Origin: an uncultured Poribacteria bacterium
GTDB lineage: Bacteria; Poribacteria; WGA-4E; WGA-3G
Direction of reading: 5' to 3'
DNA: 64,000 nt
Assembly (NCBI GenBank): GCA_951812525.1
Contig: OX638316.1
Coordinates: 3,342,506 to 3,406,505, forward strand
Part shown: one piece after another, positions 1-64,000 of the stretch
How positions within the stretch are numbered: position 1 is the first letter of the stretch
Layout: the number at the start of each line of letters is the position of its first letter
Position numbers and translations under genes: made by a program
Notes under the pieces: generated by a model
What the model saw: only the letters and a program-made list of their open reading frames with translations
What the model was told of the DNA's origin: nothing
The model's database searches: none

Positions 1-912
1 TTCGATAAAGGCTTCGGATTTATCGCACAAGATAGCAGTGATGCTGATGTCTTCTTACACAGTTCTGCAATTAAACAGCCCGAATACGAAGAACTCCGCG
101 TCGGGCAGCGGGTGAAATACAACATTGTTGAAGGTGAGAAGGGGTTGGTTGCCCAAAATGTTGAAGTTCTTTTGACTCCGACAGAGCGCCGATGGCTCCG
201 ACAGGGAAAAGCAATCATTCCTCGCGGTTACGCAGGTTTCCCAGGACAAAGTGAAGGCCCATTGTTCGGGAATGAGCGCACCTCCGCCTTTGATAACCAA
301 GCGTCCCGACCAAAGCCGATTCGCAGTCGCCGCGATCGAGACCCATCTTTGGCATCTTCAAAACCAACAGTGAGACCACATAGTCAGACCACGTCAGCAA
401 AAAACTTTGGCGATGAGGATGTGAAAGAACAAACTTCAAAACAACTCAGCTTCGGTGACCTCTACATCCTCAAGCAGATTAATTTTGAAACACCAATGTT
501 TTTCGCGTTGTACGACGATGTACAACTTCCGGCGACTGTCCTTGAAATGACGCTCTCCCGTTTGACACTCAATAGTAATGGAAAAGAGCAGCACATCCCT
601 AAAACGGATGTTAAATATTGTTATAAGGATATTGATGCCGAAAGAGTTCAGGCAGCTATTGACATTGACGAAGAAGTCAAGGCACAGCAGCTGACGCAAT
701 TAACCGCCGATGCCCAAGCCTGTGAGATTGATACCGAGGCAGTCCAAAATGCCCGAAGAAATAAATCTCCGATTCAGGTTACTCTCCGGGAGGGTGAGAT
801 TTTTCGCGGGGTTATAGATTGGGTGAGTCCTTATGAGATTAAACTCATTTTAGCAAATGGCTCAAAGGTCGTTGTCTTCCGGCATGCTGTCTACACGCTT
901 TCCTTGGATTAG
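1..912 (+). CDS. Cold-shock domain / Sm-like (Hfq-like) fusion protein, 5' partial
   Basis: The reading frame is open from base 1, so the N-terminus lies outside the window. The first ~57 residues are a cold-shock domain: the RNP1 motif KGFGFI and the RNP2-type motif DVFLHSS are both present. A basic, Ser/Pro/Arg-rich linker follows, to about residue 145. Around nt 466-618 there is a small beta-rich segment of Sm-like pattern. The end (nt 760-906) closely follows Hfq: a strand ending in REGEIFRG, then a second motif ending VVVFRHAVYTLSL, comparable to Hfq's VYKHAIST. Cold-shock domains and Hfq both bind RNA, so an RNA chaperone or translational regulator is likely (inference). The internal GTG at 112 is not the start because the cold-shock domain begins before it. 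The next gene starts 8 bp downstream. Confidence 0.8.
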   Translation, partial: FDKGFGFIAQDSSDADVFLHSSAIKQPEYEELRVGQRVKYNIVEGEKGLVAQNVEVLLTPTERRWLRQGKAIIPRGYAGFPGQSEGPLFGNERTSAFDNQASRPKPIRSRRDRDPSLASSKPTVRPHSQTTSAKNFGDEDVKEQTSKQLSFGDLYILKQINFETPMFFALYDDVQLPATVLEMTLSRLTLNSNGKEQHIPKTDVKYCYKDIDAERVQAAIDIDEEVKAQQLTQLTADAQACEIDTEAVQNARRNKSPIQVTLREGEIFRGVIDWVSPYEIKLILANGSKVVVFRHAVYTLSLD

Positions 913-920
913 GTACTGCT

Positions 921-1490
921 ATGCAAGCCTATCACGAGCTCCTCGATGAGATTCATGGCGATGTCGAACGTTTACGCCAGGAGTCTGGAGGAGTCCCGTG
1001 TCCATCTGACTGCTTTTCCTGCTGCCAAAATACAGCGACAATGGCGATAAGCGAGGTTGAAGCCCGTCATCTGAAAGTCGGATTAGAAATGCTCCCCGTG
1101 CAGCTCCGCACACACATCCGCCAGAAAGCCGAGCGAACCATCAAAAAATTGGTATCACACGGCTACGATGCTGAAAACGTTATACCCGATGCTGGCATGA
1201 AAGCAATCGGAGTGATAAAGGGCACGCCTGAGGGTGAGTGCCCTATGTTAATTGGGGGAGTCTGTGCCGTTTACGAACACCGTCCAGTCATCTGCCGAGT
1301 CTGGGGATATCCGATTCATAACGGCAATGAATTAGCCTGTTGTCATAAAACCTTTATTGGACAACGCAGCCGATACCGCCCGCTCAATTACACCCGTTAT
1401 TGGAATGAGTGTAAGAGGCTTAGCAGCGAATTGGGGGCAGAAAAGAAAGCACCGAACTGCTATCTCGTCCGTCGGTTGCTGTCCGAATAG
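921..1490 (+). CDS. YkgJ-family cysteine cluster protein
   Basis: This 189-residue protein has the two cysteine groups of the YkgJ (zinc/iron-chelating) family. The first is C27, C31, C34 and C35 (pattern CxxxCxxCC). The second, in the C-terminal half, has the typical CP..GGVC.VYEHRP..CR..G arrangement, followed by further Cys. Family members are thought to bind Zn or an Fe-S centre; no reaction is established. It begins 8 bp after the cold-shock/Sm fusion gene and is probably co-transcribed with it. The ribosome-binding site is weak (AGG about 7 nt before the ATG). Confidence 0.8.
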   Translation: MQAYHELLDEIHGDVERLRQESGGVPCPSDCFSCCQNTATMAISEVEARHLKVGLEMLPVQLRTHIRQKAERTIKKLVSHGYDAENVIPDAGMKAIGVIKGTPEGECPMLIGGVCAVYEHRPVICRVWGYPIHNGNELACCHKTFIGQRSRYRPLNYTRYWNECKRLSSELGAEKKAPNCYLVRRLLSE

Positions 1491-1504
1491 GGCACTATGA
1501 ATTC

Positions 1505-1822
1505 CTAAATTGCGGATGCCTCTTCGCTTAACTCGCGCAAAAACTGGAACGTGTAAATTCCAGTGCGGTGCCCATCACTCCAAACCAAACGCACGGCGTA
1601 GCGTCCTACCTGCTGAATGTCCACAAGATGTAGATTCTCGAAAAAGTCATCGGAGGGTAAGATATGGAAAGGGTCTTTTTCTGAACGCGTCGCGTCGCAT
1701 CGCGCACATGGACACTTTTGACGGAGGAGACGATAAGATAACTCGCTCTGGTGTGAATCCTTCCACTGGATCTCCAAACTTGTATCGCCTCTTTTAATGT
1801 GGGTGGGTCGAAATTTCTGCAT
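1505..1822 (-). CDS. DUF971 (GBBH-like N-terminal domain) protein
   Basis: A 105-residue single-domain protein of the DUF971 family, homologous to the N-terminal domain of gamma-butyrobetaine hydroxylase. It shows the family signature: LEIQWKD near the start, a CPCARC zinc-type motif mid-protein, then VGRYAVRLVWSDGHRTGIY and a closing leucine-rich helix. The ATG at 1822 was chosen because GGAG lies 6 nt upstream and the family begins close to this point; the frame is open to 1876 but without a better start. Stand-alone DUF971 proteins are sometimes linked to Fe-S cluster handling. A ferredoxin gene lies just upstream on the same strand, but a functional link is inference. Confidence 0.82.
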   Translation of the reverse strand: MQKFRPTHIKRGDTSLEIQWKDSHQSELSYRLLRQKCPCARCDATRSEKDPFHILPSDDFFENLHLVDIQQVGRYAVRLVWSDGHRTGIYTFQFLRELSEEASAI

Positions 1823-1938
1823 AGTCGGCTCCAACAGGTTATAACAAAAAATACGGTTGTCGATTCGCGTTACCAAATAGGCTCACAAATCGACAACCGT
1901 TCAAGAGGCAGCAGTCCAAGGATTGTGCTAACTATCTA

Positions 1939-2196
1939 TTATTCAAAGTATTCAGCATTAATATCTATGAACTCTTCCCATTCTTCAGGGACATCTTCTT
2001 CCATAAAGATAGCTTCGACGGGACATTCGGGTTCGCATACACCACAGTCGATGCACTCTTCCGGGTCGATGTAGAGCTGATCAACATCCTCAAACTCGTC
2101 AGCATCCGGTAGGGGGTGAATACAGTCCACTGGGCACACATCAACGCACGCACTGTCTTTAACTTCAATACACGGTTCACAAATTACATACGTCAT
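1939..2196 (-). CDS. fdxA: 7-Fe type ferredoxin ([3Fe-4S][4Fe-4S])
   Basis: An 85-residue acidic electron carrier. The N-terminal half has C9, C17, C21 and C25 with CPVDCI, the usual layout of the [3Fe-4S]-containing half in which one ligand of a normal 4Fe cluster is missing. The second half has the complete CIDCGVCEPECP motif. The C-terminal tail (DVPEEWEEFI..NAEYF) is typical of FdxA-type ferredoxins. A strong ribosome-binding site (AAAGGAG) precedes the ATG. The DUF971 gene follows on the same strand with a gap of about 115 bp. Confidence 0.88.
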   Translation of the reverse strand: MTYVICEPCIEVKDSACVDVCPVDCIHPLPDADEFEDVDQLYIDPEECIDCGVCEPECPVEAIFMEEDVPEEWEEFIDINAEYFE

Positions 2197-2633
2197 GCGA
2201 AAAAACTCCTTTCCGCTTGATTTACAATAAGAGCCTACATATCATACAGGGGCAACTTTATTTGACCACAAGACATTCCCTATTTGATGAAGGCATTACA
2301 ATAAAAGACATCGTCATGTATGGCGTTTTTTTAAGTTTCGCCAGTTTTTTTAGAATTAGTTTTGGTTTGCAAGTTACGCCAAAATCCGCTGTCTGTTGAG
2401 TTGCGATTAGGATACTATAAATAATACCACAAGTAATTTATTTTGTCAAATTATATTTTAAATCAAGGCAATTCTACTGTAGAAGCGAATCTCCAAATTG
2501 TGCTACTAATGCACAATTTGTCTTGCTTTACATTTCGCGATCCTTTTCGACAACTAAAGACCAACTGCTAACTACTGCTAACTGACAGCTGATTGCCATC
2601 TGTACGTACGTTTCTCTGTCCCAACGTTTCGAC
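2197..2633. other. Intergenic region between divergent fdxA and recJ
   Basis: No convincing gene. The stretch is AT-rich around 2400-2460. It contains one copy of the AAATTGTGC...GCACAATTT palindrome family (about 2477-2540), followed by a degenerate tract of the CTAACTGACA type that recurs between genes across the window. Confidence 0.6.
2477..2540. repeat. Repeat family B, palindrome copy
   Basis: A 9-bp perfect inverted repeat (2495-2503 and 2511-2519) with a 7-nt loop. It is flanked by CTGTAGAAG on the left and by GTCTTGCTTTACATTT on the right. Similar flanks and palindromes recur near 7896-7995, 30685-30727 and 57136-57203, so this is a dispersed intergenic element. Confidence 0.7.
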
Positions 2634-2662
2634 TTGACAAACGCTAATTTTTGTGGTAATAT
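2634..2662 (+). promoter_or_regulatory. Sigma-70-type promoter for recJ-rel
   Basis: TTGACA at 2634-2639, a 17-bp spacer and TAATAT at 2657-2662 make a near-consensus promoter about 85 bp before the recJ ATG. Its position argues against any recJ start codon upstream of it. Confidence 0.65.
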
Positions 2663-2747
2663 ATCAAAAGATGGAAAAGCGTTGCTCGCAACTTCATCAT
2701 CTCGTCGCAAAGTACAGATTTCCTATCCTAACAACGAAAGGCGCGTC

Positions 2748-5324
2748 ATGAGAAAACCCTCCCGCAAAAAGTGGCGGTTCCAAAATTCAGATTTTGATAA
2801 GAGTGTGGCATTGGCATCGGAACTTGGGATTTCTGTATTTACTGCGCGACTACTTAACAATCGCGGCATAAAAACTGTTGCTGAAGCGAGGACTTACCTC
2901 TATCCGTCTTTTGATGAATTGCACAGCCCTTTTAAATTTGTCGATATGGACAAAGCCGTTGAGCGGATACGTAGGGCAATTGCGCGGGGTGAAAAAATTT
3001 GTATCTATGGTGATTATGACGCTGACGGTACAACCGCAACCGCGGTATTACTCAACACATTCCGACAACTCAATGCTCCCGCCGACTACTATATTCCCAA
3101 TCGGTTTGGAGATGGCTACGGACTCAGTGAAGATACCGTAAAAAAGATCCGCGAAGAGAAGAAGACGGAATTACTCATTACTGTAGACTGTGGTATCAAT
3201 GCAGTCGCAGCGGTCGCGTTAGCCAATCAAATCGATATGGATGTGATTGTCACCGACCACCATCAACCAGAGGAAAATCAACCGCCAGCACATGCTCTGA
3301 TTTCATCAAAGGTGCCGGGGGATGAATACCCTTACGATCACCTTGCTGGAGTCGGTTTAGCCTTCAAATTGGCACAAGGACTAATAGATGATCGGGCATT
3401 TCTTGAGTCCCAATTGGATCTGGTAGCATTAGGTACCGTCGTGGATATGGCACCACTCACGGGGGAGAATCGCATTTTGAGTCGCTTGGGGTTAGCTGAG
3501 CTTAACAAGCGCCAGCGTCCTGGAATTCATGCTTTGTGTGAGGTATCAGGACACAATCTCGACCAGCCGCTTGATGGGTACGCCCTCTCTTTTAAGTTAG
3601 GTCCGCGCATCAATGCTACTGGCAGGATGGATACCGCCGATAAAGCCGTTGAACTGCTTAGCACCGATTCCGATGATATTGCAGCACAGATTGCGCCTCA
3701 ACTCAATAAGGCAAATCAAGAGCGACAAGCATTAGAGCGGGAAATCCAAGATCAGGCAATTGAAATAATTGAAAATGAAATAGAGGATGACACCATCGGG
3801 ATTGTCGTTGCCAGCGACAAGTGGCGTGAAAAAGCACAAGGTGTCGTCGGGATTGTCGCATCCCGTCTGCTTCAAACCTATTACAAGCCGGTCATTGTCC
3901 TCTCCATTAAAGGTGAAGAAGCCACCGGATCCGGACGATGTATTGACGGAATGAATCTTGCCGATGGTCTCGTCGCATGCACAGAATTACTCGTGAAGCA
4001 CGGCGGGCACGCAGCGGCTGCTGGGTTGACAATCAAAACCGAAAATATCCCTGAATTCAAAAAAACTTTCAATGAATACGCTCGAAATCACCTCACAGAG
4101 GAAGAACTACAACCCGACCTCGACCTTGAGTTTGAAACACATCTGCCACTTTTGACGTTAGAAACTCTAAAGGAATTTGAGCAATTTGAACCTATTGGAA
4201 AAGACAATCCCAAATTTCTTTTTGGCGCACGACGGCTCAAAATTAGTGATGGACCTACGCTAATGGGACAGGAGAAAAACCATCTGCGGATGACGCTGAC
4301 AGATGGTACGATAAGACGGCGTGCCATCGCATGGAGAGCTGGAGACAAACGCGTTGACTTCATAGGTTCCAACGTGTCACTCGATATCGCCTTTGCACCC
4401 CAAATCAACGAATGGCAAGGTCAACGGTCAGTCCAACTCACCCTTGAGGATTGGCAAATTCGTCCCCAAGGTAGAGAGATGAAGTGGGATGTCTTTCCAA
4501 GGCGCGATGATGAGTCTTCTGTAAAACTTATTGACAAACGGAACGTTAATAAGAGAGAATATCTTTTAGACTTGCTCGCGAAAGAAGAATCTTGTATAAT
4601 TTATGTACAAGACACCGAGATGTTGGATATTCTGCTCACAAAACTCTTACCAGAAAGCATTGAAGGCATCGGACGGCACGATGAAACAACATCCGAGGCA
4701 GAGGAAGCAGCACTCTTGGGGCAACTGAAAAGCGGAGAACTCCGGGCAATCGCCTCAAGTAGCACTTTTTCGCTCCTTGAAGATTTTCCGTTTGTCACAC
4801 ATTTCGTCTTCTGCCACCTAACACCGAGTTTCGATGAGTTTTTCAAACGCTGCAAACCTGCTTTCGCATCTGAGGAGACCTCTTATCTGTATCTCCTCTA
4901 TAACAATCAAGACGAGGCGCATATACGTAATTGGATCGCTCAAAAATATCCGACAGAAAATGAATTACGGCACTTATACGGTGCTATGCGAATGATCGTC
5001 CAATCCAATGGTACCGCAGGGTCCCCGGAGATAGAGATGTTGGATGGCAGGCTCGGAGTACCGCTAACTGTTCGGACCGGGTTCACTATTTTTGAAGAAT
5101 TGCAGTACATCGCACGGCATGGAGAACCAGGACACAGACGCGTTAAACTCCTGCCCGCTCAGAAAAGTGAATTGTCCCATTCGCCGACATATCTGAAGGG
5201 CGAATGGATTAAGCAGACGAGCCACTCTTTTATTGAATTTCAGTTAAGGGAAAACATCGAATCTATGTGGAGGCGCATAGAAAATGAGTCTCAAATCGCT
5301 AATAAGCCAGATTCAAACCTATGA
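2748..5324 (+). CDS. recJ: Single-stranded-DNA-specific 5'-3' exonuclease RecJ
   Basis: This 858-residue DHH-superfamily nuclease degrades single-stranded DNA 5' to 3' in recombination and repair. The metal-binding motifs are complete: DYDADG at residues 89-94, VDCGIN near 147, DHH at 170-172, then a GTVVDMAPL segment and RINATGRM. The DHHA1 domain shows GGHAAAAG, and an OB-type domain follows. About 250 further C-terminal residues form an extension like that of long RecJ proteins of the Bacillus type. The ATG at 2748 has AAAGG 6 nt upstream and lies downstream of the promoter at 2634. The gene overlaps the next one by 41 bp, so the two are probably translationally coupled. Confidence 0.93.
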   Translation: MRKPSRKKWRFQNSDFDKSVALASELGISVFTARLLNNRGIKTVAEARTYLYPSFDELHSPFKFVDMDKAVERIRRAIARGEKICIYGDYDADGTTATAVLLNTFRQLNAPADYYIPNRFGDGYGLSEDTVKKIREEKKTELLITVDCGINAVAAVALANQIDMDVIVTDHHQPEENQPPAHALISSKVPGDEYPYDHLAGVGLAFKLAQGLIDDRAFLESQLDLVALGTVVDMAPLTGENRILSRLGLAELNKRQRPGIHALCEVSGHNLDQPLDGYALSFKLGPRINATGRMDTADKAVELLSTDSDDIAAQIAPQLNKANQERQALEREIQDQAIEIIENEIEDDTIGIVVASDKWREKAQGVVGIVASRLLQTYYKPVIVLSIKGEEATGSGRCIDGMNLADGLVACTELLVKHGGHAAAAGLTIKTENIPEFKKTFNEYARNHLTEEELQPDLDLEFETHLPLLTLETLKEFEQFEPIGKDNPKFLFGARRLKISDGPTLMGQEKNHLRMTLTDGTIRRRAIAWRAGDKRVDFIGSNVSLDIAFAPQINEWQGQRSVQLTLEDWQIRPQGREMKWDVFPRRDDESSVKLIDKRNVNKREYLLDLLAKEESCIIYVQDTEMLDILLTKLLPESIEGIGRHDETTSEAEEAALLGQLKSGELRAIASSSTFSLLEDFPFVTHFVFCHLTPSFDEFFKRCKPAFASEETSYLYLLYNNQDEAHIRNWIAQKYPTENELRHLYGAMRMIVQSNGTAGSPEIEMLDGRLGVPLTVRTGFTIFEELQYIARHGEPGHRRVKLLPAQKSELSHSPTYLKGEWIKQTSHSFIEFQLRENIESMWRRIENESQIANKPDSNL

Positions 5325-7491
5325 TCCGGATGCGGAAGTTGAACTCTTAGAACGATGCTACCGCTTCGCACAAAGTGCACATAAGGGACAACGCCGGAAG
5401 TCCGGGCAACCCTATTTTACGCACTGCGTCAAAACTGCTAAGATACTTGCCGAGCTGCGGTTGGATACGCACACTATCTGCGCAGGACTTATGCACGATG
5501 TCCTTGAAGATACAGGTGTTACGCGTGAAGAGATGCAGGTCCGGTTCGGCACCAACATCGCCAATCTTGTTGAAGGTGTCACGAAGATCGGACAATATAA
5601 ACTCAGTGTCTCTACACCTACCCCTACCACGACAAACACCGTTGAGGAACGTGTCTATCGGCAGCGCCAAGCAGAAACCTACCGAAAACTCCTCTTAGCG
5701 ACAGCGGAAGATATGCGGGTGATCCTGATTAAGCTTGCGGATCGACTTCATAACATGGAGACGCTGAAGTTCCTTTCCAGTGAGAAATGCCAACGGATTG
5801 CGAAAGAGACCTTGGAGATTTATGCACCCATCGCACACCGATTGGGGATCTGGCGTATTATGAGCCGTCTCGAAGACTTGGCGTTCAAGCATCTCTATCC
5901 AGTCGAATACCGAAAAATTGCCCAACTCCTGAATCAGAAACTGGCTGAGCGAGAAGCATATTGTGATAAGATGGTGAAACAGATTCGTCAGGAACTCGAA
6001 AAACGCAACATTTTTGCCGATGTCCACGGCAGAACAAAACATATCTACAGCATCTATCAGAAGATGCAACAAAAAGGGACACCTTTCAGCGAAATTCGGG
6101 ATCTCGTCGGACTTCGGATTCTCGTCAAAAACGACGCAGAATGCTATACAGCGCTTGGCGCACTCCATCACAAATGGAATTACCATCCAAACCGACTTCG
6201 AGATTGGATCGGGCAACCGAAGAAAAATGGCTATCAATCACTCCATACCACAATCCTTGATGATGGGAAACCTGTTGAGATACAGATTCGCTCTTATCAG
6301 ATGCATAAAGTGGCTGAAGACGGAATTGCTGCACATTGGAGTTATAAGGAAGGGTTGCCGACAAGCAAACAAGGACGCTCTATTTTCGCAAGTTACAAGC
6401 AGATACTTGAAGACATACAGGAGACCCAGGACAGTCCGCATCAGTTCATAGCATCAATGAAACTGGAGCTTTTCCAAGATGAGGTATACGTCTTCTCGCC
6501 GAAGGGCGATCTGTTTACGCTACCCGCTGGCGCGACTGTGATTGACTTTGCCTATAAGATTCACACCGATGTTGGACATACATGTGTCGGCGCAGAGGTG
6601 AATGGGAGTGTCGCACCGATTCGACGCGTACTTCAAAACGGAGACCAAGTTAGGATTCGGACGCAAACAAACGGCAAACCGAGCCGGAGTTGGCTACCTT
6701 ATGTCAAGACTGCCACCGCACGGAGTAAAATTAAACATTGGTTCCGCGAAAAAGACATCGCTGATGCCCTAGAGCTAGGCAAGAAATTCCTTACAGCAGA
6801 GTTGCGCGTCTCCTATCTTAACGCACGTGATTATCTCAATTCCCCGAAGTTACTCGACATCGCCAAGCAGCTCAAACTCAAAAATCTTGACGAGCTTTTC
6901 GTCCGAATCGGCAATGGAAACGAATCCGCTACCCAAGTCGTTAACTTATTGAAACCTGAGGTGCCGAAACATGAAACCGAGACTGTGGAAGAGGTCGAAT
7001 GCACGCAAAAAACCGCATCAGCTCCTGCCATCCAACTTGAAAATGACATCGATTTGGGCATGATGCGGATCATGAAGTGCTGTAATCCGATACCGGGTGA
7101 TCAGGTTGTCGGCTACCTTACTCGCGGACGCGGTGTTTCTGTGCATAGGGCAGGCTGTATTCGCATCCTTGATGAACCTGAAAGACTCTTATCTGTTAAT
7201 TGGCTCGAAAAATCTTCCTCCGAAAACGGAAACCATCCGCCTGACATCTACCCCGTTAAAATTTTCGTTGAGTGCAGTGACCGACCCGGCATGCTCGGCG
7301 CAATTACCACTGCTATCGCAAAGTACAAAGTAAACATCCGCTCCGGAACTTTCCAACCTTCTACAGAACGTCTTGACCCTACAGCCTCCGACTATCTCAC
7401 AATAGATGTGACAGGCGCGGAGCAGCTGGAGGAAGTCATGCAAGCAATTCGGCGTTTAAAGGGTGTAGAACGCGTCACTCGCAAGTTCTAA
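5284..7491 (+). CDS. rel: Bifunctional (p)ppGpp synthetase/hydrolase (RelA/SpoT family)
   Basis: This 735-residue stringent-response enzyme has the full long Rel layout. The HD hydrolase domain shows H47, the H71-D72 pair (in MHDVLEDT) and KLADRLHNMETL. The synthetase domain has GRTKHIYSIYQKM and NGYQSLHTT. The TGS domain begins VYVFSPKGD. A conserved-cysteine region with KCCNPIPGD and a C-terminal ACT domain (CSDRPGMLGAI) follow. Just before NGYQSLHT the charged motif reads RLRD, close to the RxKD form of bifunctional Rel enzymes rather than the ExDD form of RelA. GGAGG lies about 10 nt before the ATG, inside recJ. As the only long RSH gene in the window it probably does both synthesis and hydrolysis. 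Confidence 0.93.
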   Translation: MSLKSLISQIQTYDPDAEVELLERCYRFAQSAHKGQRRKSGQPYFTHCVKTAKILAELRLDTHTICAGLMHDVLEDTGVTREEMQVRFGTNIANLVEGVTKIGQYKLSVSTPTPTTTNTVEERVYRQRQAETYRKLLLATAEDMRVILIKLADRLHNMETLKFLSSEKCQRIAKETLEIYAPIAHRLGIWRIMSRLEDLAFKHLYPVEYRKIAQLLNQKLAEREAYCDKMVKQIRQELEKRNIFADVHGRTKHIYSIYQKMQQKGTPFSEIRDLVGLRILVKNDAECYTALGALHHKWNYHPNRLRDWIGQPKKNGYQSLHTTILDDGKPVEIQIRSYQMHKVAEDGIAAHWSYKEGLPTSKQGRSIFASYKQILEDIQETQDSPHQFIASMKLELFQDEVYVFSPKGDLFTLPAGATVIDFAYKIHTDVGHTCVGAEVNGSVAPIRRVLQNGDQVRIRTQTNGKPSRSWLPYVKTATARSKIKHWFREKDIADALELGKKFLTAELRVSYLNARDYLNSPKLLDIAKQLKLKNLDELFVRIGNGNESATQVVNLLKPEVPKHETETVEEVECTQKTASAPAIQLENDIDLGMMRIMKCCNPIPGDQVVGYLTRGRGVSVHRAGCIRILDEPERLLSVNWLEKSSSENGNHPPDIYPVKIFVECSDRPGMLGAITTAIAKYKVNIRSGTFQPSTERLDPTASDYLTIDVTGAEQLEEVMQAIRRLKGVERVTRKF

Positions 7492-7542
7492 ACCCACTTC
7501 GCGCAATCGGCATAATTCCTAATCGCGCGAGGTGTTTCTCTA

Positions 7543-7752
7543 TTAAGCCGCAGGCATTTTTGATATAACTTTAGCGACTTTCCCGCTCCGTATACATTTG
7601 ACGCAGACACGGATTCGTCTCGTCCCTTCCTCGGTTTGAACTCGAACCCGCTGGAGATTCGGCATCCAACGCCGCTTTGTGTGCCGAATGGATTTACTAA
7701 TTTGGTGTCCTGTCATCGGGCGTTTGCCGCAGACCGTACAGATGCGTGACAT
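7543..7752 (-). CDS. rpmB: 50S ribosomal protein L28
   Basis: A 69-residue basic protein that matches L28 from end to end: CTVCGKRP at the start, HTKRRWMPNLQ in the middle and RVCVKCIRSGKV near the end. The pairs C5/C8 and C50/C53 show it is the zinc-ribbon (four-cysteine) form. A GGAG about 10 nt upstream supports the ATG. It is convergent with rel and stands alone here. Confidence 0.95.
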   Translation of the reverse strand: MSRICTVCGKRPMTGHQISKSIRHTKRRWMPNLQRVRVQTEEGTRRIRVCVKCIRSGKVAKVISKMPAA

Positions 7753-8158
7753 TATGTGAGTCTCCTCTCTTTTTTCTTAAACCTAAATGTTAATAATACC
7801 ACAATTAGAGCGAAAATGCAAATTTCTTTATCCAAATATATGCACTGCTATATGTACTGCTAACCGCCAATCGGCAACCGCTAACCGCCCTCTGTACGAG
7901 GGATTTCCAAATTTTGCCCGCAGAATGCTACACGCGCATTCTTGCTTCGCAGTGAGAATGATTTACGCGGAAACCAAATTTGCCTTAGCTTTACATTTTC
8001 CGACTCTCCTGACTACTGACTTCTAACCGCCAATTGCCAATCGCTACTCCAAAATACACGTGACTTTTTTCCCAGAATCTGGTATACTAATGCTATATCT
8101 CCAAAATTCACACACCCGATCCTTCAAATAACAAGAAACAATTTTCATCTCCTAAAAA
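7753..8158. other. Intergenic region between divergent rpmB and glycosyltransferase
   Basis: No gene is supported. From about 7860 it holds degenerate CCAATTGCCAACCGCTAA-like tracts. At about 7896-7995 lies a long variant of repeat family B, in which the usual palindrome is replaced by ATTTTGCCCGCAGAATG and a GCGCATTCT...AGAATGATTTACGCG core, ending in CTTAGCTTTACATTTTCC. A promoter candidate sits at 8061-8088. Confidence 0.55.
8061..8088 (+). promoter_or_regulatory. Putative promoter for the glycosyltransferase gene
   Basis: TATACT at 8083-8088, preceded by TGG, has a weak -35-like TGACTT at 8061-8066 (16-bp spacer). It lies about 70 bp upstream of the gene. Confidence 0.4.
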
Positions 8159-9472
8159 ATGTATAGTGCCGAAACAGAAAATATGAAGGTTGCTTATATT
8201 ACAGCAGGTGCTGCTGGTATGTACTGCGGAACCTGTATACATGACAACACAATAGCCACAGTTCTGAAGAAACAAGGGCATAATGTCGCGCTCATTCCTA
8301 CCTACACTCCTACCCGAACAGATGAGGCGAATGTAAGTATGGACCGAGTCTTTTTCGGAGGTGTTAATGTCTATCTGCAACAGAAACTTTCGATTTTTCG
8401 GCACACCCCATGGTCATTTGACAGACTACTCGACAGCCCAACATTGTTGAACGGGTTGGCAAGATTTAGCAGTTCAACAGACGCGCAAGACCTTGGGCAA
8501 CTCACGATATCTATGCTCCGGGCTGAACAAGGACATCAGAAGAAGGAATTAGCGAAATTAGTCAAATGGCTCGCCGAGGAGAATAGACCCGATATCGTCT
8601 ATCTCACCAATTCCATGCTGGTGGGATTCGCCAGAGAGATTAAGAAGGCGTTGGATGTTCCAGTTATCTGTGCACTCCAGGGCGAAGACATCTTTCTGCA
8701 AGATCTCATTGAACCATACAAAACGGAGGCGTTAAATCTCCTTAGAGAGCGTGCTGCTGAGGCAGACGGCTTTGTAGCACCTTGTCGCTACTACGCACAA
8801 TTTATGGCGGAGGCATATCTAAGCCTGCCTGTCGATAAGATTGACGTGGTGCCGCTCGGATTAAACATGGATGGACACGGTATACCCGTCGAAAAACCTG
8901 AACCACCGCCCTTTATTATCGGATATTTGGCGCGCATTTGCCCCGAAAAGGGACTACATATCTTGGTAGATGCTTTCCAGATACTGACAGAAGCGTTCGG
9001 GGCTAATAACGTTCAACTGCATGTCGCCGGGTACCTTGGCAAAAAAGATGAACCCTATCTTGAGGAACTCGTGAACCGAATTCAGGCGTGGGGCTTGTCA
9101 GACAGTTTTGTACATCATGGCGAAGTAACGCGCACTCAAAAAATTGACTTCCTCAACCGTTTACATGTCTTTTCTGTCCCCACTGTTTATCGAGAGTCCA
9201 AAGGATTGTCTATCATAGAGGCACTCGCCAACGGGGTCCCGGTTGTCCAACCTCAGCACGGCACCTTTCCAGAGATGATGCACGCCACCGAGGGTGGAAT
9301 CCTCGTCGAGCCTGAATCTGCTGATGCGCTCGCAGTAGGCATCATGGAACTCTTGAATGATGTCGAGCGACGCCAGCATCTCGGAAAAACCGGACAAGCC
9401 AATGTGCATCAGAAATTTAACGATGAAATTGTAGCAGAACGACTCTTGAAGGTGTTTCAAAACTATATTTAA
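8159..9472 (+). CDS. Glycosyltransferase, GT4-type (GT-B fold)
   Basis: This 437-residue cytoplasmic enzyme probably transfers a sugar from a nucleotide-sugar donor. The N-terminal half starts with the glycine-rich KVAYITAGAAGMYCGTC of a GT-B acceptor domain. The C-terminal half has the donor-binding GYLARICPEKGLHILV segment and the ESKGLSIIEAL motif, which is the E-x7-E signature of retaining GT4 enzymes, followed by NGVPVVQP. The first in-frame ATG (8159) is used; the ATG at 8183, right before KVAYIT, is an equally good start, and neither has a clear ribosome-binding site. Acceptor and donor cannot be told from sequence. Confidence 0.82.
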   Translation: MYSAETENMKVAYITAGAAGMYCGTCIHDNTIATVLKKQGHNVALIPTYTPTRTDEANVSMDRVFFGGVNVYLQQKLSIFRHTPWSFDRLLDSPTLLNGLARFSSSTDAQDLGQLTISMLRAEQGHQKKELAKLVKWLAEENRPDIVYLTNSMLVGFAREIKKALDVPVICALQGEDIFLQDLIEPYKTEALNLLRERAAEADGFVAPCRYYAQFMAEAYLSLPVDKIDVVPLGLNMDGHGIPVEKPEPPPFIIGYLARICPEKGLHILVDAFQILTEAFGANNVQLHVAGYLGKKDEPYLEELVNRIQAWGLSDSFVHHGEVTRTQKIDFLNRLHVFSVPTVYRESKGLSIIEALANGVPVVQPQHGTFPEMMHATEGGILVEPESADALAVGIMELLNDVERRQHLGKTGQANVHQKFNDEIVAERLLKVFQNYI

Positions 9473-9532
9473 TGTTTTAACGATGGGCGCGCTTTGGAAG
9501 CGGACTTGCCAAAAATGGAAGAGGAAGAAATT

Positions 9533-10009
9533 ATGACTAAAACATGGTTGATTTTTGTTTTTATGACCGTCTCTTCATGGGGACTTTATGGGGTCTTTTT
9601 ACATCAGGGACAGGTCGCTATGGCGGATCCGGTGCATGGACGCTACAAAGCGTTCCTCTTTGTGGGGCTTGCCTACCTCCTCGCAGCGGTCATCGGCTCT
9701 GCCTTGATGCTCGTCCTCAACGGCTCAGATTGGCAATTTACAGGCAAAGGTGTTTCATGGTCCTTCGTAGCTGGTCTCGTTGGTGCTATTGGCGCATTTG
9801 GGGTACTCCTCGCTTTTGGTGCAGGTGGTAGACCTGCCGTCGTGATGTCCATCGTCTTTGCTGGCGCACCTATTGTAAACGCTATCGTCGCAACGCTATC
9901 GCATCCACCCGCAGGCGGTTGGGGCGCGGTCCGCTGGCAATTTGTGGCAGGCATCTTGCTTGCCGCGCTCGGCGGTTGTCTCGTCATGCTCTATAGACCA
10001 ACTGCGTAA
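9533..10009 (+). CDS. EamA/DMT-like small integral membrane protein
   Basis: A 158-residue hydrophobic protein with four to five predicted membrane helices, starting TKTWLIFVFMTVSSWGLYGVFLHQG. The pattern resembles one half (about five helices) of a drug/metabolite-type transporter, so it might work as a dimer. The ATG at 9533 follows GAGGAAG and matches the start of the first helix; the longer frame from 9494 adds a charged, unlikely leader. It lies about 60 bp after the glycosyltransferase and may be co-transcribed. Substrate unknown. Confidence 0.65.
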   Translation: MTKTWLIFVFMTVSSWGLYGVFLHQGQVAMADPVHGRYKAFLFVGLAYLLAAVIGSALMLVLNGSDWQFTGKGVSWSFVAGLVGAIGAFGVLLAFGAGGRPAVVMSIVFAGAPIVNAIVATLSHPPAGGWGAVRWQFVAGILLAALGGCLVMLYRPTA

Positions 10010-10022
10010 CACGTCGAAAGAA

Positions 10023-10063
10023 AGCCGCTGAACCTTTAATTTATTCAAACCGGGACAGCGGCT
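10023..10063 (+). terminator. Possible hairpin after the DMT-like gene
   Basis: AGCCGCTG (10023-10030) pairs with CAGCGGCT (10056-10063), followed by a pyrimidine-rich CACCTCCTCTCTTTTC run. The 25-nt loop is long for a factor-independent terminator, so the call is tentative. Confidence 0.35.
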
Positions 10064-10201
10064 GCACCTCCTCTCTTTTCTTCTGTACGACGGGTTTCCA
10101 ACCCCGATTTATCCCTTCTGTATGAAAATTTCCCCTGCCATGCATTTTTTACTATCCTTTTCGCACCACACGTCTCTAAATAAGCAAGAAGGGAGTGTTT
10201 C

Positions 10202-10816
10202 ATGTCTATAGCGGAAGTTTGCAAGCCGATATTGCAAAGTCAAGAATTAATCGACGCAAGTGATGCCGAATTAGTCGTCGCCGCACTTGCTGGTAATACG
10301 CAGGCGTTTGACGTACTCGTGAATCGTTACCGACGCGCTATGTTGACTGTCGCACAGCAAATTGTCCGAAATCATGCCGACGCGGAAGATGTCGTGCAAG
10401 ATGCCTTTCTGCGCTCTTTTGAAGCACTCCCACAACTCACGGATCTGAACCGCTTTGGAGCATGGCTCCACTCGATCACCCGAAACCGTGCCTTACGTTA
10501 CCATAAAAATGTCAGTCGCTATCAGCCAGAGGAAGATGTGGAAGTCCACTTAAATAGGTACGCAGATACATCAAAATCAGATCCTGCTCACATTGTAGAA
10601 CAGGAACTAACACAACAGGGGATTCGAGACGCTATACAAGACCTACCTGACGATTATCAGGTCGTTATTGAACTCTACTATTGGGCAGAGATGCCCCAAA
10701 AACGGATCGCTGAATTCTTATCCCTTCCTTTGACAACTGTGAAGTGGCGACTGCACAAAGCCAAAGATTTGCTTAAATCGTTATTAGAAAAACGAGGATA
10801 CGGAATTGATCTATGA
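10202..10816 (+). CDS. ECF-type RNA polymerase sigma factor
   Basis: This 204-residue sigma-70-family protein has only regions 2 and 4, as in ECF sigma factors. Region 2 spans about residues 25-95 (AFDVLVNRYR, then DAEDVVQDAFLRSF, the core-binding segment). Region 4 spans about 140-200 (LPDDYQVVIELYYW, then IAEFLSLPLTTVKWRLHKAKDLL, the helix-turn-helix for the -35 element). GGGAG precedes the ATG. No membrane anti-sigma factor is adjacent. The next gene, about 165 bp downstream, encodes a soluble DUF4097-type protein that may take that role or be a target (inference). Confidence 0.9.
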   Translation: MSIAEVCKPILQSQELIDASDAELVVAALAGNTQAFDVLVNRYRRAMLTVAQQIVRNHADAEDVVQDAFLRSFEALPQLTDLNRFGAWLHSITRNRALRYHKNVSRYQPEEDVEVHLNRYADTSKSDPAHIVEQELTQQGIRDAIQDLPDDYQVVIELYYWAEMPQKRIAEFLSLPLTTVKWRLHKAKDLLKSLLEKRGYGIDL

Positions 10817-10855
10817 CAATCTTTTACTGCAGTTTCATGCAGGTTAGTGTATACC

Positions 10856-10928
10856 CGTAGGTTGGGTTGAACGGATATATTCAAGGCACTACGATTCATA
10901 CTCAAAGTTATGAAGTGAAACCCAACGC
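10856..10928. repeat. Repeat family D (GTTGGGTT...AACCCAAC)
   Basis: CGTAGGTTGGGTTGAAC on the left and GTGAAACCCAACGC on the right form an inverted repeat with an interior of about 45 nt. Relatives lie at 28333-28440, 33552-33659 and 61102-61206. This copy sits between the sigma factor and the DUF4097 gene. Confidence 0.65.
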
Positions 10929-10980
10929 ATTTCAAAACTTTCGGCACTCCCTAGGAGTGCTATGTCTATAGGTGAAAATT

Positions 10981-12387
10981 ATGGAACAACCAAGACCCAA
11001 CGAACTCAAAGCACTTTTTCACATGCTGGAGCACACCGCAAAGATCGCAGAGGATGCAGTGTTAACAGGCACCTTCAGTGGTGGCGAAAAGCGATGTGTC
11101 TCCCAATTCAATAACGTTCTCAAGCGTCTGAGTGACCTGAACGCCGTGCCTGATGGACTTTTTGACGAACTCCATACCGATGCATCTTTTAGTCAAATTG
11201 GGATAGCCTGCCATCAGCTCGCTGCATACCTCAACGATGAATTGGACACCACTGCTGATTTCAGGGGATGGTTCACCAGCTTTTTCGGGAGCAGGTTCAT
11301 GGAAAACCTGACCGAAGAAGTTGCGGATAAGCCCTTGGGAGATTTGATCCGAAAGGCGGTCCCAGATTTCTTAACCGAGAGCACTTTGGAAGATATAACC
11401 GAGGTCTTTCCTGTCGCGCCCGGCGGAAAGTTAATCGTCGATGCTGACTTCGGCGCAATTGACGTGCAAAGTGCGGAAAGTGACACCGTTTCTGTGCGTG
11501 TGCAACGTGCTGCCCAGTTGAAAGCCGATCGGCGTGCTGGGGAAATTCTCAAAAATTTCGACGTGCAGCTGACACACGAAGCATCTGACCTTAAAATCGA
11601 GGCGAAATTCAAGGGACCCCAAAAACAGTGGAAAAAGTCAAAAGAACGTTTAGATATTCGCTTTGACATCGTTGTGCCTCGACACTACTCCCTCGATTTG
11701 AAAACATCGGGTGAAGACATTTCCGCTGGATACATAACTGGAGATGTCAATGCCAAAACAAGCGGTGGTGGACTCCGTTTTGAAAATATAACCGGACGCA
11801 TTGATGGAAAAACGTCGGGTGGACACATTAATCTCAAAGCGTTCAAAGGCCACACCATTCTCAAAACAAGCGGTGGAAATATAACGCTTGAGACTGGAAC
11901 TGGAGATGTCAAAGCCAAAACCTCCGGTGGAAACCTACAATTTTCCAACGTTACGGGTGCCGTCAACGGACAAACGTCCGGGGGCAGTATCACCATGCGT
12001 GGCAGCAGCGGTGGGGCAGACATGAAGACAGCAGGGGGTAGTATAGAGGTTGAAAACGACGGACCCATCTTGGCAAAAACGACAGGCGGTTCCATCCGTT
12101 GTCAACTTCAAAAAGCATCTACAAGTCCGAACTTGTTGTTAGATTTGGAGACAATGGGTGGCGGTATAAATGTCTCCGTTGTTCCAGATATTGCCGCGAT
12201 GGTCGAAGCGAAAGTGCTCGGTGGTGCGGTAACAACGGAATTGCCGGTGACAGTCGAGGGTGGTCCTGTCAGACCCGACCAATTGCACGGAACTATCAAC
12301 GGTGGCGGTCCACTCCTGAAACTCTTTTCCGTAGGTGGAAATATCATTCTTAGAAAGATAGAAGAAGATAATAGAACAGAGGTATAA
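10981..12387 (+). CDS. DUF4097-type beta-helix protein, cytoplasmic
   Basis: A 468-residue protein with no signal peptide and no membrane helix. Residues 1-140 are mostly helical. From about 145 it changes to short beta strands, and from about 235 there are repeated turns of the type KTSGGxI/L every 18-20 residues, the pattern of DUF4097 (putative auto-transporter adhesin-like, YvlB-like) right-handed beta structures. It ends with NGGGPLLKLFSVGGNI. The ATG at 10981 has AGGTG about 7-10 nt upstream; a GTG 9 bp earlier is possible. Its place after an ECF sigma gene recalls DUF4097 proteins linked to sigma/anti-sigma loci. The helical N-terminus could bind a partner (inference). Confidence 0.7.
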   Translation: MEQPRPNELKALFHMLEHTAKIAEDAVLTGTFSGGEKRCVSQFNNVLKRLSDLNAVPDGLFDELHTDASFSQIGIACHQLAAYLNDELDTTADFRGWFTSFFGSRFMENLTEEVADKPLGDLIRKAVPDFLTESTLEDITEVFPVAPGGKLIVDADFGAIDVQSAESDTVSVRVQRAAQLKADRRAGEILKNFDVQLTHEASDLKIEAKFKGPQKQWKKSKERLDIRFDIVVPRHYSLDLKTSGEDISAGYITGDVNAKTSGGGLRFENITGRIDGKTSGGHINLKAFKGHTILKTSGGNITLETGTGDVKAKTSGGNLQFSNVTGAVNGQTSGGSITMRGSSGGADMKTAGGSIEVENDGPILAKTTGGSIRCQLQKASTSPNLLLDLETMGGGINVSVVPDIAAMVEAKVLGGAVTTELPVTVEGGPVRPDQLHGTINGGGPLLKLFSVGGNIILRKIEEDNRTEV

Positions 12388-12497
12388 TCTGTTGAAAAAC
12401 CGGCTTAAGAAAGGTAGACGCGATTTCCTAATCGCGCCATAGTCTGTTGAAAAACCGGCTTAAAATAAGGTAGGCGCGATTTCCTAATCGCGCCAAT
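12388..12497. repeat. Tandem duplication containing repeat family A
   Basis: Two near-identical 55-bp units begin at 12388 and 12443. Each consists of TCTGTTGAAAAACCGGCTTAA followed by a family A palindrome (GGTAG[AG]CGCGATTTCCTAATCGCGCC). Each palindrome can form a hairpin directly after the DUF4097 gene, so the pair may end transcription there. Confidence 0.7.
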
Positions 12498-12505
12498 GGG
12501 ATAAT

Positions 12506-12919
12506 ATGCTCGGAAACATAAAGAGCGAATTGATATTAGCAGCACTACTCGTATGGCTCATCGTCAGTGCAGGCACTTTTATCGTGCTTCTGCTGCCTTT
12601 TGTCGTACCACAACATGAGTTAGTCCAATTCATGCCTGAATGTGAATGGCAAGCACGATTTCAAAAACCGTGTGCCTTCTGCGGGATGACCACCGCATTC
12701 TATGCCATCTCACACGGAGACTTCTCCGAAGCATATCGCTTGAATCCGTTAAGCCTCTATATCTATTCTGTATTTATTCTCAATACGTTCTGTGCAGTAA
12801 TAACCTTAAAACACACCACACGCTTTATTAAAAATCTGGGAAGAGAGATTTCACTAGGTAGGCGCGGTTTTGCGGCGTACTCGACCCCCGACGAATGCCA
12901 CACGCGCATTCGGCGTTGA
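12506..12919 (+). CDS. DUF2752-family membrane protein with repeat-encoded C-terminus
   Basis: This 137-residue protein has two to three membrane helices and the DUF2752 signature: KPCAFCGMTTAFYAISHGDF followed by A..LNPLSL. The family is widespread and of unknown function. The last ~22 residues (from about GRRGFAAYS to the stop) are encoded by a family A intergenic repeat starting near 12856, so the original C-terminus has been replaced or extended by repeat sequence. The ribosome-binding site is weak. The gene follows the DUF4097 gene on the same strand. Confidence 0.75.
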   Translation: MLGNIKSELILAALLVWLIVSAGTFIVLLLPFVVPQHELVQFMPECEWQARFQKPCAFCGMTTAFYAISHGDFSEAYRLNPLSLYIYSVFILNTFCAVITLKHTTRFIKNLGREISLGRRGFAAYSTPDECHTRIRR

Positions 12920-12990
12920 TGCATGCGACCTGCATTTCCAACCGCGCCGGTCACTATGTCCAAGTGATTCTGAAATCTACTACAATAATC
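12856..12990. repeat. Repeat family A, long variant
   Basis: GGCGCGGTT near 12861 pairs with AACCGCGCC ending at 12948. The interior contains GCG(G/A)CGTACTCGAC and GACCTGCATT. The copy at 34786-34893 shares the same interior blocks and also the right flank (TC.C.ATGTC.AAGT.ATT.T.AAATCTAC.A), so the mobile or duplicated unit is longer than the palindrome alone. It overlaps the end of the DUF2752 gene. Confidence 0.7.
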
Positions 12991-13042
12991 CGGGAGTAAC
13001 ACTCCAGAGCAATAACGTCTGGTCATAGTTTGGAGATTCAAC

Positions 13043-13294
13043 ATGAATTTACTATCAGCCCTCAGTTTAGTTTGGGGCGTATTGGCTATTCTTGGAATGG
13101 TCGTCGGCTTTATTCCATGTTTCGGTTCACTCAATTACCTTAACATTCCGTTTGCTATATGTGGGTTGCTTTTTAGCATCTTTGCCATAGTTCTATCATC
13201 AAACAAGGAGTACGCTATTGCCGGGTGTGTACTGTGTGCCGTAGCCATTTTCTTGGGTAGCATCCGACTCATCTTAGGTTTTGGCATCTTTTAA
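13043..13294 (+). CDS. Small membrane protein of unknown function
   Basis: An 83-residue protein that is almost entirely hydrophobic, with three predicted helices (about residues 5-25, 33-52 and 57-80) and a short loop, GFIPCFGSLN, between the first two. GGAG lies about 8 nt before the ATG, which supports real translation. The layout resembles small DUF4190-like membrane proteins, but no firm family can be named. It stands between repeats and has its own hairpin downstream. Confidence 0.6.
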   Translation: MNLLSALSLVWGVLAILGMVVGFIPCFGSLNYLNIPFAICGLLFSIFAIVLSSNKEYAIAGCVLCAVAIFLGSIRLILGFGIF

Positions 13295-13313
13295 AAAACG
13301 CCTTCCCACCGCT

Positions 13314-13335
13314 GGCGAGGTTTACGAACCTCGCC
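13314..13335 (+). terminator. Hairpin after the small membrane protein (family A type)
   Basis: GGCGAGGTT (13314-13322), the tetraloop TACG, and AACCTCGCC (13327-13335) form a perfect 9-bp stem, followed by GGTCTTCTCT. It is well placed to end transcription of the preceding gene. Confidence 0.5.
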
Positions 13336-13380
13336 GGTCTTCTCTACCTAATCCGTTCCTCCCATTCTTCCTGAGAATCC

Positions 13381-13411
13381 TCAAATCCTGTAAATCCTGA
13401 TTCAGACAATA
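13381..13411. repeat. Repeat family E (AATCCTGTAAATCCTGATTC)
   Basis: The direct-repeat-rich unit TCAAATCCTGTAAATCCTG, then ATTCAGACAAT, recurs at 34701-34750 and 46772-46811 with few changes, each time between genes. Confidence 0.65.
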
Positions 13412-13442
13412 CTACAACTCCCAACCACAAAAACAAATTTTC

Positions 13443-13471
13443 TTGCAAAAATTTTTAACTCCATTTATAAT
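13443..13471 (+). promoter_or_regulatory. Promoter for the sugar ABC transporter operon
   Basis: TTGCAA at 13443-13448, a 17-bp spacer and a consensus TATAAT at 13466-13471, about 85 bp upstream of the binding-protein ATG. Confidence 0.65.
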
Positions 13472-13556
13472 GCTCCACTAAAGCACCAAATCGTATATCA
13501 GACCTTAATCGGTGCTAATAACAACTCGTACGATCTTTATACGGAGGATAAAAAAC

Positions 13557-14879
13557 ATGAGAAGTGTTCACATAAGTCTCGTCTTAGTAGTAATACTTAC
13601 ACTCGCGTTCGTTAGTGCCACGAAAGCGGATAACCACGACAGATCCTTAACCATCGTCTGGGCAGAATGGGATCCTGCTAATTATTTACAAGAACTCTCG
13701 AAAGACTTTACTGCCGAAACAGGTATCGCTGTAGATGTGATCCAGATTCCTTGGCCCAGTTTCCAAGATAAAGTTTTCACCGCTTTTGTTGGAAAAAGTG
13801 ACCTCTACGACATTGTCATTGGGGATAGCCAGTGGCTCGGTAGGAACTCTCAAGGTGAGAACTACATTAATTTAACCGACTGGATTAATGAGAATATTGA
13901 TGTAGATTCTATCTACGGACCCGCCATGACGGCGTTCGCCGAATATCCAAAAGGCAGCGGAACCTACTGGGCACTGCCCGCCGAAGTTGATGCCGCCGGG
14001 TACGTCTACCGGAAAGACCTATTTGAAAATCCAGATGAAATGAAGGCATTTCAAGAGAAGTACGGCTATGCCCTCGCACCCCCAAAAACTTATGACCAAC
14101 TCCGCGATATTGCCGAATTCTTTACGCGCCCAGAGCAAGACCTTTACGGCATCGCAACGTGGTATAGCAAAGAATACGACGGTATCACCATGGGTTTTCA
14201 ACAGGTGATGTGGAGTTTTGGTGGTGCCTACGGCGACGCAGAGAACTACAAAGTTGACGGATATATTAACACAGAAGATGTCGCCAAAGCACTCGAATTT
14301 TACACCGATCTGCTCAAGTTCTCACCGCCAGATGCACCGAACTACTACTGGGCGGAGACCCTCAACGCCTACACTTCAGGTAAGGTCGCTATGGCGATGA
14401 ATTATTTCGCCTTTTTCCCGGGGGTCGTGAATCCTGAAACGAATCCTACCTCTCACGATAAGAGCGGTTTCTTTATCGCACCCGCCGGTCCAAAAGGGCA
14501 CTATATTAGCATCGGTGGACAGGGAATGTCTGTTTCTTCCTATTCCAAAAACAAGGACCTCGCAAAGCAGTACATGAAGTGGTTCATGCAGAAACCGGTT
14601 CAGGAGAAATGGGCGGCACTCGGTGGTTTCACACCACACAAAGAGGTGTTACAGTCGGATACATTTAAGATGGCAAGCCCTTTTAACGAGGCTTTCGCCG
14701 CCAGTTTCCCATACCTTCGCGATTTTTGGGCAGTACCGGAATACGCTGAACTCTTAGAGACCTGCCAAACGAATTGGAGTGAAGCCATCTCCGGCATCAA
14801 GTCCGCAAAGGATGCGCTAAACGCCATCGCGAGGAAGCATGAGGAGATCTTTGAGGACGCAGGCTACTACGACGAGTAG
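13557..14879 (+). CDS. ABC transporter sugar-binding protein (family 1 solute-binding)
   Basis: A 440-residue periplasmic solute-binding protein of the MalE/UgpB type. It starts with a signal peptide (MRSVHISLVLVVILTLAF..., cleavage near SATKADN). The mature part opens with the SLTIVWAEWDPANY strand and has the family's usual YGLATP-like and WSFGGAYGD segments. The ATG at 13557 follows a perfect GGAGG; the longer frame from 13512 would disrupt the signal peptide. It is the first gene of a transporter operon. Substrate is probably a sugar or sugar derivative (family knowledge); it cannot be specified. Confidence 0.88.
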   Translation: MRSVHISLVLVVILTLAFVSATKADNHDRSLTIVWAEWDPANYLQELSKDFTAETGIAVDVIQIPWPSFQDKVFTAFVGKSDLYDIVIGDSQWLGRNSQGENYINLTDWINENIDVDSIYGPAMTAFAEYPKGSGTYWALPAEVDAAGYVYRKDLFENPDEMKAFQEKYGYALAPPKTYDQLRDIAEFFTRPEQDLYGIATWYSKEYDGITMGFQQVMWSFGGAYGDAENYKVDGYINTEDVAKALEFYTDLLKFSPPDAPNYYWAETLNAYTSGKVAMAMNYFAFFPGVVNPETNPTSHDKSGFFIAPAGPKGHYISIGGQGMSVSSYSKNKDLAKQYMKWFMQKPVQEKWAALGGFTPHKEVLQSDTFKMASPFNEAFAASFPYLRDFWAVPEYAELLETCQTNWSEAISGIKSAKDALNAIARKHEEIFEDAGYYDE

Positions 14880-14886
14880 AGATCAC

Positions 14887-14922
14887 AAGGGTGGAAGGTT
14901 GAAACGCATGCTTTCCACCCTT
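14887..14922 (+). terminator. Intra-operon hairpin between binding protein and permease genes
   Basis: AAGGGTGGAA (14887-14896) pairs perfectly with TTCCACCCTT (14913-14922). No T-run follows. Hairpins in this position commonly protect the binding-protein mRNA or reduce read-through, giving more binding protein than permease; that role is inferred here. Confidence 0.6.
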
Positions 14923-14976
14923 CCCTTCCATTCCAGCAGTGTGCTTTCAGGTTATGACCCTAACATCTAAAAGAAT

Positions 14977-15888
14977 ATGCAAACCAACCGTCCCTACACA
15001 GCGTCGCGTGGGATGAGCGACTACCAATTAAAGATGGCATTTATCATGCCTACCATGATTTTGCTCATCTTGATGAACATTTTTCCCCTGCTCTGGTCGT
15101 TATACCTAAGTTTCCATCGTTACAAAGCCTCCATGCCCGCAGCACCGAGATTCATCGGGGTTCGTAATTATTCACGCCTCCTCGCCGATCCAGAGATATG
15201 GGGCTATTTTCAGACCACAGCCTATTTCGTGGTACTCGCGGTAGCCGCACAATTCTTTATCGGATTCGGGTTGGCTCTTCTACTGAATAGAGACTTTCGG
15301 TATAAAGGTTTCGTTACAACGCTGCTTCTGCTCCCAATGATGCTATCCCCTGTGGTAGTTGGACTCTTTTGGCGTTTTATCCTCTCTTCAGATAACGCCG
15401 GTTTGCTGAACTTTTTCCTCAGTCCCTTCCTAAAATCACCTATCGGCTGGACGACCAATCCGAAAGTAGCGATGTTAGCCGTCGTAATTGTAGATACGTG
15501 GATGTGGTCACCTTTCATGATGCTGATCGCACTCGCTGGTCTGAGTGCCGTACCGAAATCTCTTTATGAAGCCGCTGATGTTGATAGAGCCTCGGCGTGG
15601 TTCAAGTTTCGATGGATAACACTCCCTCTGGTCTCTCCACTCCTGCTGATTGCCCTGCTGTTTAGAACGATGGATGCCTTCAAAATGTTCGATATTGTCT
15701 ACGTCCTTACCCGTGAGGGCGGACCCGGCACTGTCACAGAGACGGTATCAATGAACCTCTATAAACTCGCCTTTCGGAACTACAACACCGGTAAAGCGTG
15801 CGCCATGGCGTATATCCTACTCATCATTATCGTCGCACTGAGCAATATCTACGTTAAGTACCTGAATCGCGTCAAGGGAGAGGCATAA
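14977..15888 (+). CDS. ABC transporter permease (MalF/UgpA type)
   Basis: A 303-residue inner-membrane permease with six predicted helices; the first is around residues 21-42. The cytoplasmic EAA loop that docks the ATPase reads YEAADVDRASAWFKFRWITLP, matching the family pattern EAA...G.......P with D/R in place of the glycine region. It lies about 95 bp after the binding-protein gene, separated by a hairpin, and 7 bp before the second permease. No clear ribosome-binding site precedes the ATG at 14977; the ATG at 15013 (MSDYQLK) is an alternative. Confidence 0.85.
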   Translation: MQTNRPYTASRGMSDYQLKMAFIMPTMILLILMNIFPLLWSLYLSFHRYKASMPAAPRFIGVRNYSRLLADPEIWGYFQTTAYFVVLAVAAQFFIGFGLALLLNRDFRYKGFVTTLLLLPMMLSPVVVGLFWRFILSSDNAGLLNFFLSPFLKSPIGWTTNPKVAMLAVVIVDTWMWSPFMMLIALAGLSAVPKSLYEAADVDRASAWFKFRWITLPLVSPLLLIALLFRTMDAFKMFDIVYVLTREGGPGTVTETVSMNLYKLAFRNYNTGKACAMAYILLIIIVALSNIYVKYLNRVKGEA

Positions 15889-15895
15889 AAACATT

Positions 15896-17113
15896 ATGCG
15901 GAATCGGAAAAGCTTTACCCACTACCTCATATTAGTGCTTGTTGCTGTGGCGGTGATTGTCTACATCACGCCGATCTACTGGATTTTGGCGACGTCACTG
16001 AAGGGACTGGCAGACATCACTACAAAACTACCGAAGTTTGTTTTTGAAGTATCATTGGAAAATTATCAGAAACTGATGCCTTCGGACGGGGTACCTGGCG
16101 TTACACACCTGTTTTTAATAGAGGTATTGGTGGGTTTACTATTTTTCGGTTTTTTCTCGCTTTTTGATGTGAAATTGCCCAGTGCCTTATCGATCCGAAA
16201 TCTCGGATTAGCTTGGAACGCTGTTTTCGTTTTAACCTGCCTCTATAGTTTTCTGACACTACAACCACTGCAGAGCCGTTTCCAAACCGATGCACGTTTC
16301 AATTTTCTGCTACTGATTTTCTGCACAGTCATAGCCTATCTCCTAATGGCACCTTTCAAGAAGTCTAACGGGATCGCGCCCCAAACCACCAGGAAGCAGC
16401 TCCTTACTTTAGTTCTGCCGAGTGTTTTTGGGACCATAGCAATTTGCGTTGCATTGGCGAATGGTGGCTCCAAATACTTTTACCAGTTGCTTAATAGTAT
16501 TATCATCGGTGGTGGTAGTACGATTCTCGCTGTCGGACTCGGAACGCTTGCGGCGTATGCCTTTTCCCGATTCGATGTTGCTGGAAAGGACGATCTGCTT
16601 TTTTTCATCCTGAGCACACGCATGCTGCCCCCTGTTGTTGTTGTCATTCCAATCTATCTAATGTATAGTGCACTTGGCTTACGAGACACACACTTTGGGC
16701 TGATTCTACTTTACACTACCTTTAATGTCTCATTTGCGGTATGGTTAATGAAGGGATTTATTGACGAAATTCCGAAGGAGTATGAGGATGCTGCGCTCGT
16801 TGACGGCTACTCTCGGTTCCAAACCTTCTTGAAGGTAATCTTGCCGCAGTCTGTCACAGGCATCGCTGCCACCGCTGTATTTTGTCTCATTACCGCGTGG
16901 AACGAGTTCGCCTTTGCCTTAGTCCTCACAGAGGTCGGCGGAAGAGCCGTTACCGCACCTCCGTCGATTACGAGTGCTACAGGTTCTAGCGGTATGGATT
17001 GGGGCAAAATCGCTGCTGGCACCTTCGTCTTTTTGTTACCGGTTGCTGTTTTCACCTTCTTGATGCGGAACCACCTGCTACGAGGGGTTACATTTGGCGC
17101 AGTGAAAAAATAA
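15896..17113 (+). CDS. ABC transporter permease (MalG/UgpE type) with membrane insertion
   Basis: At 405 residues this is about 120 longer than the usual 270-280 for this family. Helix 1 (about residues 11-33) and the first periplasmic segment (SLENYQKL) are normal. Residues about 65-185 then form an insertion with roughly four extra hydrophobic helices. After it the normal core resumes (FYQLLNSIIIGGGSTI...LAAYAFSRF), with the EAA loop EYEDAALVDGYSRFQTFLKVILPQ in pieces matching the family. No frameshift is needed, so the insert is translated. No ATPase gene follows; a shared MsmX-like ATPase elsewhere would be required (inference). Confidence 0.85.
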   Translation: MRNRKSFTHYLILVLVAVAVIVYITPIYWILATSLKGLADITTKLPKFVFEVSLENYQKLMPSDGVPGVTHLFLIEVLVGLLFFGFFSLFDVKLPSALSIRNLGLAWNAVFVLTCLYSFLTLQPLQSRFQTDARFNFLLLIFCTVIAYLLMAPFKKSNGIAPQTTRKQLLTLVLPSVFGTIAICVALANGGSKYFYQLLNSIIIGGGSTILAVGLGTLAAYAFSRFDVAGKDDLLFFILSTRMLPPVVVVIPIYLMYSALGLRDTHFGLILLYTTFNVSFAVWLMKGFIDEIPKEYEDAALVDGYSRFQTFLKVILPQSVTGIAATAVFCLITAWNEFAFALVLTEVGGRAVTAPPSITSATGSSGMDWGKIAAGTFVFLLPVAVFTFLMRNHLLRGVTFGAVKK

Positions 17114-17204
17114 AAGAATATTCTCTAACAGACATTTGTTGATACGACATACGTAACTAACAACCAATTGCCAACCGCCAAGAATACAATTGGAGGGCAC
17201 TGAA

Positions 17205-18611
17205 ATGAGCAAACCTACACTGCAACTCACCGATGAAGAAATGCGTGCCTTCATCATCAACGGCTATGTCAAAATCAAAACCGATTTCCCACCGAGTTTT
17301 CATGAAAATATTCGCCAACAACTCGATACAATGTTTGAAGTAACCGGAAATTTGGGAAATAACGTGCTGCCACTCATCCCTGAAATTCAGGAAATCTTCG
17401 ACCATCCGACTGTTCACGGCGCGATGCAAGGTGTACTCGGTGAAAACTATGTAATGCACTCACACCGATACTGCCATTTCAACCAACAGGGCAGCGAAGG
17501 TCAGAATTTCCATAAAGACAGTTATGAAGGGGACGAACAAATCCGTCGTCACCGATGCCGTTGGACGATGGCATTCTATTATCCGCAGGATGTCACTGAA
17601 GACATGGGAGCTACCGCCGTCCTACCCGGCTCACAGTATTACGAGACCGGTGAAAGCGCACACAAGCAACCTGATCTCGCACTCACCGGTGAAGCGGGAA
17701 CCGTAACCATTGTCCACTACGACTTATGGCACCGCGCAATGCCAAATAGCAGTGACAAGAGACGATATATGTTGAAGTTCCTCTTTATCCGGCTTGATGA
17801 ACCACAGATACCTTCGTGGAACCGGAATACTACTGACTGGCACGCCTTGGACAATGCAGAAGAATCCGAACATCCAGAGTTATGGGAATCCCTATGGGAC
17901 TGGTATAACGGCAAAGATAATGGGACGACCAACGGTGTTTCGCGCGCGGAGGTAGATATCCTCATCAAATCCTTAGATAGCGATAACGAAAGAGATAGAC
18001 TAAACGCTGCTTATCGCTTGGGACGGGTTGGTGCTGCTGCAGTGCCTGCCTTAAAACAGATGTTGCATAGTCGATCTGATGCTATCCGAGAATATGCAGG
18101 ATACGCTTTGAGTCTCACCGGAGCACCTGCTATCCCAACGCTCATTGATGCCATACAAGGAACAGATGATGCTGTACGGGCGAGTGCTACGTTTGCCTTA
18201 GCGGATATGGGAAAAACCGCACAGGAAGCGATACCTGTCCTAACACGCGTCGCACAAGATTCTTCTCCATTGGTCCGACGACACGCTACAGAGGGATTGG
18301 GACTCATCGGACAACAGGTTTCTGAGGATATCGATTTATCGGAGGCTGTAGGGGTATTGACGGCTGGGTTGCGTGATGACTATCACTCGGTGCGTGATAA
18401 TGCTGCTCGTTCCTTAGCGAAATTAGGTACAACTGCTGAGCCCGCAATTCCTGCCCTCATTGCGCAATTAGAAGACGAAAATCGATATGTCCGTTTCCAT
18501 GCCGCAATGGCACTAAAGCAGATTAAAACACCAGCGGCACAAGAAGCCCTCTTCAACTATCTATTTGCTTCCCGTTGGTGTGCCTTAACAACAAACGATA
18601 CACCATATTAG
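17205..18611 (+). CDS. Phytanoyl-CoA dioxygenase-family protein fused to HEAT repeats
   Basis: A 468-residue protein. Residues ~10-205 form a PhyH-type Fe(II)/2-oxoglutarate oxygenase domain: the HxD pair is H103/D105 (in FHKDSYEGD), the distal histidine H176 (in LWHRAMPN), and a basic residue near 186-187 is suited to 2-oxoglutarate. Residues ~255-460 are HEAT-like repeats of ~35 residues with the recurring LG/LA..G..AVPAL and DAIREYAGYAL patterns. TGGAGGG 7 nt before the ATG sets the start at 17205. It lies 91 bp after the permease gene and may belong to that operon. The oxygenase probably hydroxylates a small molecule; the HEAT part may hold a partner protein (inference). Confidence 0.85.
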   Translation: MSKPTLQLTDEEMRAFIINGYVKIKTDFPPSFHENIRQQLDTMFEVTGNLGNNVLPLIPEIQEIFDHPTVHGAMQGVLGENYVMHSHRYCHFNQQGSEGQNFHKDSYEGDEQIRRHRCRWTMAFYYPQDVTEDMGATAVLPGSQYYETGESAHKQPDLALTGEAGTVTIVHYDLWHRAMPNSSDKRRYMLKFLFIRLDEPQIPSWNRNTTDWHALDNAEESEHPELWESLWDWYNGKDNGTTNGVSRAEVDILIKSLDSDNERDRLNAAYRLGRVGAAAVPALKQMLHSRSDAIREYAGYALSLTGAPAIPTLIDAIQGTDDAVRASATFALADMGKTAQEAIPVLTRVAQDSSPLVRRHATEGLGLIGQQVSEDIDLSEAVGVLTAGLRDDYHSVRDNAARSLAKLGTTAEPAIPALIAQLEDENRYVRFHAAMALKQIKTPAAQEALFNYLFASRWCALTTNDTPY

Positions 18612-18612
18612 T

Positions 18613-18668
18613 GAGAGCGTGGATTAAAAATAAGTAGGCGAGGTATTCCTAACCTCGCCTACTTTCTT
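18613..18668 (+). terminator. Family A repeat acting as terminator of the PhyH-HEAT gene
   Basis: AGTAGGCGAGGT (18633-18644) pairs perfectly over 12 bp with ACCTCGCCTACT (18652-18663) and is followed by TTCTTT. The left flank (GTGGATTAAAAATA) is shared with the copy at 22862-22904 on the far side of the LRR gene. Confidence 0.65.
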
Positions 18669-18715
18669 TAACAAAATATTCCAATCCACCAACTGCCAAC
18701 CGCTAATCGCCAAAT

Positions 18716-18740
18716 AGGTAGGTGCGGTTTATAACCGCAC
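18716..18740. repeat. Repeat family A, short copy
   Basis: GGTAGGTGCGGTT and AACCGCAC enclose TAT as a compact palindrome. It lies directly downstream of the convergent LRR gene and could serve as its terminator on the - strand. Confidence 0.55.
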
Positions 18741-18759
18741 AATGTACGATCAGAAAAAC

Positions 18760-21700
18760 CTACTTCCGTATCAACATCTTCTGCGTATCAGTGAAATCCC
18801 CTGCCGTCAACGTATAAAAATAAACACCACTTGCCACAGACTCACCAAATGCATTCCTGCCATCCCAATACGCCGCGCGACTCCGGTTCTGATAAATCCC
18901 AGCAGCTTGATGTCCCAATACCAACCGTCGAACCATCTCTCCATTCACTCCATAGATAGTAACAGTAACATCAGCAGGTTTCTCCAACTGATACGGTATC
19001 CACGTCTCAGGGTTGAACGGATTCGGATAGTTAGGCAACAGGACTGTCTCTTTAGGAGTCAACACGCTGAGGAGTTGCGCTAAATAGCGAATACCTCTAT
19101 ATGTCGTTGCATCTGTCAAGTCTAAATGCTGCGCTTGGGACAGCCATTGATGCACATCTGTTGCAGTGAGTGTTTCGGACAGTTGCGGATGTAGGATAGG
19201 TGCAGCGGCTGCGTTGCCCAATGCCCCTGCAACCAAGACGAGATCCGCAATGTTCACCACACCATCACCGTTGACATCCGCAGCTACCTCTCCTGTTTGT
19301 CCGAAACTTGAAGCAACTAACACCAGGTCTTGAATGTTCACGATACCATCACCTGTCACATCCGTCCTTATTTTCGGCGGTTCAGCTACATCTCCGGCTT
19401 CAACCTGTGGTCGGAAAGTATTACCTTGGCTGTCGGCAAGGAGGGTTTCAGACAGAGTTAAGGTGGATGCCTTCACTGCTATGACTTCAAAGGTAACTGT
19501 TGTGAGTGTACCGTCCCCTTTACTATCGCCAACAAGCGCAGTCGCCGCAAACTCAACGCTACCGCTATTGACGACCGGAGGCACAAAAAACGCGCCTGTA
19601 GGTAGATAATCACCGTTACTACTTTCGACATATCGGAGCGCAGTCGGATCGAACTGTAAAGTGAGCTGATAACCTGCGACGGCTTCACCACCTACAATGT
19701 TTAGACTAAGCGTTAGTTGTTCCCCGCTAGCAGGAGATGTTACCTGTGAGGGTGAGATACTCAGGACAGCATCGGTAGCAGGAACCATTACTGTCTCAGT
19801 CGGCACAACAGGAGGAGTGGTCACCACAGGCATTTCGGGTTCTGTAGGTGGCGCAGTGATCTCAACGTCCACTTGAGTGAGTTTTGTCAGACTCGCAAGT
19901 GGCGATGTATCCGTAATCGGATTCCGGGCAAGGCGTAACTGTTTAAGATTTACCAGCCCTGCGAGTGGGCTCACATCGCTGATTTTATTACCTCTGAGTA
20001 ATAGAGCCGTCAGCTGTGTCAATCCAGCGAGCGGTCGGATATCGCTAATCTTATTTTCATCGATATTTAAAAATGTTAGCTGTGTCAATCCAGCAAGTGG
20101 TCTTATGTTGCTGATTTGATTATCCCAGAGAATTAACGTCTCTAAATGTCTCAGTCCAGCAAGCGGGCTTACGTCTCCGATCCGATTGCTTCCCATAGCT
20201 AATACCTTTAATTGCGTCAATCCAGCAAGTGGATTCACATCACTGATTTGGCTACTTGTGAGGAGTAATCGTTCTAACTGTGTCAATCCACTGAGGGGAC
20301 TTAAATTCCTAATTTGATTGAAATTAAGATCTAACTCGACTAACTGCGTAGCATGTTCCAATCCAGTTAGGTTCGTTATCTGACGCTTCTCAGCATCCAA
20401 AGTCTTTAATCTTCCCACAACTTCTTTGGTAATAGTTGCATTGGGTGCTAAACCTAATGATGCTCGCACTGCTGCGGCTAAACCTGCATCGGGTATCACG
20501 CCTCTACTAATGGGAGCGGTGATCTCAACATCCACCTGATCGAGTTTCGTCAGACTCGCAAGCGGTGATGTATCCGTAATCGGATTCCCCGTAAGTAATA
20601 ACTGCCTGAGGTTTACCAATCCAGCGAGTGCTGACACATCACGAATCTCATTCCTAACGAGGTTTAGATTCGTTAGTCGCGTCAATCCTGCGATCGGGCT
20701 GATGTCTTGTATCTGATTGCCATTAAGAAATAGCCGTCGTAATTGTGTCAATCGTGAGAGTGGACTTACATCTTGTATCTGATTATTACGAAGAAATAAT
20801 CGTTGTAACTGAGTCAATCGTGAGAGTGGACTTACATCTTGGATTTGATTATTATCAAGAGTTAACTGCTCTAATTGTGTGGCGTGTTCCAGTCCGGTCA
20901 GGTCAGTTATCTCACGCTTCTTAGCATCCAAAGTCGTTAATCTTCGCAGGATTTGTTTGGTAATAGATGCATTGGATGCTAAACCCAGTGCTTTTCGCAC
21001 TGCTGCAGCTAAACCAGCATCGGGTATAATACCTTTACTAATGGGAGCAGTAATCTCAACATCCACATCGCGTAATTTTTTGAGATTCGCAAGTGGGGCT
21101 GTATCCTGAATCGGATTACCCTCAAGCCCTAATGTTGTCAGATTTACCAACGCCGCCAGCGGCGACACATCGCGAATATTATTCTGATCAAGCCATAAGA
21201 AGTCTAACTGCGTCAACCTCGCGAGCGGACTTACGTCCCGGATATGATTATTATGGAGAGCTAACCGTTCTAACTGTCTCAATCCAGCAAGTGGTGTCAC
21301 GTCACGAATTTGATTAGAGCCCAGAAGTAACTCCTTTAACTGGGTCAAATCTGCCAACGAACTCAAATCTTGGATTTGATTTCCATGAAGAGATAACTTT
21401 TTTAATTGTGTTGCGTGTTCCAATCCAGTAAGGTTTCTTATCTGGCGACTATTAGCATTCAAAGTCGTTAATCTTTGCATTGCTTGTTTTGTGAATGCAG
21501 CATTAGGACCTAACCTTAATGCCTCTCGCACTGCTGCCGCTAAACCGGCATCTGGCACAAGATTTGTCCCGCGAGGCGGATCAGGTGTCGGATCTGTCGG
21601 GCGGGGTCGTGGAGTCGGAGCAGTAATCCTAACATCCACGACTTCGAGATTTGTGAGTTTCGCAAGCGGTGATGTATCCTGAATCGGATTTCTTGCAAGG

Positions 21701-22479
21701 TATAACTTTTCCAGATTTACTAACTTTGCAAGTGGAGACACATCGCGAATGTTGTTCTGAATAAGTGCTAACTTCTTTAATCCCGTCAATCCGGCGAGCG
21801 GTTTGAGATCACTGATTTCATTATTATTAAGATATAACTCATCTAATTGAGTCAAGCGTGTCAACGATCTTAGGTCGCTGATTTTATTATACTCGAGAAC
21901 TAACACTTTCAGCTGCGTTAACCTAGTGAGAGGACTGAGATTACTGATTTCATTTTCTCCAAGAACTAACAATCTCAGCTGTGTCATTCTGGTGAGAGGA
22001 CTGAGATTACTGATTTTATTCCCATAAAGATATAACTCCACTAGCCGGGTCAACCTCGCGAGTTGACTTACATCACTGATTTGATTTTTATCAAGAGATA
22101 ACACCACTAATTGGATCAAGCGTGTCAACGGACTTAGATCGCTGATTTTATTATTATCGAGAATTAACACCTTCAGATGCGTCAATCTAGCGAGCGGTCT
22201 GAGATCACTGATTTGATTACCCCTGAGATCTAATTGCTCTAATTGCGTTGCATGCTCCAATCCAGTAAGGTTCTTTATCTGGGTATCAATTGCCAAAAAC
22301 CCTCCTAACCTTTGCATGTGCTGTCTGGTGATCGGTGCATTTGGTGCTAAGCCAAACGTTTGTCGCAACGCTTCCGCTAAATTCGCATCCGGCACCCTCA
22401 CAACCTGTGCAGATGCAATGTTCGGTATCCAACAACTGAACAGAAAAAAAATAACGAGTAGTCTGTAATACTTTATCAC
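18760..22479 (-). CDS. Secreted leucine-rich-repeat protein with cohesin, dockerin and C-terminal sorting domain
   Basis: A 1239-residue exported protein. A signal peptide (first ~25 residues, ending ASA) precedes four similar blocks beginning near residues 28, 308, 483 and 660. Each starts with PDAxLAxAxR and xITKxxxxRL, then about five to ten internalin-like 22-residue LRRs (LxxLxxLxLxxNxIxDISPLAxLT). A cohesin-like domain spans ~900-1035, a type I dockerin with two DxNGDGxVNIxDL calcium loops ~1040-1090, and a FlgD-like/T9SS-type sorting module (YPNPFNPETWIPYQL...SGVYFYTLTAGDF) ~1145-1239. The start is GTG at 22479 with GGAGG 7 nt upstream. Likely a surface adhesin or assembly protein. Near-identical neighbouring LRR units point to recent internal duplication. 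Confidence 0.88.
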   Translation of the reverse strand: MIKYYRLLVIFFLFSCWIPNIASAQVVRVPDANLAEALRQTFGLAPNAPITRQHMQRLGGFLAIDTQIKNLTGLEHATQLEQLDLRGNQISDLRPLARLTHLKVLILDNNKISDLSPLTRLIQLVVLSLDKNQISDVSQLARLTRLVELYLYGNKISNLSPLTRMTQLRLLVLGENEISNLSPLTRLTQLKVLVLEYNKISDLRSLTRLTQLDELYLNNNEISDLKPLAGLTGLKKLALIQNNIRDVSPLAKLVNLEKLYLARNPIQDTSPLAKLTNLEVVDVRITAPTPRPRPTDPTPDPPRGTNLVPDAGLAAAVREALRLGPNAAFTKQAMQRLTTLNANSRQIRNLTGLEHATQLKKLSLHGNQIQDLSSLADLTQLKELLLGSNQIRDVTPLAGLRQLERLALHNNHIRDVSPLARLTQLDFLWLDQNNIRDVSPLAALVNLTTLGLEGNPIQDTAPLANLKKLRDVDVEITAPISKGIIPDAGLAAAVRKALGLASNASITKQILRRLTTLDAKKREITDLTGLEHATQLEQLTLDNNQIQDVSPLSRLTQLQRLFLRNNQIQDVSPLSRLTQLRRLFLNGNQIQDISPIAGLTRLTNLNLVRNEIRDVSALAGLVNLRQLLLTGNPITDTSPLASLTKLDQVDVEITAPISRGVIPDAGLAAAVRASLGLAPNATITKEVVGRLKTLDAEKRQITNLTGLEHATQLVELDLNFNQIRNLSPLSGLTQLERLLLTSSQISDVNPLAGLTQLKVLAMGSNRIGDVSPLAGLRHLETLILWDNQISNIRPLAGLTQLTFLNIDENKISDIRPLAGLTQLTALLLRGNKISDVSPLAGLVNLKQLRLARNPITDTSPLASLTKLTQVDVEITAPPTEPEMPVVTTPPVVPTETVMVPATDAVLSISPSQVTSPASGEQLTLSLNIVGGEAVAGYQLTLQFDPTALRYVESSNGDYLPTGAFFVPPVVNSGSVEFAATALVGDSKGDGTLTTVTFEVIAVKASTLTLSETLLADSQGNTFRPQVEAGDVAEPPKIRTDVTGDGIVNIQDLVLVASSFGQTGEVAADVNGDGVVNIADLVLVAGALGNAAAAPILHPQLSETLTATDVHQWLSQAQHLDLTDATTYRGIRYLAQLLSVLTPKETVLLPNYPNPFNPETWIPYQLEKPADVTVTIYGVNGEMVRRLVLGHQAAGIYQNRSRAAYWDGRNAFGESVASGVYFYTLTAGDFTDTQKMLIRK

Positions 22480-22959
22480 TGTTTGCCTCCATTTAGAATT
22501 AAGTTATCCTTACCACTTAGAAAAGATAGAATGCACGCCTGACGGTTTTTGAACCCACTGTGTTTGTGTTGCCAATTATTGGCTCCAAATCGTTATGCTA
22601 ATTTTTACGTATTTTGATACATAACCTAAGTTACCACGTAAGTAAACAGCCCTGATTAAACGAAATAAATCTGATATAGACAATATAAACCATATAAGTA
22701 ATTATGAATATAAAAAATAAAATAAAATATATTTTAAAATTATGAGTCAGTATGATTTATAAGTCAAATTAAATTTATGTGTAATTCGAAGGGCAAACTA
22801 AATTCGCAACAAGCATATAATTTTCACGGTCTTGTCAATCAAGGCATCGATATTATCGAAAGAGTGGATTAAAAAATAATAGGCGAGGTATTCTAACCTC
22901 GCCTGCTGACTGCTGACTGCCGACAGCCACTAAATAAAATTTTTCAAACAATTTCCTGC
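22480..22959. other. AT-rich intergenic region upstream of the LRR gene
   Basis: No gene is supported. 22640-22800 is markedly AT-rich with A/T runs. The upstream and regulatory sequences of the LRR gene must lie here, but no clear - strand promoter was recognised. A family A repeat is at 22862-22904, followed by GCTGACTGCTGACTGCCGACAG-like degenerate tracts. Confidence 0.5.
22862..22904. repeat. Repeat family A copy flanking the LRR gene
   Basis: AGGCGAGGT (22881-22889) and ACCTCGCCT (22896-22904) pair across a 6-nt loop. The left flank AGTGGATTAAAAAATAAT matches that of the 18613-18668 copy, and both lie in the same orientation on either side of the LRR gene. Confidence 0.65.
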
Positions 22960-23493
22960 CTACATTATAAACCACATACCTATCTGTCCTGCGAGTGTAC
23001 CCAGAAGTGCGCCTGCAAGTACATCTGTCGGATAGTGAACGCCGAGATATACACGTGCGACGCCGACCGAAATTCCCCAGCAAAACGCTGGAATCTGCAA
23101 GGATGGAAAGGTATTCGCCAACAACGTCATTATCAGGAAAGCAGAAGCAGTATGTCCCGATGGGAAACTAAACCGATCCGGTGGACGCACCCGAAAGTGA
23201 ACATCCATAATTCGCTCGTATGGACGGTCGCGTTTCATTGAGTGTTTCAGGAAGTGGTAAAGGAGTCTCTCAAGTGGAAATGCGAGAACAGCTGATAGAA
23301 GAAATGGCTTACTGACGGCTGAACCGAACGTCAAGTGCACATATAACACCAAAAATGGATACAGACACCCGTTGGCACTCCAGGAGATGACGCGAAATGA
23401 GCGATTCAAAATTCTTCTATCGCCCCAACCAAAGATACGATGAAACAGTAACGTATCCCATCGGGTTAAACTGTTCGTAAATTCTCTTAGCAT
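22960..23493 (-). CDS. PAP2-family phosphatase
   Basis: A 177-residue membrane protein with all three phosphatase motifs of the PAP2/lipid-phosphate phosphatase family: K83-x6-R90-P91, PSGHTAS at 111-117, and R147...H153...D157 (VARVYLGVHYPTD). Five to six hydrophobic helices put the active site at the outer face of the membrane. Substrates of the family include undecaprenyl pyrophosphate and phosphatidic acid; neither can be chosen from sequence. It lies downstream of the deacetylase gene on the same strand. Confidence 0.88.
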   Translation of the reverse strand: MLREFTNSLTRWDTLLFHRIFGWGDRRILNRSFRVISWSANGCLYPFLVLYVHLTFGSAVSKPFLLSAVLAFPLERLLYHFLKHSMKRDRPYERIMDVHFRVRPPDRFSFPSGHTASAFLIMTLLANTFPSLQIPAFCWGISVGVARVYLGVHYPTDVLAGALLGTLAGQIGMWFIM

Positions 23494-23622
23494 AAGTTAC
23501 AAGGTAAGCAGGGACTTTACAACGCAAACCTGCTGTATCTCTTATCTCCGTCTGTATTATTCAAATACGTTTGACTAAACGTTCGCAAAGTCCGTTTATC
23601 ATAGATTAATGTGCACAAACCC

Positions 23623-24360
23623 TCATAGGGAATGCAAGTCCACATAGTCTCTGAGGTCCCGGAGCGCAATGACATGATAGTCGTTTTCCGCAAGATACGC
23701 CATATATGCTTCAAATTGCGCTGGCTCCGTGTGAACCCATGGATGCTCAATATCTGGGGCGCCGTGGAACGTCAGAATCGATATGTTCCCGTCCTTTGCT
23801 TGTGCCAGTGCCCACTCAAAGTCGTCAAAACTCCAATGAGGACCGGAGGCACCTGTTGTCGGAATTAAGAGTGGATGGTGCAAGGTCGGATTATAGGCAG
23901 GTCCACGTCCACCTTCACCGTCATAAGGAAATTCTGGCGCAACACCACGTCGGGCAAAATCGAAACCGTGTTCAGCGAGTACTTCAACAGCATCTTCACC
24001 GTGACTATAACCCGGGTAACAGAACGTCGTCGGTCTCGTAATACCGTATGCCTTGCAACACTCGTCAATATGTATGAGATCCGCGCTAAGTTCCGCTGCC
24101 GACTGCTGTGTTACGTTCCGGTGGTGACGCGTATGATTGCCAATCTCGAAACCGGCATCGTGTAAGCCACGTACTTCTTCCCATGTCATATAAGCTTCTT
24201 TATTTGTCAGGAAGTTCAATCCTTCCGTAATATAGAAGGTCGCACCAAAGCCGTATGATTTCAGGAGTGGACCTATGAAATTCGCCTGCGATTTGCAGCC
24301 GTCGTCAAAGGTAAGTACAACGAGTTTATCAGGAATTTTTTGCGCTGAGCCGTTTTCCAT
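23623..24360 (-). CDS. Polysaccharide deacetylase (NodB-like, CE4)
   Basis: A 245-residue NodB-fold enzyme. The catalytic base/metal motif TFDDG is at residues 17-21, the metal histidine motif HTRHH follows in the IGNHTRHHRN segment, FCYPGYSHG is the third motif and LTFHG the C-terminal one. It would remove acetyl groups from N-acetylated sugars or a related substrate. No signal peptide is seen. The ATG at 24360 is preferred over a TTG at 24390; neither has a good ribosome-binding site. Confidence 0.83.
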   Translation of the reverse strand: MENGSAQKIPDKLVVLTFDDGCKSQANFIGPLLKSYGFGATFYITEGLNFLTNKEAYMTWEEVRGLHDAGFEIGNHTRHHRNVTQQSAAELSADLIHIDECCKAYGITRPTTFCYPGYSHGEDAVEVLAEHGFDFARRGVAPEFPYDGEGGRGPAYNPTLHHPLLIPTTGASGPHWSFDDFEWALAQAKDGNISILTFHGAPDIEHPWVHTEPAQFEAYMAYLAENDYHVIALRDLRDYVDLHSL

Positions 24361-24570
24361 GTCAATAAGTCTGTTTCGATAAAAAAACAAGTGTTTTCAA
24401 GCCCTAATGTCCTTAGGACTTCGCACCACTTGTTTGCAAATCCATTTCGGTGGAATTTAGGTTATTTTAACAAAGATGATGCTATCATGCATGCCAGACT
24501 ATTATAACCCCAAATTGCCCTTTAAATCAAGAAAAAAATGACATTGTAAAACTCAAAGCTGCTTATCTGT

Positions 24571-24632
24571 AGGAGGGATCTCCTGATCCCGACTCTTAAC
24601 TTGTAGGAGGGATCTTCTGATCCCGACTCTTA
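24571..24632. repeat. Repeat family C, tandem pair
   Basis: Two copies of TGTAGGAGGGATCTCCTGAT, each continuing CCCGACTCTTAACT, stand directly in tandem. The core GGGATC...GATCCC is a palindrome. Others lie at 30436-30490 (pair), 52070-52096 and 57209-57236. Confidence 0.7.
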
Positions 24633-24670
24633 ACTGACAACTGATAACTGACAACTACTACAGAAAACCC

Positions 24671-24699
24671 TTGACAAATATTCTCAGATAGCTTACGAT
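24671..24699 (+). promoter_or_regulatory. Promoter for the aldo/keto reductase operon
   Basis: Consensus TTGACA at 24671-24676, a 17-bp spacer and TACGAT at 24694-24699, 25 bp before the start codon. Confidence 0.55.
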
Positions 24700-24723
24700 A
24701 TTAGAATAACGGAGGTGAAAATC

Positions 24724-25716
24724 ATGATTGATCGACGCGCATTTTTAAAATCGATGGCAGGCCTGACGACAGGCATTCTTTTGTCATCGGCGTGTGCAGA
24801 AGGCGATGAAGCAAATGCTCCTAGCGACCGCTTAGGTAGCCTCCTACCAACTCGGAGACTTGGTCGCACAGGAGAAGCAGTAACAATGCTTGCCCTTGGT
24901 GGATGGCATATCGGACAGATGTCCGAAGCAGAAGCCCAAAAAACAATTGAGATCGCACTTGAAGGCGGTGTCCGGTTCTTTGATAGCGCAGAATCTTATC
25001 AATCCGGCGGCAGTGAGAGTCGATTGGGAAAACTGCTGGTTCCAAAATATCGAGACGATATATTTCTCATGACGAAAACAACAGCCGTTACTGCTGACGA
25101 TGCTTGGAAACATCTCGAAGGTTCACTCGCACGTCTGAATACCGATCGGCTTGATCTCTGGCAGGTACATTCAATCAAGAATCCCGCAGACGTAGATGAG
25201 CGCATTGATAATAGCATTCTTGATGTAATGCTAGAAGCGAAGGCGGCTGGGAAAACGCGTTATATTGGATTCACTGGGCACGCAAGCCCCGCAGCCCATG
25301 AACGCATGCTTGAACGGACCGATATTTTCGATGCATGTCAATTAGCAGTGAATCTTGCTGATGTCAGCTACGAGAGTTTCATCCAAAGGGTTGTACCGAC
25401 ACTCGCTGAACGCAATATCGGTGTAATCGGAATGAAAGCACTCGCAAACGGTGGCTTTTTCGGTGGTGCGCAGCACGGCAAACACGGTCCAAATCCAAAG
25501 GTCGTCCCTGATCGGGTCAGCGTTTCCGAAGCGATTCGGTTCGTATGGTCCCTACCCGTGAGCACACTCGTTACCGGTCCAGACAATCCTAAGCAGATGC
25601 AAGAGAAAATTGACATCGCCAAGACTTTCACAGGCATGGGAGATGATGAGCGGCAAGCGTTGATAGAGAAGGTCGAGGACATGGCTGGCACAACGGTTGA
25701 ATTTTACAAAGCCTAA
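24724..25716 (+). CDS. Aldo/keto reductase with Tat-lipoprotein signal
   Basis: A 330-residue protein with an aldo/keto reductase TIM barrel. The catalytic tetrad is visible: Asp and Tyr in FFDSAESY, Lys in LMTKTT and His in WQVHS. The N-terminus is unusual: RR at residues 4-5 in DRRAFLK is a twin-arginine motif, and LSSAC places a lipobox Cys at residue 24, so the enzyme is probably exported folded and lipid-anchored. GGAGG 8 nt upstream sets the ATG at 24724. Export of an NADPH-type oxidoreductase by Tat would fit loading with cofactor before export. It heads a three-gene group with the VCBS and TPR genes. Confidence 0.87.
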   Translation: MIDRRAFLKSMAGLTTGILLSSACAEGDEANAPSDRLGSLLPTRRLGRTGEAVTMLALGGWHIGQMSEAEAQKTIEIALEGGVRFFDSAESYQSGGSESRLGKLLVPKYRDDIFLMTKTTAVTADDAWKHLEGSLARLNTDRLDLWQVHSIKNPADVDERIDNSILDVMLEAKAAGKTRYIGFTGHASPAAHERMLERTDIFDACQLAVNLADVSYESFIQRVVPTLAERNIGVIGMKALANGGFFGGAQHGKHGPNPKVVPDRVSVSEAIRFVWSLPVSTLVTGPDNPKQMQEKIDIAKTFTGMGDDERQALIEKVEDMAGTTVEFYKA

Positions 25717-25758
25717 TGTTTTCCAGCTTCTATTACAAATCAATATAGAAAACACTTC

Positions 25759-27423
25759 ATGCGGACCTTTGTTCTTTCGTCTGTGCTTATTTGTCTATGT
25801 ATCCATGCGGAAGCAAGCATCCAATTTACGGATGTCACCAAAGCATCTGGTATCGAATTTCAGCACTTCACCGGGGCAACTGGTGAACGGTATATGCCTG
25901 AAACAATGGGTGCCGGATGTGCCTTTTTGGACTACGATGCTGACGGTAATTTAGACATGCTGCTCGCAAATGGAACAGCGTGGGGACTCGCGGAAACGAC
26001 GCATACCCCGCGACTCTACCGAAACACAGGTAATGGAAGGTTCGTTGACGTCACCCAAGCAGCGAAACTAAATGTGCCGATGTACGGTATGGGGATAACA
26101 GTCGCTGATTACGACAACGATGCCGATGCCGATATCTACTTTACCAATGTAGGTGAAAACCGACTGTTTCGCAATAACGGAGACCTAACCTTCACAGATG
26201 TCACCGAAATCGCAGGGGTAGGGGATCCCGGTTGGTCAACAAGTGCAGCTTTCTTTGATGCCGATAACGATGGTTGGTTAGATCTTTTTGTTTGCAACTA
26301 CGTTGAATGGACACCTGAAACAGATGTGCCGTGTACTGTGAATTCTGCGGTTGACAGCAAGCGATACCGCTCCTATTGCACGCCGACTGTCTATATAGGT
26401 CAGTCCTGTCGATTCTACCGTAATCAAGGCAATGGCAAGTTCACAGACTTCACATTGCAAGCCGGGCTATATAATCCGATAGGGAAGTCTCTCGGTGTTA
26501 CCCTTTTGGATTACAATCACGATGGCTGGATCGATCTCGCCGTCGCCAACGATACTGAACCGAATTTTCTCTATCGGAATAACGGTGATGGCACTTTCAC
26601 CGATGAAGCCCTCGTGATGGGGATTGCCTTCAGTGAGACAGGGAAAGCCCGTGGAAGCATGGGGATTGACGCAGCGGATGTCTATAACAACGGTGGTACC
26701 GTAATTGCTATCGGCAATTTTAGCAATGAGAAGACAGCCTTCTTTTACGCAGAACCCGGGGATACCTATTTCGCTGACAGCGCAGATCGTGCCCAGATTG
26801 GTAAGGTTAGTTCCCGATCCCTAACGTTCGGAACCTTGTTTTTCGACTGCGACCTAGATGGCGCACTTGACCTGTTTTGTGTTAATGGACACATTGAACC
26901 GGGGGTTTACCGCTACCAACAGCATACACCATATCCACAACTCCCTTCGCTCTTCCGAAATCAAGGAGATGGGACGTTTCGAGATATTACGAAGCGCGCT
27001 GGACTCGTTCGCGCAGGCGTTGGGCGCGGATGTGCCTACGGTGATTACGACAGTGATGGTAATCTGGATCTGCTTGTAAGCAATAATGGTGTTAAAGACG
27101 AGTTCGGTGGCGTATGGCTCCTGCGGAATGATACAGAACCGTCGTCTAATTACCTCCGCGTGAAAACCGTCGGGGTCCGCAGCAATCGAGATGGAATCGG
27201 AGCAAAAGTCCGAGTGACAACAGGAGACACCATCCAATACCAGATGGTTCGTACCGGCAGCAGCTATTGTTCTCAAAGTGAGATGGTCTTGACGTTCGGA
27301 TTAGGGAAAAGTGAAACGGTTGCGCAGCTTGAAATTCAATGGTCCTCCGGTGAAATAGATCGGTACACTGAACTCAAAGCGAATCAAACTATAGAGGCGA
27401 TTGAAGGAGCATCCAAAAAATGA
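25759..27423 (+). CDS. VCBS/FG-GAP repeat protein with ASPIC/UnbV domain (CRTAC1-like)
   Basis: A 554-residue exported protein. After a short signal peptide (cleaved near AEA) come beta-propeller FG-GAP/VCBS repeats with calcium-type loops such as DYDADGNLD, DADNDGWLD, DYNHDGWID and DYDSDGNLD. A C-terminal ASPIC/UnbV domain (about residues 465-550, GIGAKVRVTTGD...GSSYCSQSE...WSSGEID) closes it. Such proteins are secreted or surface-bound; the function is generally unknown. It follows the aldo/keto reductase by 42 bp and overlaps the next start codon (ATGA). Confidence 0.85.
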   Translation: MRTFVLSSVLICLCIHAEASIQFTDVTKASGIEFQHFTGATGERYMPETMGAGCAFLDYDADGNLDMLLANGTAWGLAETTHTPRLYRNTGNGRFVDVTQAAKLNVPMYGMGITVADYDNDADADIYFTNVGENRLFRNNGDLTFTDVTEIAGVGDPGWSTSAAFFDADNDGWLDLFVCNYVEWTPETDVPCTVNSAVDSKRYRSYCTPTVYIGQSCRFYRNQGNGKFTDFTLQAGLYNPIGKSLGVTLLDYNHDGWIDLAVANDTEPNFLYRNNGDGTFTDEALVMGIAFSETGKARGSMGIDAADVYNNGGTVIAIGNFSNEKTAFFYAEPGDTYFADSADRAQIGKVSSRSLTFGTLFFDCDLDGALDLFCVNGHIEPGVYRYQQHTPYPQLPSLFRNQGDGTFRDITKRAGLVRAGVGRGCAYGDYDSDGNLDLLVSNNGVKDEFGGVWLLRNDTEPSSNYLRVKTVGVRSNRDGIGAKVRVTTGDTIQYQMVRTGSSYCSQSEMVLTFGLGKSETVAQLEIQWSSGEIDRYTELKANQTIEAIEGASKK

Positions 27424-28223
27424 AGCTAAGTCTGTATGGATGCATCTTTTTGGTAGTGTTAGGGCTCATGAGTGCCTGCCAAAGCAGTGAGCGCGCACCC
27501 GTTGAAAACAAAACCGCATCCGCGCCATCTACTAAATCGACGGCTTCACCCTCCGCTGAGGATTACAACAACAGCGGAACCGCCTACCAACGCGCCGGGA
27601 GACTTCAGGAGGCAGCATTGGCTTATCAACGCGCTGTTGAGTTGAAGCCAACCTTGATTCAGGCACATCATAATTTGGGTACAGTCTATGTGATGCAAGG
27701 GAAACTCGCTGAAGCGATTACTGCCTACAAACGCGTGGTTCAGTTGAGACCCGACATGGCGGAGACTTATGTTGATTTAGGCAGAGCCTATGGGTTCGCA
27801 GGACAGCTTGATGAAGCGATCGCAGAGTACGAGAAAGCACTGACGCGTGATGCTACGCTCCCTTATGCCCACTATGGAATCGGACTAGCATACAGACATA
27901 AAGGTGTGTTCCCCAGAGCCATCGCTGCTCTTGAAAAAGCAATCGTTCTGAAACCGGATTTCCCGGATGCACTGATGCAGCTTGGCTACGTCTATCGAGA
28001 AACAGAACGGTTCTCAGAAGCGTTAGAAGCCTTTACGACAATCATAGAAATCTATCCTAACAGTGCCAAGGCGTATCATGAACTCGGTGTGTGCTATACA
28101 AAACAAGGCACGTACCCGCAAGCCATCACGGCTTTTGAGAGAGCCTTGCAACTAAACCCGGATGCAGTCGAGACTCGTAACATGCTACGGGTTGCCCAAG
28201 CGCGTGTCGCACGTAAGAAATAA
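27420..28223 (+). CDS. TPR-repeat lipoprotein
   Basis: A 267-residue protein with a lipoprotein signal (LMSAC, lipid Cys at residue 20) and a Ser/Thr/Pro/Ala-rich linker. About six tetratricopeptide repeats follow from residue ~43, each with the pattern A..YN.G..Y...G...EA...Y..A...P. Its start overlaps the stop of the VCBS gene (ATGA), indicating translational coupling. The pairing of ASPIC/UnbV and TPR proteins is recurrent in environmental bacteria; a scaffold role is inference. Confidence 0.85.
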   Translation: MKLSLYGCIFLVVLGLMSACQSSERAPVENKTASAPSTKSTASPSAEDYNNSGTAYQRAGRLQEAALAYQRAVELKPTLIQAHHNLGTVYVMQGKLAEAITAYKRVVQLRPDMAETYVDLGRAYGFAGQLDEAIAEYEKALTRDATLPYAHYGIGLAYRHKGVFPRAIAALEKAIVLKPDFPDALMQLGYVYRETERFSEALEAFTTIIEIYPNSAKAYHELGVCYTKQGTYPQAITAFERALQLNPDAVETRNMLRVAQARVARKK

Positions 28224-28556
28224 CGCCGCGTTTGGGTGGCAGATTTTAAAACGCTAAGTTGTAAATTTCAACCAATTTATTAAAAATCTGTCTAAATTTA
28301 ATGTAAATTCGACAATTAAAATGTGCATATAAACGTAGGTTGGGTTGAGCGGAGAATGACCCGTGTCTATCTCATTTATAGAGTGATTATTAGTTTTCGA
28401 TGATCCGCTCATATAGATAAATGTAGCGAAACTCAACGTCCCAAATCGTCCACAATTTCCTGTAATTCTGCTTTGAGTAGAACGACTTTTCAATATTAGC
28501 ACGAAGAAAATGAATGGAACTTGTGGAAGTCCAATTGATTCTGGAGGAGAAAGATA
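28224..28556. other. Intergenic region with repeat family D copy
   Basis: No gene is supported. About 28316-28450 is a family D element whose outer arms read GTTGGGTTGAG and CGAAACTCAAC. The remaining sequence shows no clear promoter hexamers. Confidence 0.5.
28333..28440. repeat. Repeat family D, long copy
   Basis: It shares its arms and much of its ~85-nt interior (GAATGACC.GTGTCT.TC, then ATAGATAAATGTAG) with the copy at 61102-61206, over about 110-125 bp in the same orientation. Confidence 0.65.
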
Positions 28557-29384
28557 ATGCGTCAAGTTACATTTTTTACATTGCTCATAGCGGTATTTTC
28601 CGCAGTGGCTCTTCTCGCACATGCTGCTGATATTGAGGATGGGCTTTGGATGTATCTGCCAATGAACGAAGGAGCAGGACAAAAAGTCGCCGACCACGGT
28701 CCACACAGTTTTGATACGGAACTCAGTAAGAGCGCACCGAAATGGGTTGATGCCAAGCATAACGACCTCGGAAAAGTGATGGAGTTTGATGGTAAGGAAA
28801 CCTTCATCATGATTGACATGGCAGGTCAGAATAGAGACATCGATTCCCATTTTGACGATAAGAAAGGAATCACTATCTGTGCATGGGTAAAAGTCTTAAA
28901 AGTCGGCACCGATGCACACGGACAGACCCGGCAGCCTATTGTTATGAAGGGTGCTGGCGGACAGTGGGAATTCTCGCTCTATATTTATGACGACTTCGGT
29001 GCAGGAATGTCCGTTTGGACCTGTCCGGGTTCTGGCGTTTCAGAACCACACGGGGCTGGCACTGCACCAGGAGGCAAGTGGATTCACCAATGCGGTACCT
29101 TTTTACTCGAGGAAGGCGTCCGCGTCTACGTGGATGGAGATAAAAACCCCGTCGCAGAAGCACCCGATAACGGCAACGGTCCCTGTGAAGCCGGCGAACG
29201 TCCCGTATTCATCGCACACCGCGAGGATGGACAGTGGTTAAATGCTGTGATTGCCGAGGTCTATATGTGGGACAGGGTCATTGACGTTGATGAGATGAAT
29301 CTTGCCATGAAAACAATTGGCGGGTTGGCAGTTCAACCAGGAGGTAAACTGACAACCAGCTGGGGCAATATAAAACGTCGTTGA
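28557..29384 (+). CDS. Secreted LamG/concanavalin A-like domain protein
   Basis: A 275-residue exported protein with a signal peptide (to about residue 22, ending AHAAD) and a single laminin-G/concanavalin-A-like jelly-roll domain: DGLWMYLPMNEGAG, then GKVMEFDGKETFIMID, KGITICAWVKV, and GVRVYVDGDKN with a late IAEVYMWDRV strand. Such domains bind carbohydrates or other surfaces; no catalytic motif is visible. GGAGGAG lies about 7 nt before the ATG. It is followed by a good terminator. Confidence 0.83.
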   Translation: MRQVTFFTLLIAVFSAVALLAHAADIEDGLWMYLPMNEGAGQKVADHGPHSFDTELSKSAPKWVDAKHNDLGKVMEFDGKETFIMIDMAGQNRDIDSHFDDKKGITICAWVKVLKVGTDAHGQTRQPIVMKGAGGQWEFSLYIYDDFGAGMSVWTCPGSGVSEPHGAGTAPGGKWIHQCGTFLLEEGVRVYVDGDKNPVAEAPDNGNGPCEAGERPVFIAHREDGQWLNAVIAEVYMWDRVIDVDEMNLAMKTIGGLAVQPGGKLTTSWGNIKRR

Positions 29385-29399
29385 CCATTTTAACTTAAC

Positions 29400-29440
29400 G
29401 GGACGGGCTGGAAACTTGTCCGTCCCTCATACTTTTCTTG
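29400..29440 (+). terminator. Factor-independent terminator after the LamG gene
   Basis: GGGACGGGC (29400-29408) pairs with GTCCGTCCC (29418-29426) with one mismatch, followed by TCATACTTTTCTT. It may also serve the convergent gene on the other strand. Confidence 0.65.
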
Positions 29441-29453
29441 AAATCTACCACTG

Positions 29454-30425
29454 TTACTCGCCGAAATGACTCGCAACCACCGTTAAATCTAAGATATTCA
29501 CCACATTGTCCCCGTTAACATCAGACGGCGCAGGACCCGTCTCTCCGAAACTCCCTGCCACCAACGTCAAATCCAGAATATTGACCGTCCCATCCTTGTT
29601 AATATCCCATGGCGGTGTTAGGATTTCAACGATTCTACTATTTTGAGTTTTCACAGCCAGTCCTGTCTCTTCATTGTTCTGAAAAATAACTTCGACTAAC
29701 GAGAGCGTTGACGCTTTGATTGCGACTACTTCAAATGTTGTCGTAAATAGATTGCCATCGGTAGCAGCTGCCGCGGTCGGTGCAGTCGCCGCAAAGGATA
29801 ATCGGTCTGCCTCAACAAGTGTAGGCGGGACGAAGACATCCTCGGTGAAGTAAGTACCCTGCTGCCATGAAACGAATCGCAGTGCCTCTGGATCGAATTG
29901 GAGTGTAGCCTGATAACTCGCTACGTCTTGAGCGTTAGCAAGCGCAACAGTAACAGTAAACTGTTCGCCAATATCAGGGGACTCGATCAACTCGGGTACT
30001 ATACTAATAACGGCTGCATTGGGTTGGACATTCAGCAACGCCGCCAGCCTATCGATTTCGTCGACGTTCTGAAGTAACAATTGGACATCTGGATCATTGA
30101 TGAGCGCGTTAACACCAGCGTCTTCCTTGAGGAGTATAATAAATTTATCATCAATCTCTGGGACGATTATTTTAAGGATGTCTGGATTCGCAGCTACCAA
30201 TTTAATCGCCGCAGGTTGCAGAAGTGGGTGTATATCTGGAGCCTTGAGTATCGTGAGCGCATCAGGTAGCAGTTCCTGAATGTCTTCACGTTGAAAAAGG
30301 GTTTGATACTTCTGAAATACCTGATCAGCGAGTGAAGGCACCTGAGCAGAAATCCGAGATGTGCAAACCAAACACACGCATATTATAAACAGCACATAAA
30401 GACTTTTTGAGAAAATACGAGACAT
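29454..30425 (-). CDS. Secreted protein with cohesin-like domain and C-terminal dockerin
   Basis: A 323-residue exported protein. The signal peptide (to about residue 28, SRISAQ) is followed by a helical region of ~105 residues. A cohesin-like domain spans about 138-262 (PELIESPDIGEQFTVTVALAN, FDPEALRFVSW, ATTFEVVAIKASTLSL). A C-terminal dockerin with two calcium loops, DINKDGTVNILDL and DVNGDNVVNILDL, follows. The order and wording of the cohesin/dockerin part closely match the LRR protein at 18760-22479. The ATG at 30425 begins the signal peptide; the frame stays open to 30536 only because it runs through a family C repeat. Confidence 0.85.
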   Translation of the reverse strand: MSRIFSKSLYVLFIICVCLVCTSRISAQVPSLADQVFQKYQTLFQREDIQELLPDALTILKAPDIHPLLQPAAIKLVAANPDILKIIVPEIDDKFIILLKEDAGVNALINDPDVQLLLQNVDEIDRLAALLNVQPNAAVISIVPELIESPDIGEQFTVTVALANAQDVASYQATLQFDPEALRFVSWQQGTYFTEDVFVPPTLVEADRLSFAATAPTAAAATDGNLFTTTFEVVAIKASTLSLVEVIFQNNEETGLAVKTQNSRIVEILTPPWDINKDGTVNILDLTLVAGSFGETGPAPSDVNGDNVVNILDLTVVASHFGE

Positions 30426-30435
30426 TACTTTGTTT

Positions 30436-30490
30436 TGTAGGAGGGATCTCTGATCCCGAATTTTTCTGTAGGAGAGATCTCTAATCCCGA
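30436..30490. repeat. Repeat family C, tandem pair
   Basis: Two copies of TGTAGGAGGGATCTCTGATC (second: TGTAGGAGAGATCTCTAATC) directly upstream of the cohesin/dockerin gene. Their GGAGGG must not be taken for ribosome-binding sites. Confidence 0.65.
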
Positions 30491-30670
30491 CACCGACCGT
30501 TCTATTAAAATAACCTAAGTTGCCACCTTGTAGCATAACCTGTTAGGTTGTGCATCTTTGTGCCGAGAATGACAAGGAACACGCCAAATTATCCGCAAAA
30601 ATGAACGCATCTCGCAGAAAAATAGGGTTCGTGACCTAAAATCACATACGTAGCAAGTTGGGTTAAAATA

Positions 30671-30736
30671 GGTAGGCGCGGTTTCCAAATTATGCTATTG
30701 AAGCATAATTTATCTTAGTTTTAGATTCCGCGCCTG
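30671..30736. repeat. Composite repeat: family B inserted in family A
   Basis: The left arm GGTAGGCGCGGTTTCC and right arm CCGCGCC of family A are separated by a family B unit (AAATTATGC...GCATAATTT followed by TATCTTAGTTTTAGATT). This indicates one element nested in another. Confidence 0.6.
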
Positions 30737-30787
30737 TTTCCCTAATCAACCACCGATACTTACCCTAAAATTCACAATCCGTGCCAA

Positions 30788-31570
30788 CTAAGCCATTATC
30801 TCTTCCGAAGTCGGATTCGTTTTGAATCCGCCCGCCATAATGTTATTATACGGCTCTTCAGGATCACGTCCGACGGGACGCATTTCAGGCTTGTGATACC
30901 CGAATCGAACGGCTTTCCGCCACTGATCCGTCCTATTGACTTCAGACCAGTGAATGACGCAATAACTGAAGAAAATGACATCCCCTGCCTTTGCCGGAAT
31001 CGGAATTGAGTCAATGAAATCTGGGTGGAATTTATCAGTAGGCAGATGCGGTGCCGTACCTTCACCCGTGATGTGTTCCCGCGGTCCTTCCTTATGACTA
31101 CCCGGGACAACCCGCAGTGCGCCACTCTCAAACGGAGCATCGTCAAGATGGACAAGGCAATCGACAAAATCAAGTCCATCGTGTGGGTAGAAAGGGTAGT
31201 CTTGGTGCATCGGGAACGGCGTGCCTTTTTCCGGCGGCTTCGCGTGTAACACCGTATGATGCCATTGAATCGTATCACCGATGAGTGCTTGCACCGCACC
31301 TGTCAACCGTTCGTGGAAAATCACCCGACCCCATGTAGCCGAGTAGAAGTGGGGATTATGCATAAAGACAGCCTTCGTCGTCTGCTGATCCTCTTCTTTG
31401 AGGTAGCGTGTACGCCAAGGTCCGGGCCATCCGATTGTTTCCTGTCCCCAATTGTTGATAATCCTCACCATTTCAGATGCCAGTTCTTTTGTTTCTGCTG
31501 GTTTAAAGAGTTGATCTACTTTGAGATAACCGTTCTCATGATAGAATTCAACCTGTTCTTGCGTTAGCAT
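30788..31570 (-). CDS. Phytanoyl-CoA dioxygenase-family protein
   Basis: A 260-residue Fe(II)/2-oxoglutarate oxygenase of the PhyH type. The iron-binding HxD lies in PMHQDYPFYP, the distal histidine in VIHWSEVN and the 2-oxoglutarate arginine shortly after (KAVRFGYH). The typical ..SGALRVVPGSHKEG turn is present between them. AAGGAG 7 nt upstream sets the ATG at 31570. Unlike the PhyH gene at 17205 it has no repeat extension. Substrate unknown. Confidence 0.87.
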   Translation of the reverse strand: MLTQEQVEFYHENGYLKVDQLFKPAETKELASEMVRIINNWGQETIGWPGPWRTRYLKEEDQQTTKAVFMHNPHFYSATWGRVIFHERLTGAVQALIGDTIQWHHTVLHAKPPEKGTPFPMHQDYPFYPHDGLDFVDCLVHLDDAPFESGALRVVPGSHKEGPREHITGEGTAPHLPTDKFHPDFIDSIPIPAKAGDVIFFSYCVIHWSEVNRTDQWRKAVRFGYHKPEMRPVGRDPEEPYNNIMAGGFKTNPTSEEIMA

Positions 31571-31630
31571 TGTCAAACTCCTTATCGCTATCGAATATGT
31601 TCGCGTGCCAGAAAGTGTTAGTTACGCTAA

Positions 31631-31660
31631 ATTCTACTCTAAAACCACATATTTTGTCAA
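31631..31660 (-). promoter_or_regulatory. Promoter for the PhyH-family gene
   Basis: On the - strand, consensus TTGACA (31660-31655), an 18-bp spacer and TAGAAT (31636-31631), about 60 bp before the ATG. Confidence 0.6.
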
Positions 31661-31778
31661 CTTGCTTTGTGCTGTAGAAGGGATTCCAAATCCGGATCCA
31701 GGCTCCTAAAATCTGTGTAGAAGGTATATCAATAATGTAGAAACCGTATAGGCGTGGCTTCCAATAAAATAAATTTGA

Positions 31779-31928
31779 CTTTTTACATACGATAACGAAC
31801 TCGGCATTGGATACCGCACCGTCTTGGGGTGGGCGAAAGCTTTTGGATGGAACATCGAGAAAGGACAACATGGAATACAGTTGCACTTCTGGCATATAAT
31901 GCAACCTGCTGACGGTTCTGATACCTGA
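31779..31928 (+). pseudogene. Possible C-terminal gene remnant
   Basis: Forty-nine codons between an in-frame TGA and a TGA stop read as a protein-like stretch: LFTYDNELGIGYRTVLGWA, then KAFGWNIEKGQHGIQLHFW, then HIMQPADGSDT. There is no start codon or ribosome-binding site. The aromatic-rich, alternating pattern recalls a beta-structured protein end, but no family is recognised. It may be a decayed gene, or chance. Confidence 0.3.
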
Positions 31929-31978
31929 GTACCATCGCTTGGTGCCTTCCCACCAACAGCCAACCAAAAAACAAATCC

Positions 31979-32007
31979 TTGCATTAATCTACAATCAATT
32001 ATATGAT
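31979..32007 (+). promoter_or_regulatory. Promoter for the FGGY kinase gene
   Basis: TTGCAT at 31979-31984, a 17-bp spacer and TATGAT at 32002-32007, 32 bp before the ATG. Confidence 0.55.
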
Positions 32008-32039
32008 AATCGCATCCCGTATCAAGGAGAGAAGCAAGC

Positions 32040-33545
32040 ATGAGTCTTTTGGGTATTGATGTTGGAACAACAGGGTGTAAGGTCATCGCCTTTCGCGAAG
32101 ATGGAACCCTTCTCGCACAGGCGTATGGCGAATATCCGTTGACCCACCCGCAACCTGGCTGGTCGGAACTGGATGCCAACGGTGTCTGGGAAAACATAGC
32201 GACCGGCATTCAGCAGGTTGCAGCACAAACAAAATCCGAGCCGATCGAAGCAATCAGTGTTGCCTCGCAGGGCGAAGCCGTAACACCAGTGTCCGCCAAT
32301 GGACAAGTTTTAGCAAACGCTATTACCACTTTCGACGCACGCACAGCCGGCATCTGTGCCGAGTTGAGAGAGCACATAACGCCTTTAGAGGTAATGCAAA
32401 TCACCGGAATGCCGATTAGCGATATTCATACATTAGCGAAACTCATCTGGATGCAGAGGAACCAACCGGACATCTATCGACAGGTATCGAAATTCCTCGG
32501 TTTTGAAGATTTCGTCTATTTCAAACTCGGTGTTCCGCCGGTAGTGGACTATTCCCTTGCTGCCCGCACGATGGCGTTTGATATTATCAACAAATCGTGG
32601 TCGGAGAAAATGCTCGGTCTGGCGGATGTGGATGCAGCACTATTTCCAGATACAGCACCTTCAGGTACTGTCATCGGTGAGGTGGACACTAAGGTAGCCG
32701 CGGAACTCGGTCTGCCGAAAGGCGTGGTATGTGTTACAGGTGGACACGACCAACCGTGTGGTGCTTTAGGATCGGGGATCATTCGGAGTGGCGAAGTAAT
32801 GGATGCCACTGGCACCGTTGAATGTATCGCACCCGCTTTTACGGAGCCTGTTATCAATCAGCAGATGATAGACGGTAATTTCGCCTGTTATCCGCACGTC
32901 GTTGATGGATTGTATGTCACACTCGGTTTCGTATCCAGTGGTGGCGTTGTGCTGCGCTGGTTCAGAGATACGCTTGCCCAAGCTGAGGTTGCCCAAGCTG
33001 AGGCAGAAGGACGTGATGTCTACGATATATTGATGGCAGAGACACCTGATGCTCCGGGGACAGCGATGGTGCTCCCACACTTCACAGGTTCAGGCACCCC
33101 TTATCTCGATCTTGAATCGAAAGGGGCGATCGTCGGGTTGACGCTTTCAACAACGAAAGGCGAACTCATCAAAGCAATTCTGGAAGGCATCAGCTATGAA
33201 ATTAAACAAAATCTCGCTATGTTGCAGGACGCAGGCGTTGTGATAAACGAAGTGCGTGCCATCGGTGGCGGCGCGAAATCTGAAAAGTGGCTGCAACTCA
33301 AAGCCGATATGTTTGGGAAAAAGGTGATTGCACTTGATATATCGGAGGGTGTATGTCTCGGCACTGCTATCCTTTCTGGCACAGCAATAGGCAAGTATGA
33401 CTCTATTGAAACGGCAGTCGAGCAGTTGGTCACACCGCGCGATGTATACTATCCACGTGAGGAATTCGCACAGCGTTACGACGAGAAGCTGAAAGCCTAC
33501 GAACAGATTTATCCTGCTCTACGCGCACTGAATTACCAGGTGTAA
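32040..33545 (+). CDS. FGGY-family carbohydrate kinase (xylulokinase-like)
   Basis: A 501-residue sugar kinase with both FGGY halves. The N-terminal phosphate loop is GIDVGTTGCKVIAF. The sugar-binding and catalytic region shows GEAVTPV, and GGHDQPCGALGSG contains the catalytic aspartate of xylulokinase-like members. The C-terminal ATP site is AIGGGAKSEKWLQLKADM. It would phosphorylate a sugar or polyol with ATP; xylulose is the family default but not proven. AAGGAG precedes the ATG. The genes that follow (ROK, SIS) suggest a sugar-phosphate group. Confidence 0.87.
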   Translation: MSLLGIDVGTTGCKVIAFREDGTLLAQAYGEYPLTHPQPGWSELDANGVWENIATGIQQVAAQTKSEPIEAISVASQGEAVTPVSANGQVLANAITTFDARTAGICAELREHITPLEVMQITGMPISDIHTLAKLIWMQRNQPDIYRQVSKFLGFEDFVYFKLGVPPVVDYSLAARTMAFDIINKSWSEKMLGLADVDAALFPDTAPSGTVIGEVDTKVAAELGLPKGVVCVTGGHDQPCGALGSGIIRSGEVMDATGTVECIAPAFTEPVINQQMIDGNFACYPHVVDGLYVTLGFVSSGGVVLRWFRDTLAQAEVAQAEAEGRDVYDILMAETPDAPGTAMVLPHFTGSGTPYLDLESKGAIVGLTLSTTKGELIKAILEGISYEIKQNLAMLQDAGVVINEVRAIGGGAKSEKWLQLKADMFGKKVIALDISEGVCLGTAILSGTAIGKYDSIETAVEQLVTPRDVYYPREEFAQRYDEKLKAYEQIYPALRALNYQV

Positions 33546-33551
33546 CATCAA

Positions 33552-33659
33552 CACGTAAGTTGGGTTAAACAGGACATAAAATACGGAGTATATCTGCTCC
33601 AGAAAGCCGTAGTTTTTCAGTAGATTTAAAATCTATGAAAATTAAAGTGAAACCCAACA
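33552..33659. repeat. Repeat family D copy
   Basis: ACGTAAGTTGGGTTAAAC at the left and AAAGTGAAACCCAACAC at the right; the interior differs from the other copies. Confidence 0.6.
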
Positions 33660-33707
33660 CATCGTTCTGAATTCTTGTTTCAGGCCAGTCTATAGGGACG
33701 CACACTG

Positions 33708-34679
33708 ATGAAGAGACACATTGTCGGAATAGACATCGGCGGGACGAAACTCGCTACTGTCGTCGCTGATAGCACCGGGCATATCCTCAACAAAGTACGT
33801 AAACCGACACTCGCAGAGAAAGGTCCAGAATATGCGCTCCAATTGCTATTTGATATGGTGCGCGAGACAGTCGAATTGGCGGGCTTGGAACAGACGGCAA
33901 TTTCAGCGATCGGTGTGAGTTGCGGAGGTCCGTTGGACACTAAAACCGGGATCGTCTATTCACCACCGAATTTGCCCGGATGGGATGCCTTACCGCTTAA
34001 AGCACAACTGGAATCCGAGTTCCAAATTCCTGTGACCCTTGAGAACGATGCCAATGCAAGTGCGCTTGCAGAATACAGGTTCGGGGGCGGTCGCGGCTAC
34101 TACGCCGTTCTCTATATGACCATGAGCACAGGCATCGGAGGCGGTATTGTCCTTGATGGGCAGGTCTATCACGGTGCCAACGACAGTGCAGGCGAAGTGG
34201 GACATCAGATACTCTTGCCAGACGGACCGAGTTGTGGGTGTGGTAAACGTGGATGCCTTGAGGCACTCTGCTCAGGTCCCGCTATCGCACGCCGCGCCCA
34301 AGCAGCAGTCCAAAAGCATCTCGCAGATGAAAACGCATCGACAACATTACTCTTAGACCTCGCCGGTGGGCGTATCGAGGATGTGAAATCGGAACACGTA
34401 CTCAAAGCCGCACGTCAGGACGATGTGTTGGCATTACAACTCGTTGAAGAAACAGCGTATTATATGGGCTGGGGTATCGCAAACTTGGTCAACATTTTAA
34501 ATCCTGACATCGTTCTATTGGGAACGATTGCGATTGCCGCTGGAGAGCTTTTGCTCGATCCGATTCGGAAGACCGTTTCAGAGTTGGCAATGACACGCCC
34601 CGCGGAAGCCGTTAAAATCGCTCCCGCACAGTTGGGTGACAAATTGGGTGACCTCGCTGCCGTTGCTTTAGTTGTTTGA
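33708..34679 (+). CDS. ROK-family sugar kinase (glucokinase-like)
   Basis: A 323-residue ROK protein without a DNA-binding domain, so an enzyme rather than a repressor. It has the ATP loop GIDIGGTKLATV, the sugar-binding ENDANASALAEYRFG with the catalytic Asp, GEVGHQ with the zinc histidine, and the zinc cluster CGCGKRGCLEAL. Glucose or N-acetyl-sugar phosphorylation is usual for the family. It follows the FGGY kinase by ~160 bp across a family D repeat. Confidence 0.88.
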   Translation: MKRHIVGIDIGGTKLATVVADSTGHILNKVRKPTLAEKGPEYALQLLFDMVRETVELAGLEQTAISAIGVSCGGPLDTKTGIVYSPPNLPGWDALPLKAQLESEFQIPVTLENDANASALAEYRFGGGRGYYAVLYMTMSTGIGGGIVLDGQVYHGANDSAGEVGHQILLPDGPSCGCGKRGCLEALCSGPAIARRAQAAVQKHLADENASTTLLLDLAGGRIEDVKSEHVLKAARQDDVLALQLVEETAYYMGWGIANLVNILNPDIVLLGTIAIAAGELLLDPIRKTVSELAMTRPAEAVKIAPAQLGDKLGDLAAVALVV

Positions 34680-34700
34680 CAAATCGCTATTTGTAAACGT

Positions 34701-34750
34701 CTATAATCCTGCAAATCCTATAATCCTGTAAATCCTGATTCTGACAATAA
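34701..34750. repeat. Repeat family E copy
   Basis: TATAATCCTGCAAATCC, then TATAATCCTGTAAATCCTG, then ATTCTGACAAT. It matches the copies at 13381 and 46772, with the first half-unit repeated. Confidence 0.65.
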
Positions 34751-34785
34751 GTTGAACGAAATCCAACATTCCAACTCTCAAGTTC

Positions 34786-34893
34786 GGTAGGCGCGGTTTT
34801 GCGACGTACTCGACTCATGGAATGCCACCGACCTGCATTCCTAACCGCGCTGATCTCAATGTCTAAGTAATTGTAAAATCTACGATAAATCAT
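34786..34893. repeat. Repeat family A, long variant
   Basis: Same structure as 12856-12990: GGTAGGCGCGGTTTTGCG, a GTACTCGAC block, GACCTGCATT, AACCGCGC, and then the shared right flank up to TAAAATCTACGATAAA. It ends just before the SIS gene. Confidence 0.7.
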
Positions 34894-34916
34894 GGAAAGG
34901 AAACGAAAAAACCAAA

Positions 34917-35480
34917 ATGGAGAGAATTCAAAATTATATTTCACATCTTCAAGACGTTTTAGCACGACTCACATTAGCAGATGTCCGAAGTTCCATAGAC
35001 ACTATTATGGACGCATATCACGCTGAAAAGCAGATTTTCGTGATTGGCAACGGTGGCAGTGCCTCTACAGCGTCACATCTCGCTTGTGATTTGGGGAAAG
35101 GCACGAGTGTACCCAACAAACCTCGTTTTCGAGTCATCAGCTTAACCGATAATGTCGCAACAATGAGCGCGTGGTCGAATGATGTCTCTTACGAAGATGT
35201 TTTCGTGGAGCAGCTGAAAAACCTTGTCAACACAGGCGATGTCGTTATCGGTATCAGTGCGAGTGGCAATTCGGAAAACGTCGTTCGTGCGATGCAGCAC
35301 GCCAGTGACATCGGATGCAAAACGATCGGATGGAGTGGATTCGGTGGTGGCAGATTGGCAGCAATTTGCGATGTCAATGTTGTTGTGGATAGCGACCGTT
35401 ATGGACCCGTTGAAGATGTCCATCTGATCTTGAACCACGTCCTTCACGCCTGGATCCAAGAAGAATTCGCGTCCAATTAG
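34917..35480 (+). CDS. SIS-domain phosphosugar isomerase (GmhA-like)
   Basis: A 187-residue single SIS domain. The phosphosugar-binding loop is GNGGSASTASHLACDL and the second loop GISASGNSENVV, both as in sedoheptulose-7-phosphate isomerase (GmhA) and DiaA. The length fits GmhA (about 190). It would isomerise a phosphosugar, perhaps for heptose synthesis. No other heptose gene is nearby, so the specific role is open. Confidence 0.83.
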   Translation: MERIQNYISHLQDVLARLTLADVRSSIDTIMDAYHAEKQIFVIGNGGSASTASHLACDLGKGTSVPNKPRFRVISLTDNVATMSAWSNDVSYEDVFVEQLKNLVNTGDVVIGISASGNSENVVRAMQHASDIGCKTIGWSGFGGGRLAAICDVNVVVDSDRYGPVEDVHLILNHVLHAWIQEEFASN

Positions 35481-35507
35481 TTACTAAAGCCGTTCAGTTC
35501 CGTGTAA

Positions 35508-35533
35508 AAGAGGTCTCTAAATCCAGACCTCTT
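35508..35533 (+). terminator. Hairpin after the SIS gene
   Basis: AAGAGGTCT (35508-35516) and AGACCTCTT (35525-35533) form a perfect 9-bp stem with an 8-nt loop. Only a short T tract follows. Confidence 0.45.
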
Positions 35534-35599
35534 CTGGCCGCCAATTGCCAACCACTAATTGCCAAACAACTGACAACTAACAACTAAAACAAATACATC

Positions 35600-35629
35600 T
35601 TGACGCTTGGAACATTCTTAAGATATAAT
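35600..35629 (+). promoter_or_regulatory. Promoter for the nfeD-flotillin operon
   Basis: TTGACG at 35600-35605, an 18-bp spacer and consensus TATAAT at 35624-35629, about 90 bp before the first ATG. Confidence 0.65.
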
Positions 35630-35719
35630 AACTATAAAACTGATGTGCAAAAAACATTTCAGAGACGAAAAAAATCCAATCAGCAATCCCAACGCAGATG
35701 GGAATGAGGAGTGGTTGTT

Positions 35720-37231
35720 ATGAGACGCGAAACAGTTCTTATAGGTTGTGTGCTCCTTGTAATCGGATCCATTTTCATGAGAGCTAACCTATCTGCTCAA
35801 GACAACGCGCTGGTTTACGTAGTTGATATCCGAAACGAAATTGGGAGTGGTCTCGGTACCTATATCAGCGACGGCATTCAGGTAGCCGAAGAAGCCGGTG
35901 CCGATGCCATTATTTTCGATGTAGATACACCGGGTGGTAGAGTAGACTCCGCCGTAAACATCATCCGATCCATTCAGGATACCCAAATTCCGACTATCGC
36001 TTTTGTCAATCGACAGGCTATCTCCGCTGGGGCGATGATCTCTATCGCTTGTAATCAGATTGTGATGACTTCAGGCGGAACAATTGGTGATTCCGCACCT
36101 GTTGATATGCAAGGACAAGAGGTCGGCGAAAAAGCAATCTCCTACATCCAAGGAACTATTCGAGCGACTGCTGAGCGAGAAAATCGGAACCCTGATATTG
36201 CCGAGGCGATGGTAGACAAAGAACTGGTTCTCGTTAAACTCACAGACGGGCAGATCGTCAAACTCCTCCCCGAAGAATATATTTCACGCGAAGAAGCAGG
36301 TGAGGAGATGGAAATCCTCTGTGCTGAAGGAAAACTGCTTACGCTCTCTACAAAACAGGCACTCGAATACAACTTCGCAGATGCCCAAGCCGAAAACCTC
36401 ACGGAACTATTAGCGCAGTACCAAATCGTTGAGGTTGCTGGGGCAAAGAAACCTCTCACAGAGGAAGGCATCTCGAAACAGCAGCGCGAGTACGGTTTAT
36501 CAGAAGTAACCCCACTAAAAACACTGGAGGGTGCGCGTGTCGTTGCAGTTGAAGCAACGTTGGCGGATCAAATTGTTTTCTTTCTCACAAATCCCCTCAT
36601 CAGTTCGCTCCTTCTTTCGCTGGGACTGCTCGGTATCTTTATAGAAATTCGCACACCCGGTTTCGGTATCCCTGGATTCCTCGGTTTACTCTGTGTCGGG
36701 CTCTTCTTCGGTGGACACATGCTAACAAAAATCGGTGCACAATGGGCATTCCTGCTTTTCCTTATTGGTGTTGGATTAATCGTCTTGGAGATTTTTGTCA
36801 TTCCCGGATTTGGTGTCGCTGGGATTCTTGGCATTACACTCATGCTGGGAAGCGTTTTCTTCGTTTTCGACAAGGCTTACGAGTTCGAGACCGCAGTTCT
36901 ATGGCTTTCCATATCCGTGATTTTAAGTGCAAGTTTGGTTGTCCTTGCCGTGTGGTTTCTCCCTGGAACGCAGCTTTTCCAAAGATTTGCTTTGTCAACA
37001 GTGATGGACACTGAAATGGGATACCATTCGTCGAGCCCTGAGAATTTTCAGGACTATCTCGGACAATCCGGGACTGCTCTGACACCTTTGCGTCCCTCCG
37101 GAACAGCGAGGATCGCTAATAAAAGAGTAGATGTTGTCACCGCAGGCGACTTCATTCCACAGAACAGCAACATTAAAGTCATAGAGGTAGAAGGCTCTAA
37201 GGTTTTTGTAGAAGCAATTGAAGATTCTTAA
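35720..37231 (+). CDS. NfeD-family membrane-bound serine protease
   Basis: A 503-residue long NfeD (NfeD1a) protein. After a signal peptide (ending NLSAQ) comes a ClpP/crotonase-like protease domain with the nucleophile Ser in NRQAISAGAMIS and the GTIGDSAP turn. Three to four membrane helices follow (about residues 280-410). The C-terminal OB-fold NfeD domain has SGTALTPLRPSGTARI and RVDVVTAGDFI. GAGGAG sets the ATG at 35720. It heads a run of eight + strand genes in which two flotillins follow. In other bacteria nfeD and flotillin genes are neighbours, with NfeD thought to act with the flotillin scaffold. Confidence 0.9.
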   Translation: MRRETVLIGCVLLVIGSIFMRANLSAQDNALVYVVDIRNEIGSGLGTYISDGIQVAEEAGADAIIFDVDTPGGRVDSAVNIIRSIQDTQIPTIAFVNRQAISAGAMISIACNQIVMTSGGTIGDSAPVDMQGQEVGEKAISYIQGTIRATAERENRNPDIAEAMVDKELVLVKLTDGQIVKLLPEEYISREEAGEEMEILCAEGKLLTLSTKQALEYNFADAQAENLTELLAQYQIVEVAGAKKPLTEEGISKQQREYGLSEVTPLKTLEGARVVAVEATLADQIVFFLTNPLISSLLLSLGLLGIFIEIRTPGFGIPGFLGLLCVGLFFGGHMLTKIGAQWAFLLFLIGVGLIVLEIFVIPGFGVAGILGITLMLGSVFFVFDKAYEFETAVLWLSISVILSASLVVLAVWFLPGTQLFQRFALSTVMDTEMGYHSSSPENFQDYLGQSGTALTPLRPSGTARIANKRVDVVTAGDFIPQNSNIKVIEVEGSKVFVEAIEDS

Positions 37232-37298
37232 TTCTTTTTTTCGTGGTTAGCATATTCCACGTGTATATCGTAGATACACGCAATTCGGAGTAGCAACT

Positions 37299-37781
37299 AT
37301 GTGGTTTCTAATTTTCCTCATCGGTCTTGGGATTCTGTTAGTATTTATTGAATTGCTAATTCTGCCAGGATTTGGGGCTGCGGGTGTGCCGGGTTGTCTG
37401 CTCATGCTGACAGGTATCGGAGTCGCGTGGTGGAAATTCGGATTCCAGAGCGCGCTTACTTATGCTGGAATAACGCTCGTAGCGGTTATTCCATTAGCGA
37501 TCATAGCACTCTCAGTTATACGTTCAACACCTGCTGGTAAAGCCATCATATTGAGTGCCACCCAAAATAAGGATGTTGGTTTTCATGCACCGCCCTCGGA
37601 ATTGGTGAATTTGGTTGGCAAATCTGGTAAAGCACTCACGCCATTACGGCCCGCAGGTGCTGCCATGATCGGTGGACATCGTGTTGACATTGTTACACAA
37701 GGCGAATTCGTTCCCGCAGAAACTGAGATTGAAGTGATTTTCGTCGAAGGCAGTCGTGTCGTCGTTCGTAGTTTACAATAG
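37299..37781 (+). CDS. Short NfeD protein (NfeD1b type)
   Basis: A 160-residue protein lacking the protease domain. It has two membrane blocks (about residues 2-20 and 28-70) and a C-terminal NfeD OB fold with VGKSGKALTPLRPAG and HRVDIVTQGEFVPA, almost the same wording as the upstream long NfeD. GGAG precedes the ATG. The short form usually pairs directly with a flotillin, and one begins 63 bp downstream. Confidence 0.88.
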   Translation: MWFLIFLIGLGILLVFIELLILPGFGAAGVPGCLLMLTGIGVAWWKFGFQSALTYAGITLVAVIPLAIIALSVIRSTPAGKAIILSATQNKDVGFHAPPSELVNLVGKSGKALTPLRPAGAAMIGGHRVDIVTQGEFVPAETEIEVIFVEGSRVVVRSLQ

Positions 37782-37844
37782 AGTAGCTCCATTTGTAGGC
37801 GCGCCGCCAAGTGCACGTGCTACAAAATGGATAGGAGGCAAATG

Positions 37845-38741
37845 ATGGATCTTTTTACAGGGGGGATAGCCCTTGTTGTCCTAATTGTTATTATCGCGTT
37901 CTTTTGGTTCGTCCCTGTCGGGCTCTGGATTGCCGCTGTCGCCGCAGGCGTCCCACTCCGGATTTTAGATCTGATCGGGATGCGTCTGAGACGGGTCAAT
38001 CCGAACATTATCGTCAAGGGTCTAATCAGTGCCCACAAGGCTGGACAGAAAGTTACAACTGCCGAGTTAGAGGCACACTACCTCGCTAGTGGGAATGTCC
38101 TTAATGTTGTGAGTGCTCTCATCGCTGCAGATAAAGCGAGAATTGAACTCTCTTTCCAACGCTCCTCCGCTATCGACTTGGCGGGACGTGATGTGTTTGA
38201 GGCGGTTCAAGTCAGTGTTAACCCACGTGTGATTACCACGCCTCGTATCAGCGCACTCGCTTTAGATGGTGTGGAATTGATTACCACCGTCCGTATCACT
38301 GTCCGCACCAACATCAATCGGCTCGTCGGTGGAGCAGGTGAAGAGACTATTATTGCACGCGTAGGTGAAGGGATTATCAGCGCAATCGGTGCCTCTGAAA
38401 CCTATGAAGATGTTCTGGAAAATCCAGATATTATCTCGAAAACCGTGCTCGACCGCGGACTTGATGCCGGCACCGCTTTTGAAATCCTTTCCATCGATAT
38501 AGCTGATGTCAACGTCGGCAAAAATATCGGAGCGGAACTCCAAGCCGAACAAGCCGAGGCGGACCTTGTTGTCGCACAGGCGAAGGCGGAAGAACGACGC
38601 GCTATGGCGGTCGCACGGAAACAGGAAATGACTGCCAATGTCCAAGAGATGCGTGCTAAAGTTGTTGAAGCAGAGGCACAGGTTCCCCGCTCACTCGCAA
38701 CTGCTTTCCGTGAAGGCAACTTAAACATTTCTGAGCAATAA
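37845..38741 (+). CDS. floA: Flotillin-like protein FloA, copy 1
   Basis: A 298-residue member of the FloA (YqfA/UPF0365) family. An N-terminal membrane hairpin (about residues 5-35) is followed by the SPFH-like domain with [34 protein letters not shown] and ARVGEGI. A coiled-coil then begins near [26 protein letters not shown], rich in Ala/Glu. FloA proteins organise membrane microdomains. AGGAGG 6 nt upstream sets the start at 37845. The C-terminus (SEQ) is shorter than that of its paralogue. Confidence 0.9.
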
Positions 38742-38798
38742 TACAACTACTGTAGGCGCAGTCGGGTGATTGCGCTGTACCAATGGAGAATCGTAAAT

Positions 38799-39830
38799 AT
38801 GGCACCAACAATGATTGCAATTATTGCCGTCGCGCTTATCCTATTCATAATTATGATTAGCTGGCTCGTCCCAGTCGGTTTGTGGATTACTGCGATTGCG
38901 GCAGGTGTAAAAGTAGGCATTTTCGACCTCGTTGCGATGCGTTTGCGGCGTGTACCGCCCGCTGGAATTGTCGAACCACAGATTAACGCAACAAAGGCAG
39001 GTTTAACCCTGTCTCTTGATGATCTGGAAGCGCATTTTCTTGCTGGTGGACGCGTCGGTAGTGTTGTAGCAGCACTGATCGCTGCGGATAAAGCCAACAT
39101 TGATCTCGGTTTCGCACAAGCTGCCGCTATTGATCTCGCCGGGCGGGATGTTTTACAAGCCGTTCAAGTCAGTGTCACACCTGAGATTATTGACATCCCT
39201 GAGAAAGGCAGCCCTAACAGCGGTATTACAGCTGTCGCACGAGATGGTATCCAGTTGATTGTGAAAGCGCGCGTTACTGTGAGAGCCGACATTGACCGAT
39301 TAGTCGGCGGCGCAACCGAAGATACCATCCGCGCCAGAGTCGGTGAAGGTATCATTACAACGATCGGTTCTGCTGCAAGCCACAAGCAGGTGTTAGAAAA
39401 CCCTGTACTTATCTCCGAAACAGTTCTCGCAAAGGGCTTATCCGCCGGCACTGCCTTTGAAATTCTCTCCATTGATATCGCCGATATAAACGTTGGTGAA
39501 AACGTTGGTGCTAAATTACAGACCGACCAAGCACAAGCGGAACTCAAGATTGCACGCGCGAAAGCAGAAGAGCTCCGCGCACGCGCAGAAGCTGAAGAGG
39601 AAGAGAATAAGGCACTCGTTGAAGAGATGACGATTAGACTCATTGAGGCAGAGGCGGAAATCCCGCTTTCCATAGCAGACTCATTTGATTCAGAGAGAAT
39701 GAGTGTTATGGATTATTATACGCTCCGCAATATTCTTGCTGATACTGAGATGCGTCAATCTATTGCCTCACCCGGTGGCACACAAGAGATGGACACAACC
39801 CGAGCCACACATTCCCTTGGACTGTCGTAG
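38799..39830 (+). CDS. floA: Flotillin-like protein FloA, copy 2
   Basis: A 343-residue paralogue of the preceding gene, with the same order: membrane hairpin, SPFH-like domain ([35 protein letters not shown]), and coiled coil ([21 protein letters not shown]). It has an extra C-terminal tail of about 45 residues ([19 protein letters not shown]...) like the standard FloA length of about 330. The two copies have diverged clearly, so the duplication is old. A hetero-oligomeric scaffold is possible (inference). Confidence 0.9.
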
Positions 39831-39865
39831 CCTATATACCTATGGTGACTTGAAGGAGCAACTTG

Positions 39866-40315
39866 ATGGAAAATCTCATCCAAATGCTGATACCCCTGCT
39901 TATCGTGATTTTGACGTTCGTTTTAGGCAGTCGCCGACGCAGAGAACAGGGGAACGCTCAAAGAGAACGGGAGGAGAACGCCATGCCGGAGACCGAAACT
40001 GCACCTCCGCCTTTCATGGAGGATTTCCCGTTTGAGACACGGCTGGAAGACATGATCCTCCAAGAAAATGAGGTCGAGGAGACACCGGTTGTTGAAGAAC
40101 CAGAACCTGTTACTATGCAGGAGCCCGTTGAGCCTTCACCACAGCCACCTCCTGTTCCTGTCGAGTCTCCAGCCGGAATACGGTCTATACCCGGCACAGC
40201 GCTGCTGGAAATATCGCCCGAAACATTTCGTCAAGGGATCATTCTTCAGGAAATCCTTGGTCGTCCCAAGGCACGCCGACCAGGTGCACCTTTCCGATAT
40301 AGGCGGGATTTATAG
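39866..40315 (+). CDS. Small membrane-anchored protein with acidic proline-rich linker
   Basis: A 149-residue protein with one N-terminal helix (about 4-22), an Arg-rich stop (RRRREQ), an acidic Pro/Glu linker of ~80 residues and a basic C-terminal segment (LLEISPETFRQGIILQEILG) that looks folded. AAGGAG 7 nt upstream sets the ATG at 39866. No family is recognised. Its position, right after the flotillins as yqfB stands after floA in Bacillus, suggests a microdomain client or adaptor (inference). Confidence 0.7.
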   Translation: MENLIQMLIPLLIVILTFVLGSRRRREQGNAQREREENAMPETETAPPPFMEDFPFETRLEDMILQENEVEETPVVEEPEPVTMQEPVEPSPQPPPVPVESPAGIRSIPGTALLEISPETFRQGIILQEILGRPKARRPGAPFRYRRDL

Positions 40316-40415
40316 GTGTCTTGGACTGCTTTTTCATGCGAATCCACTAAATCTCTTTTCTGAGGTGTCTCTTCTGTTCACCCCGCCTACACATGCAGAA
40401 AATGTGAGATTTCCG

Positions 40416-42563
40416 ATGATGCGTCTCTTTTATAAAGTTTTCCTGGTCTCCGTAGTTTTTCTGCTGTTCGTCGGATGTTCACGCCGCCAAGAAATTGCAG
40501 AACAACAGTTACCTTCTTACATTGAAATCCCGCCCCATGCACGACATCTCAAAGGATTCACAATTTGTTTGGATCCTGGACACGGTGGACAAGCCCATGT
40601 CGCAGATTACAAGCGGGGTCCAACAGGACTCCGCGAGGCTGAAGTTAATCTACAGGTAGCCCTCTACCTACGCGAATTGTTACAGAAAGTCGGCGTTACC
40701 GTCATCATGACGCGGATTGACGATTCTTATGTCAGTCTCTCAATGCGAAGTCAGATTGCCAACGAAGGCGGTGCTGACTTTTTCATTTCGCTTCACCACA
40801 ACGGGATTGATAACCCCAAGGTTAATTATACCTCTACTTGGTATCACGGCGATGCAGATACCTCACGCCACAGTCTCGACCTCGCTCGATATATTCAGCT
40901 GGGCGTTTCAGATGCCCTACGTTTACCCTCCTCTCCAGCATCGGGACTCTATTCGGATAAATTGGTGACCGCTGCAGGTTTCGGTGTCTTACGGATGACT
41001 GAGTGTCCGGCAGTTTTATGTGAGGCATCTTTTCTCTCGAACCCCGAAGAAGAGGCGCGCTTACGAGATGACAATTATCTCAAAAAAGAAGCTTACGGCT
41101 ATTTCCTCGGTATTGCCCGTTATGTTGAAGGAGGGTTTCCGAGAGGCGTTTTGGTAAACCCACAGCATCAATCTGTCGTTCAAACAAAAACACCGATGCT
41201 TCAGATTCGCGTTAGGGATGGTCTTCACGAGCGAGGCGCGTGGATGCTAAAACGGCAGCAGGTCTTTACTGACTCTATCCGAGTCAAGGTTGATAATGTG
41301 AGTGTTCCGCATCACTACGATCGCGATGCAGATATGATTACTGTTGCTATTGAGAAACCGCTGTCAAACGGCGTGCATTTTGTCCGAACGGAGGTGGTTA
41401 ACTATTACGGGAATCACAGTCTACCTGTACCACAGCAGTTTAAGGTGGCACCACCGGCATCTCAGATGCAACTCAGGGCATGGACGGATACGCTTCCTGC
41501 TGATGGGAAAAGTTACGTCAGTATCACGGCGATCGCACAAGACGCTGATGGCATGCCAATGGCTGATGGTGAACCGATTGAGGCGCAAACGTCAAATGGT
41601 CTACTCGCAGAGACCCGTCAACTCTCAAAATACGGCATAGCACAATTTTATCTATATGCTCCTGATACTCCCGGTACAGCGACAGTAAAGGTTTCCTACG
41701 GACAGACGCATCAGTCTTTAACAATTCACTTTCAGGACACTGATCGCGCGATTGTACAAGGGCAAATTTCTAACGCAAGTGCCGGTGAACCACTTCAAGC
41801 TGTGCAATTGCAAACCGATTCGGGATTAACCGCCACTACGGATGCCGAAGGACATTTTTTTATCACGACCCCTTCGACACTCAAAAATGTTAATGGAACA
41901 GAAACGACACTTCACATTTCTAAGGAGGGGTACTATCCAAGTGAACACCGGATTCGTATTGAACCGAATCAAGCAACCGTTGTCCGTGCTAAACTGTACC
42001 CTATCGCAGACGGTGCGTTTGCTTCAACCCTCATCGTTCTTGATTCACGAAGTGATGCGCCTGCCACGAAGCGGCTCATCGAAACCTTGAAGCAGATGTT
42101 AGAACTCTCTGGAGCAGAGGTCTATAATATTCATACCCCTGAAACCGAAGTGTCTCTGGAAAAACGGATAGAAAGGGTGAATGCTATTAAGGGAAGAGGA
42201 TACTATTTACAGATTAATCATGGAGAGTGGCATCCGGGTCAACCCGCTTTGGTTGCCGCACACTACCGAGGCAATCAAGGAACAGAAACTTTTCTGAAGC
42301 GAATACTTGAACAGTTTAACGAAACGCCTTTTGAGTCTCCTATTGTTACAGTCCAAGATAGAACAACGCCTGAAATCCAGCAGACAAACAAAATGGCGAT
42401 GACGCTAGAAATTAAGTCTTTAAATCATCCAGATACCTCTACGCTGCAGGAAGCACATGCTATATTCCTCGGTGCGTGGACGTTTCTGAAAGCAGATACC
42501 GAAATTGATGCGGAAAAACTGCAGCGTTTTATGGCATACATAGAGCAGATAGAGCGAAAATAA
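40416..42563 (+). CDS. N-acetylmuramoyl-L-alanine amidase lipoprotein, multidomain
   Basis: A 715-residue lipoprotein (lipobox LLFVGC near residue 17-20). Residues ~45-240 are an Amidase_3 domain that cuts the amide between N-acetylmuramic acid and the stem peptide: zinc ligands His in DPGHGG, Glu in LREAEVNL and His in SLHHNG, and catalytic Glu in LCEASFLSN. An Ig-like segment (PADGKSYVSITAIAQDADG) and a carboxypeptidase-regulatory-like domain (TDAEGHFFIT) follow. The last ~190 residues (STLIVLDSRSDAP...YYLQINHGEW) look like a second, degenerate amidase-like module. The frame is open far upstream, but 40416/40419 ATG is the only start that gives a signal peptide; it has no clear ribosome-binding site. 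Confidence 0.85.
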   Translation: MMRLFYKVFLVSVVFLLFVGCSRRQEIAEQQLPSYIEIPPHARHLKGFTICLDPGHGGQAHVADYKRGPTGLREAEVNLQVALYLRELLQKVGVTVIMTRIDDSYVSLSMRSQIANEGGADFFISLHHNGIDNPKVNYTSTWYHGDADTSRHSLDLARYIQLGVSDALRLPSSPASGLYSDKLVTAAGFGVLRMTECPAVLCEASFLSNPEEEARLRDDNYLKKEAYGYFLGIARYVEGGFPRGVLVNPQHQSVVQTKTPMLQIRVRDGLHERGAWMLKRQQVFTDSIRVKVDNVSVPHHYDRDADMITVAIEKPLSNGVHFVRTEVVNYYGNHSLPVPQQFKVAPPASQMQLRAWTDTLPADGKSYVSITAIAQDADGMPMADGEPIEAQTSNGLLAETRQLSKYGIAQFYLYAPDTPGTATVKVSYGQTHQSLTIHFQDTDRAIVQGQISNASAGEPLQAVQLQTDSGLTATTDAEGHFFITTPSTLKNVNGTETTLHISKEGYYPSEHRIRIEPNQATVVRAKLYPIADGAFASTLIVLDSRSDAPATKRLIETLKQMLELSGAEVYNIHTPETEVSLEKRIERVNAIKGRGYYLQINHGEWHPGQPALVAAHYRGNQGTETFLKRILEQFNETPFESPIVTVQDRTTPEIQQTNKMAMTLEIKSLNHPDTSTLQEAHAIFLGAWTFLKADTEIDAEKLQRFMAYIEQIERK

Positions 42564-42564
42564 T

Positions 42565-43560
42565 ATGGGCATAGTCTCTCAGATCACACAACTACAACTC
42601 CAGCATCCATTTAAGATTGCCCGTCGTGTGACAGACGACTATCGGCAGGTGATCTCTGTGGAGATTGATGATGGGGTCGGTGAAACAGCGCCCGCACTGT
42701 TTTACGGTGAAACCGTTCAGACAGTTCGCGTCGCGTTAGAGGCCATCGCACCAGCACTGCCTGACGATCTTGACGCAATCCATGATGTGATGGCGACTGT
42801 TGAAACAGCACTTGGTGGGAATTACGCCGCGAAATCCGCCATTGATATGGCATTGCACGACCGGCTTGGTAAAAAACTTGGTGTTCCACTCTATCAGCTC
42901 TGGGGACTCAACCCCCATAACACCCCTTGCACCTCGTTCACAATTGGGCTTGATGAACCAGAGGTGATGGCGGAAAAAACAAGACAGGCTGAGATGTATC
43001 CGGTCCTGAAAGTTAAACTCGGCACACCTCGCGATATTGAAATAATTCAGACGCTCCGCAACGTGACGGATAAGCCTATCTATGTTGACGCGAATACAGC
43101 CTGGACACCGAAAGAGGCGGTCCACAAAATTCGTGAGCTTGATCGATATGGTGTTGAATTGATTGAACAGCCGACAAAACCTAATGATTTGGCAGGACTC
43201 AAGTTTGTCCGGGAAAACAGTGATTTGCCTATTATTGCTGATGAGAGTGTCAAGCGCGCAAGTGATATTCCAGCACTCGCTGAGTGTGTTGACGGCATCA
43301 ATATCAAACTCGTCAAGTGTGGTGGATTGCTTGAGGCACACCGGATGATACATGTCGCTCGTACACACGGCTTACAGGTCATGATAGGTTGTATGATAGA
43401 GAGTTCGCTCGGTATCACTGCGGCTGCACACCTAACGCCACTTGTAGACTATGCCGACTTGGATGGCAATCTCCTCATTGCGAACGACCCATACACCGGT
43501 GTAACCCTTGATAAAGGTAAACTGATACTACCAAACCGTCCCGGCATCGGGGTTAAGTGA
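42565..43560 (+). CDS. Dipeptide epimerase (enolase superfamily, Ala-Glu type)
   Basis: A 331-residue enolase-superfamily enzyme. It shows the KxK motif (LKVKLG), metal ligands Asp in VDANTAW, Glu in LIEQP and Asp in IADES, and the opposite base Lys in NIKLVKCGG. The CMIESSLG and DLDGNLL segments are those of L-Ala-D/L-Glu epimerases. It would interconvert murein dipeptides. It starts 1 bp after the amidase gene, so the two likely act in peptidoglycan peptide recycling (family knowledge plus context). Confidence 0.88.
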   Translation: MGIVSQITQLQLQHPFKIARRVTDDYRQVISVEIDDGVGETAPALFYGETVQTVRVALEAIAPALPDDLDAIHDVMATVETALGGNYAAKSAIDMALHDRLGKKLGVPLYQLWGLNPHNTPCTSFTIGLDEPEVMAEKTRQAEMYPVLKVKLGTPRDIEIIQTLRNVTDKPIYVDANTAWTPKEAVHKIRELDRYGVELIEQPTKPNDLAGLKFVRENSDLPIIADESVKRASDIPALAECVDGINIKLVKCGGLLEAHRMIHVARTHGLQVMIGCMIESSLGITAAAHLTPLVDYADLDGNLLIANDPYTGVTLDKGKLILPNRPGIGVK

Positions 43561-43608
43561 ATACATTTTTTTAACTTATACATCAACAACCAAATGGAGA
43601 ATTTAAAA

Positions 43609-44322
43609 ATGACAAATCAGAACCGCAATGTCCTTATCACCGGCGGAACCGGTATATTAGGTAGTGCTGTCACCAAAACCTACCTCGCTCAAGGTGACAA
43701 CGTCGCTGTCACTTATCTCTTTGAGGACGAAGTTGAACGTTTCAAAGGATTCAATCCTGAACTTGTTGAAGATGTTACTTTCCTCTTTGCAAATGTTACC
43801 GAGGAAGCCGAGGTCCAGAAAACTATTCAGGAATTCATATCTAAGTTTGGTCGGTTAGATATCTTGGTGAATATCGTTGGTGGGTTTGTCGGTGGTATTC
43901 CAACGGCGGAACTTGAAGAGGACAGATGGGATTTTATGATGAACCTCAATCTCAAATCCGTCTTTCTCTGCTGCAAGACGGCGATCCCACACATGACGGC
44001 GCAAGGTTACGGGAAGGTCATTAACGTCTCAGCACGCGCAGGATTAAAAGGCGAGGCGGGTTTGAGTGCCTATTGTGTCTCTAAAGGCGGTGTACGCACC
44101 CTGACAGAATCCTTAGCTGCCGAAGTGATGGATTCAGGTGTCAACGTCAATGCCATCATGCCGAGTATAATGGACACACCTGCCAACCGTGAGGCAATGC
44201 CGGACGAAGAGCATGACCGATGGGTGGCTCCCGCCGATGTCGCCAAGGTGATCTGCTTCCTGACTTCCGACGATGCGACTATCATTAACGGTGCTGCCAT
44301 CCCTGTTTACGGCAGAGCCTAA
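43609..44322 (+). CDS. Short-chain dehydrogenase/reductase
   Basis: A 237-residue SDR: cofactor loop TGGTGILGSA near the start, NVSARAG with the catalytic Ser, and YCVSK as the Tyr-x-x-x-Lys pair. The NIVGG segment replaces the common NNAG. GGAGA 8 nt upstream sets the ATG at 43609; a second ATG at 43594 is less likely. It is the last gene of the nfeD operon run, 48 bp after the epimerase. Substrate unknown. Confidence 0.85.
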   Translation: MTNQNRNVLITGGTGILGSAVTKTYLAQGDNVAVTYLFEDEVERFKGFNPELVEDVTFLFANVTEEAEVQKTIQEFISKFGRLDILVNIVGGFVGGIPTAELEEDRWDFMMNLNLKSVFLCCKTAIPHMTAQGYGKVINVSARAGLKGEAGLSAYCVSKGGVRTLTESLAAEVMDSGVNVNAIMPSIMDTPANREAMPDEEHDRWVAPADVAKVICFLTSDDATIINGAAIPVYGRA

Positions 44323-44357
44323 TCGCTTGGAATGACTTCCTCTGACCGCCAATCGCC

Positions 44358-45767
44358 TCATTTCCGAAACGGCTCTTTCAGTTGCGTCTGCATAAGTCGC
44401 TCTAAAATTTGCAGGCGCAACGCCGTTTCAATATCCGCTACCTCAGGTTTACCAGCAAGGTTATCGGTCTCATTCGGGTCGTTTTGCACGTCGAACAGAA
44501 GATAGACTTCGCCATCGGCGTTGATAGCAGCCTTCCACTCCCGATTCAGCAACATAATCTCTCCCTGTATCTCAGAGATCGCAAAATCACGATGGGTCGC
44601 TTCCGGATCTGATAGCACCGGGCACAACGATCTTCCGAATTGACGATGTTGCAATTCACCACCTATCAATTCAACGAGAGTCGGACCTATGTCGATCCAT
44701 TCGGTTGGACTCTCACAAATGGTGCCAGCGTGGGAACTATCAGGTGTTCGCACGAGCATCGGTATCCTGACCGCACCATTAAGGAAGTTGCTCTTATAGA
44801 TGAGTCCATAGTCTCCGTTCATTTCCCCATGGTCAGAGGTGTGGATGATGATCGTGTTTTCGAGTTCACCACGTGCCTCGATTGCGTCGAGAATCTCACC
44901 GATCTGGGTATCAATGAGCGTGACATTACCAGCGTAATTAGCGCGCAGCCTCCCAATTTCACCGGGTTCAAACGTCGGGTTTATTCGCCTCATAAGACTA
45001 TCTAAATGTCCACGCGGACGATCTCCAGGGGCTGGACGTGGAACAGCAGGTGGCATGTCTGCGGGGTCATACATACTGGCGTAGGGTTCCGGCGTATCCC
45101 AAGGTTCGTGGGGACCCCCAAAACTCACCCAGCAGCACCACGGCTCTGCCCGATCGTAGTTTTGCAAATATTGTTTCGTCTGTTGTCCGACATAAACATC
45201 TGCGTAGTCTTCAAGTCCCAGTGTGGATGGACGTACAACGTGTGGTTTCGTACTAAACCGTTCGCGATAATCAGCACGATAAGCGTTCCATAACCCTTTC
45301 GCTTCCCACTCCGCCGTCATGTGCGACAAGACCTTCGCACTCGCTCGTGGTCCCCCGATCTCGTTTACATCGTCCAATCCGTAGGCATTCATTAACCCTT
45401 CACGTTCTCGCAGGTCGCCACTGTGTGGATGAAGATGCGTTTTACCGAACAGGCTAGTCCGATATCCGGCATCGCGCACTGCCTGCATCCATGTCGGTGT
45501 TTCAGCAGGCATCTGATGGTTCATATTATCCCAGACACCTGTGTTGTGTGGATACAAGCCGGTCGCCAGACTGAGCCGCGTCGGGATACAGACCGGCGAT
45601 GTCGTGACACAATTCGTAAACCGAATGCCTTCACTCGCAATGCGATCTAAATTCGGGGTCTGCACCCAAGCGAAGCCCACACGGTCTTCGCTCTTCTTAT
45701 CGCTACAACTCATCGCGTCCCAGCGCTGCTGATCTGTCATGAGCAAAAGAATATTCGGAGTTCCCAT
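44358..45767 (-). CDS. Type I sulfatase
   Basis: A 469-residue arylsulfatase-family enzyme. The formylglycine signature is C60 in CIPTRLSLATG (CxPxR form), and metal-binding D12 lies in LLMTDQQRW. HTSDHG and the later NADGEVYLLFDVQNDPNE tail are typical. No signal peptide is seen, so it is perhaps cytoplasmic. It would hydrolyse sulfate esters, plausibly of sulfated sugars. It begins 2 bp after the TIM-barrel isomerase gene, making an isomerase-sulfatase pair. No sulfatase-maturating enzyme is in this window. Confidence 0.9.
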   Translation of the reverse strand: MGTPNILLLMTDQQRWDAMSCSDKKSEDRVGFAWVQTPNLDRIASEGIRFTNCVTTSPVCIPTRLSLATGLYPHNTGVWDNMNHQMPAETPTWMQAVRDAGYRTSLFGKTHLHPHSGDLREREGLMNAYGLDDVNEIGGPRASAKVLSHMTAEWEAKGLWNAYRADYRERFSTKPHVVRPSTLGLEDYADVYVGQQTKQYLQNYDRAEPWCCWVSFGGPHEPWDTPEPYASMYDPADMPPAVPRPAPGDRPRGHLDSLMRRINPTFEPGEIGRLRANYAGNVTLIDTQIGEILDAIEARGELENTIIIHTSDHGEMNGDYGLIYKSNFLNGAVRIPMLVRTPDSSHAGTICESPTEWIDIGPTLVELIGGELQHRQFGRSLCPVLSDPEATHRDFAISEIQGEIMLLNREWKAAINADGEVYLLFDVQNDPNETDNLAGKPEVADIETALRLQILERLMQTQLKEPFRK

Positions 45768-45769
45768 AG

Positions 45770-46612
45770 TTATCCTCTGTCAATTCCTGCTTCCGTAAAG
45801 GCATGTGACAGTGTTTCGTAAGAGAGTGTAGCGGCAGCGAGCGGATCGTAGTCTTCGCGTGCCTGCACCATAAAACTCACCTCGGCAGTAATAAACCCAT
45901 CATAACCGTGTGCTTGCATCTCCTTGAGATATCCGACATAATCAAAAGGACCTTCACCCGGTATGAGGAACTCGTGATCAGGAGCAGTACCGCGTTGGTC
46001 CTTGACGTGCGTGTGTGCTGATACTGGTGCTAACGCTGCTACCGTCTCTTCGGTCGGCATGCCGATAATGTCAAAGTGGCTGATGTCGAAGTTAACTTTG
46101 AGATATGGCGAGTTGACGATTTCTAAAAGCTCAAGCACTTTCGCAGGTGTGTCAATGATGGCACCGACGTGTGGTTCCATAGCAATGGTGACACCGCGCG
46201 ACGCACCGTAATCCACGAGTTCTCCAACCCGCTCTACGAGAAAGTCTTTTTTCACATCCCACTCTTCAGGCTTCCCGCCGGGTGTAGTATTCACTGCGGG
46301 CAGTTCATCGCCTTGTGCGAGCTCAACTGCTAAATCGACACCACCTTTGAGTCGCCACATATTTTTCGCATGTGTCTCTGAATCTATTTCCAGTAAACTC
46401 GAATGTGCTGCAATCGCCGGTAGTGCCAAATTGTGTTCTTTCAAAAGGGATGCAATCCGTTTCCGTTCTGCAGCGTCAAGCGTACTGAGTTCAGTCGTAA
46501 AGCGCGGGATAATGGTGAGTTCCATCCCATCGTATCCGAGGTTCGCGATATGGGAAACGGCGGTGTCTATAGGGACCGTGGGCATCCCCCATGTGCTATA
46601 TCCTATTTTCAT
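45770..46612 (-). CDS. Xylose-isomerase-like TIM-barrel sugar epimerase/isomerase
   Basis: A 280-residue protein of the sugar phosphate isomerase/epimerase (AP endonuclease 2-like) superfamily: MKIGYSTWG start, YDGMELTI, AMEPHVG with the metal Glu, NFDISHFDI, HTHVKDQRG and GYDGFITAEVSF. The metal residues E/D/H/E are all visible. AGGAG sets the ATG at 46612. It is the first gene of a pair with the sulfatase and probably handles the sugar released there (inference). Confidence 0.86.
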   Translation of the reverse strand: MKIGYSTWGMPTVPIDTAVSHIANLGYDGMELTIIPRFTTELSTLDAAERKRIASLLKEHNLALPAIAAHSSLLEIDSETHAKNMWRLKGGVDLAVELAQGDELPAVNTTPGGKPEEWDVKKDFLVERVGELVDYGASRGVTIAMEPHVGAIIDTPAKVLELLEIVNSPYLKVNFDISHFDIIGMPTEETVAALAPVSAHTHVKDQRGTAPDHEFLIPGEGPFDYVGYLKEMQAHGYDGFITAEVSFMVQAREDYDPLAAATLSYETLSHAFTEAGIDRG

Positions 46613-46771
46613 GCAATTTTCTCCTAAGGTTAACAATGTGAGTTCAACTTCCAACTATATTTCTCATGATTTTCAAAACTCCACAGGCATGTTGCACATA
46701 ACCGACTTTGAGTTTTCCTGCATCTCTACATAGGTCTTGTCCCTATAAGGATTGAATTTCGGTATCTTATC

Positions 46772-46811
46772 CTGTCCATCCTATAATCCTGCGAATCCTG
46801 ATTCTGACAGC
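46772..46811. repeat. Repeat family E copy
   Basis: GTCCATCCTATAATCCTGCG, then AATCCTGATTCTGACAG; closely matches the copies at 13381 and 34701. Confidence 0.65.
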
Positions 46812-46820
46812 GCAAAGTGG

Positions 46821-47471
46821 TCAAGAAATAAGGTTGAGCCAATCGCCTAATAGGAAATCGGCGCGCTGAATAAGAAGTGCCACACGTCCCATAACAGTGT
46901 TACCAAATGCCGAACCGAATCCAATCATGAGAAAAGCGATACCGACCTTTGAAAGCCATTTGACGGGACCTCGATGTTCTACGGAGAAGAAGAAGTAGGT
47001 GAGTGTGCAAACCACACCAACAACCATAAGGACTGCTTCAAAAACGCCCCAACCAGAGAGAGTTCCGGCATGCATCGCCGCAAACGGTTCAATTGTTCCC
47101 CGTGTCTGTTCAAAGATGTTTGCGCGCAGCACATTCGGAATCGCAACACCTGAACCGAATCCAATGAGAATCGCAATTGGATAGCGGATTAACCACGTGT
47201 GTCCAGGAGACAAACGGGCAAAAAACAGCAAGCCAACACCGATCGGAATTAACTTGACTAAGCCTATAAGTGACTCTCCAGTGACCGCTGCCCAAAAAGG
47301 TTTAAAAGCAAAAGGAATCAATCCTTGGTGAATAGAGAGAACAATGCCGTATCCGACAGATATACCTACATAGAGGTGCTCTGCAAACCGATAGAAGGGG
47401 TTGTCTTGATAAAGAAAACTATAGATGCAAAGTGTTAGAAGTGCTGCAACCCAAATCCCAAAAAGTTCCAT
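46821..47471 (-). CDS. Polytopic membrane protein, gene 4 of four-gene cluster
   Basis: A 216-residue protein with about six membrane helices and few loops. It starts MELFGIWVAALLTLCIYSFLY; SGWGVFEAVLM and FGSAFGNTVMGR are the least hydrophobic, best-looking conserved stretches. GAGGAG 8 nt upstream sets the ATG at 47471. No family is recognised. It follows gene 3 by only 4 bp. Confidence 0.7.
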   Translation of the reverse strand: MELFGIWVAALLTLCIYSFLYQDNPFYRFAEHLYVGISVGYGIVLSIHQGLIPFAFKPFWAAVTGESLIGLVKLIPIGVGLLFFARLSPGHTWLIRYPIAILIGFGSGVAIPNVLRANIFEQTRGTIEPFAAMHAGTLSGWGVFEAVLMVVGVVCTLTYFFFSVEHRGPVKWLSKVGIAFLMIGFGSAFGNTVMGRVALLIQRADFLLGDWLNLIS

Positions 47472-47475
47472 CAAA

Positions 47476-48270
47476 TTACTCCTCTCGCCGTCGTTGATTG
47501 AAAAAAATGATATTCCCGGCGACTACGAGTCCTACAATCAGCAGATGCACAAACGATTCAATATTTATCCACAGCATTCCTTTAGCTGGGACATCTATCA
47601 GTCTTTCATACTCGGCAGCCCCCAAAATTCCAGATATCAAACCGACCAATTGCCCTGTTTGTAAATATGGATACATCTGTGAGATAATGACGCCTGTAAC
47701 GCCTGCGGCAATTTGTAAATTGTATTGGACATTCGCATAGGTAATCCATACCTCTGTTGAACTCCCTGACGCGAGGTCGATAAGTAGGGAAATTTGGGCA
47801 TAGTTCGTAATATCTTTCATCATCGGAATTTCGGTAGTCGCTTTTCCGCTGTAGTCGGTCTCAAAGACACTGCTAATATCGGACCCCATTCCGAGAATAA
47901 CCTGGGTTGCACCGGGGCGGAAGCCGAGGAAAACATAATCTTCGCCGTCCACTGCTCCCTTTTCTTCAGCGATCTCCTGTATAAGCGTACTCGCCAACGT
48001 TGTACCGTCTGGGTAAAGTGTGAGGGCGATAACACGGACATCGTTATCAAAGCACTGTCTCAGTAGGGATTTTGCCATCGGGTTCAGTTCTGCTAAAGAG
48101 GAGGGGCCATAGTCAAAGGCGAGTATGATAGTTGAATCACTAGGAAGTGCTTCGATGTAGTCATAAAGTTTCTGTGTCGGCTCAGATACCGAGACGGGTA
48201 GATTGACGCGGAACAACATTGGAATGATAACCGCCAACGCAACCAAAATATAAACAAATCGCCGATCCAT
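47476..48270 (-). CDS. Anchored extracytoplasmic-domain protein, gene 3 of four-gene cluster
   Basis: A 264-residue protein. One N-terminal helix (about residues 7-24) is followed by a ~150-residue soluble domain with a Rossmann-like beta-alpha rhythm (STIILAFDYGPSS, DVRVIALTLYPDG, EDYVFLGFRPGAT). One or two C-terminal helices and a basic tail end it (ending NQRRREE). GGAGGAG precedes the ATG. It starts 2 bp after the stop of gene 2. No family is recognised. Confidence 0.7.
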   Translation of the reverse strand: MDRRFVYILVALAVIIPMLFRVNLPVSVSEPTQKLYDYIEALPSDSTIILAFDYGPSSLAELNPMAKSLLRQCFDNDVRVIALTLYPDGTTLASTLIQEIAEEKGAVDGEDYVFLGFRPGATQVILGMGSDISSVFETDYSGKATTEIPMMKDITNYAQISLLIDLASGSSTEVWITYANVQYNLQIAAGVTGVIISQMYPYLQTGQLVGLISGILGAAEYERLIDVPAKGMLWINIESFVHLLIVGLVVAGNIIFFNQRRREE

Positions 48271-48272
48271 AT

Positions 48273-48923
48273 TTAATCTCCTCCGCCTAAGTACGTGCGC
48301 TCAATTCCTAATATTATTCGGATAGATTGAGAAATCACGCCTAAACTAACCCCGAGGATGATGCCACGTCTTGCTGAGAGATTCGGGTTATTCAAAATCC
48401 ACTGACGGGCACCTGAAGCACCGTCTTCCAAAGGAAGCCACGACAAAACAGTATTCCAGATCAGATCTCCTACAGGCACATTCCCCATCATGACAATCAG
48501 AGCAGTAATCAACAGCAGACTCGCTTCAAACGTTCGGGCGCGAAAGGCACGGTATGCCGCCGAGGCAATGAAGAAAGCGAGGAGGGAAAACATCGTCGCG
48601 TCCATAGGGACTTGGACGTGGGTATAAAACCATTCAAAAACTTGATTTTGAGGACCAAACGGAACGCCTATCACAACCATCGTGATGATGCCCACAAACA
48701 CAAGAAAACTGTATTGCCAATGTTCTGTGCGACGGCGAATGCGCGTCACATGTGTTTGAATGAGTGTTGTTGTTGCTAACACCAACGCAAAAGGTGAAAT
48801 GATTAGTGCCCAACTGATAACTTCTTGGTAAAGTGTCTGAGAAACTGAATGTGGACTAAATTGTGTGAAGATCATCACAATCCCAAAGACAAAGCATAGA
48901 ATTAAGGGAACTTGTCGTCGCAT
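48273..48923 (-). CDS. Polytopic membrane protein, gene 2 of four-gene cluster
   Basis: A 216-residue protein with about six membrane helices. A basic cytoplasmic loop lies after the second (RIRRRTEHW), and a NVPVGDLIWNTV segment is near the fifth. GGAGG is close upstream of the ATG. It starts 8 bp after gene 1. No family is recognised. Confidence 0.7.
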   Translation of the reverse strand: MRRQVPLILCFVFGIVMIFTQFSPHSVSQTLYQEVISWALIISPFALVLATTTLIQTHVTRIRRRTEHWQYSFLVFVGIITMVVIGVPFGPQNQVFEWFYTHVQVPMDATMFSLLAFFIASAAYRAFRARTFEASLLLITALIVMMGNVPVGDLIWNTVLSWLPLEDGASGARQWILNNPNLSARRGIILGVSLGVISQSIRIILGIERTYLGGGD

Positions 48924-48931
48924 AAAACCTC

Positions 48932-50077
48932 CTAACTCACCCGCTGTAAGAGGGTTGTGATCCAGTTGACACCAGCCAATTCAAGCACTACACCCAATAT
49001 CATAAGAACGAAAATAAGGAATTTTCCCCAATCTTGACCTCTAAGGCTGCCGAGTAGCATCGGTTCTCTGGAGAGGTAGGCACTCGCTGCGTAAAGTTCT
49101 TCGCCAATTAAAGTATAGTCGCATGAGGCGATAAAGAACGGGAGTTGGTGCTCAGAGTCTGTGCCCGCAATCTGAATGGCACCGATGGAATTTCCTGTCT
49201 CAGCGAGAATAAGCGATTCCGCGAAAAATTGACCTTGTAGAAATATCGCCGCTGGTTTTTCACGAGTCATAATACCCGCTACACCCGCAGCGTAGGCGAA
49301 TTGGCTCTCGGTGAGAAAAAATATGTTGTCTTCGTTATAGGCATCCGGGCGACCTTCATCAAGATAGGATGTACGCACTACCTCACGCACTACGTTCGTA
49401 ACAATTGGATCCCGACAAGGAACATGCAACGGTGTTTCATAATCGGCAGTTCGCCGCGCAACTTGTCCCAAAATCGTCATACTCGCAATCGTCGGGACCT
49501 CCTCTACACGTCCTAATCCTAAACTATAGAGAATCGAGCGCCCCATTTCCGTCGCTCTACCAATCGCTTCGTCAACAGCTTCTAACCCGGGGATTCGTCT
49601 GACGAATATCTCTTTGCCGCTCCGAGCATAGTAGATATTCCAGACAATGCCAGCGGAAAAGAGAATCATTGCAATAAACAGCGGAATTTTACCAGTATGA
49701 AACAACTCGCCTGTCCCTTTAGCTGGTGCTGTTTCTTCGGAATCCACGGTCGCCTCTGTTTCAGTAACCGCTCGAACTACGTAGGCATAAGCAGACCCCT
49801 TTTCGATACTTGAATCGACATAAGTTGTCGTTCCAGCAGGTAGCAATGCACCAATTTCTTCGAGACCACCGCCTGCAATCCGTCGTAGGATTTGGTATCC
49901 ACTGATACTGCTCCTCTCAGGTGCCGCCTCCCATTTAATGGTGATACTGCTCCCATCATCGTTCGGGGTATCCATTGCCGTCACGTTTGATGGTGGTGTC
50001 AGTCCTTGGCTAAATGCAGTGCTAATGCCTATGCATAAAACCAAGTAGACAAGTAAGCATCGAATTGTTTTTCTCAT
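48932..50077 (-). CDS. Fibronectin III / DUF6754-like membrane protein, gene 1 of four-gene cluster
   Basis: A 381-residue protein. Signal peptide (to about residue 23), one fibronectin type III domain (about 27-115: PPSNVTAMD...ITIKWEAAP...YAYVVRA), a membrane helix (about 130-150), a ~195-residue domain, and a final helix (about 355-375). The large domain (GKEIFVRRIPGLEAVDEAIG, ILYSLGLGRV, FAYAAGVAGIMTREKPAA, TDSEHQLPFFIASCDYTLIG) resembles, from memory, the uncharacterised DUF6754 family. GAGGA precedes the ATG. It is the first and most distinctive gene of the cluster. Confidence 0.75.
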   Translation of the reverse strand: MRKTIRCLLVYLVLCIGISTAFSQGLTPPSNVTAMDTPNDDGSSITIKWEAAPERSSISGYQILRRIAGGGLEEIGALLPAGTTTYVDSSIEKGSAYAYVVRAVTETEATVDSEETAPAKGTGELFHTGKIPLFIAMILFSAGIVWNIYYARSGKEIFVRRIPGLEAVDEAIGRATEMGRSILYSLGLGRVEEVPTIASMTILGQVARRTADYETPLHVPCRDPIVTNVVREVVRTSYLDEGRPDAYNEDNIFFLTESQFAYAAGVAGIMTREKPAAIFLQGQFFAESLILAETGNSIGAIQIAGTDSEHQLPFFIASCDYTLIGEELYAASAYLSREPMLLGSLRGQDWGKFLIFVLMILGVVLELAGVNWITTLLQRVS

Positions 50078-50272
50078 AAATATGTTTCCTCATTTGTAGC
50101 AGTCGGCTATCAGTGTATTATGGTGTTTTATAAAAATAAAGATACATTTCAGTAAACTGAATACACAAAGTCCAATCTTGCTGGTCTACAATAGTATCCA
50201 GTAATTGTCTCACCTCTGCTGGCGAGGTTTCTGCTCTTATCTGATAGCCGACAGTCGATGGCTGACAGCCAT

Positions 50273-51358
50273 TCAAAAACACTGTGAAATAGCTTCTAAA
50301 ACATGTCGATCATCTATATCATCTCGGACGACGACTTCTCCGATACGCGTCGGCAAGATAAGGCGGAGTTTTCCGCCTAATGTCTTTTTGTCTAAATACA
50401 TAGCATCACATAACGCTTCCGGGGTAATGTCTGGAGGGAAAGTCAACGGCAGTTTCGCACGCCTTAAGAGCACGCCTTGCCGTTGAAAATCGGTTTCAGA
50501 GAACATACCTAAATTCTTAGCTAACTGTGCCGCACAATTCATACCGATAGAAACCGCTTCGCCGTGTCGGTATCGGTTGTAATGCGTCAATGCTTCAAGC
50601 GCATGCCCGAAAGTATGCCCGTAGTTGAGCACCATCCGCAACCCGCTCTCTTTCTCATCTTTCGCCACGATTTCTGCCTTATTAATGCAGGCGCATGAAA
50701 TCATCTCAATGAGTGTCGCACTCTCCAAATTCAAGATAGCGTCAAGGTTTTCCTCAACCATCTCAAACAGGGCTTGATCGCGGATGACTCCCATTTTAAT
50801 AACTTCAATAAGTCCTGCTCGGATATCCCGTTGCGACAAAGTTTCAAGCGTACCTACGTCAATCAGCACTAATTTCGGTTGATGAAATGCACCGATGAGG
50901 TTTTTACCCTTTGGATGATTAATCGCCGTCTTGCCACCCACGCTCGCGTCAACCTGTGCCTGTAGCGTCGTTGGAATCTGAACGAAAGGAATACCACGCA
51001 TGTATACTGCCGCCGCAAAACCACCCAAATCGCCCACGACACCGCCACCGAGGGCAATGAGCGTTGAACCTCGGTCGAGTTGATTCGCCACCAAACTGTC
51101 TTGTATCCGGGAAAACTGCGCCAACGATTTGCTCTCTTCGCCAGTCGGCACCTCAACTGTGCTTATATCAAGTCCAGCAGTCTCAAGGCTTTGCTGAATT
51201 GCAGGCATATAGCGGGCGCTAACAAACGCATCCGAAACGATGAGCACCTTCTTTGATTTAATATGTGGTGTTAACATTTCCCCAACTTGGTCGAGGAGCT
51301 TCGCGCCTACAACGATCGGATAACTGTTATCCCCGAGTTCCACACGTAGCGTTTTCAT
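50273..51358 (-). CDS. aroB: 3-dehydroquinate synthase
   Basis: A 361-residue enzyme of the shikimate pathway that converts DAHP to 3-dehydroquinate using NAD and a metal ion. It has the NAD loop ALGGGVVGDLGGFAAA, the VGGKTAINHPKGKN segment, and the metal ligands in GLIEVIKMGV and LNYGHTFGHALE, all intact. The ATG overlaps the aroK stop (ATGA), so the two are translationally coupled. Confidence 0.95.
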   Translation of the reverse strand: MKTLRVELGDNSYPIVVGAKLLDQVGEMLTPHIKSKKVLIVSDAFVSARYMPAIQQSLETAGLDISTVEVPTGEESKSLAQFSRIQDSLVANQLDRGSTLIALGGGVVGDLGGFAAAVYMRGIPFVQIPTTLQAQVDASVGGKTAINHPKGKNLIGAFHQPKLVLIDVGTLETLSQRDIRAGLIEVIKMGVIRDQALFEMVEENLDAILNLESATLIEMISCACINKAEIVAKDEKESGLRMVLNYGHTFGHALEALTHYNRYRHGEAVSIGMNCAAQLAKNLGMFSETDFQRQGVLLRRAKLPLTFPPDITPEALCDAMYLDKKTLGGKLRLILPTRIGEVVVRDDIDDRHVLEAISQCF

Positions 51359-51900
51359 CGTTTTGGACCTCTCGTATTTTTCGCATAGACGTGTTTAATG
51401 TATCCGATGATTTCTCGAAATGGGCGTCCTGTTGTTCTCACCATATAATCGGCTTCCGCATAGTATGGATGTCGTTCTGCTAACATTGATCGAATTTTGG
51501 CAAGGGCATCGGGTGTTTGGAGCAGGGGACGATGTGTTTGATGTCGAACCCGCCGATATATTTCATCGGGTGTCGCTGTTAGACAGAAAATAATACCACT
51601 CCGCTTTAATGCTTCCATGTTGGCTTCTCTCAGAACGGCACCGCCTCCTGTGGAGATAACGTGGTTGTACAGTTTTGACGCTTTACGAACGGCTTCGCTT
51701 TCGAGATCGCGAAAAGCAGGTTCGCCATCTTCCGAGAAGATATTGCTAATGCGTCGTCCACTATCACGCTCAATAATGTCGTCTGTGTCTACATAGCGCA
51801 TTCGGAGTTGCGAGGCAAGCCGTCTGCCGACAGAGGTTTTACCAGTTCCCATAAAACCGACAAGCACGATATTGGGCTTTCTTCCGAACGATCTTTTCAC
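51355..51900 (-). CDS. aroK: Shikimate kinase
   Basis: A 181-residue shikimate kinase: Walker A GFMGTGKTS at residues 15-23, the shikimate-binding DTD at 38-40, the GGG loop at 85-87, and the RPLL lid region. It uses a GTG start at 51900 with GGAG 6 nt upstream. It forms a two-gene unit with aroB. Confidence 0.94.
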   Translation of the reverse strand: MKRSFGRKPNIVLVGFMGTGKTSVGRRLASQLRMRYVDTDDIIERDSGRRISNIFSEDGEPAFRDLESEAVRKASKLYNHVISTGGGAVLREANMEALKRSGIIFCLTATPDEIYRRVRHQTHRPLLQTPDALAKIRSMLAERHPYYAEADYMVRTTGRPFREIIGYIKHVYAKNTRGPKR

Positions 51901-51910
51901 CTGTTCTCCG

Positions 51911-52015
51911 CCTTAGCACTGGTAGGCGAGGTTTCCTAACCTCGCTACTAACTGAATACACCCTTAGCACTGGTAGGCGAGGTTTCCTAACCTCGCCACT
52001 ACCGAATACACCTAT
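51911..52015. repeat. Repeat family A, tandem pair
   Basis: Two ~52-bp units start at about 51911 and 51963. Each reads CCTTAGCACTGGTAGGCGAG, then GTTTCCTAACCTCGC, ending in GAATACAC. The palindromes would form hairpins upstream of aroK. Confidence 0.7.
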
Positions 52016-52202
52016 GTGCGCTATCATAGCATTTTTGAGAAATATTGTAAAGGTTTTGCATTAATTTATGTAGGAGGGATCTTTGAATCCCTACTCATGT
52101 TACCAATGCCAATTGCCAACCGGTAGTAGTTTTCAAATACAACTTCTCGTTTTTTATTCCACAACGTTATCATTAGGACTTGGTCAAATATTGTAAAGGT
52201 TT

Positions 52203-52231
52203 TTGCAGGAATTTAGGAGATATGCTATAAT
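52203..52231 (+). promoter_or_regulatory. Extended -10 promoter for the GNAT genes
   Basis: TTGCAG at 52203-52208, a 17-bp spacer and TGC-TATAAT with the hexamer at 52226-52231, 60 bp before the ATG. Confidence 0.6.
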
Positions 52232-52290
52232 TAGGGCATAACCCGCAAGTCTATTACAGACGCAGAGTAGCACGAAGGAAGGAGCCTCAG

Positions 52291-52887
52291 ATGCCGCGAC
52301 AGCTCAGGATGGTACGCCCCAATTTAGAAGATTTACCCAAATTGGAACTCCCAGCAGGTTATGGCATGCGGTCTTACCTTGAAGGTGATGAACCGCATTG
52401 GGCACGTATCATCAGCGACTCGTTTGGTGGCAGGGAACGCACTGCGCAGGATACACGCGACCAGATTACCGGTAGAGATGTATTTATCCCTGATGGATTC
52501 TACTTCGTAACGCATCGCGGTGTCCCCGTCGGAACCGCTTGTGCCTGGCGACAATCTGTTGATGAAAAGGATGCCGGATACGTCCACATGGTAGGGGTCG
52601 TCGCTGAGCATACCGGACATAAACTCGGGAAATGGGTTTCACTTGCTGTCCTCTACTATTTTCGCGACAACGGGTTCAAATGTGCCATGCTGGATACCGA
52701 CGATTTCCGGATTCCCGCTGTTAAAACCTATCTGAATTTAGGATTCATACCCGTTTATGTTGAAGAAGGGCAACCAGAACGGTGGCGAAAAATTTTCGAG
52801 AAATTGAAACTGCCGTCGATGTCCTCACAAATCGAAGGCATCCAAAAAATCCTCCCTGATGAACTGTGGACGAAAGTCTCAGCTTAG
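52291..52887 (+). CDS. GNAT-family N-acetyltransferase, copy 1
   Basis: A 198-residue acetyltransferase fold. The acetyl-CoA segment is VGVVAEHTGHKLGKWVSLAVL, a weakened form of the usual Q/R-x-x-G-x-G/A loop. LDTDDFRIPAVKTYLNLGF is the typical C-terminal strand-helix. GAAGGAAGGAG precedes the ATG. Substrate unknown. The next gene, 6 bp downstream, is a paralogue. Confidence 0.8.
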   Translation: MPRQLRMVRPNLEDLPKLELPAGYGMRSYLEGDEPHWARIISDSFGGRERTAQDTRDQITGRDVFIPDGFYFVTHRGVPVGTACAWRQSVDEKDAGYVHMVGVVAEHTGHKLGKWVSLAVLYYFRDNGFKCAMLDTDDFRIPAVKTYLNLGFIPVYVEEGQPERWRKIFEKLKLPSMSSQIEGIQKILPDELWTKVSA

Positions 52888-52893
52888 AAGCCA

Positions 52894-53457
52894 ATGGAAG
52901 ATCAGCTCAGAATGATTCGGTGCAATTTGGAAAATCTGCCCGTTCTCCAATGTTCTAATGGCTATCGCATCCGTGCCTACCGAAAAGGGGACGAAGCGCA
53001 TTGGGCACGAATAATGGACATTGCCTTTGTGGACCAAGGCAGAACTGCCCAAGATACCTATACCAACGTTATCAACCAACCCGATTTCGATCCGAACGGG
53101 TTCTTTTTTGCTATCTATGAAGATCTTCCTATCGGCACGGCGTGTGCATGGAAGAGATGTTTTCGTGGTGAGAAGGTTGGCTATATTGATATGCTCGCCG
53201 TTCTTCCAGAACACACCGGACACAAGCTCGGAAAGTGGCTAACCCTGTTTCTTCTGCACTATTTTAAAGCACAGCACCTGACGAGTGTAGTGTTAGACAC
53301 TGACGATTTTCGTCTACCTGCAATCAAAAATTATCTCAACTTAGAATTTGTTCCAATATCCATCCGTGAGAATCACACGCTGCGTTGGCACGATGTTTTT
53401 GAAAAACTGGATCTCTCAAAAAATGAGATTGCTTCGAGTGCTCAGAAACTATCTTAA
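52894..53457 (+). CDS. GNAT-family N-acetyltransferase, copy 2
   Basis: A 187-residue paralogue of the preceding gene with the same landmarks: RMIRCNLENLP start, GDEAHWARI, AVLPEHTGHKLGKWLTL and LDTDDFRLPAIKNYLNLEF. It arose by tandem duplication followed by clear divergence. Its end overlaps the start of the glycosyltransferase-like gene by 35 bp. Confidence 0.8.
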   Translation: MEDQLRMIRCNLENLPVLQCSNGYRIRAYRKGDEAHWARIMDIAFVDQGRTAQDTYTNVINQPDFDPNGFFFAIYEDLPIGTACAWKRCFRGEKVGYIDMLAVLPEHTGHKLGKWLTLFLLHYFKAQHLTSVVLDTDDFRLPAIKNYLNLEFVPISIRENHTLRWHDVFEKLDLSKNEIASSAQKLS

Positions 53458-55108
53458 TTTCCCTGATAGCTGCATTATCTCTGCAATCCTCATTAGCGGC
53501 TTCAGCCTCCGTCTCATCGGTATAAACGTTGGCTTGCCTGAATCCCCAGATCCTCGTGAGATACTCATCGCCCAAGATGTATTAAATCTCATTCATTTCA
53601 CAGCAGTCCCCCAAATCTACAACTGGCCCGGAACAGCATGGTTTTACCTAATTGCTTTGATAGGTAAATTGCTCTCATTCGGTGGCATGTCCCTAACGGA
53701 AGCCCGAGTGATTTTATTGGCACGCGGCATCAATGTACTCTTATCCACGGCGACGCTCTGGTTCACCTATTGCATCGGGCTGCGGTGTTACAGTAGGCAG
53801 GTTGGACAAATAGCAGCGGGATTGCTCGCTGTTGCAATGTTACACGCCACCAATGAATCACGTTTTGCACTCGTTGACATTCCCGCGACCTTCTGTGTGA
53901 CGTTGTTCTTGTGGTTTGTAGTCCGTTCACGTTCTTCTTCAGACGCACCTACATTTCAAACCGCAATATGGCTTGGTGTCGTTGCCGGATTAGGTTTTGC
54001 AGTGAAGTTTACAACTGTCTTCGTCGGTTTTTCTCTGTTATGCTTCATCGGTAGCAAGGGATTTTATAGAAGAATCGCGACGGTCATAGGCGTTTCTGTC
54101 TTAACCTTTACACTCATCTGCCCCTACTGGTTAATCGATCTGATTTCACCAGAGTGGAACCTTTTCTTTCAGGATTTCTGGTACGAAGCAACCCACTATA
54201 ACCGGGGACACTTCGGTCTCATCGCAACAGGCGACGCTGGTTGGTTGCAGCGGTTTACCTATCTATGGACTCTCCTGAAGTGGGGCATGGGGGTGCCACT
54301 AACGCTCTTGGTCGGTTTTGGTCTACTGCGAGGTCTCATCTCACTTCGGCGAGGTATCAGCGGGTTCTCTACACTGCAAGCATCTCTGCTCGCTGTCGTT
54401 ATCCCTTACCTACTTTTCATCGGTGCACATAAAATTAAATTCGCACGTCATCTGCTAATACTCTATCCAACCTTTGTGGTACTCGCAGCAGTTGTTCTTA
54501 TGCGAATTCCGAGTGCTATAGAGACACTTTTCAGGTGCGTCCATCGACAGAAAATTGGAAATACCAAAAATCCTGCTGAGACGATACAGTATAGTATGTT
54601 TGGGAAGGGGATGCGTGTAATCGTAGGGAGCGTTGTAGTAATGTACACGTCGGTTTATACCGTCGCTTTTGCCCTTACACTAACAGAAAAACCGACCCGA
54701 ATTGCGGTATCCGAATGGGTATCAGAGTACATTCCACAAGAAGAATCTATTGCCCGCACACCAGAAGTCTTGTTCGACTGGCTTCTTCCAGACTTAGATT
54801 TGGAGCTGACTGATGAAGAGACAGATTGGGTCCTTATCCTTGTGCCGAACCTTGAAGTGTTCCAAAGATACCAACAACAGCCCCAGAATTATGAGGAGCA
54901 GGATTGGTATCCACTCAATGAGATTGAAGTAGAGGAGACACTTGCATTTTACGATCGGATTTTAGGGGAGGGTAGCCCATATATATTGCGCAAGACATTC
55001 CAGTGTACGCCGCAGTTCTTGGGCATCCAGATATCCGATACCGGTGCCCCATTTCCTATACGCGCACTCGTACATCCTGAATTTCGACTCTATCAGCGTT
55101 GCGACTGA
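53423..55108 (+). CDS. GT39-like integral membrane glycosyltransferase
   Basis: A 561-residue protein with about ten membrane helices in the first ~410 residues and a soluble C-terminal part of about 110 residues. The first outer loop (LPESPDPREILIAQDV) stands where ArnT/PMT-type enzymes carry their catalytic acidic residue. The family moves sugars from polyprenyl-phosphate carriers to acceptors at the outer face of the membrane. The ATG at 53423 is the first that places a helix normally; earlier in-frame starts lie deep in the GNAT gene. Confidence 0.75.
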   Translation: MRLLRVLRNYLNFPDSCIISAILISGFSLRLIGINVGLPESPDPREILIAQDVLNLIHFTAVPQIYNWPGTAWFYLIALIGKLLSFGGMSLTEARVILLARGINVLLSTATLWFTYCIGLRCYSRQVGQIAAGLLAVAMLHATNESRFALVDIPATFCVTLFLWFVVRSRSSSDAPTFQTAIWLGVVAGLGFAVKFTTVFVGFSLLCFIGSKGFYRRIATVIGVSVLTFTLICPYWLIDLISPEWNLFFQDFWYEATHYNRGHFGLIATGDAGWLQRFTYLWTLLKWGMGVPLTLLVGFGLLRGLISLRRGISGFSTLQASLLAVVIPYLLFIGAHKIKFARHLLILYPTFVVLAAVVLMRIPSAIETLFRCVHRQKIGNTKNPAETIQYSMFGKGMRVIVGSVVVMYTSVYTVAFALTLTEKPTRIAVSEWVSEYIPQEESIARTPEVLFDWLLPDLDLELTDEETDWVLILVPNLEVFQRYQQQPQNYEEQDWYPLNEIEVEETLAFYDRILGEGSPYILRKTFQCTPQFLGIQISDTGAPFPIRALVHPEFRLYQRCD

Positions 55109-55167
55109 ACAGTCTCGATGACACAGAGAGTAAGAGAATCTTGTGTTAGTGTCTCTTTGGGATCTGT

Positions 55168-55818
55168 TTACATCACGGGTGGTTCAAAATGCTTCTTCTG
55201 AATGGGGACGATAGTCGATAAGATTTGGTAAAGCACGTCAGCAGCAAGCGCGTTGGCATCTACAATCCGAATCCGTTTCTGTGGATAGTAATCGATTAAC
55301 GGTTCGGTTTCCCGTTTGTATACATCCCATCGGTAGCGAACAACCAGTTCTTCGGCATCGTCAATGCGGTTCTCTTTCAGTGAGCGTCCGCGGATACGTT
55401 TGAACATCACTTCCCGATCTTCGCACACCATGTAAATGACTTTAAAGACCTGGACAAATGGTGCCATCAAATTTGCTTGCGTAATATTACGGGGGATGCC
55501 ATCAAGAATGAGTAGGTCGTTTTTCGGGTTGTAGGTCTGCTCGCGCACTTTCGTCGCCATGTAGTCTTGCCAGATTTTGATTGTAATATCATCTGGGACT
55601 AACTTGCCGATGCCTGCGTATTCTTGGAAAATCTGCCCGAATTTTGAGGTGCGATCGAGTTCGCGGAACATATCCCCGCTGGAAACGTGGAAAATGCCAG
55701 GAATTTGTGCCAGCATCTTTCCTTGTGTTCCCTTGCCAACACCTGGGGGGCCGACGAGCAGCACTGCTCGATAGCACGGACCACTCGTCTCGTGTAGTGG
55801 GCTCTTATCCGTTGTCAT
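55168..55818 (-). CDS. Adenylate kinase-like nucleoside monophosphate kinase, short form
   Basis: A 216-residue P-loop kinase: GPPGVGKGTQ at residues 23-32, SSGDMFREL for the nucleotide-binding helix, LDGIPRN (usually LDGFPR) and ENRIDD. The LID is short, without zinc cysteines. AMP, CMP or UMP could be the acceptor. Whether it is the cell's main adenylate kinase cannot be told. It is not in an operon with secY as adk often is. Confidence 0.82.
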   Translation of the reverse strand: MTTDKSPLHETSGPCYRAVLLVGPPGVGKGTQGKMLAQIPGIFHVSSGDMFRELDRTSKFGQIFQEYAGIGKLVPDDITIKIWQDYMATKVREQTYNPKNDLLILDGIPRNITQANLMAPFVQVFKVIYMVCEDREVMFKRIRGRSLKENRIDDAEELVVRYRWDVYKRETEPLIDYYPQKRIRIVDANALAADVLYQILSTIVPIQKKHFEPPVM

Positions 55819-55900
55819 GTCTATTTTTGTCCTCTGCCGCCTTTGTTCTTCGTTGAATTAGCGTGCATTGCATAAACTATTCGCGCGCGTTCCAATAACA

Positions 55901-56953
55901 TTATGTCCCAAGAAGGTGTTCAAGAATATAGAAATCCAAGCCTTCATAATCACGGGCTGCGATAAACTCATGCTCGACATTTTTATCCAGTGTACGGACC
56001 TTCTCAAGTAGGTTAAGAAAGGTTCGGCGGCTGCTCAATAAATGTTTTGTTGAGATGTCGCGCCGTTGTGTTCGCATTACTTTCACATCTAACCCGATGA
56101 ATTCACCATTTCTGCCGTATCCATTTTCTTCAAGGATCCGGACCTGGTTGAACGCGCGTCGCAAATTGACTGAGCCAAATGCCTTATCTTGGTCGAATTT
56201 TAGTCCGTTCTGATCGTTCAGATGTACACTCCAGAGTTTCTTATGATGAAGGGCATACCCCATTTCATCGGATGGCTCTAACCCCGCCAGAATAGCGTGT
56301 GCACTTTCTATTAACCCGCCAACACGCTCCGGTGCGTTGCTGGCGTATGCTAAACCGATCGCATGCCCAATCGTTGGGATGTAAGCGATATCCATCGGCT
56401 CATTCGGTTTGGGTTCAATTAAAATTCGGATTTCTGAGTCGTATTCAAGTAGCGCATTAATAGCATCAAGAATCTGTCCAACCGCATCTGACGACGATTT
56501 TGTTTCTCGAATGTAAGTGCCTTCGCGCGCAAGCCACAACACGAGGTTTTTACAGCCAATCTCGTTGGCGATATCTATACACCGTTTTGAACGTTCCAGC
56601 GCGTACACTCGTTCTTTCGCCGAATTAGATGTATAAGCACCATCAATAGTCTGTGGTGATTCCCACAACCGTGGGGCAACTACCTCTGCTGTCAAACCTT
56701 GATCGTTGAGTTGTGCCTTGACCTTTTTCGTCTGTGCTATCAACTGGGCGTGTGTCTTCTCATCTATATCGGGGACAATGTCATCATCGTGAAATTGGAT
56801 ACCAACGAAACCCAGATCTCGGTAAAATCCGACCTTCTTATCAAAACTAAACGATTCCCGAACAGGCGGTCCAAAAGGATCTTCTCCCTCGTGTATGTTC
56901 CATGGTCCAAAAGAGAAACAGTATTCTGTCGCTCCTTTGACAGATTCGCTCAT
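55901..56953 (-). CDS. Xylose isomerase-family protein with altered metal site
   Basis: A 350-residue TIM-barrel protein clearly related to class I xylose isomerase: FGPWNIHEGEDPFG, GVQFHDDD-like GIQFHDDDIVPD with the catalytic His, IEPKPNEP with the metal Glu and Lys, ESAHAILAG for E/H ligands and FDQD for the second metal site. In the strand that reads HIDLNGQ in true XylA, this protein has SVHLNDQNG, so the Asp ligand is replaced by His. AGGAG supports the ATG. It is probably an isomerase for another sugar, or of changed metal use. Confidence 0.82.
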   Translation of the reverse strand: MSESVKGATEYCFSFGPWNIHEGEDPFGPPVRESFSFDKKVGFYRDLGFVGIQFHDDDIVPDIDEKTHAQLIAQTKKVKAQLNDQGLTAEVVAPRLWESPQTIDGAYTSNSAKERVYALERSKRCIDIANEIGCKNLVLWLAREGTYIRETKSSSDAVGQILDAINALLEYDSEIRILIEPKPNEPMDIAYIPTIGHAIGLAYASNAPERVGGLIESAHAILAGLEPSDEMGYALHHKKLWSVHLNDQNGLKFDQDKAFGSVNLRRAFNQVRILEENGYGRNGEFIGLDVKVMRTQRRDISTKHLLSSRRTFLNLLEKVRTLDKNVEHEFIAARDYEGLDFYILEHLLGT

Positions 56954-57352
56954 CTTCTTTCTCCTGTCCGCAGCATTTTTGGATCGGCTTCTTTAATTTA
57001 AAATAAATACAATTACACGTTTATTAAAAACGATGCAATTGCTGTGAAGGATACGAAAAAACTGCTTGACTTTTCTAATAAGTATAAAGTATTATTTAAA
57101 ATAAGTCAAGGAAATCTGCAGGGCATTCAGTTTTCCTGTAGAAGGGAACTTCAAATTGTGCGTATAAACGCACAATTTGTCTTAGCATTATATTTCCCGA
57201 CTCCTCCCTGTAGGAGGGAACTCTGATTCCCGACTCCTCGGAAAATCCACGAAAATCGCGAAAACTTAACGACCTTGGGAAATCTGTAGGGCAGTTTTCA
57301 AGCCGGTATTGCAATGCCATGTATATCAAGATTATAGAGGAATTATCTCGGA
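56954..57352. other. Intergenic region upstream of the chimeric Omp85 gene
   Basis: It contains a possible promoter (TTGACT at 57066-57071, an 18-bp spacer, TATTAT at 57090-57095), a family B palindrome with 11-bp arms (57153-57163 and 57168-57178), and a family C unit (57209-57236). No gene is supported. Confidence 0.5.
57136..57236. repeat. Adjacent repeat family B and family C units
   Basis: CTGTAGAAGGGAACTTC, the palindrome AAATTGTGCGT/ACGCACAATTT with loop ATAA, and CTTAGCATTATATTTCCC make the family B unit. A family C unit (TGTAGGAGGGAACTCTGATT) follows directly. Confidence 0.7.
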
Positions 57353-60300
57353 ATGCCACTCGTATCTCGCGCGGTTCTATCCTACCTATGTCTATTCTAC
57401 ACACTCATGACCTTGCTGAATCTACACGTCCAATCTACACACGCAGCGGATCATGAAGTTGAAGGAAGTACACCCGGCAGAACTGCGACGGAATCAATTA
57501 CCGAAGCACAAAAATCAATATTAAAAACAACATCATCCTATACCTTTAGTTTCAAAGACGTTTACCAGATAAATCTAAGTTTAAACCTACCCGGGGACAT
57601 TGAATTCATCGTCACAGAGGGTGAGGTTGTTGACGTTACACTTGAAAAGCAGGCACAAGCGACAAACACCGAGCGCGATATTGCCACCCGCACATATCTC
57701 GGTAACATCTCCGCAACAGGAACTCACGACAATGGCACGCTTCACTTGAAAGTACAACTACTCGGAGGCGACAGTTCCGAAGCACCACCAAACCCATTTT
57801 TCGGCACCGAGAATTTACCAGCAACGCTCCCTAACCAGTTCCATCTGAAATGTACCATTAAAACCCCTTCAGATGTCTCTGTTAAGCTCCAATCAAAAAC
57901 AGGGGATATCCGCCTACAGCGCATTCGGGGTAAGATAGAAATTGCAGCGGAAACAGGTGATGTCCATTTAAATGAAACCTTAGGAAACTACAGTGTAACC
58001 CTAACAAATGGAGACATCAAGGGTGGAATTTTGTTGACACGCGGTCAAAACAAATTTGAAACAAAGAATGGGGCAATTGAGTTAACTGTCCTTGACACCG
58101 TTGCAGCTCCGATGGACATAACCGCACAAGGCGGTAGCATCCTATTACAGCTGCCAGAAAATTACACTATTGATGCCGTACTTGAGAGCGATAAGCAACA
58201 AGTTGTTATTAACCTACCCGCACAATTTGAGGATGATACTGAACTTGCTATTATTAACGGCGGCGGACCGTTATTTCGTTTGAAATCTACCGATGCAATT
58301 TCGCTTTTGCAAAGTATACCCGTTAAAGACCCCGCAAACATCATAACAAACACAGAAACAGATACATTACTGGATGCTGCTCAACCTGTTCCACAAACAA
58401 TGAAGCCTCCTATTATTGACGGAAATTTGTCTGAAATCGTGTGGCAAACAGCCAGCGTCCTCCCACCCTTTCAGAATTCAGATGGCACCGAGGAATCTGA
58501 GAGTTTGACCGAAACTTTCTTGATTTGGGATGCTGAAAATTTGTATATCGGAGTGAGGGCACATATTCCTTACTCGCAACTAATCCGTATCTCACAAACG
58601 CAGCGCGATTCACCAATTTGGGAGGACGAGTGCATTGAGATCATGATTGATGCCAATCCGCTAACGGATGTCTACCATCACTTTGTTATTAACCCGATTA
58701 ACGCACTCTTTGACCAGCAAGTCAGTAAGCCTGGAGAAGCTAGCTTCCGATTCGCTCCGCAAGAGGTCCAACTTACCTTGAACCAGCAAGCTATGCAGAC
58801 AGCGTTCAAGGCAAATAGCGCGTGGAACTCAGACGCACAAGTTGCAACACAGATTAATGCCAATTCTTGGAACATCGAAATCGCACTGCCACGCAAAATG
58901 CTGGAGAGACCGCCTCAGGTAAACTTACAAAATTCGTCCGATCTCAAAAATATATGGCTTTTTAACATTCACCGTAAGGCACAGCTGACTGTTAGCAATA
59001 TGGAACACCTCATGTCTACCACGCAGAGGGAATATAGTTATTGGTTACCGACTTACGATAACGAATATCCTTGGTGGCCCCATTCGCCACATGAGTACGC
59101 AGCACCACTTTCCGAGCGTATTGCCCCAGCGATGGGACTTCTGCACTTTGTAGACCGAGCACCGTCTTTCTCTGAGTCCTTTGCCTCCGAAGCGCAATTC
59201 CGAGTCGCAGCAATCGAAATTGAAGGCAATACTGTGATGCCAACGGAGGTCGTCCAACAACAAGTCCCTGTTCAGCTTGGAGATGTTATTACAAGCACAC
59301 AACTGTCGTGGTTACTTGCCGAGCTGCAAAATCAAGAATGGTTTAAAGATGCACGTTTAGAGACGAAACAGGTATCTACCGACAGTGATGCGTCTGAACA
59401 GTTTACAGCCATCAGTCTACTTGTTCGAGTAACAGAAGCACCCGTGTTGTTTGTTCACCAGATTAAGATTAACGGAAACAGAACTTTTCCAGAGGCATTC
59501 ATCAAGAGGTGGTTTCAATTAGAAGCCGGTTATCTCACCGTTGAACTTGCGAGACTCAAGCAACAACTGATTGCTGATTTTTATTCAAACCGCGGGTATG
59601 AATTCGCCACAGTTACCCATGAACGCGTCAACGATGTACTGACGTTTACCATTAACGAGGGGACCTTGCACGAAGTTCGTTTCACTGGAAACTCCCGAAT
59701 TTCTCGCACCGAACTATTGTCGGCACTCGATTTAAAGACCGCAGACATAGATGAAAAAGATAACCCACGGACATCTGATATCTACCATCGCACCCTCGGA
59801 CAATCGAAGATAAACCAGATGCGAAAGAGACTCAGTGAAACGAATGAGCACTTCAAATCTATCCAAGACTGGCGGGTCCAACGCGAGGGTGGGAAAAATA
59901 TAATGATTGTTGAGGTTGAGGAGCAACCGCTCACCAAAACTTCCGGTTTCCCGATCCTTCAATTCAACCGTGTTCACGGGTTGGTGTTAGGTGGCGGAGG
60001 AACGCTCGCTACCCGGCTCACAGGAAAAGAGCAGATTTTCGGCTCGGTGAGCCGTGGATTTTCCAGTAAACTATGGAATTATCAGGGTGGCATTGAGAAA
60101 GTTTTTTTTAATTGGCAGACGCTCAAGTTCGGTGCCAGTGTCTATAAGCTTACAGACATTAGTTCAAATATGTCGCTGCGTCCGGCTGAAATCAGTCTGA
60201 GTGCAGCCTACTACGGCTTTGCATCTCAGGATTATTACCAACGTCAGGGGGCTCAAGGATGGATAACCTTCGCGACTTCGGAGTGGAACTTTCTCAGACT

Positions 60301-61051
60301 TGAACTCACAACAGAAGTGCACGATAACCTCTCCAAATCAACAGATTGGAGTTACTTAAACCGGAACCAAATCAAACGAGGCAATTCGCGGATTGATCGT
60401 GGGCAATTAGAAAGCGTTTCACTGATTTATGCTTTTGATACACGCGATCACAAATCGTCTCTTACCCGGCATTTCCATACACTGTTTTTTGCAAATGAAC
60501 GGACGCGACGTGGGTGGCGTGGACAGTTCGGAATCGAAATCGCAGCTGGCGACTACGCCTTCAATTTCTACCGGTTTGAATTAATGCGCTATACTCCACT
60601 GTTTGGTTCGCATAATCTGAACGTCCGAATTGGAGGTGATTTTTCCAGCACTGCTTTGCCCAGACAGCGGCTTCTTCACCTTGGCGGTAGTGCCAACCTA
60701 CGCGGCTACGCTTTCAACAGATTTGCCGGAGATAACCGAGTACTACTTAATCTTGAGTATCGGCTTATCAAAGAGATAATTCTCAAGGAACCTGACGTTG
60801 TGCTTGGGTGGACGCTCAGCTGCTTCTTAGATGCGGGCACTGTCTGGTGGCATGACGATGTTCCGTTTTCTGATTTTAATACATTCATGGGACAACTCAA
60901 ATCCGCAATTGGCATCGGATGCTCCGTTTTCATAGATCCATCAGGAGATCCATCGCCTTGGAGTATCGCTGCTGAAGTCGCGGAACCGCTTGACGAATCG
61001 TTTTCGCTACAAAATCCGAAACTTATTTTGCGTTTGGAACGCATTTTTTAA
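57353..61051 (+). CDS. Chimeric Omp85/BamA-like outer-membrane protein with DUF4097-like and CBM9-like domains
   Basis: A 1232-residue exported protein. Signal peptide (to about residue 31, THAA). DUF4097-like beta region about 65-325 (KTGDIRLQRIRGKIEI, ETGDVHLNETLG, INGGGPLFRL). CBM9/DOMON-like carbohydrate-binding domain about 350-575 (PPIIDGNLSEIVW, IWDAENLYIGVRA, WEDECIEIMID). POTRA-type repeats begin near 616, 700 and 772 (IEIEGNTVMP, IKINGNRTFP, VRFTGNSRIS). A 16-stranded-type Omp85 barrel runs from about 865 to the terminal Phe, with the family motif GGSANLRGYAFNRFAGD near 1110. Omp85 proteins insert or secrete proteins across the outer membrane; a sugar-binding front end is unusual. 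The start has no clear ribosome-binding site but gives the signal peptide. Confidence 0.83.
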   Translation: MPLVSRAVLSYLCLFYTLMTLLNLHVQSTHAADHEVEGSTPGRTATESITEAQKSILKTTSSYTFSFKDVYQINLSLNLPGDIEFIVTEGEVVDVTLEKQAQATNTERDIATRTYLGNISATGTHDNGTLHLKVQLLGGDSSEAPPNPFFGTENLPATLPNQFHLKCTIKTPSDVSVKLQSKTGDIRLQRIRGKIEIAAETGDVHLNETLGNYSVTLTNGDIKGGILLTRGQNKFETKNGAIELTVLDTVAAPMDITAQGGSILLQLPENYTIDAVLESDKQQVVINLPAQFEDDTELAIINGGGPLFRLKSTDAISLLQSIPVKDPANIITNTETDTLLDAAQPVPQTMKPPIIDGNLSEIVWQTASVLPPFQNSDGTEESESLTETFLIWDAENLYIGVRAHIPYSQLIRISQTQRDSPIWEDECIEIMIDANPLTDVYHHFVINPINALFDQQVSKPGEASFRFAPQEVQLTLNQQAMQTAFKANSAWNSDAQVATQINANSWNIEIALPRKMLERPPQVNLQNSSDLKNIWLFNIHRKAQLTVSNMEHLMSTTQREYSYWLPTYDNEYPWWPHSPHEYAAPLSERIAPAMGLLHFVDRAPSFSESFASEAQFRVAAIEIEGNTVMPTEVVQQQVPVQLGDVITSTQLSWLLAELQNQEWFKDARLETKQVSTDSDASEQFTAISLLVRVTEAPVLFVHQIKINGNRTFPEAFIKRWFQLEAGYLTVELARLKQQLIADFYSNRGYEFATVTHERVNDVLTFTINEGTLHEVRFTGNSRISRTELLSALDLKTADIDEKDNPRTSDIYHRTLGQSKINQMRKRLSETNEHFKSIQDWRVQREGGKNIMIVEVEEQPLTKTSGFPILQFNRVHGLVLGGGGTLATRLTGKEQIFGSVSRGFSSKLWNYQGGIEKVFFNWQTLKFGASVYKLTDISSNMSLRPAEISLSAAYYGFASQDYYQRQGAQGWITFATSEWNFLRLELTTEVHDNLSKSTDWSYLNRNQIKRGNSRIDRGQLESVSLIYAFDTRDHKSSLTRHFHTLFFANERTRRGWRGQFGIEIAAGDYAFNFYRFELMRYTPLFGSHNLNVRIGGDFSSTALPRQRLLHLGGSANLRGYAFNRFAGDNRVLLNLEYRLIKEIILKEPDVVLGWTLSCFLDAGTVWWHDDVPFSDFNTFMGQLKSAIGIGCSVFIDPSGDPSPWSIAAEVAEPLDESFSLQNPKLILRLERIF

Positions 61052-61101
61052 AGCAACGTATATTATTAACACAAGTTTGAAATATTAAAATGCACATCTG
61101 G

Positions 61102-61206
61102 CGAGGTTGGGTTGAGCAGAAAATAACCAGGATCTGTCTCGTTGTAGGAAGAATAGTACAGTTTGATGACTCACGTGTATAGGTAAATGTAGTGAAACCC
61201 ACGACC
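61102..61206. repeat. Repeat family D, long copy
   Basis: It matches 28333-28440 in arms and interior (GTTGGGTTGAGC at the left, TAAATGTAGTGAAACCCACG at the right). Confidence 0.65.
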
Positions 61207-61328
61207 TAAATCCTCTCAGTGTCCGAGTGCCTTGAATTTCTGAATATCTTATGTGTATTACGTGTTGATTCCTTACGTTTATGTAGAACTCACATTATAT
61301 GAAAGTCAATTGATTGAGAGCCGAAAAA

Positions 61329-62441
61329 ATGAAAACAACACCACTTTATCACATTCATGAACAACTCGGTGCGACCTTTGAAAAAAGACACCAAGATTGG
61401 AATGTAGCAGTCCAGTTTACCGATGCAGTTTCCGAACATCACGCCGTGAGAAATAACGTCGGCATTGCTGATGTATCCTATCGCGGTAGATACGGGTTAT
61501 CAGGAGAAGATCGGGCAAAATTTCTACACCGTATAATTTCCAATGATGTTGAAAACCTCTCAGTCGGGCAAGGCACGTATGCCACGCTCTTAACGAACCG
61601 CGGGAAAATTATCGCCGATATGAACGTCTACATCCTCAACGATGTGATCGGCATTGACACCGCAGCTGAAACTACAGAAAGCCTCTTCAACGAATTGGAT
61701 AAATACATCATCGCTGATGACGTTGAAATTTCTGACTTAACCCCTGAAACCGGGGCAATTGTCGTCCACGGTCCTCAGGCACCAGACCTCGTTCAGTCTG
61801 TACTGGGTATGAATGAACTGACTACTTTAACCGAACGGCACAACCGCTTTCGTGAACCAGATGAACTTTTCAACTACGCAGTTGTATGTGTGCGAACCGA
61901 TACCACCGGTGAGACGGGTTATACACTTTATATCGCAGCTGACGGATTGGAACCTCTTTGGGAAAGATTGATGCTTGAAGGCGAACAATTTAACGTTCAA
62001 CCTATCGGTTGGAACGCACTCGAGTCACTTCGTATTGAAGCTGGCATGCCAAGATACGGAACAGAATTAACCGATGCTATTATCCCACTTGAGGCTGAGT
62101 TGGAGCATGCTATTGATTTTGAGAAGGGGTGCTATATCGGGCAAGAAATTGTCGCACGGATGAAATATCGCGGGCATCCTAATCGCCTATTGCGTGGTAT
62201 TAAAGTCGAAGGTATCTCAACATCGCCACAATGTCCCGAAATTCAACAAGATGCGCGAGTTTTCAGTGCAGACAAAGAGGTCGGTTGGATTACAAGTTCC
62301 ACCTTTGCACCAACACTTGGAAAGCCGATTGCCTTGGCTTACGTTCGGATGGCAGTCACTGAGGCGGGAAGTCGTATTCAAATTGAGACATCGGAAGGAC
62401 AGGTTGACGGTACGGTTGTGATGCTGCCCTTTTCGACGTAG
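61329..62441 (+). CDS. YgfZ/GcvT-family folate-binding protein
   Basis: A 370-residue protein of the aminomethyltransferase (GcvT/YgfZ) superfamily. The N-terminal SYRGRYGLSGEDRAKFLH and the GYTLYIAADGLEPLWERL segment are those of the folate-binding domain. The motif KGCYIGQEIVARMKYRG is the conserved YgfZ signature with its cysteine. YgfZ helps Fe-S cluster assembly with tetrahydrofolate; the length (longer than Escherichia coli YgfZ) leaves a GcvT-like methyltransferase possible. The ATG at 61329 is preferred over a TTG at 61314. Confidence 0.83.
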   Translation: MKTTPLYHIHEQLGATFEKRHQDWNVAVQFTDAVSEHHAVRNNVGIADVSYRGRYGLSGEDRAKFLHRIISNDVENLSVGQGTYATLLTNRGKIIADMNVYILNDVIGIDTAAETTESLFNELDKYIIADDVEISDLTPETGAIVVHGPQAPDLVQSVLGMNELTTLTERHNRFREPDELFNYAVVCVRTDTTGETGYTLYIAADGLEPLWERLMLEGEQFNVQPIGWNALESLRIEAGMPRYGTELTDAIIPLEAELEHAIDFEKGCYIGQEIVARMKYRGHPNRLLRGIKVEGISTSPQCPEIQQDARVFSADKEVGWITSSTFAPTLGKPIALAYVRMAVTEAGSRIQIETSEGQVDGTVVMLPFST

Positions 62442-62758
62442 CTGCAGATGCTAAAACTTGCTATCGTAAATAGTCAAGATTGCTACCTAACGAATTCTGG
62501 ACGTTGAACAAGGTTTTTTAAGTCGTTAAATCCTACATTGCTGAAAGCGACATTGACATGTTGGTGATGAGAGCCTACGGCAGAAAAAGTGTCCGAGAAT
62601 TTTTCGTTGGCAGCGTTACACAACACTTGATTCAAGAGACAACGATCCCTCTCTTCCTTTACCATTGATAAGAATAGAGTGGTATCATATTTTCATCACG
62701 ACTAATACCGTACCTACGGTAGAGGTCCATAACATGTATAGGAGGTAAATTTAAATCC
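62442..62758. other. Intergenic region before the TRAP transporter locus
   Basis: No gene is firmly supported. A 60-codon frame on the - strand (62665-62483) reads plausibly in part (SDTFSAVGSHHQHVNVAF) but has no good ribosome-binding site. A short TACCGTACCTACGGTA-like palindrome lies at about 62706-62722, and TAGGAGG at 62739-62745 serves the next gene. Confidence 0.45.
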
Positions 62759-63667
62759 ATGATACACAGAAAGTTTTGTTTTCGTATATTCATTTTATTA
62801 CTCCTCCCGATACTCTTGGGCGGATGTGGTCTTGCCAAGTTGGCAAGCATTCAGGGAGAGAGCGATCTAACTGTGGTCGAGTCTACTCTCGAAGGAAACC
62901 TCGGCACACTTGAGCGCTTGGCTAAACTTGGGAATGCAGGCATCATTGTTAAAGCAGCTCGTGCTTGTTCATCTTACGCTGGATTCTTTGAGGATAGAAT
63001 GGAGGAAGCTGAGATAGCAGGCGATATGGAGACCGCAGAAGAGATGCACGCGCAGGCACTTGACTACTATCAGCGTGCTGAAGGCTACGCCTTCAAAGTA
63101 CTCGCCGACTCGCATATAGCGTTCAGAGAACCAAGAACGGTCGAGATCCCTGTTTTTGAAAAGGCTCTTAAGAGGGTGAAGAAAAAACAGGTGGAACCCT
63201 TGTTTTGGGCAGCTTACGCTGTAGGACGCGGCATTAGCCTCCAGAAGGATGACCCGATGCAAGTAATTGACCTCGTTCGCGTGGAAAAGATGATGCGACG
63301 GGTCCTTGACTTGGATGAAACTTTCTACTATGGCAGCGCACATCTGTTCTATGCTGTCTATTACGGTGATCGATCCCCAACGATTGGCGGGAATCCAGAG
63401 AAGGCAAAAGAACACATTGCGCGCGTAGATGAGATTAATGACGGCAAATTCCTAATGAGCAAATACTATCTCGCCCGTTACTATGCCGTCCCTAAACAAG
63501 ATGCACAACTCTACAAGCAGGCTTTACAGGAAGTGCTTGATGCACCGTCGGACATCTATCCTGGCGAGGAAGCTGCGACTTCATTGGCAAAATCGCGTTC
63601 CAAACGCTGGCTCGATCAGGTTGATATGTTGTTTGATTTAGAAATGGAAGAAGGAGATGCAGAATAA
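62759..63667 (+). CDS. TRAP transporter TatT component-family lipoprotein
   Basis: A 302-residue lipoprotein (lipobox LLGGC, Cys near residue 23). The mature part is all-helical with TPR-like repeats and the TatT landmarks LVKAARACSSYAGFFED-like IVKAARACSSYAGFFED, WAAYAVGRGI, and YYGSAHLFYAVYYGDRSP. TatT (Tp0956-like) proteins are TPR partners of TRAP binding proteins. TAGGAGG sits upstream of the ATG. It overlaps the next gene by one base (TAATG), typical of a coupled pair. Confidence 0.87.
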   Translation: MIHRKFCFRIFILLLLPILLGGCGLAKLASIQGESDLTVVESTLEGNLGTLERLAKLGNAGIIVKAARACSSYAGFFEDRMEEAEIAGDMETAEEMHAQALDYYQRAEGYAFKVLADSHIAFREPRTVEIPVFEKALKRVKKKQVEPLFWAAYAVGRGISLQKDDPMQVIDLVRVEKMMRRVLDLDETFYYGSAHLFYAVYYGDRSPTIGGNPEKAKEHIARVDEINDGKFLMSKYYLARYYAVPKQDAQLYKQALQEVLDAPSDIYPGEEAATSLAKSRSKRWLDQVDMLFDLEMEEGDAE

Positions 63668-64000
63668 TGAAAACATACAAAGCAGACTATAAAGCACACG
63701 CCGCTACATTTCTAAGTGTGTTTCTACTGATTTTGGGGATGCTGTGCTTACCCGTAGCACAGATTGATGCCAAGAACGTTAAGTTCGCCACCCTCGCACC
63801 CAAGGGTTCCACATGGATGAACAATTTTGATGCGATGGGAAAAGAAATGCGCGCCAAAACGGACGGTAAACTCCGGCTCCGTATCTTTCCAAACGGGGTC
63901 CAAGGCGACGAACTTGATGTCGTTCGCAAGATGCGGGCAGGACTGCTCCACGCTGGTGCTATGACAGCCACCGGTCTCGGGGAAATACAGAAAGAAGTCC
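63667..64000 (+). CDS. TRAP transporter substrate-binding protein (DctP-type), 3' partial
   Basis: The first 111 codons of a periplasmic TRAP binding protein; the rest lies beyond the window. A signal peptide (about residues 12-36, FLSVFLLILGMLCLPVAQ) is followed by the mature start NVKFATLAPKGSTWMN and the SDFxxKTDGKLRLRIFP-type segment, then GDELDVVRKMRAGLLHAGAM. Its ATG overlaps the TatT stop (TAATG). With TatT upstream it is of the TPR-associated TRAP (TPAT) type; the membrane components should follow outside the window. Confidence 0.88.
   Translation, partial: MKTYKADYKAHAATFLSVFLLILGMLCLPVAQIDAKNVKFATLAPKGSTWMNNFDAMGKEMRAKTDGKLRLRIFPNGVQGDELDVVRKMRAGLLHAGAMTATGLGEIQKEV

Follow-up and report, generated by a model that had tools for sequence, protein, structure and literature searches.

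The four adjacent genes p1–p4 of this Poribacterium form one conserved unit, which recurs in four groups of bacteria. We give about even odds (roughly 0.5) to the reading, drawn from gene neighborhoods, that their products make up the inner-membrane part of a complex that assists Opp/Dpp-type peptide importers and is driven by ATP. The window that we analyzed is a stretch of 64,000 nucleotides from a genome of 5.06 Mb in one contig. An initial annotation of this window had described p1–p4 as a compact four-gene membrane cluster. The cluster is indeed a real conserved membrane unit, but its extent was drawn too small, as the four genes make up only the distal half of a unit that also has an ATPase and three more proteins. 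In the PubMed Central open subset, no prior description of the p1–p4 cluster was found, nor any paper naming “DUF6754” or “PF20539.”

Table 1. Genes of the unit in the Poribacterium genome. Coordinates of p1–p4 are positions in the window; those of bar, mutL, and s130 are positions in the genome.
Gene	Coordinates	Strand	Length	Description
p1	48932..50077	-	381 aa	Signal segment, fn3-like domain, TM helix, DUF6754 domain (predicted cytoplasmic), TM helix
p2	48273..48923	-	216 aa	Six predicted membrane segments; no Pfam family
p3	47476..48270	-	264 aa	Rossmann-like alpha/beta domain (predicted extracytoplasmic) between two TM helices
p4	46821..47471	-		Six predicted membrane segments; no Pfam family above cut-off
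bar	3316609-3317751			Single copy
mutL	4160752-4162182			Single, besides one weak PF13941 match under the cut-off
s130	786607-786870			Single copy

The ORF coordinates and the sequence confirmed the initial annotation's four closely spaced minus-strand genes, each with a good ribosome-binding site. The intergenic gaps p1/p2, p2/p3, and p3/p4 are 8, 2, and 4 bp, the last one with p4 starting at the ATG at 47471 (216 aa); a TTG at 47474 is also possible and would give 217 aa (ORF 46821–47474). Purine-rich ribosome-binding sites lie upstream of the p1–p4 starts (GAGGAAA, AGGAGG, GGAGGAG, and GAGAGGAG). The dN/dS of the four genes was 0.10–0.15 against relative L008 and approximately 0.09–0.13 against L011, where dS was close to saturation; against L014, dS was saturated in three of the four. 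Because of the ratios obtained with L008 and L011, we conclude that p1–p4 are real genes under strong purifying selection. The closest relatives were Poribacteria MAGs, at 67–89% identity, and non-Poribacterial rows were 41–47% (p1), 34–47% (p2), 30–36% (p3), and 37–44% (p4) identical to the window.

The large domain of p1 had been likened to DUF6754, and this guess was right: PF20539 (DUF6754) matched residues 123–376 with an E value of 3.4e-119 and 397 bits against a cut-off of 27. The match spans profile positions 3–256 of 257, so p1 is a full-length member of the family. Pfam describes this family without a function; its conserved partners and the link to Opp are new here. Throughout, membrane segments were called from mean hydropathy across family alignments, and the charges flanking these segments were the basis for the predicted inside or outside placement of domains. 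Hydropathy of p1 gave an N-terminal signal-like segment and segments at 130–150 and 352–372, which, with the PF20539 match, fit the layout first proposed (fibronectin III, helix, large domain, helix), the fn3 model (PF00041) itself scoring 23 bits against a Pfam cut-off of 25. Solved fn3 chains were matched over the same stretch (A1 profile). In the AlphaFold model of p1 (pLDDT 68), the fn3 part is a confident beta domain and the DUF6754 part is poor. A weaker fourth hydropathy peak, at 181–201, coincides with a strand and a helix in the predicted model. The DUF6754 domain is predicted to lie inside the cell. An alignment of 28 p1 sequences held 77 invariant columns, 74 of them at residues 160–352, and this concentration within DUF6754 suggests that it may be a ligand-binding or catalytic domain.

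For p3, hydropathy gave one N-terminal and one C-terminal membrane segment. Its AlphaFold model (mean pLDDT 85, pTM 0.82; p1 and p3 were both modeled as monomers) has a domain of strands alternating with helices, flanked by two membrane helices, and its best fold matches were Rossmann-type chains, with Z up to 10.8. The earlier description of p3 as an anchored Rossmann-like protein holds because it is these chains that the alternating alpha/beta model matches best. We claim no named family for p3, since, among the matches listed, the top VIA-align rows (CODH/ACS epsilon subunits and MT0777, Z about 10) barely exceed generic Rossmann chains. The domain is predicted to lie outside the cytoplasm. 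A shared fold between DUF6754 and p3, prompted by their similar strand and helix order, found no support (hhalign probabilities of 1.9 and 0.2), and the p1 model is too poor in DUF6754 to compare.

The six-helix architecture and near-equal size ascribed to p2 and p4 were borne out, with six hydropathy segments in each and lengths of 216 aa for p2 and 216/217 aa for p4. Common ancestry of the two was unsupported at the sensitivity used (hhalign probabilities of 0.6 and 0.3). None of p2, p3, and p4 had a Pfam or NCBIfam match above cut-off, and their sequence-profile matches to solved structures were no better than chance, in agreement with the initial annotation, which had recognized none of the three. 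Channel and transporter families occurred among the p2 profile matches at chance level only (E about 4–5), and p4 matched no channel family in Pfam or in solved-structure profiles. For the channel-like core that the initial annotation proposed for p2 and p4, the one supporting feature is the six predicted helices of each. These results also bear on a reading that we consider very improbable, in which p1–p4 would be a gated channel or ion-coupled transporter that energizes or regulates Opp, with p3 as a ligand-sensing Rossmann protein and a MutL-like protein (see below) as an ATP sensor. Two six-helix proteins would suit such a channel, and RCK domains of TrkA and MthK are among the p3 fold matches (Z 8.4–9.4); many generic Rossmann folds, however, match p3 just as well or better, the p3 domain is predicted outside the cytoplasm, and p2 and p4 are neither detectably related nor similar to a channel family.

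We then examined gene order at 138 DUF6754 loci from four groups: Poribacteria (n = 33), Fidelibacterota (n = 27), the G088/L029 phylum (n = 33), and Planctomycetota with others (n = 45); short loci (L037–L111 and L001) were excluded from maps and counts. All four genes lay in one chain at 121 of the 138 loci and in the same order at 118. These are not counts of independent events, as many of the loci come from close relatives and one contig or more is counted twice (judged by length, L032 and L166 look like a single contig). The initial annotation had named such co-occurrence as support for a real system, and p1 without its three partners, or clear matches of p2–p4 to known families, as evidence against one. 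Neither adverse case was found: p2–p4 lack known-family matches, and p1 stands alone, with room for p2–p4, at three loci only (L174, L175, and L177), which we rejected as exceptions since their genomes (G343, G262, and G375) each hold one p4 elsewhere. Seventeen loci lack one or more of p2–p4 in the chain, and most of these reach a contig end; in L132, p1 and p2 are set apart by a 6.8-kb stretch. All eight p1-bearing genomes tested had p4, and three genomes without p1 had no p4 or a fragment. Among Planctomycetota, tandem p1–p4 copies lie beside a single mutL-bar set in L181, L182, and L186, and L172 has two p1–p4 copies in a stretch from which mutL and bar are absent.

DUF6754 was found in 81 of 84 Poribacteria genomes and in none of 14 control genomes. 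In two of the three Poribacteria genomes without it (G005 and G006, 79% and 64% complete), bar, s130, and p4 are missing too, and the third (G017, an assembly of approximately 910 contigs) has mutL, bar, s130, and a 25-residue p4 fragment. Across the 84 genomes, p1 was present in 81, mutL over the cut-off in 75, bar in 74, and s130 in 77. Elsewhere, the domain occurred in 91 of 149 sampled genomes of the G089 phylum (Neomarinimicrobiota; Fidelibacterota in the p1 tree), 50 of 199 sampled Planctomycetota (the G086 phylum), and 54 of 64 genomes of the G088 phylum (Gemmatimonadetes in the record). No p1 relatives were found in viral contigs or in plasmids. Anti-phage defense and phage genes were also considered and rejected: PADLOC models matched none of seven proteins at E 0.01, and the only phage match was that of the fn3 part of p1 to a tail protein.

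The larger unit, in the order s145-s130-mutL-bar-p1-p2-p3-p4, is found in deep Poribacteria (L120 and L128), Planctomycetota, Fidelibacterota, and the G088 phylum; at many Fidelibacterota loci, s130 lies between bar and p1. The s145 and s130 products are small proteins. Family models for its genes were built from the collected loci. Both mutL and bar are in the p1 chain at 78 of 138 loci (Poribacteria 2, Fidelibacterota 22, G088 phylum 24, and Planctomycetota/others 30), and the two are one ORF in L036, L132, and L135. The bar product has weak matches to the barrel-sandwich domain RnfC_N (E 0.005 in a fused protein and 0.08 in L027) and to KOW (E 0.02). Long open frames had prompted a search for bar-p1 fusions, and these proved to be overlapping frames; profile comparison gave no relation of bar or mutL to p1 or p3. 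The mutL product matches PF13941 (E 1.9e-126) and in this resembles the MutL/GlmL family, but it differs in having membrane proteins as neighbors, in its fusion to bar at those three loci, and in falling below all three NCBIfam GlmL-type cut-offs (239.6/475, 216.2/600, and 166.1/204 for the L027 protein).

Same-strand Opp genes occur in the p1 chain at 35 of 138 loci: 5/33 in Poribacteria, 12/27 in Fidelibacterota, 15/33 in the L029 phylum, and 3/45 in Planctomycetota/others. In these importers, OppA is the substrate-binding protein, OppB and OppC are permeases, and OppD/F are ATPases. Each Opp label follows the seed protein to which the gene was most similar, and Pfam checks on examples confirmed SBP_bac_5, BPD_transp_1, OppC_N, and oligo_HPY; a second “OppDF” label in L128 was rejected as non-Opp, being a TOBE_2-type ATPase by Pfam. 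NCBIfam Opp models match the linked proteins below their cut-offs. In L138, L147, L148, L168, L169, L212, and L219, OppA-B-C comes before the module and OppD/F after it, with mutL outside the bar-p1-p4 block in L168, L169, and L219. Clustering of flanking ORFs also placed peptide-type ABC genes near the module in all four groups. The 16 loci fetched with their flanks unknown (L209–L224; six from the G089 phylum and ten from the G088 phylum) all had an Opp gene, though within each group many are closely related, and all are counted among the 138. The background frequency of SBP_bac_5 is approximately 0.9 genes/Mb (153 in ~168 Mb of 38 module-group genomes), and at that density well under 1% of loci could be expected to show a same-strand OppA within 3 kb. 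Three of the 38 genomes searched had no SBP_bac_5 match, all of them with p1 (G108, G206, and G360).

A tree was built from 47 OppA rows longer than 420 aa, leaving out shorter fragments (from L148 and L142, for example). In it, linked OppA from the G089 and G088 phyla form one clade (99/99; 15 of 16 rows linked), separate from other OppA in the same genomes. The OppA of L147 groups with an unlinked one, and those of L181 and of the opposite-strand L180 and L171 fall elsewhere. Poribacterial linked OppA are DppA-like and cluster with three OppA from the window's genome. Linked OppA thus comprise several lineages rather than one, and Opp-linked loci are spread over several branches of the p1 tree (quick method). 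The linked p1 of the Poribacterial loci L121, L125, and L126 (G024–G026) belong to a divergent second lineage, unlike that of the window; near the clade of the window stands the linked locus L128, with p4 followed by an oligo_HPY ATPase and the TOBE_2 ATPase. None of the window's ORFs matched an Opp gene at E 1e-15. In its genome, with the DUF6754 domain at 3391455–3392216, the three OppA genes are in the interval from bar to the start of the window, 9–13 kb from bar and ~60 kb from p1–p4, and the best-scoring permease genes are at 4760885–4762416, away from p1–p4. For this genome, we infer the importer partnership from relatives because the parts of the unit are single-copy but dispersed.

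The MutL-like protein might alternatively be a GlmL-style reactivating ATPase, in a module that imports and loads a cofactor (corrinoid, nickel, or similar) via an Opp/Nik-class importer. Besides its PF13941 and GlmL-family matches, this idea could draw on the Opp/Nik permease models that match linked OppB/C, but the module's MutL reaches only half the GlmL cut-off (239.6 vs. 475), and no mutase was seen in 60 flanking clusters, most of them without tool annotation. We find cofactor loading very unlikely.

A further alternative, which we think unlikely while granting it a real chance, is that the module works on its own as a cell-envelope machine, perhaps in lipid or cell-wall homeostasis, that its genes simply ride along with operons for housekeeping and transport, and that the Opp link is secondary and confined to some lineages. 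Opp genes are missing from the chain at 103 of 138 loci, and Planctomycetota almost never have one; in Poribacteria, the module is near-universal and core-gene-like even without Opp linkage. Lipid genes also adjoin it: plsX (FA_synthesis) and fabH (ACP_syn_III), which recur in Phycisphaerae, flank the module at 10 Planctomycetota loci each, and a CTP_transf_1 gene does so at 13 Fidelibacterota loci (one member of each cluster was checked by Pfam). Each of these lipid neighbors, however, is limited to a single phylum and found outside the module, whereas all four groups have Opp genes, which flank it on either side, and the linked OppA of two phyla form a single clade. An ABC-2 pair follows p4 in L143, L151, and L209–L211, and comes after an OppD/F gene in L138.

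Under the importer-accessory reading that we prefer, p2 and p4 would form the membrane core, p3 would expose its Rossmann-like domain to the outside, close to the binding protein, and p1 would hold its highly conserved DUF6754 domain on the inner face, close to the ATPases. The MutL-like ATPase, connected via bar, would dock on the inner face of the p1–p4 complex and spend ATP to assemble, gate, or reset it. The result may be that a particular peptide-like substrate, such as a large or cell-wall peptide, is imported or passed on. As in importers of the Opp/Dpp/Yej class, the relatives' chains encode an SBP_bac_5 protein, a pair of BPD_transp_1 permeases, and oligo_HPY ATPases. OppABCDF, DppABCDF, and YejABEF are not known to include an ASKHA ATPase or p1–p4. 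YejBEF-YepA (PMC9790009) is a muropeptide importer of the same class, and the cell-wall peptides that it takes up are a possible type of substrate for the module; the abstract on it does not mention p1–p4, MutL, or a bar module.

More broadly, and with considerable doubt, the unit may represent an undescribed ABC importer apparatus with two kinds of ATP motor, in which an ASKHA-type ATPase and a barrel adaptor drive the p1–p4 complex alongside an Opp-class pump, the complex being ancient, near-universal in Poribacteria, and common to at least four phyla. If so, a functionless Pfam family, three unnamed membrane families, and a MutL/GlmL-like ATPase would all belong to a single machine, and in several phyla the peptide-class ABC importers would carry an extra ATP-powered complex. 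Caution is warranted in annotating these MutL proteins, which should not be labeled as glutamate mutase helpers. Planctomycetota are a phylum with culturable members, and the presence of the module in some of their genomes makes deletion, pull-down, and uptake assays feasible. The importer link would thereby offer a testable partner for a family of unknown proteins.

The four membrane genes p1 to p4, together with the mutL (MutL/GlmL-like ATPase) and bar (barrel-sandwich/KOW-like protein) genes of the larger conserved module, were compared across loci from relatives, and the coordinates are collected in the table. The p1-p4 set was found as tandem duplicates in L172, L181, L182, and L186, and the two copies in L182 are separated by an ABC ATPase in which two domains are fused and which contains an oligo_HPY stretch. 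Downstream of p4 in L138, L143, L151, and L209-L211, we observed a pair consisting of an ATPase and a permease of the ABC-2 type, which in L209-L211 is present without a gene for OppD/F, the ATPases of the peptide-class (Opp) importer. The module is repeatedly adjoined by plsX and fabH in Planctomycetota and by a CTP_transf_1 gene in Fidelibacterota.

Opp genes were labeled by best similarity to seed proteins. Since these seeds gave no match to the pair of BPD_transp_1 permease genes in the window, that pair probably belongs to a different ABC importer class. Elsewhere in the same genome (L205), a row of three genes of the OppA (binding protein) type has no adjoining OppB/C permease genes.

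The DUF6754 protein p1 occurs in L225 with ~840 additional N-terminal residues in its open frame. In the window, the stretch upstream of p1 is flanked by a perfect 12-base inverted repeat, whose copies are the only two occurrences found with up to one mismatch allowed (0.2 expected).

Finally, the MutL-like ATPase and the barrel protein form a single ORF of ~1000 residues in L036, L132, and L135, a fusion hinting that the two may act together.

Coordinates of features in the window and compared loci
Feature	Locus	Coordinates	Remark
Inverted repeat	Window	50102-50113; 50241-50252	
BPD_transp_1 permease genes	Window	14977-17113	Two genes; genome 3357761-3358372 and 3359037-3359576
OppA-type genes	L205	8402-13534	Three consecutive; bar's strand, 9-13 kb from bar
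Extended p1	L225	2-3328	
plsX/fabH or CTP_transf_1 neighbors (examples)	L018	10625-11641	
	L030	11744-12748	
	L149	11788-12621	
Gene preceding bar	L175	10208-11152	Presumably ftsY-like
	L177	10156-11100	Presumably ftsY-like
mutL-bar ORF	L036	2936-6004

Follow-up and report, generated by a model that had tools for sequence, protein, structure and literature searches.

A Toastrack-CBM9-POTRA-Omp85 fusion protein conserved across the Poribacteria

Every Gram-negative outer membrane contains Omp85 machines, which insert or move proteins there. A survey of 2014 divided them into ten classes, some of which carry a WD40, patatin or metallo module at the front, and its main text makes no mention of carbohydrate or sugar (PMC4104836). 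In the patatin-Omp85 protein PlpD (type Vd), the N-terminal module stays in the periplasm and is not secreted, and POTRA domains have never been observed outside this compartment (PMC11116518). A carbohydrate-binding-module (CBM) fold next to an Omp85 machine has been described in Flavobacterium (Bacteroidota), where BamH, a separate protein, is a subunit of the BAM complex (PMC12611786). How Omp85 proteins are coupled to the wall or to glycans is not settled, and a phylum-wide fusion of a CBM9 module with an Omp85 barrel bears on this question.

Module architecture of the window protein

The window analyzed here, a stretch of 64,000 nucleotides, corresponds to positions 3342506-3406505 in a Poribacteria genome of 5.06 Mb assembled as one contig (G000). 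Reading of the window sequence identified positions 57353-61051 (+) as a single intact open frame of 1232 codons, and inspection of the upstream sequence revealed a possible ribosome-binding site, AGAGGA, at 57336-57341 (+). The encoded protein comprises a signal peptide, a variable linker, a Toastrack/DUF4097 region (residues 61-335), a CBM9 module (345-600), three POTRA units (~615-862) and an Omp85 barrel (863-1232). The initial annotation had already described the uninterrupted frame and the signal peptide, and both stand. All its domain calls were likewise recovered by Pfam and Foldseek, with two adjustments: the CBM9-like segment, placed at 350-575, is better bounded at ~345-600, and the POTRA repeats, which are indeed present, are now fixed at three. 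The Sec-like signal peptide is a prediction by eye for residues 1-32 (about 1-33; 57353-57448, +), reading MPLVSR / AVLSYLCLFYTLMTLLNLHV / QSTHA, with cleavage near the junction of THA and AD.

An AF2 run with seven close sequences resolved the Toastrack and the POTRAs, was weak for CBM9 and failed for the barrel. The Toastrack region (57533-58357, +) passed the Pfam cut-off for DUF4097 (PF13349) marginally in the whole-protein scan, with 23.0 bits against 22.9. Its AF2 model is good, with 10-residue blocks reaching pLDDT 94, and matched 4qrk, 3pet and 4opw in Foldseek at probabilities of 0.99-1.00. As 4qrk and 4opw are exemplars of the Toastrack fold, a right-handed beta-helix (PMC11237479), the profile score and the fold match agree in assigning the region to this family. 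Toastrack domains have been proposed to act as protein-docking surfaces in envelope-stress complexes, there on the cytoplasmic side (PMC11237479).

POTRA scored 65.3 bits against a cut-off of 21.3 over three stretches in the whole-protein Pfam scan, and the AF2 model, usable in this region, contains three beta-alpha-alpha-beta-beta units. POTRA 1 (59195-59431, +; ~residues 615-693) is delimited by Pfam, by this secondary structure and by matches to BamA; POTRA 2 (59444-59659, +; ~698-769) by the best Pfam stretch (701-770) together with AF2 secondary structure; and POTRA 3 (59666-59938, +; ~772-862) by AF2 secondary structure and a match to the POTRA of 9ccg. The model of the second half of the protein matched BamA/Omp85 POTRA structures in Foldseek.

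The Omp85 beta-barrel (PF01103; 59939-61048, +) ends in the C-terminal Phe1232. It scored 28.6 bits against a cut-off of 24, and 32 of 36 relatives matched the family at E<=0.01. The GGSANLRGY sequence noted in the initial annotation lies at residues 1111-1119 (60683-60709, +) and represents the Omp85 loop-6 (V/L)RG(F/Y) motif; in the barrel alignment, G252, G253, R258 and G259 are nearly invariant. A profile of the barrel matched 9ccg at E 4e-11, and the next best PDB matches were TamA structures. As to the 16 strands with a lateral seam that mark Omp85 barrels, the AF2 barrel reached a pLDDT of ~22 with its alignment of seven close sequences, and a strand count by dyad hydrophobicity gave 25 peaks against 22.2 +/- 2.3 in shuffled sequences, no better than chance. 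With a barrel above cut-off, at least one POTRA, the loop-6 RG(F/Y) and a C-terminal aromatic residue, the protein belongs to the Omp85 superfamily.

The CBM9 module and its predicted sugar clamp

The cut-out of residues 345-600 (58385-59152, +) matched CBM9_1 (PF06452) with 34.1 bits against a cut-off of 23.4. The whole-protein Pfam scan did not report CBM9_1, probably as a result of HMMER speed filters. Among 38 relatives, 36 matched CBM9_1 at E<=0.01, and a profile built from all 38 retrieved 1i82 (TmCBM9-2) at E 1.3e-10 and 7nwn at E 4.7e-5. Foldseek returned 7nwo, 7nwn and 4jpq at a probability of 1.00; because the AF2 model of this part is of low confidence, we regard this match as supportive only. 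The concern that the segment might not be CBM9-like, raised with the initial annotation, is thus answered by both Pfam and Foldseek.

The sugar clamp of TmCBM9-2 consists of Trp71 and Trp175 (PMC8280721). After an exact match to 1i82 had been confirmed, the TmCBM9-2 chain was added to the family alignment by MAFFT. Trp71 corresponds to W423 (58619-58621, +), a tryptophan in 49 of 52 relatives, and Trp175 to W575 (59075-59077, +), a tryptophan in 49 of the 50 relatives for which this position is occupied. E429 aligns with Glu77. Both the profile score and the aromatic clamp W423/W575 place the module in CBM9.

Over the folded modules, dN/dS among close relatives ranged from 0.09 to 0.24, with values of 0.09-0.16 for CBM9, 0.10-0.18 for the barrel and 0.17-0.24 for the POTRAs and Toastrack. 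CBM9, showing the lowest or near-lowest ratio, is under strong purifying selection. Conservation of the clamp tryptophans and the low dN/dS therefore point to the predicted sugar-binding surface being kept.

Distribution in Poribacteria and genomic setting

Poribacteria are best known as sponge symbionts. A tblastn search over 85 Poribacteria genomes, in which ten families were sampled (f1-f10), gave some match in every genome and full-length relatives throughout the phylum, several of them on one-contig chromosomes. All modules could be aligned in one frame in 52 ORFs from separate genomes and nine of the ten families (f1, f2, f3, f5, f6, f7, f8, f9 and f10); the domain order which the initial annotation proposed to look for elsewhere is hence present in 52 Poribacteria genomes. 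Mis-assembly or a chance joining of adjacent genes had also been considered. Since the identical join recurs in these independent assemblies, one-contig chromosomes among them, this explanation is already refuted and its probability is negligible. The fusion of Omp85 barrel, CBM9 and Toastrack is genuine and has been maintained throughout the phylum.

The most distant relative tested (L044, family f9, 28% identical) carries DUF4097, CBM9_1, POTRA and Omp85 in one ORF, all above their Pfam cut-offs. In divergent f5 and f7 members the CBM9 segment is shortened, and Pfam reported no CBM9_1 match for them. Three genomes of family f4 encode a relative of 651-695 aa (L058:3669-5621, +; L059:3782-5866, -; L060:3960-5957, +), in which the Toastrack runs directly into the Omp85 barrel and both CBM9 and POTRAs are missing. 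Some relatives thus do without the glycan arm, which weighs against the reading preferred below. In the barrel tree the short forms fall, on long branches, beside long forms from their own order (92/95), and secondary loss is the simpler reading because deeper lineages have the long form. A contig scan for relatives, with a reach of close relatives only, matched only Poribacteria; tblastn against plasmids gave only CBM9 matches, in Pseudoalteromonas.

Eight Omp85 barrels are encoded in the genome. Apart from the window protein, these are the housekeeping BamA (848 aa, 5 POTRAs), an Omp85 directly downstream of the genome's only TamB at 3.926 Mb, one PD40/WD40-Omp85, two proteins with a DUF4252-like front end (one over cut-off) and two POTRA-Omp85s. 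As the genome has its own five-POTRA BamA and a TamB-adjacent Omp85, we consider the window protein to be accessory. The initial annotation had stated that the periplasmic part of Omp85 proteins normally consists of POTRA domains alone, which is too strong given the described WD40-, patatin- and metallo-Omp85 classes (PMC4104836) and is contradicted in the same genome by the WD40 (PD40)- and DUF4252-Omp85 fusions. The latter combine a DUF4252 (or DUF4252-like) front end, a POTRA-like unit and an Omp85 barrel at L003:1126-3645 (-) and L002:1402-3354 (-), i.e., G000:C1 ~4.101-4.107 Mb; a further fusion of this kind lies at L074:3038-5140 (-). DUF4252 was found in 63 of 83 Poribacteria genomes, with many of the matches in frames of 780-870 aa that apparently represent the same fusion. 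A literature search on DUF5686, DUF5916 and DUF4252 returned nothing relevant.

The window gene is flanked by genes for a xylose-isomerase-like protein, adenylate kinase, a GcvT-like protein and parts of a TRAP transporter. Family f1 retains this gene order and f2 retains it in part; no neighbour is conserved across families, and elsewhere unrelated enzymes, an MFS transporter and a helicase adjoin the gene. The neighbours are metabolic, with no exoprotein gene among them. A DUF4097 protein without fusion partner is encoded 12 kb from the window gene (L065:2458-3588, +); it is probably a lipoprotein and carries repeated SGGSI(K/R) turns. Elsewhere in the window, positions 48932-50077 (-) encode a membrane protein with fn3 and DUF6754, which may form a conserved operon of unassigned function with two downstream genes (to 47476) that gave no Pfam match. 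At L105:11632-14637 (-), a protein of 1001 aa joins ECF sigma-factor regions 2 and 4 to a BNR/sortilin-type beta-propeller, i.e., a sigma factor-propeller fusion. Twelve further CBM9_1 matches were found in G000, at least one of them in a CBM9-DUF5916 outer-membrane protein (L004).

Proposed function and comparison with known Omp85 systems

Our preferred reading, tentative and with a chance slightly short of even, is that of an accessory TamA/BamA-like insertase with a periplasmic Toastrack-CBM9 arm that grips an envelope glycan. Judging from the Omp85 family, the barrel and the three POTRAs would insert outer-membrane protein (or lipid) alongside the housekeeping BamA. The Toastrack beta-helix, ahead of the POTRAs, could serve as a docking scaffold; POTRA topology and the PlpD precedent suggest that both Toastrack and CBM9 face the periplasm. 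Conservation of the tryptophan clamp makes a glycan the predicted ligand, and CBM9 would grip its end, be it peptidoglycan, LPS, exopolysaccharide or a glycosylated client. Against this, soluble glucan binding is not universal among CBM9 modules with both tryptophans (PMC8280721). Such a grip may anchor the machine at the wall or deliver glycan-bearing clients to the POTRAs. The idea put forward in the initial annotation, a coupling of insertion or secretion through CBM9 to peptidoglycan or to a glycan cargo, fits the conserved clamp and is possible. A more specific version, in which the clamp recognizes where a peptidoglycan or surface-glycan chain ends and links Omp85 insertion or export to wall growth or glycan cargo, appears improbable; if true, this glycan-gated insertase would be a phylum-wide machine never shown in a cultured model organism.

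The order of passenger, POTRA and Omp85 barrel is that of PlpD as first proposed, and the barrel might in the same manner export its own Toastrack-CBM9 part to the surface, where this part would act as an adhesin towards glycans of the host or of the cell itself. Solved relatives of the Toastrack bear the label 'putative adhesin', beta-helices are suited to secretion, and a surface glycan binder would be apt for a sponge symbiont. However, the N-terminal module of PlpD itself remains periplasmic (PMC11116518), a folded two-domain passenger of 500 residues would need unfolding, the protein has three POTRAs rather than one, and the short relatives still have their Toastrack fused straight to the barrel, so that we judge self-secretion unlikely. 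Another alternative is a structural tether, in which the barrel is mainly an outer-membrane anchor that the CBM9-Toastrack arm fastens to peptidoglycan, and insertion plays no part. The conserved clamp and the lack of a partner gene would suit a tether, as would the many other CBM9 modules of this genome that sit in large proteins, DUF5916 barrels being present in some of these. However, three POTRAs, the RGY motif and a C-terminal aromatic residue are all under selection, although a mere anchor could do without them; we hold the tether to be rather doubtful.

A further alternative is that the CBM9-like module has lost its sugar binding and serves protein-protein contacts or folding only. CBM9-like folds also bind haem (Nxr, ethylbenzene dehydrogenase) or are structural. 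In addition, the second clamp tryptophan was placed by MAFFT addition and not by a HMMER match. Against a mean column identity of 42% for CBM9 in the family alignment, however, both clamp positions are tryptophan in about 49 of 52 relatives, and loss of sugar binding seems to us quite unlikely. Together, the long fusion and the natural short form without CBM9 make it possible to test directly if outer-membrane insertion can be steered by the binding of a glycan.

With three POTRAs and the barrel matches noted above, the window protein resembles TamA. It is not TamA itself: the NCBIfam TamA model gave 15 bits against a cut-off of 625, tamB adjoins a different Omp85 gene, and TamA has neither Toastrack nor CBM9. 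BamA shares the combination of POTRAs and Omp85 barrel, and the POTRA model matches BamA structures, but the BamA model scored 67 bits against 297, there are three POTRAs instead of five, and a separate BamA is present in the genome. Like PlpD and other patatin-Omp85 (type Vd) proteins, the window protein has an extra folded domain ahead of POTRA and barrel; unlike PlpD, it has no patatin match, three POTRAs in place of one and two N-terminal modules. Two-partner secretion (TpsB) proteins can be set aside as well, with POTRA_2 and ShlB at 19.6 vs 24 and 18.5 vs 22.7 bits and no exoprotein neighbour. The barrel of 14 of 36 relatives matches DUF5686 (PF18939) at E<=0.01; those inspected were below the Pfam cut-off, and the window protein has no match.

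CBM9-DUF5916 proteins, found in this genome, likewise combine within a single protein an outer-membrane barrel and a preceding CBM9, but this barrel is DUF5916 rather than Omp85 and there is no POTRA. BamH is similar in that a carbohydrate-binding-module fold is attached to an Omp85 machine, whereas it is an unfused, separate subunit whose CBM fold comes from another family (PMC12611786). WD40-Omp85 and other classes of Heinz and Lithgow share with the window protein a non-POTRA periplasmic module on an Omp85 barrel, and the combination of Toastrack, CBM9 and POTRA is absent from the ten classes of their 2014 scheme (PMC4104836). With Toastrack-CBM9, DUF4252 and WD40 modules, the Omp85 front ends of Poribacteria have diversified beyond these ten classes.
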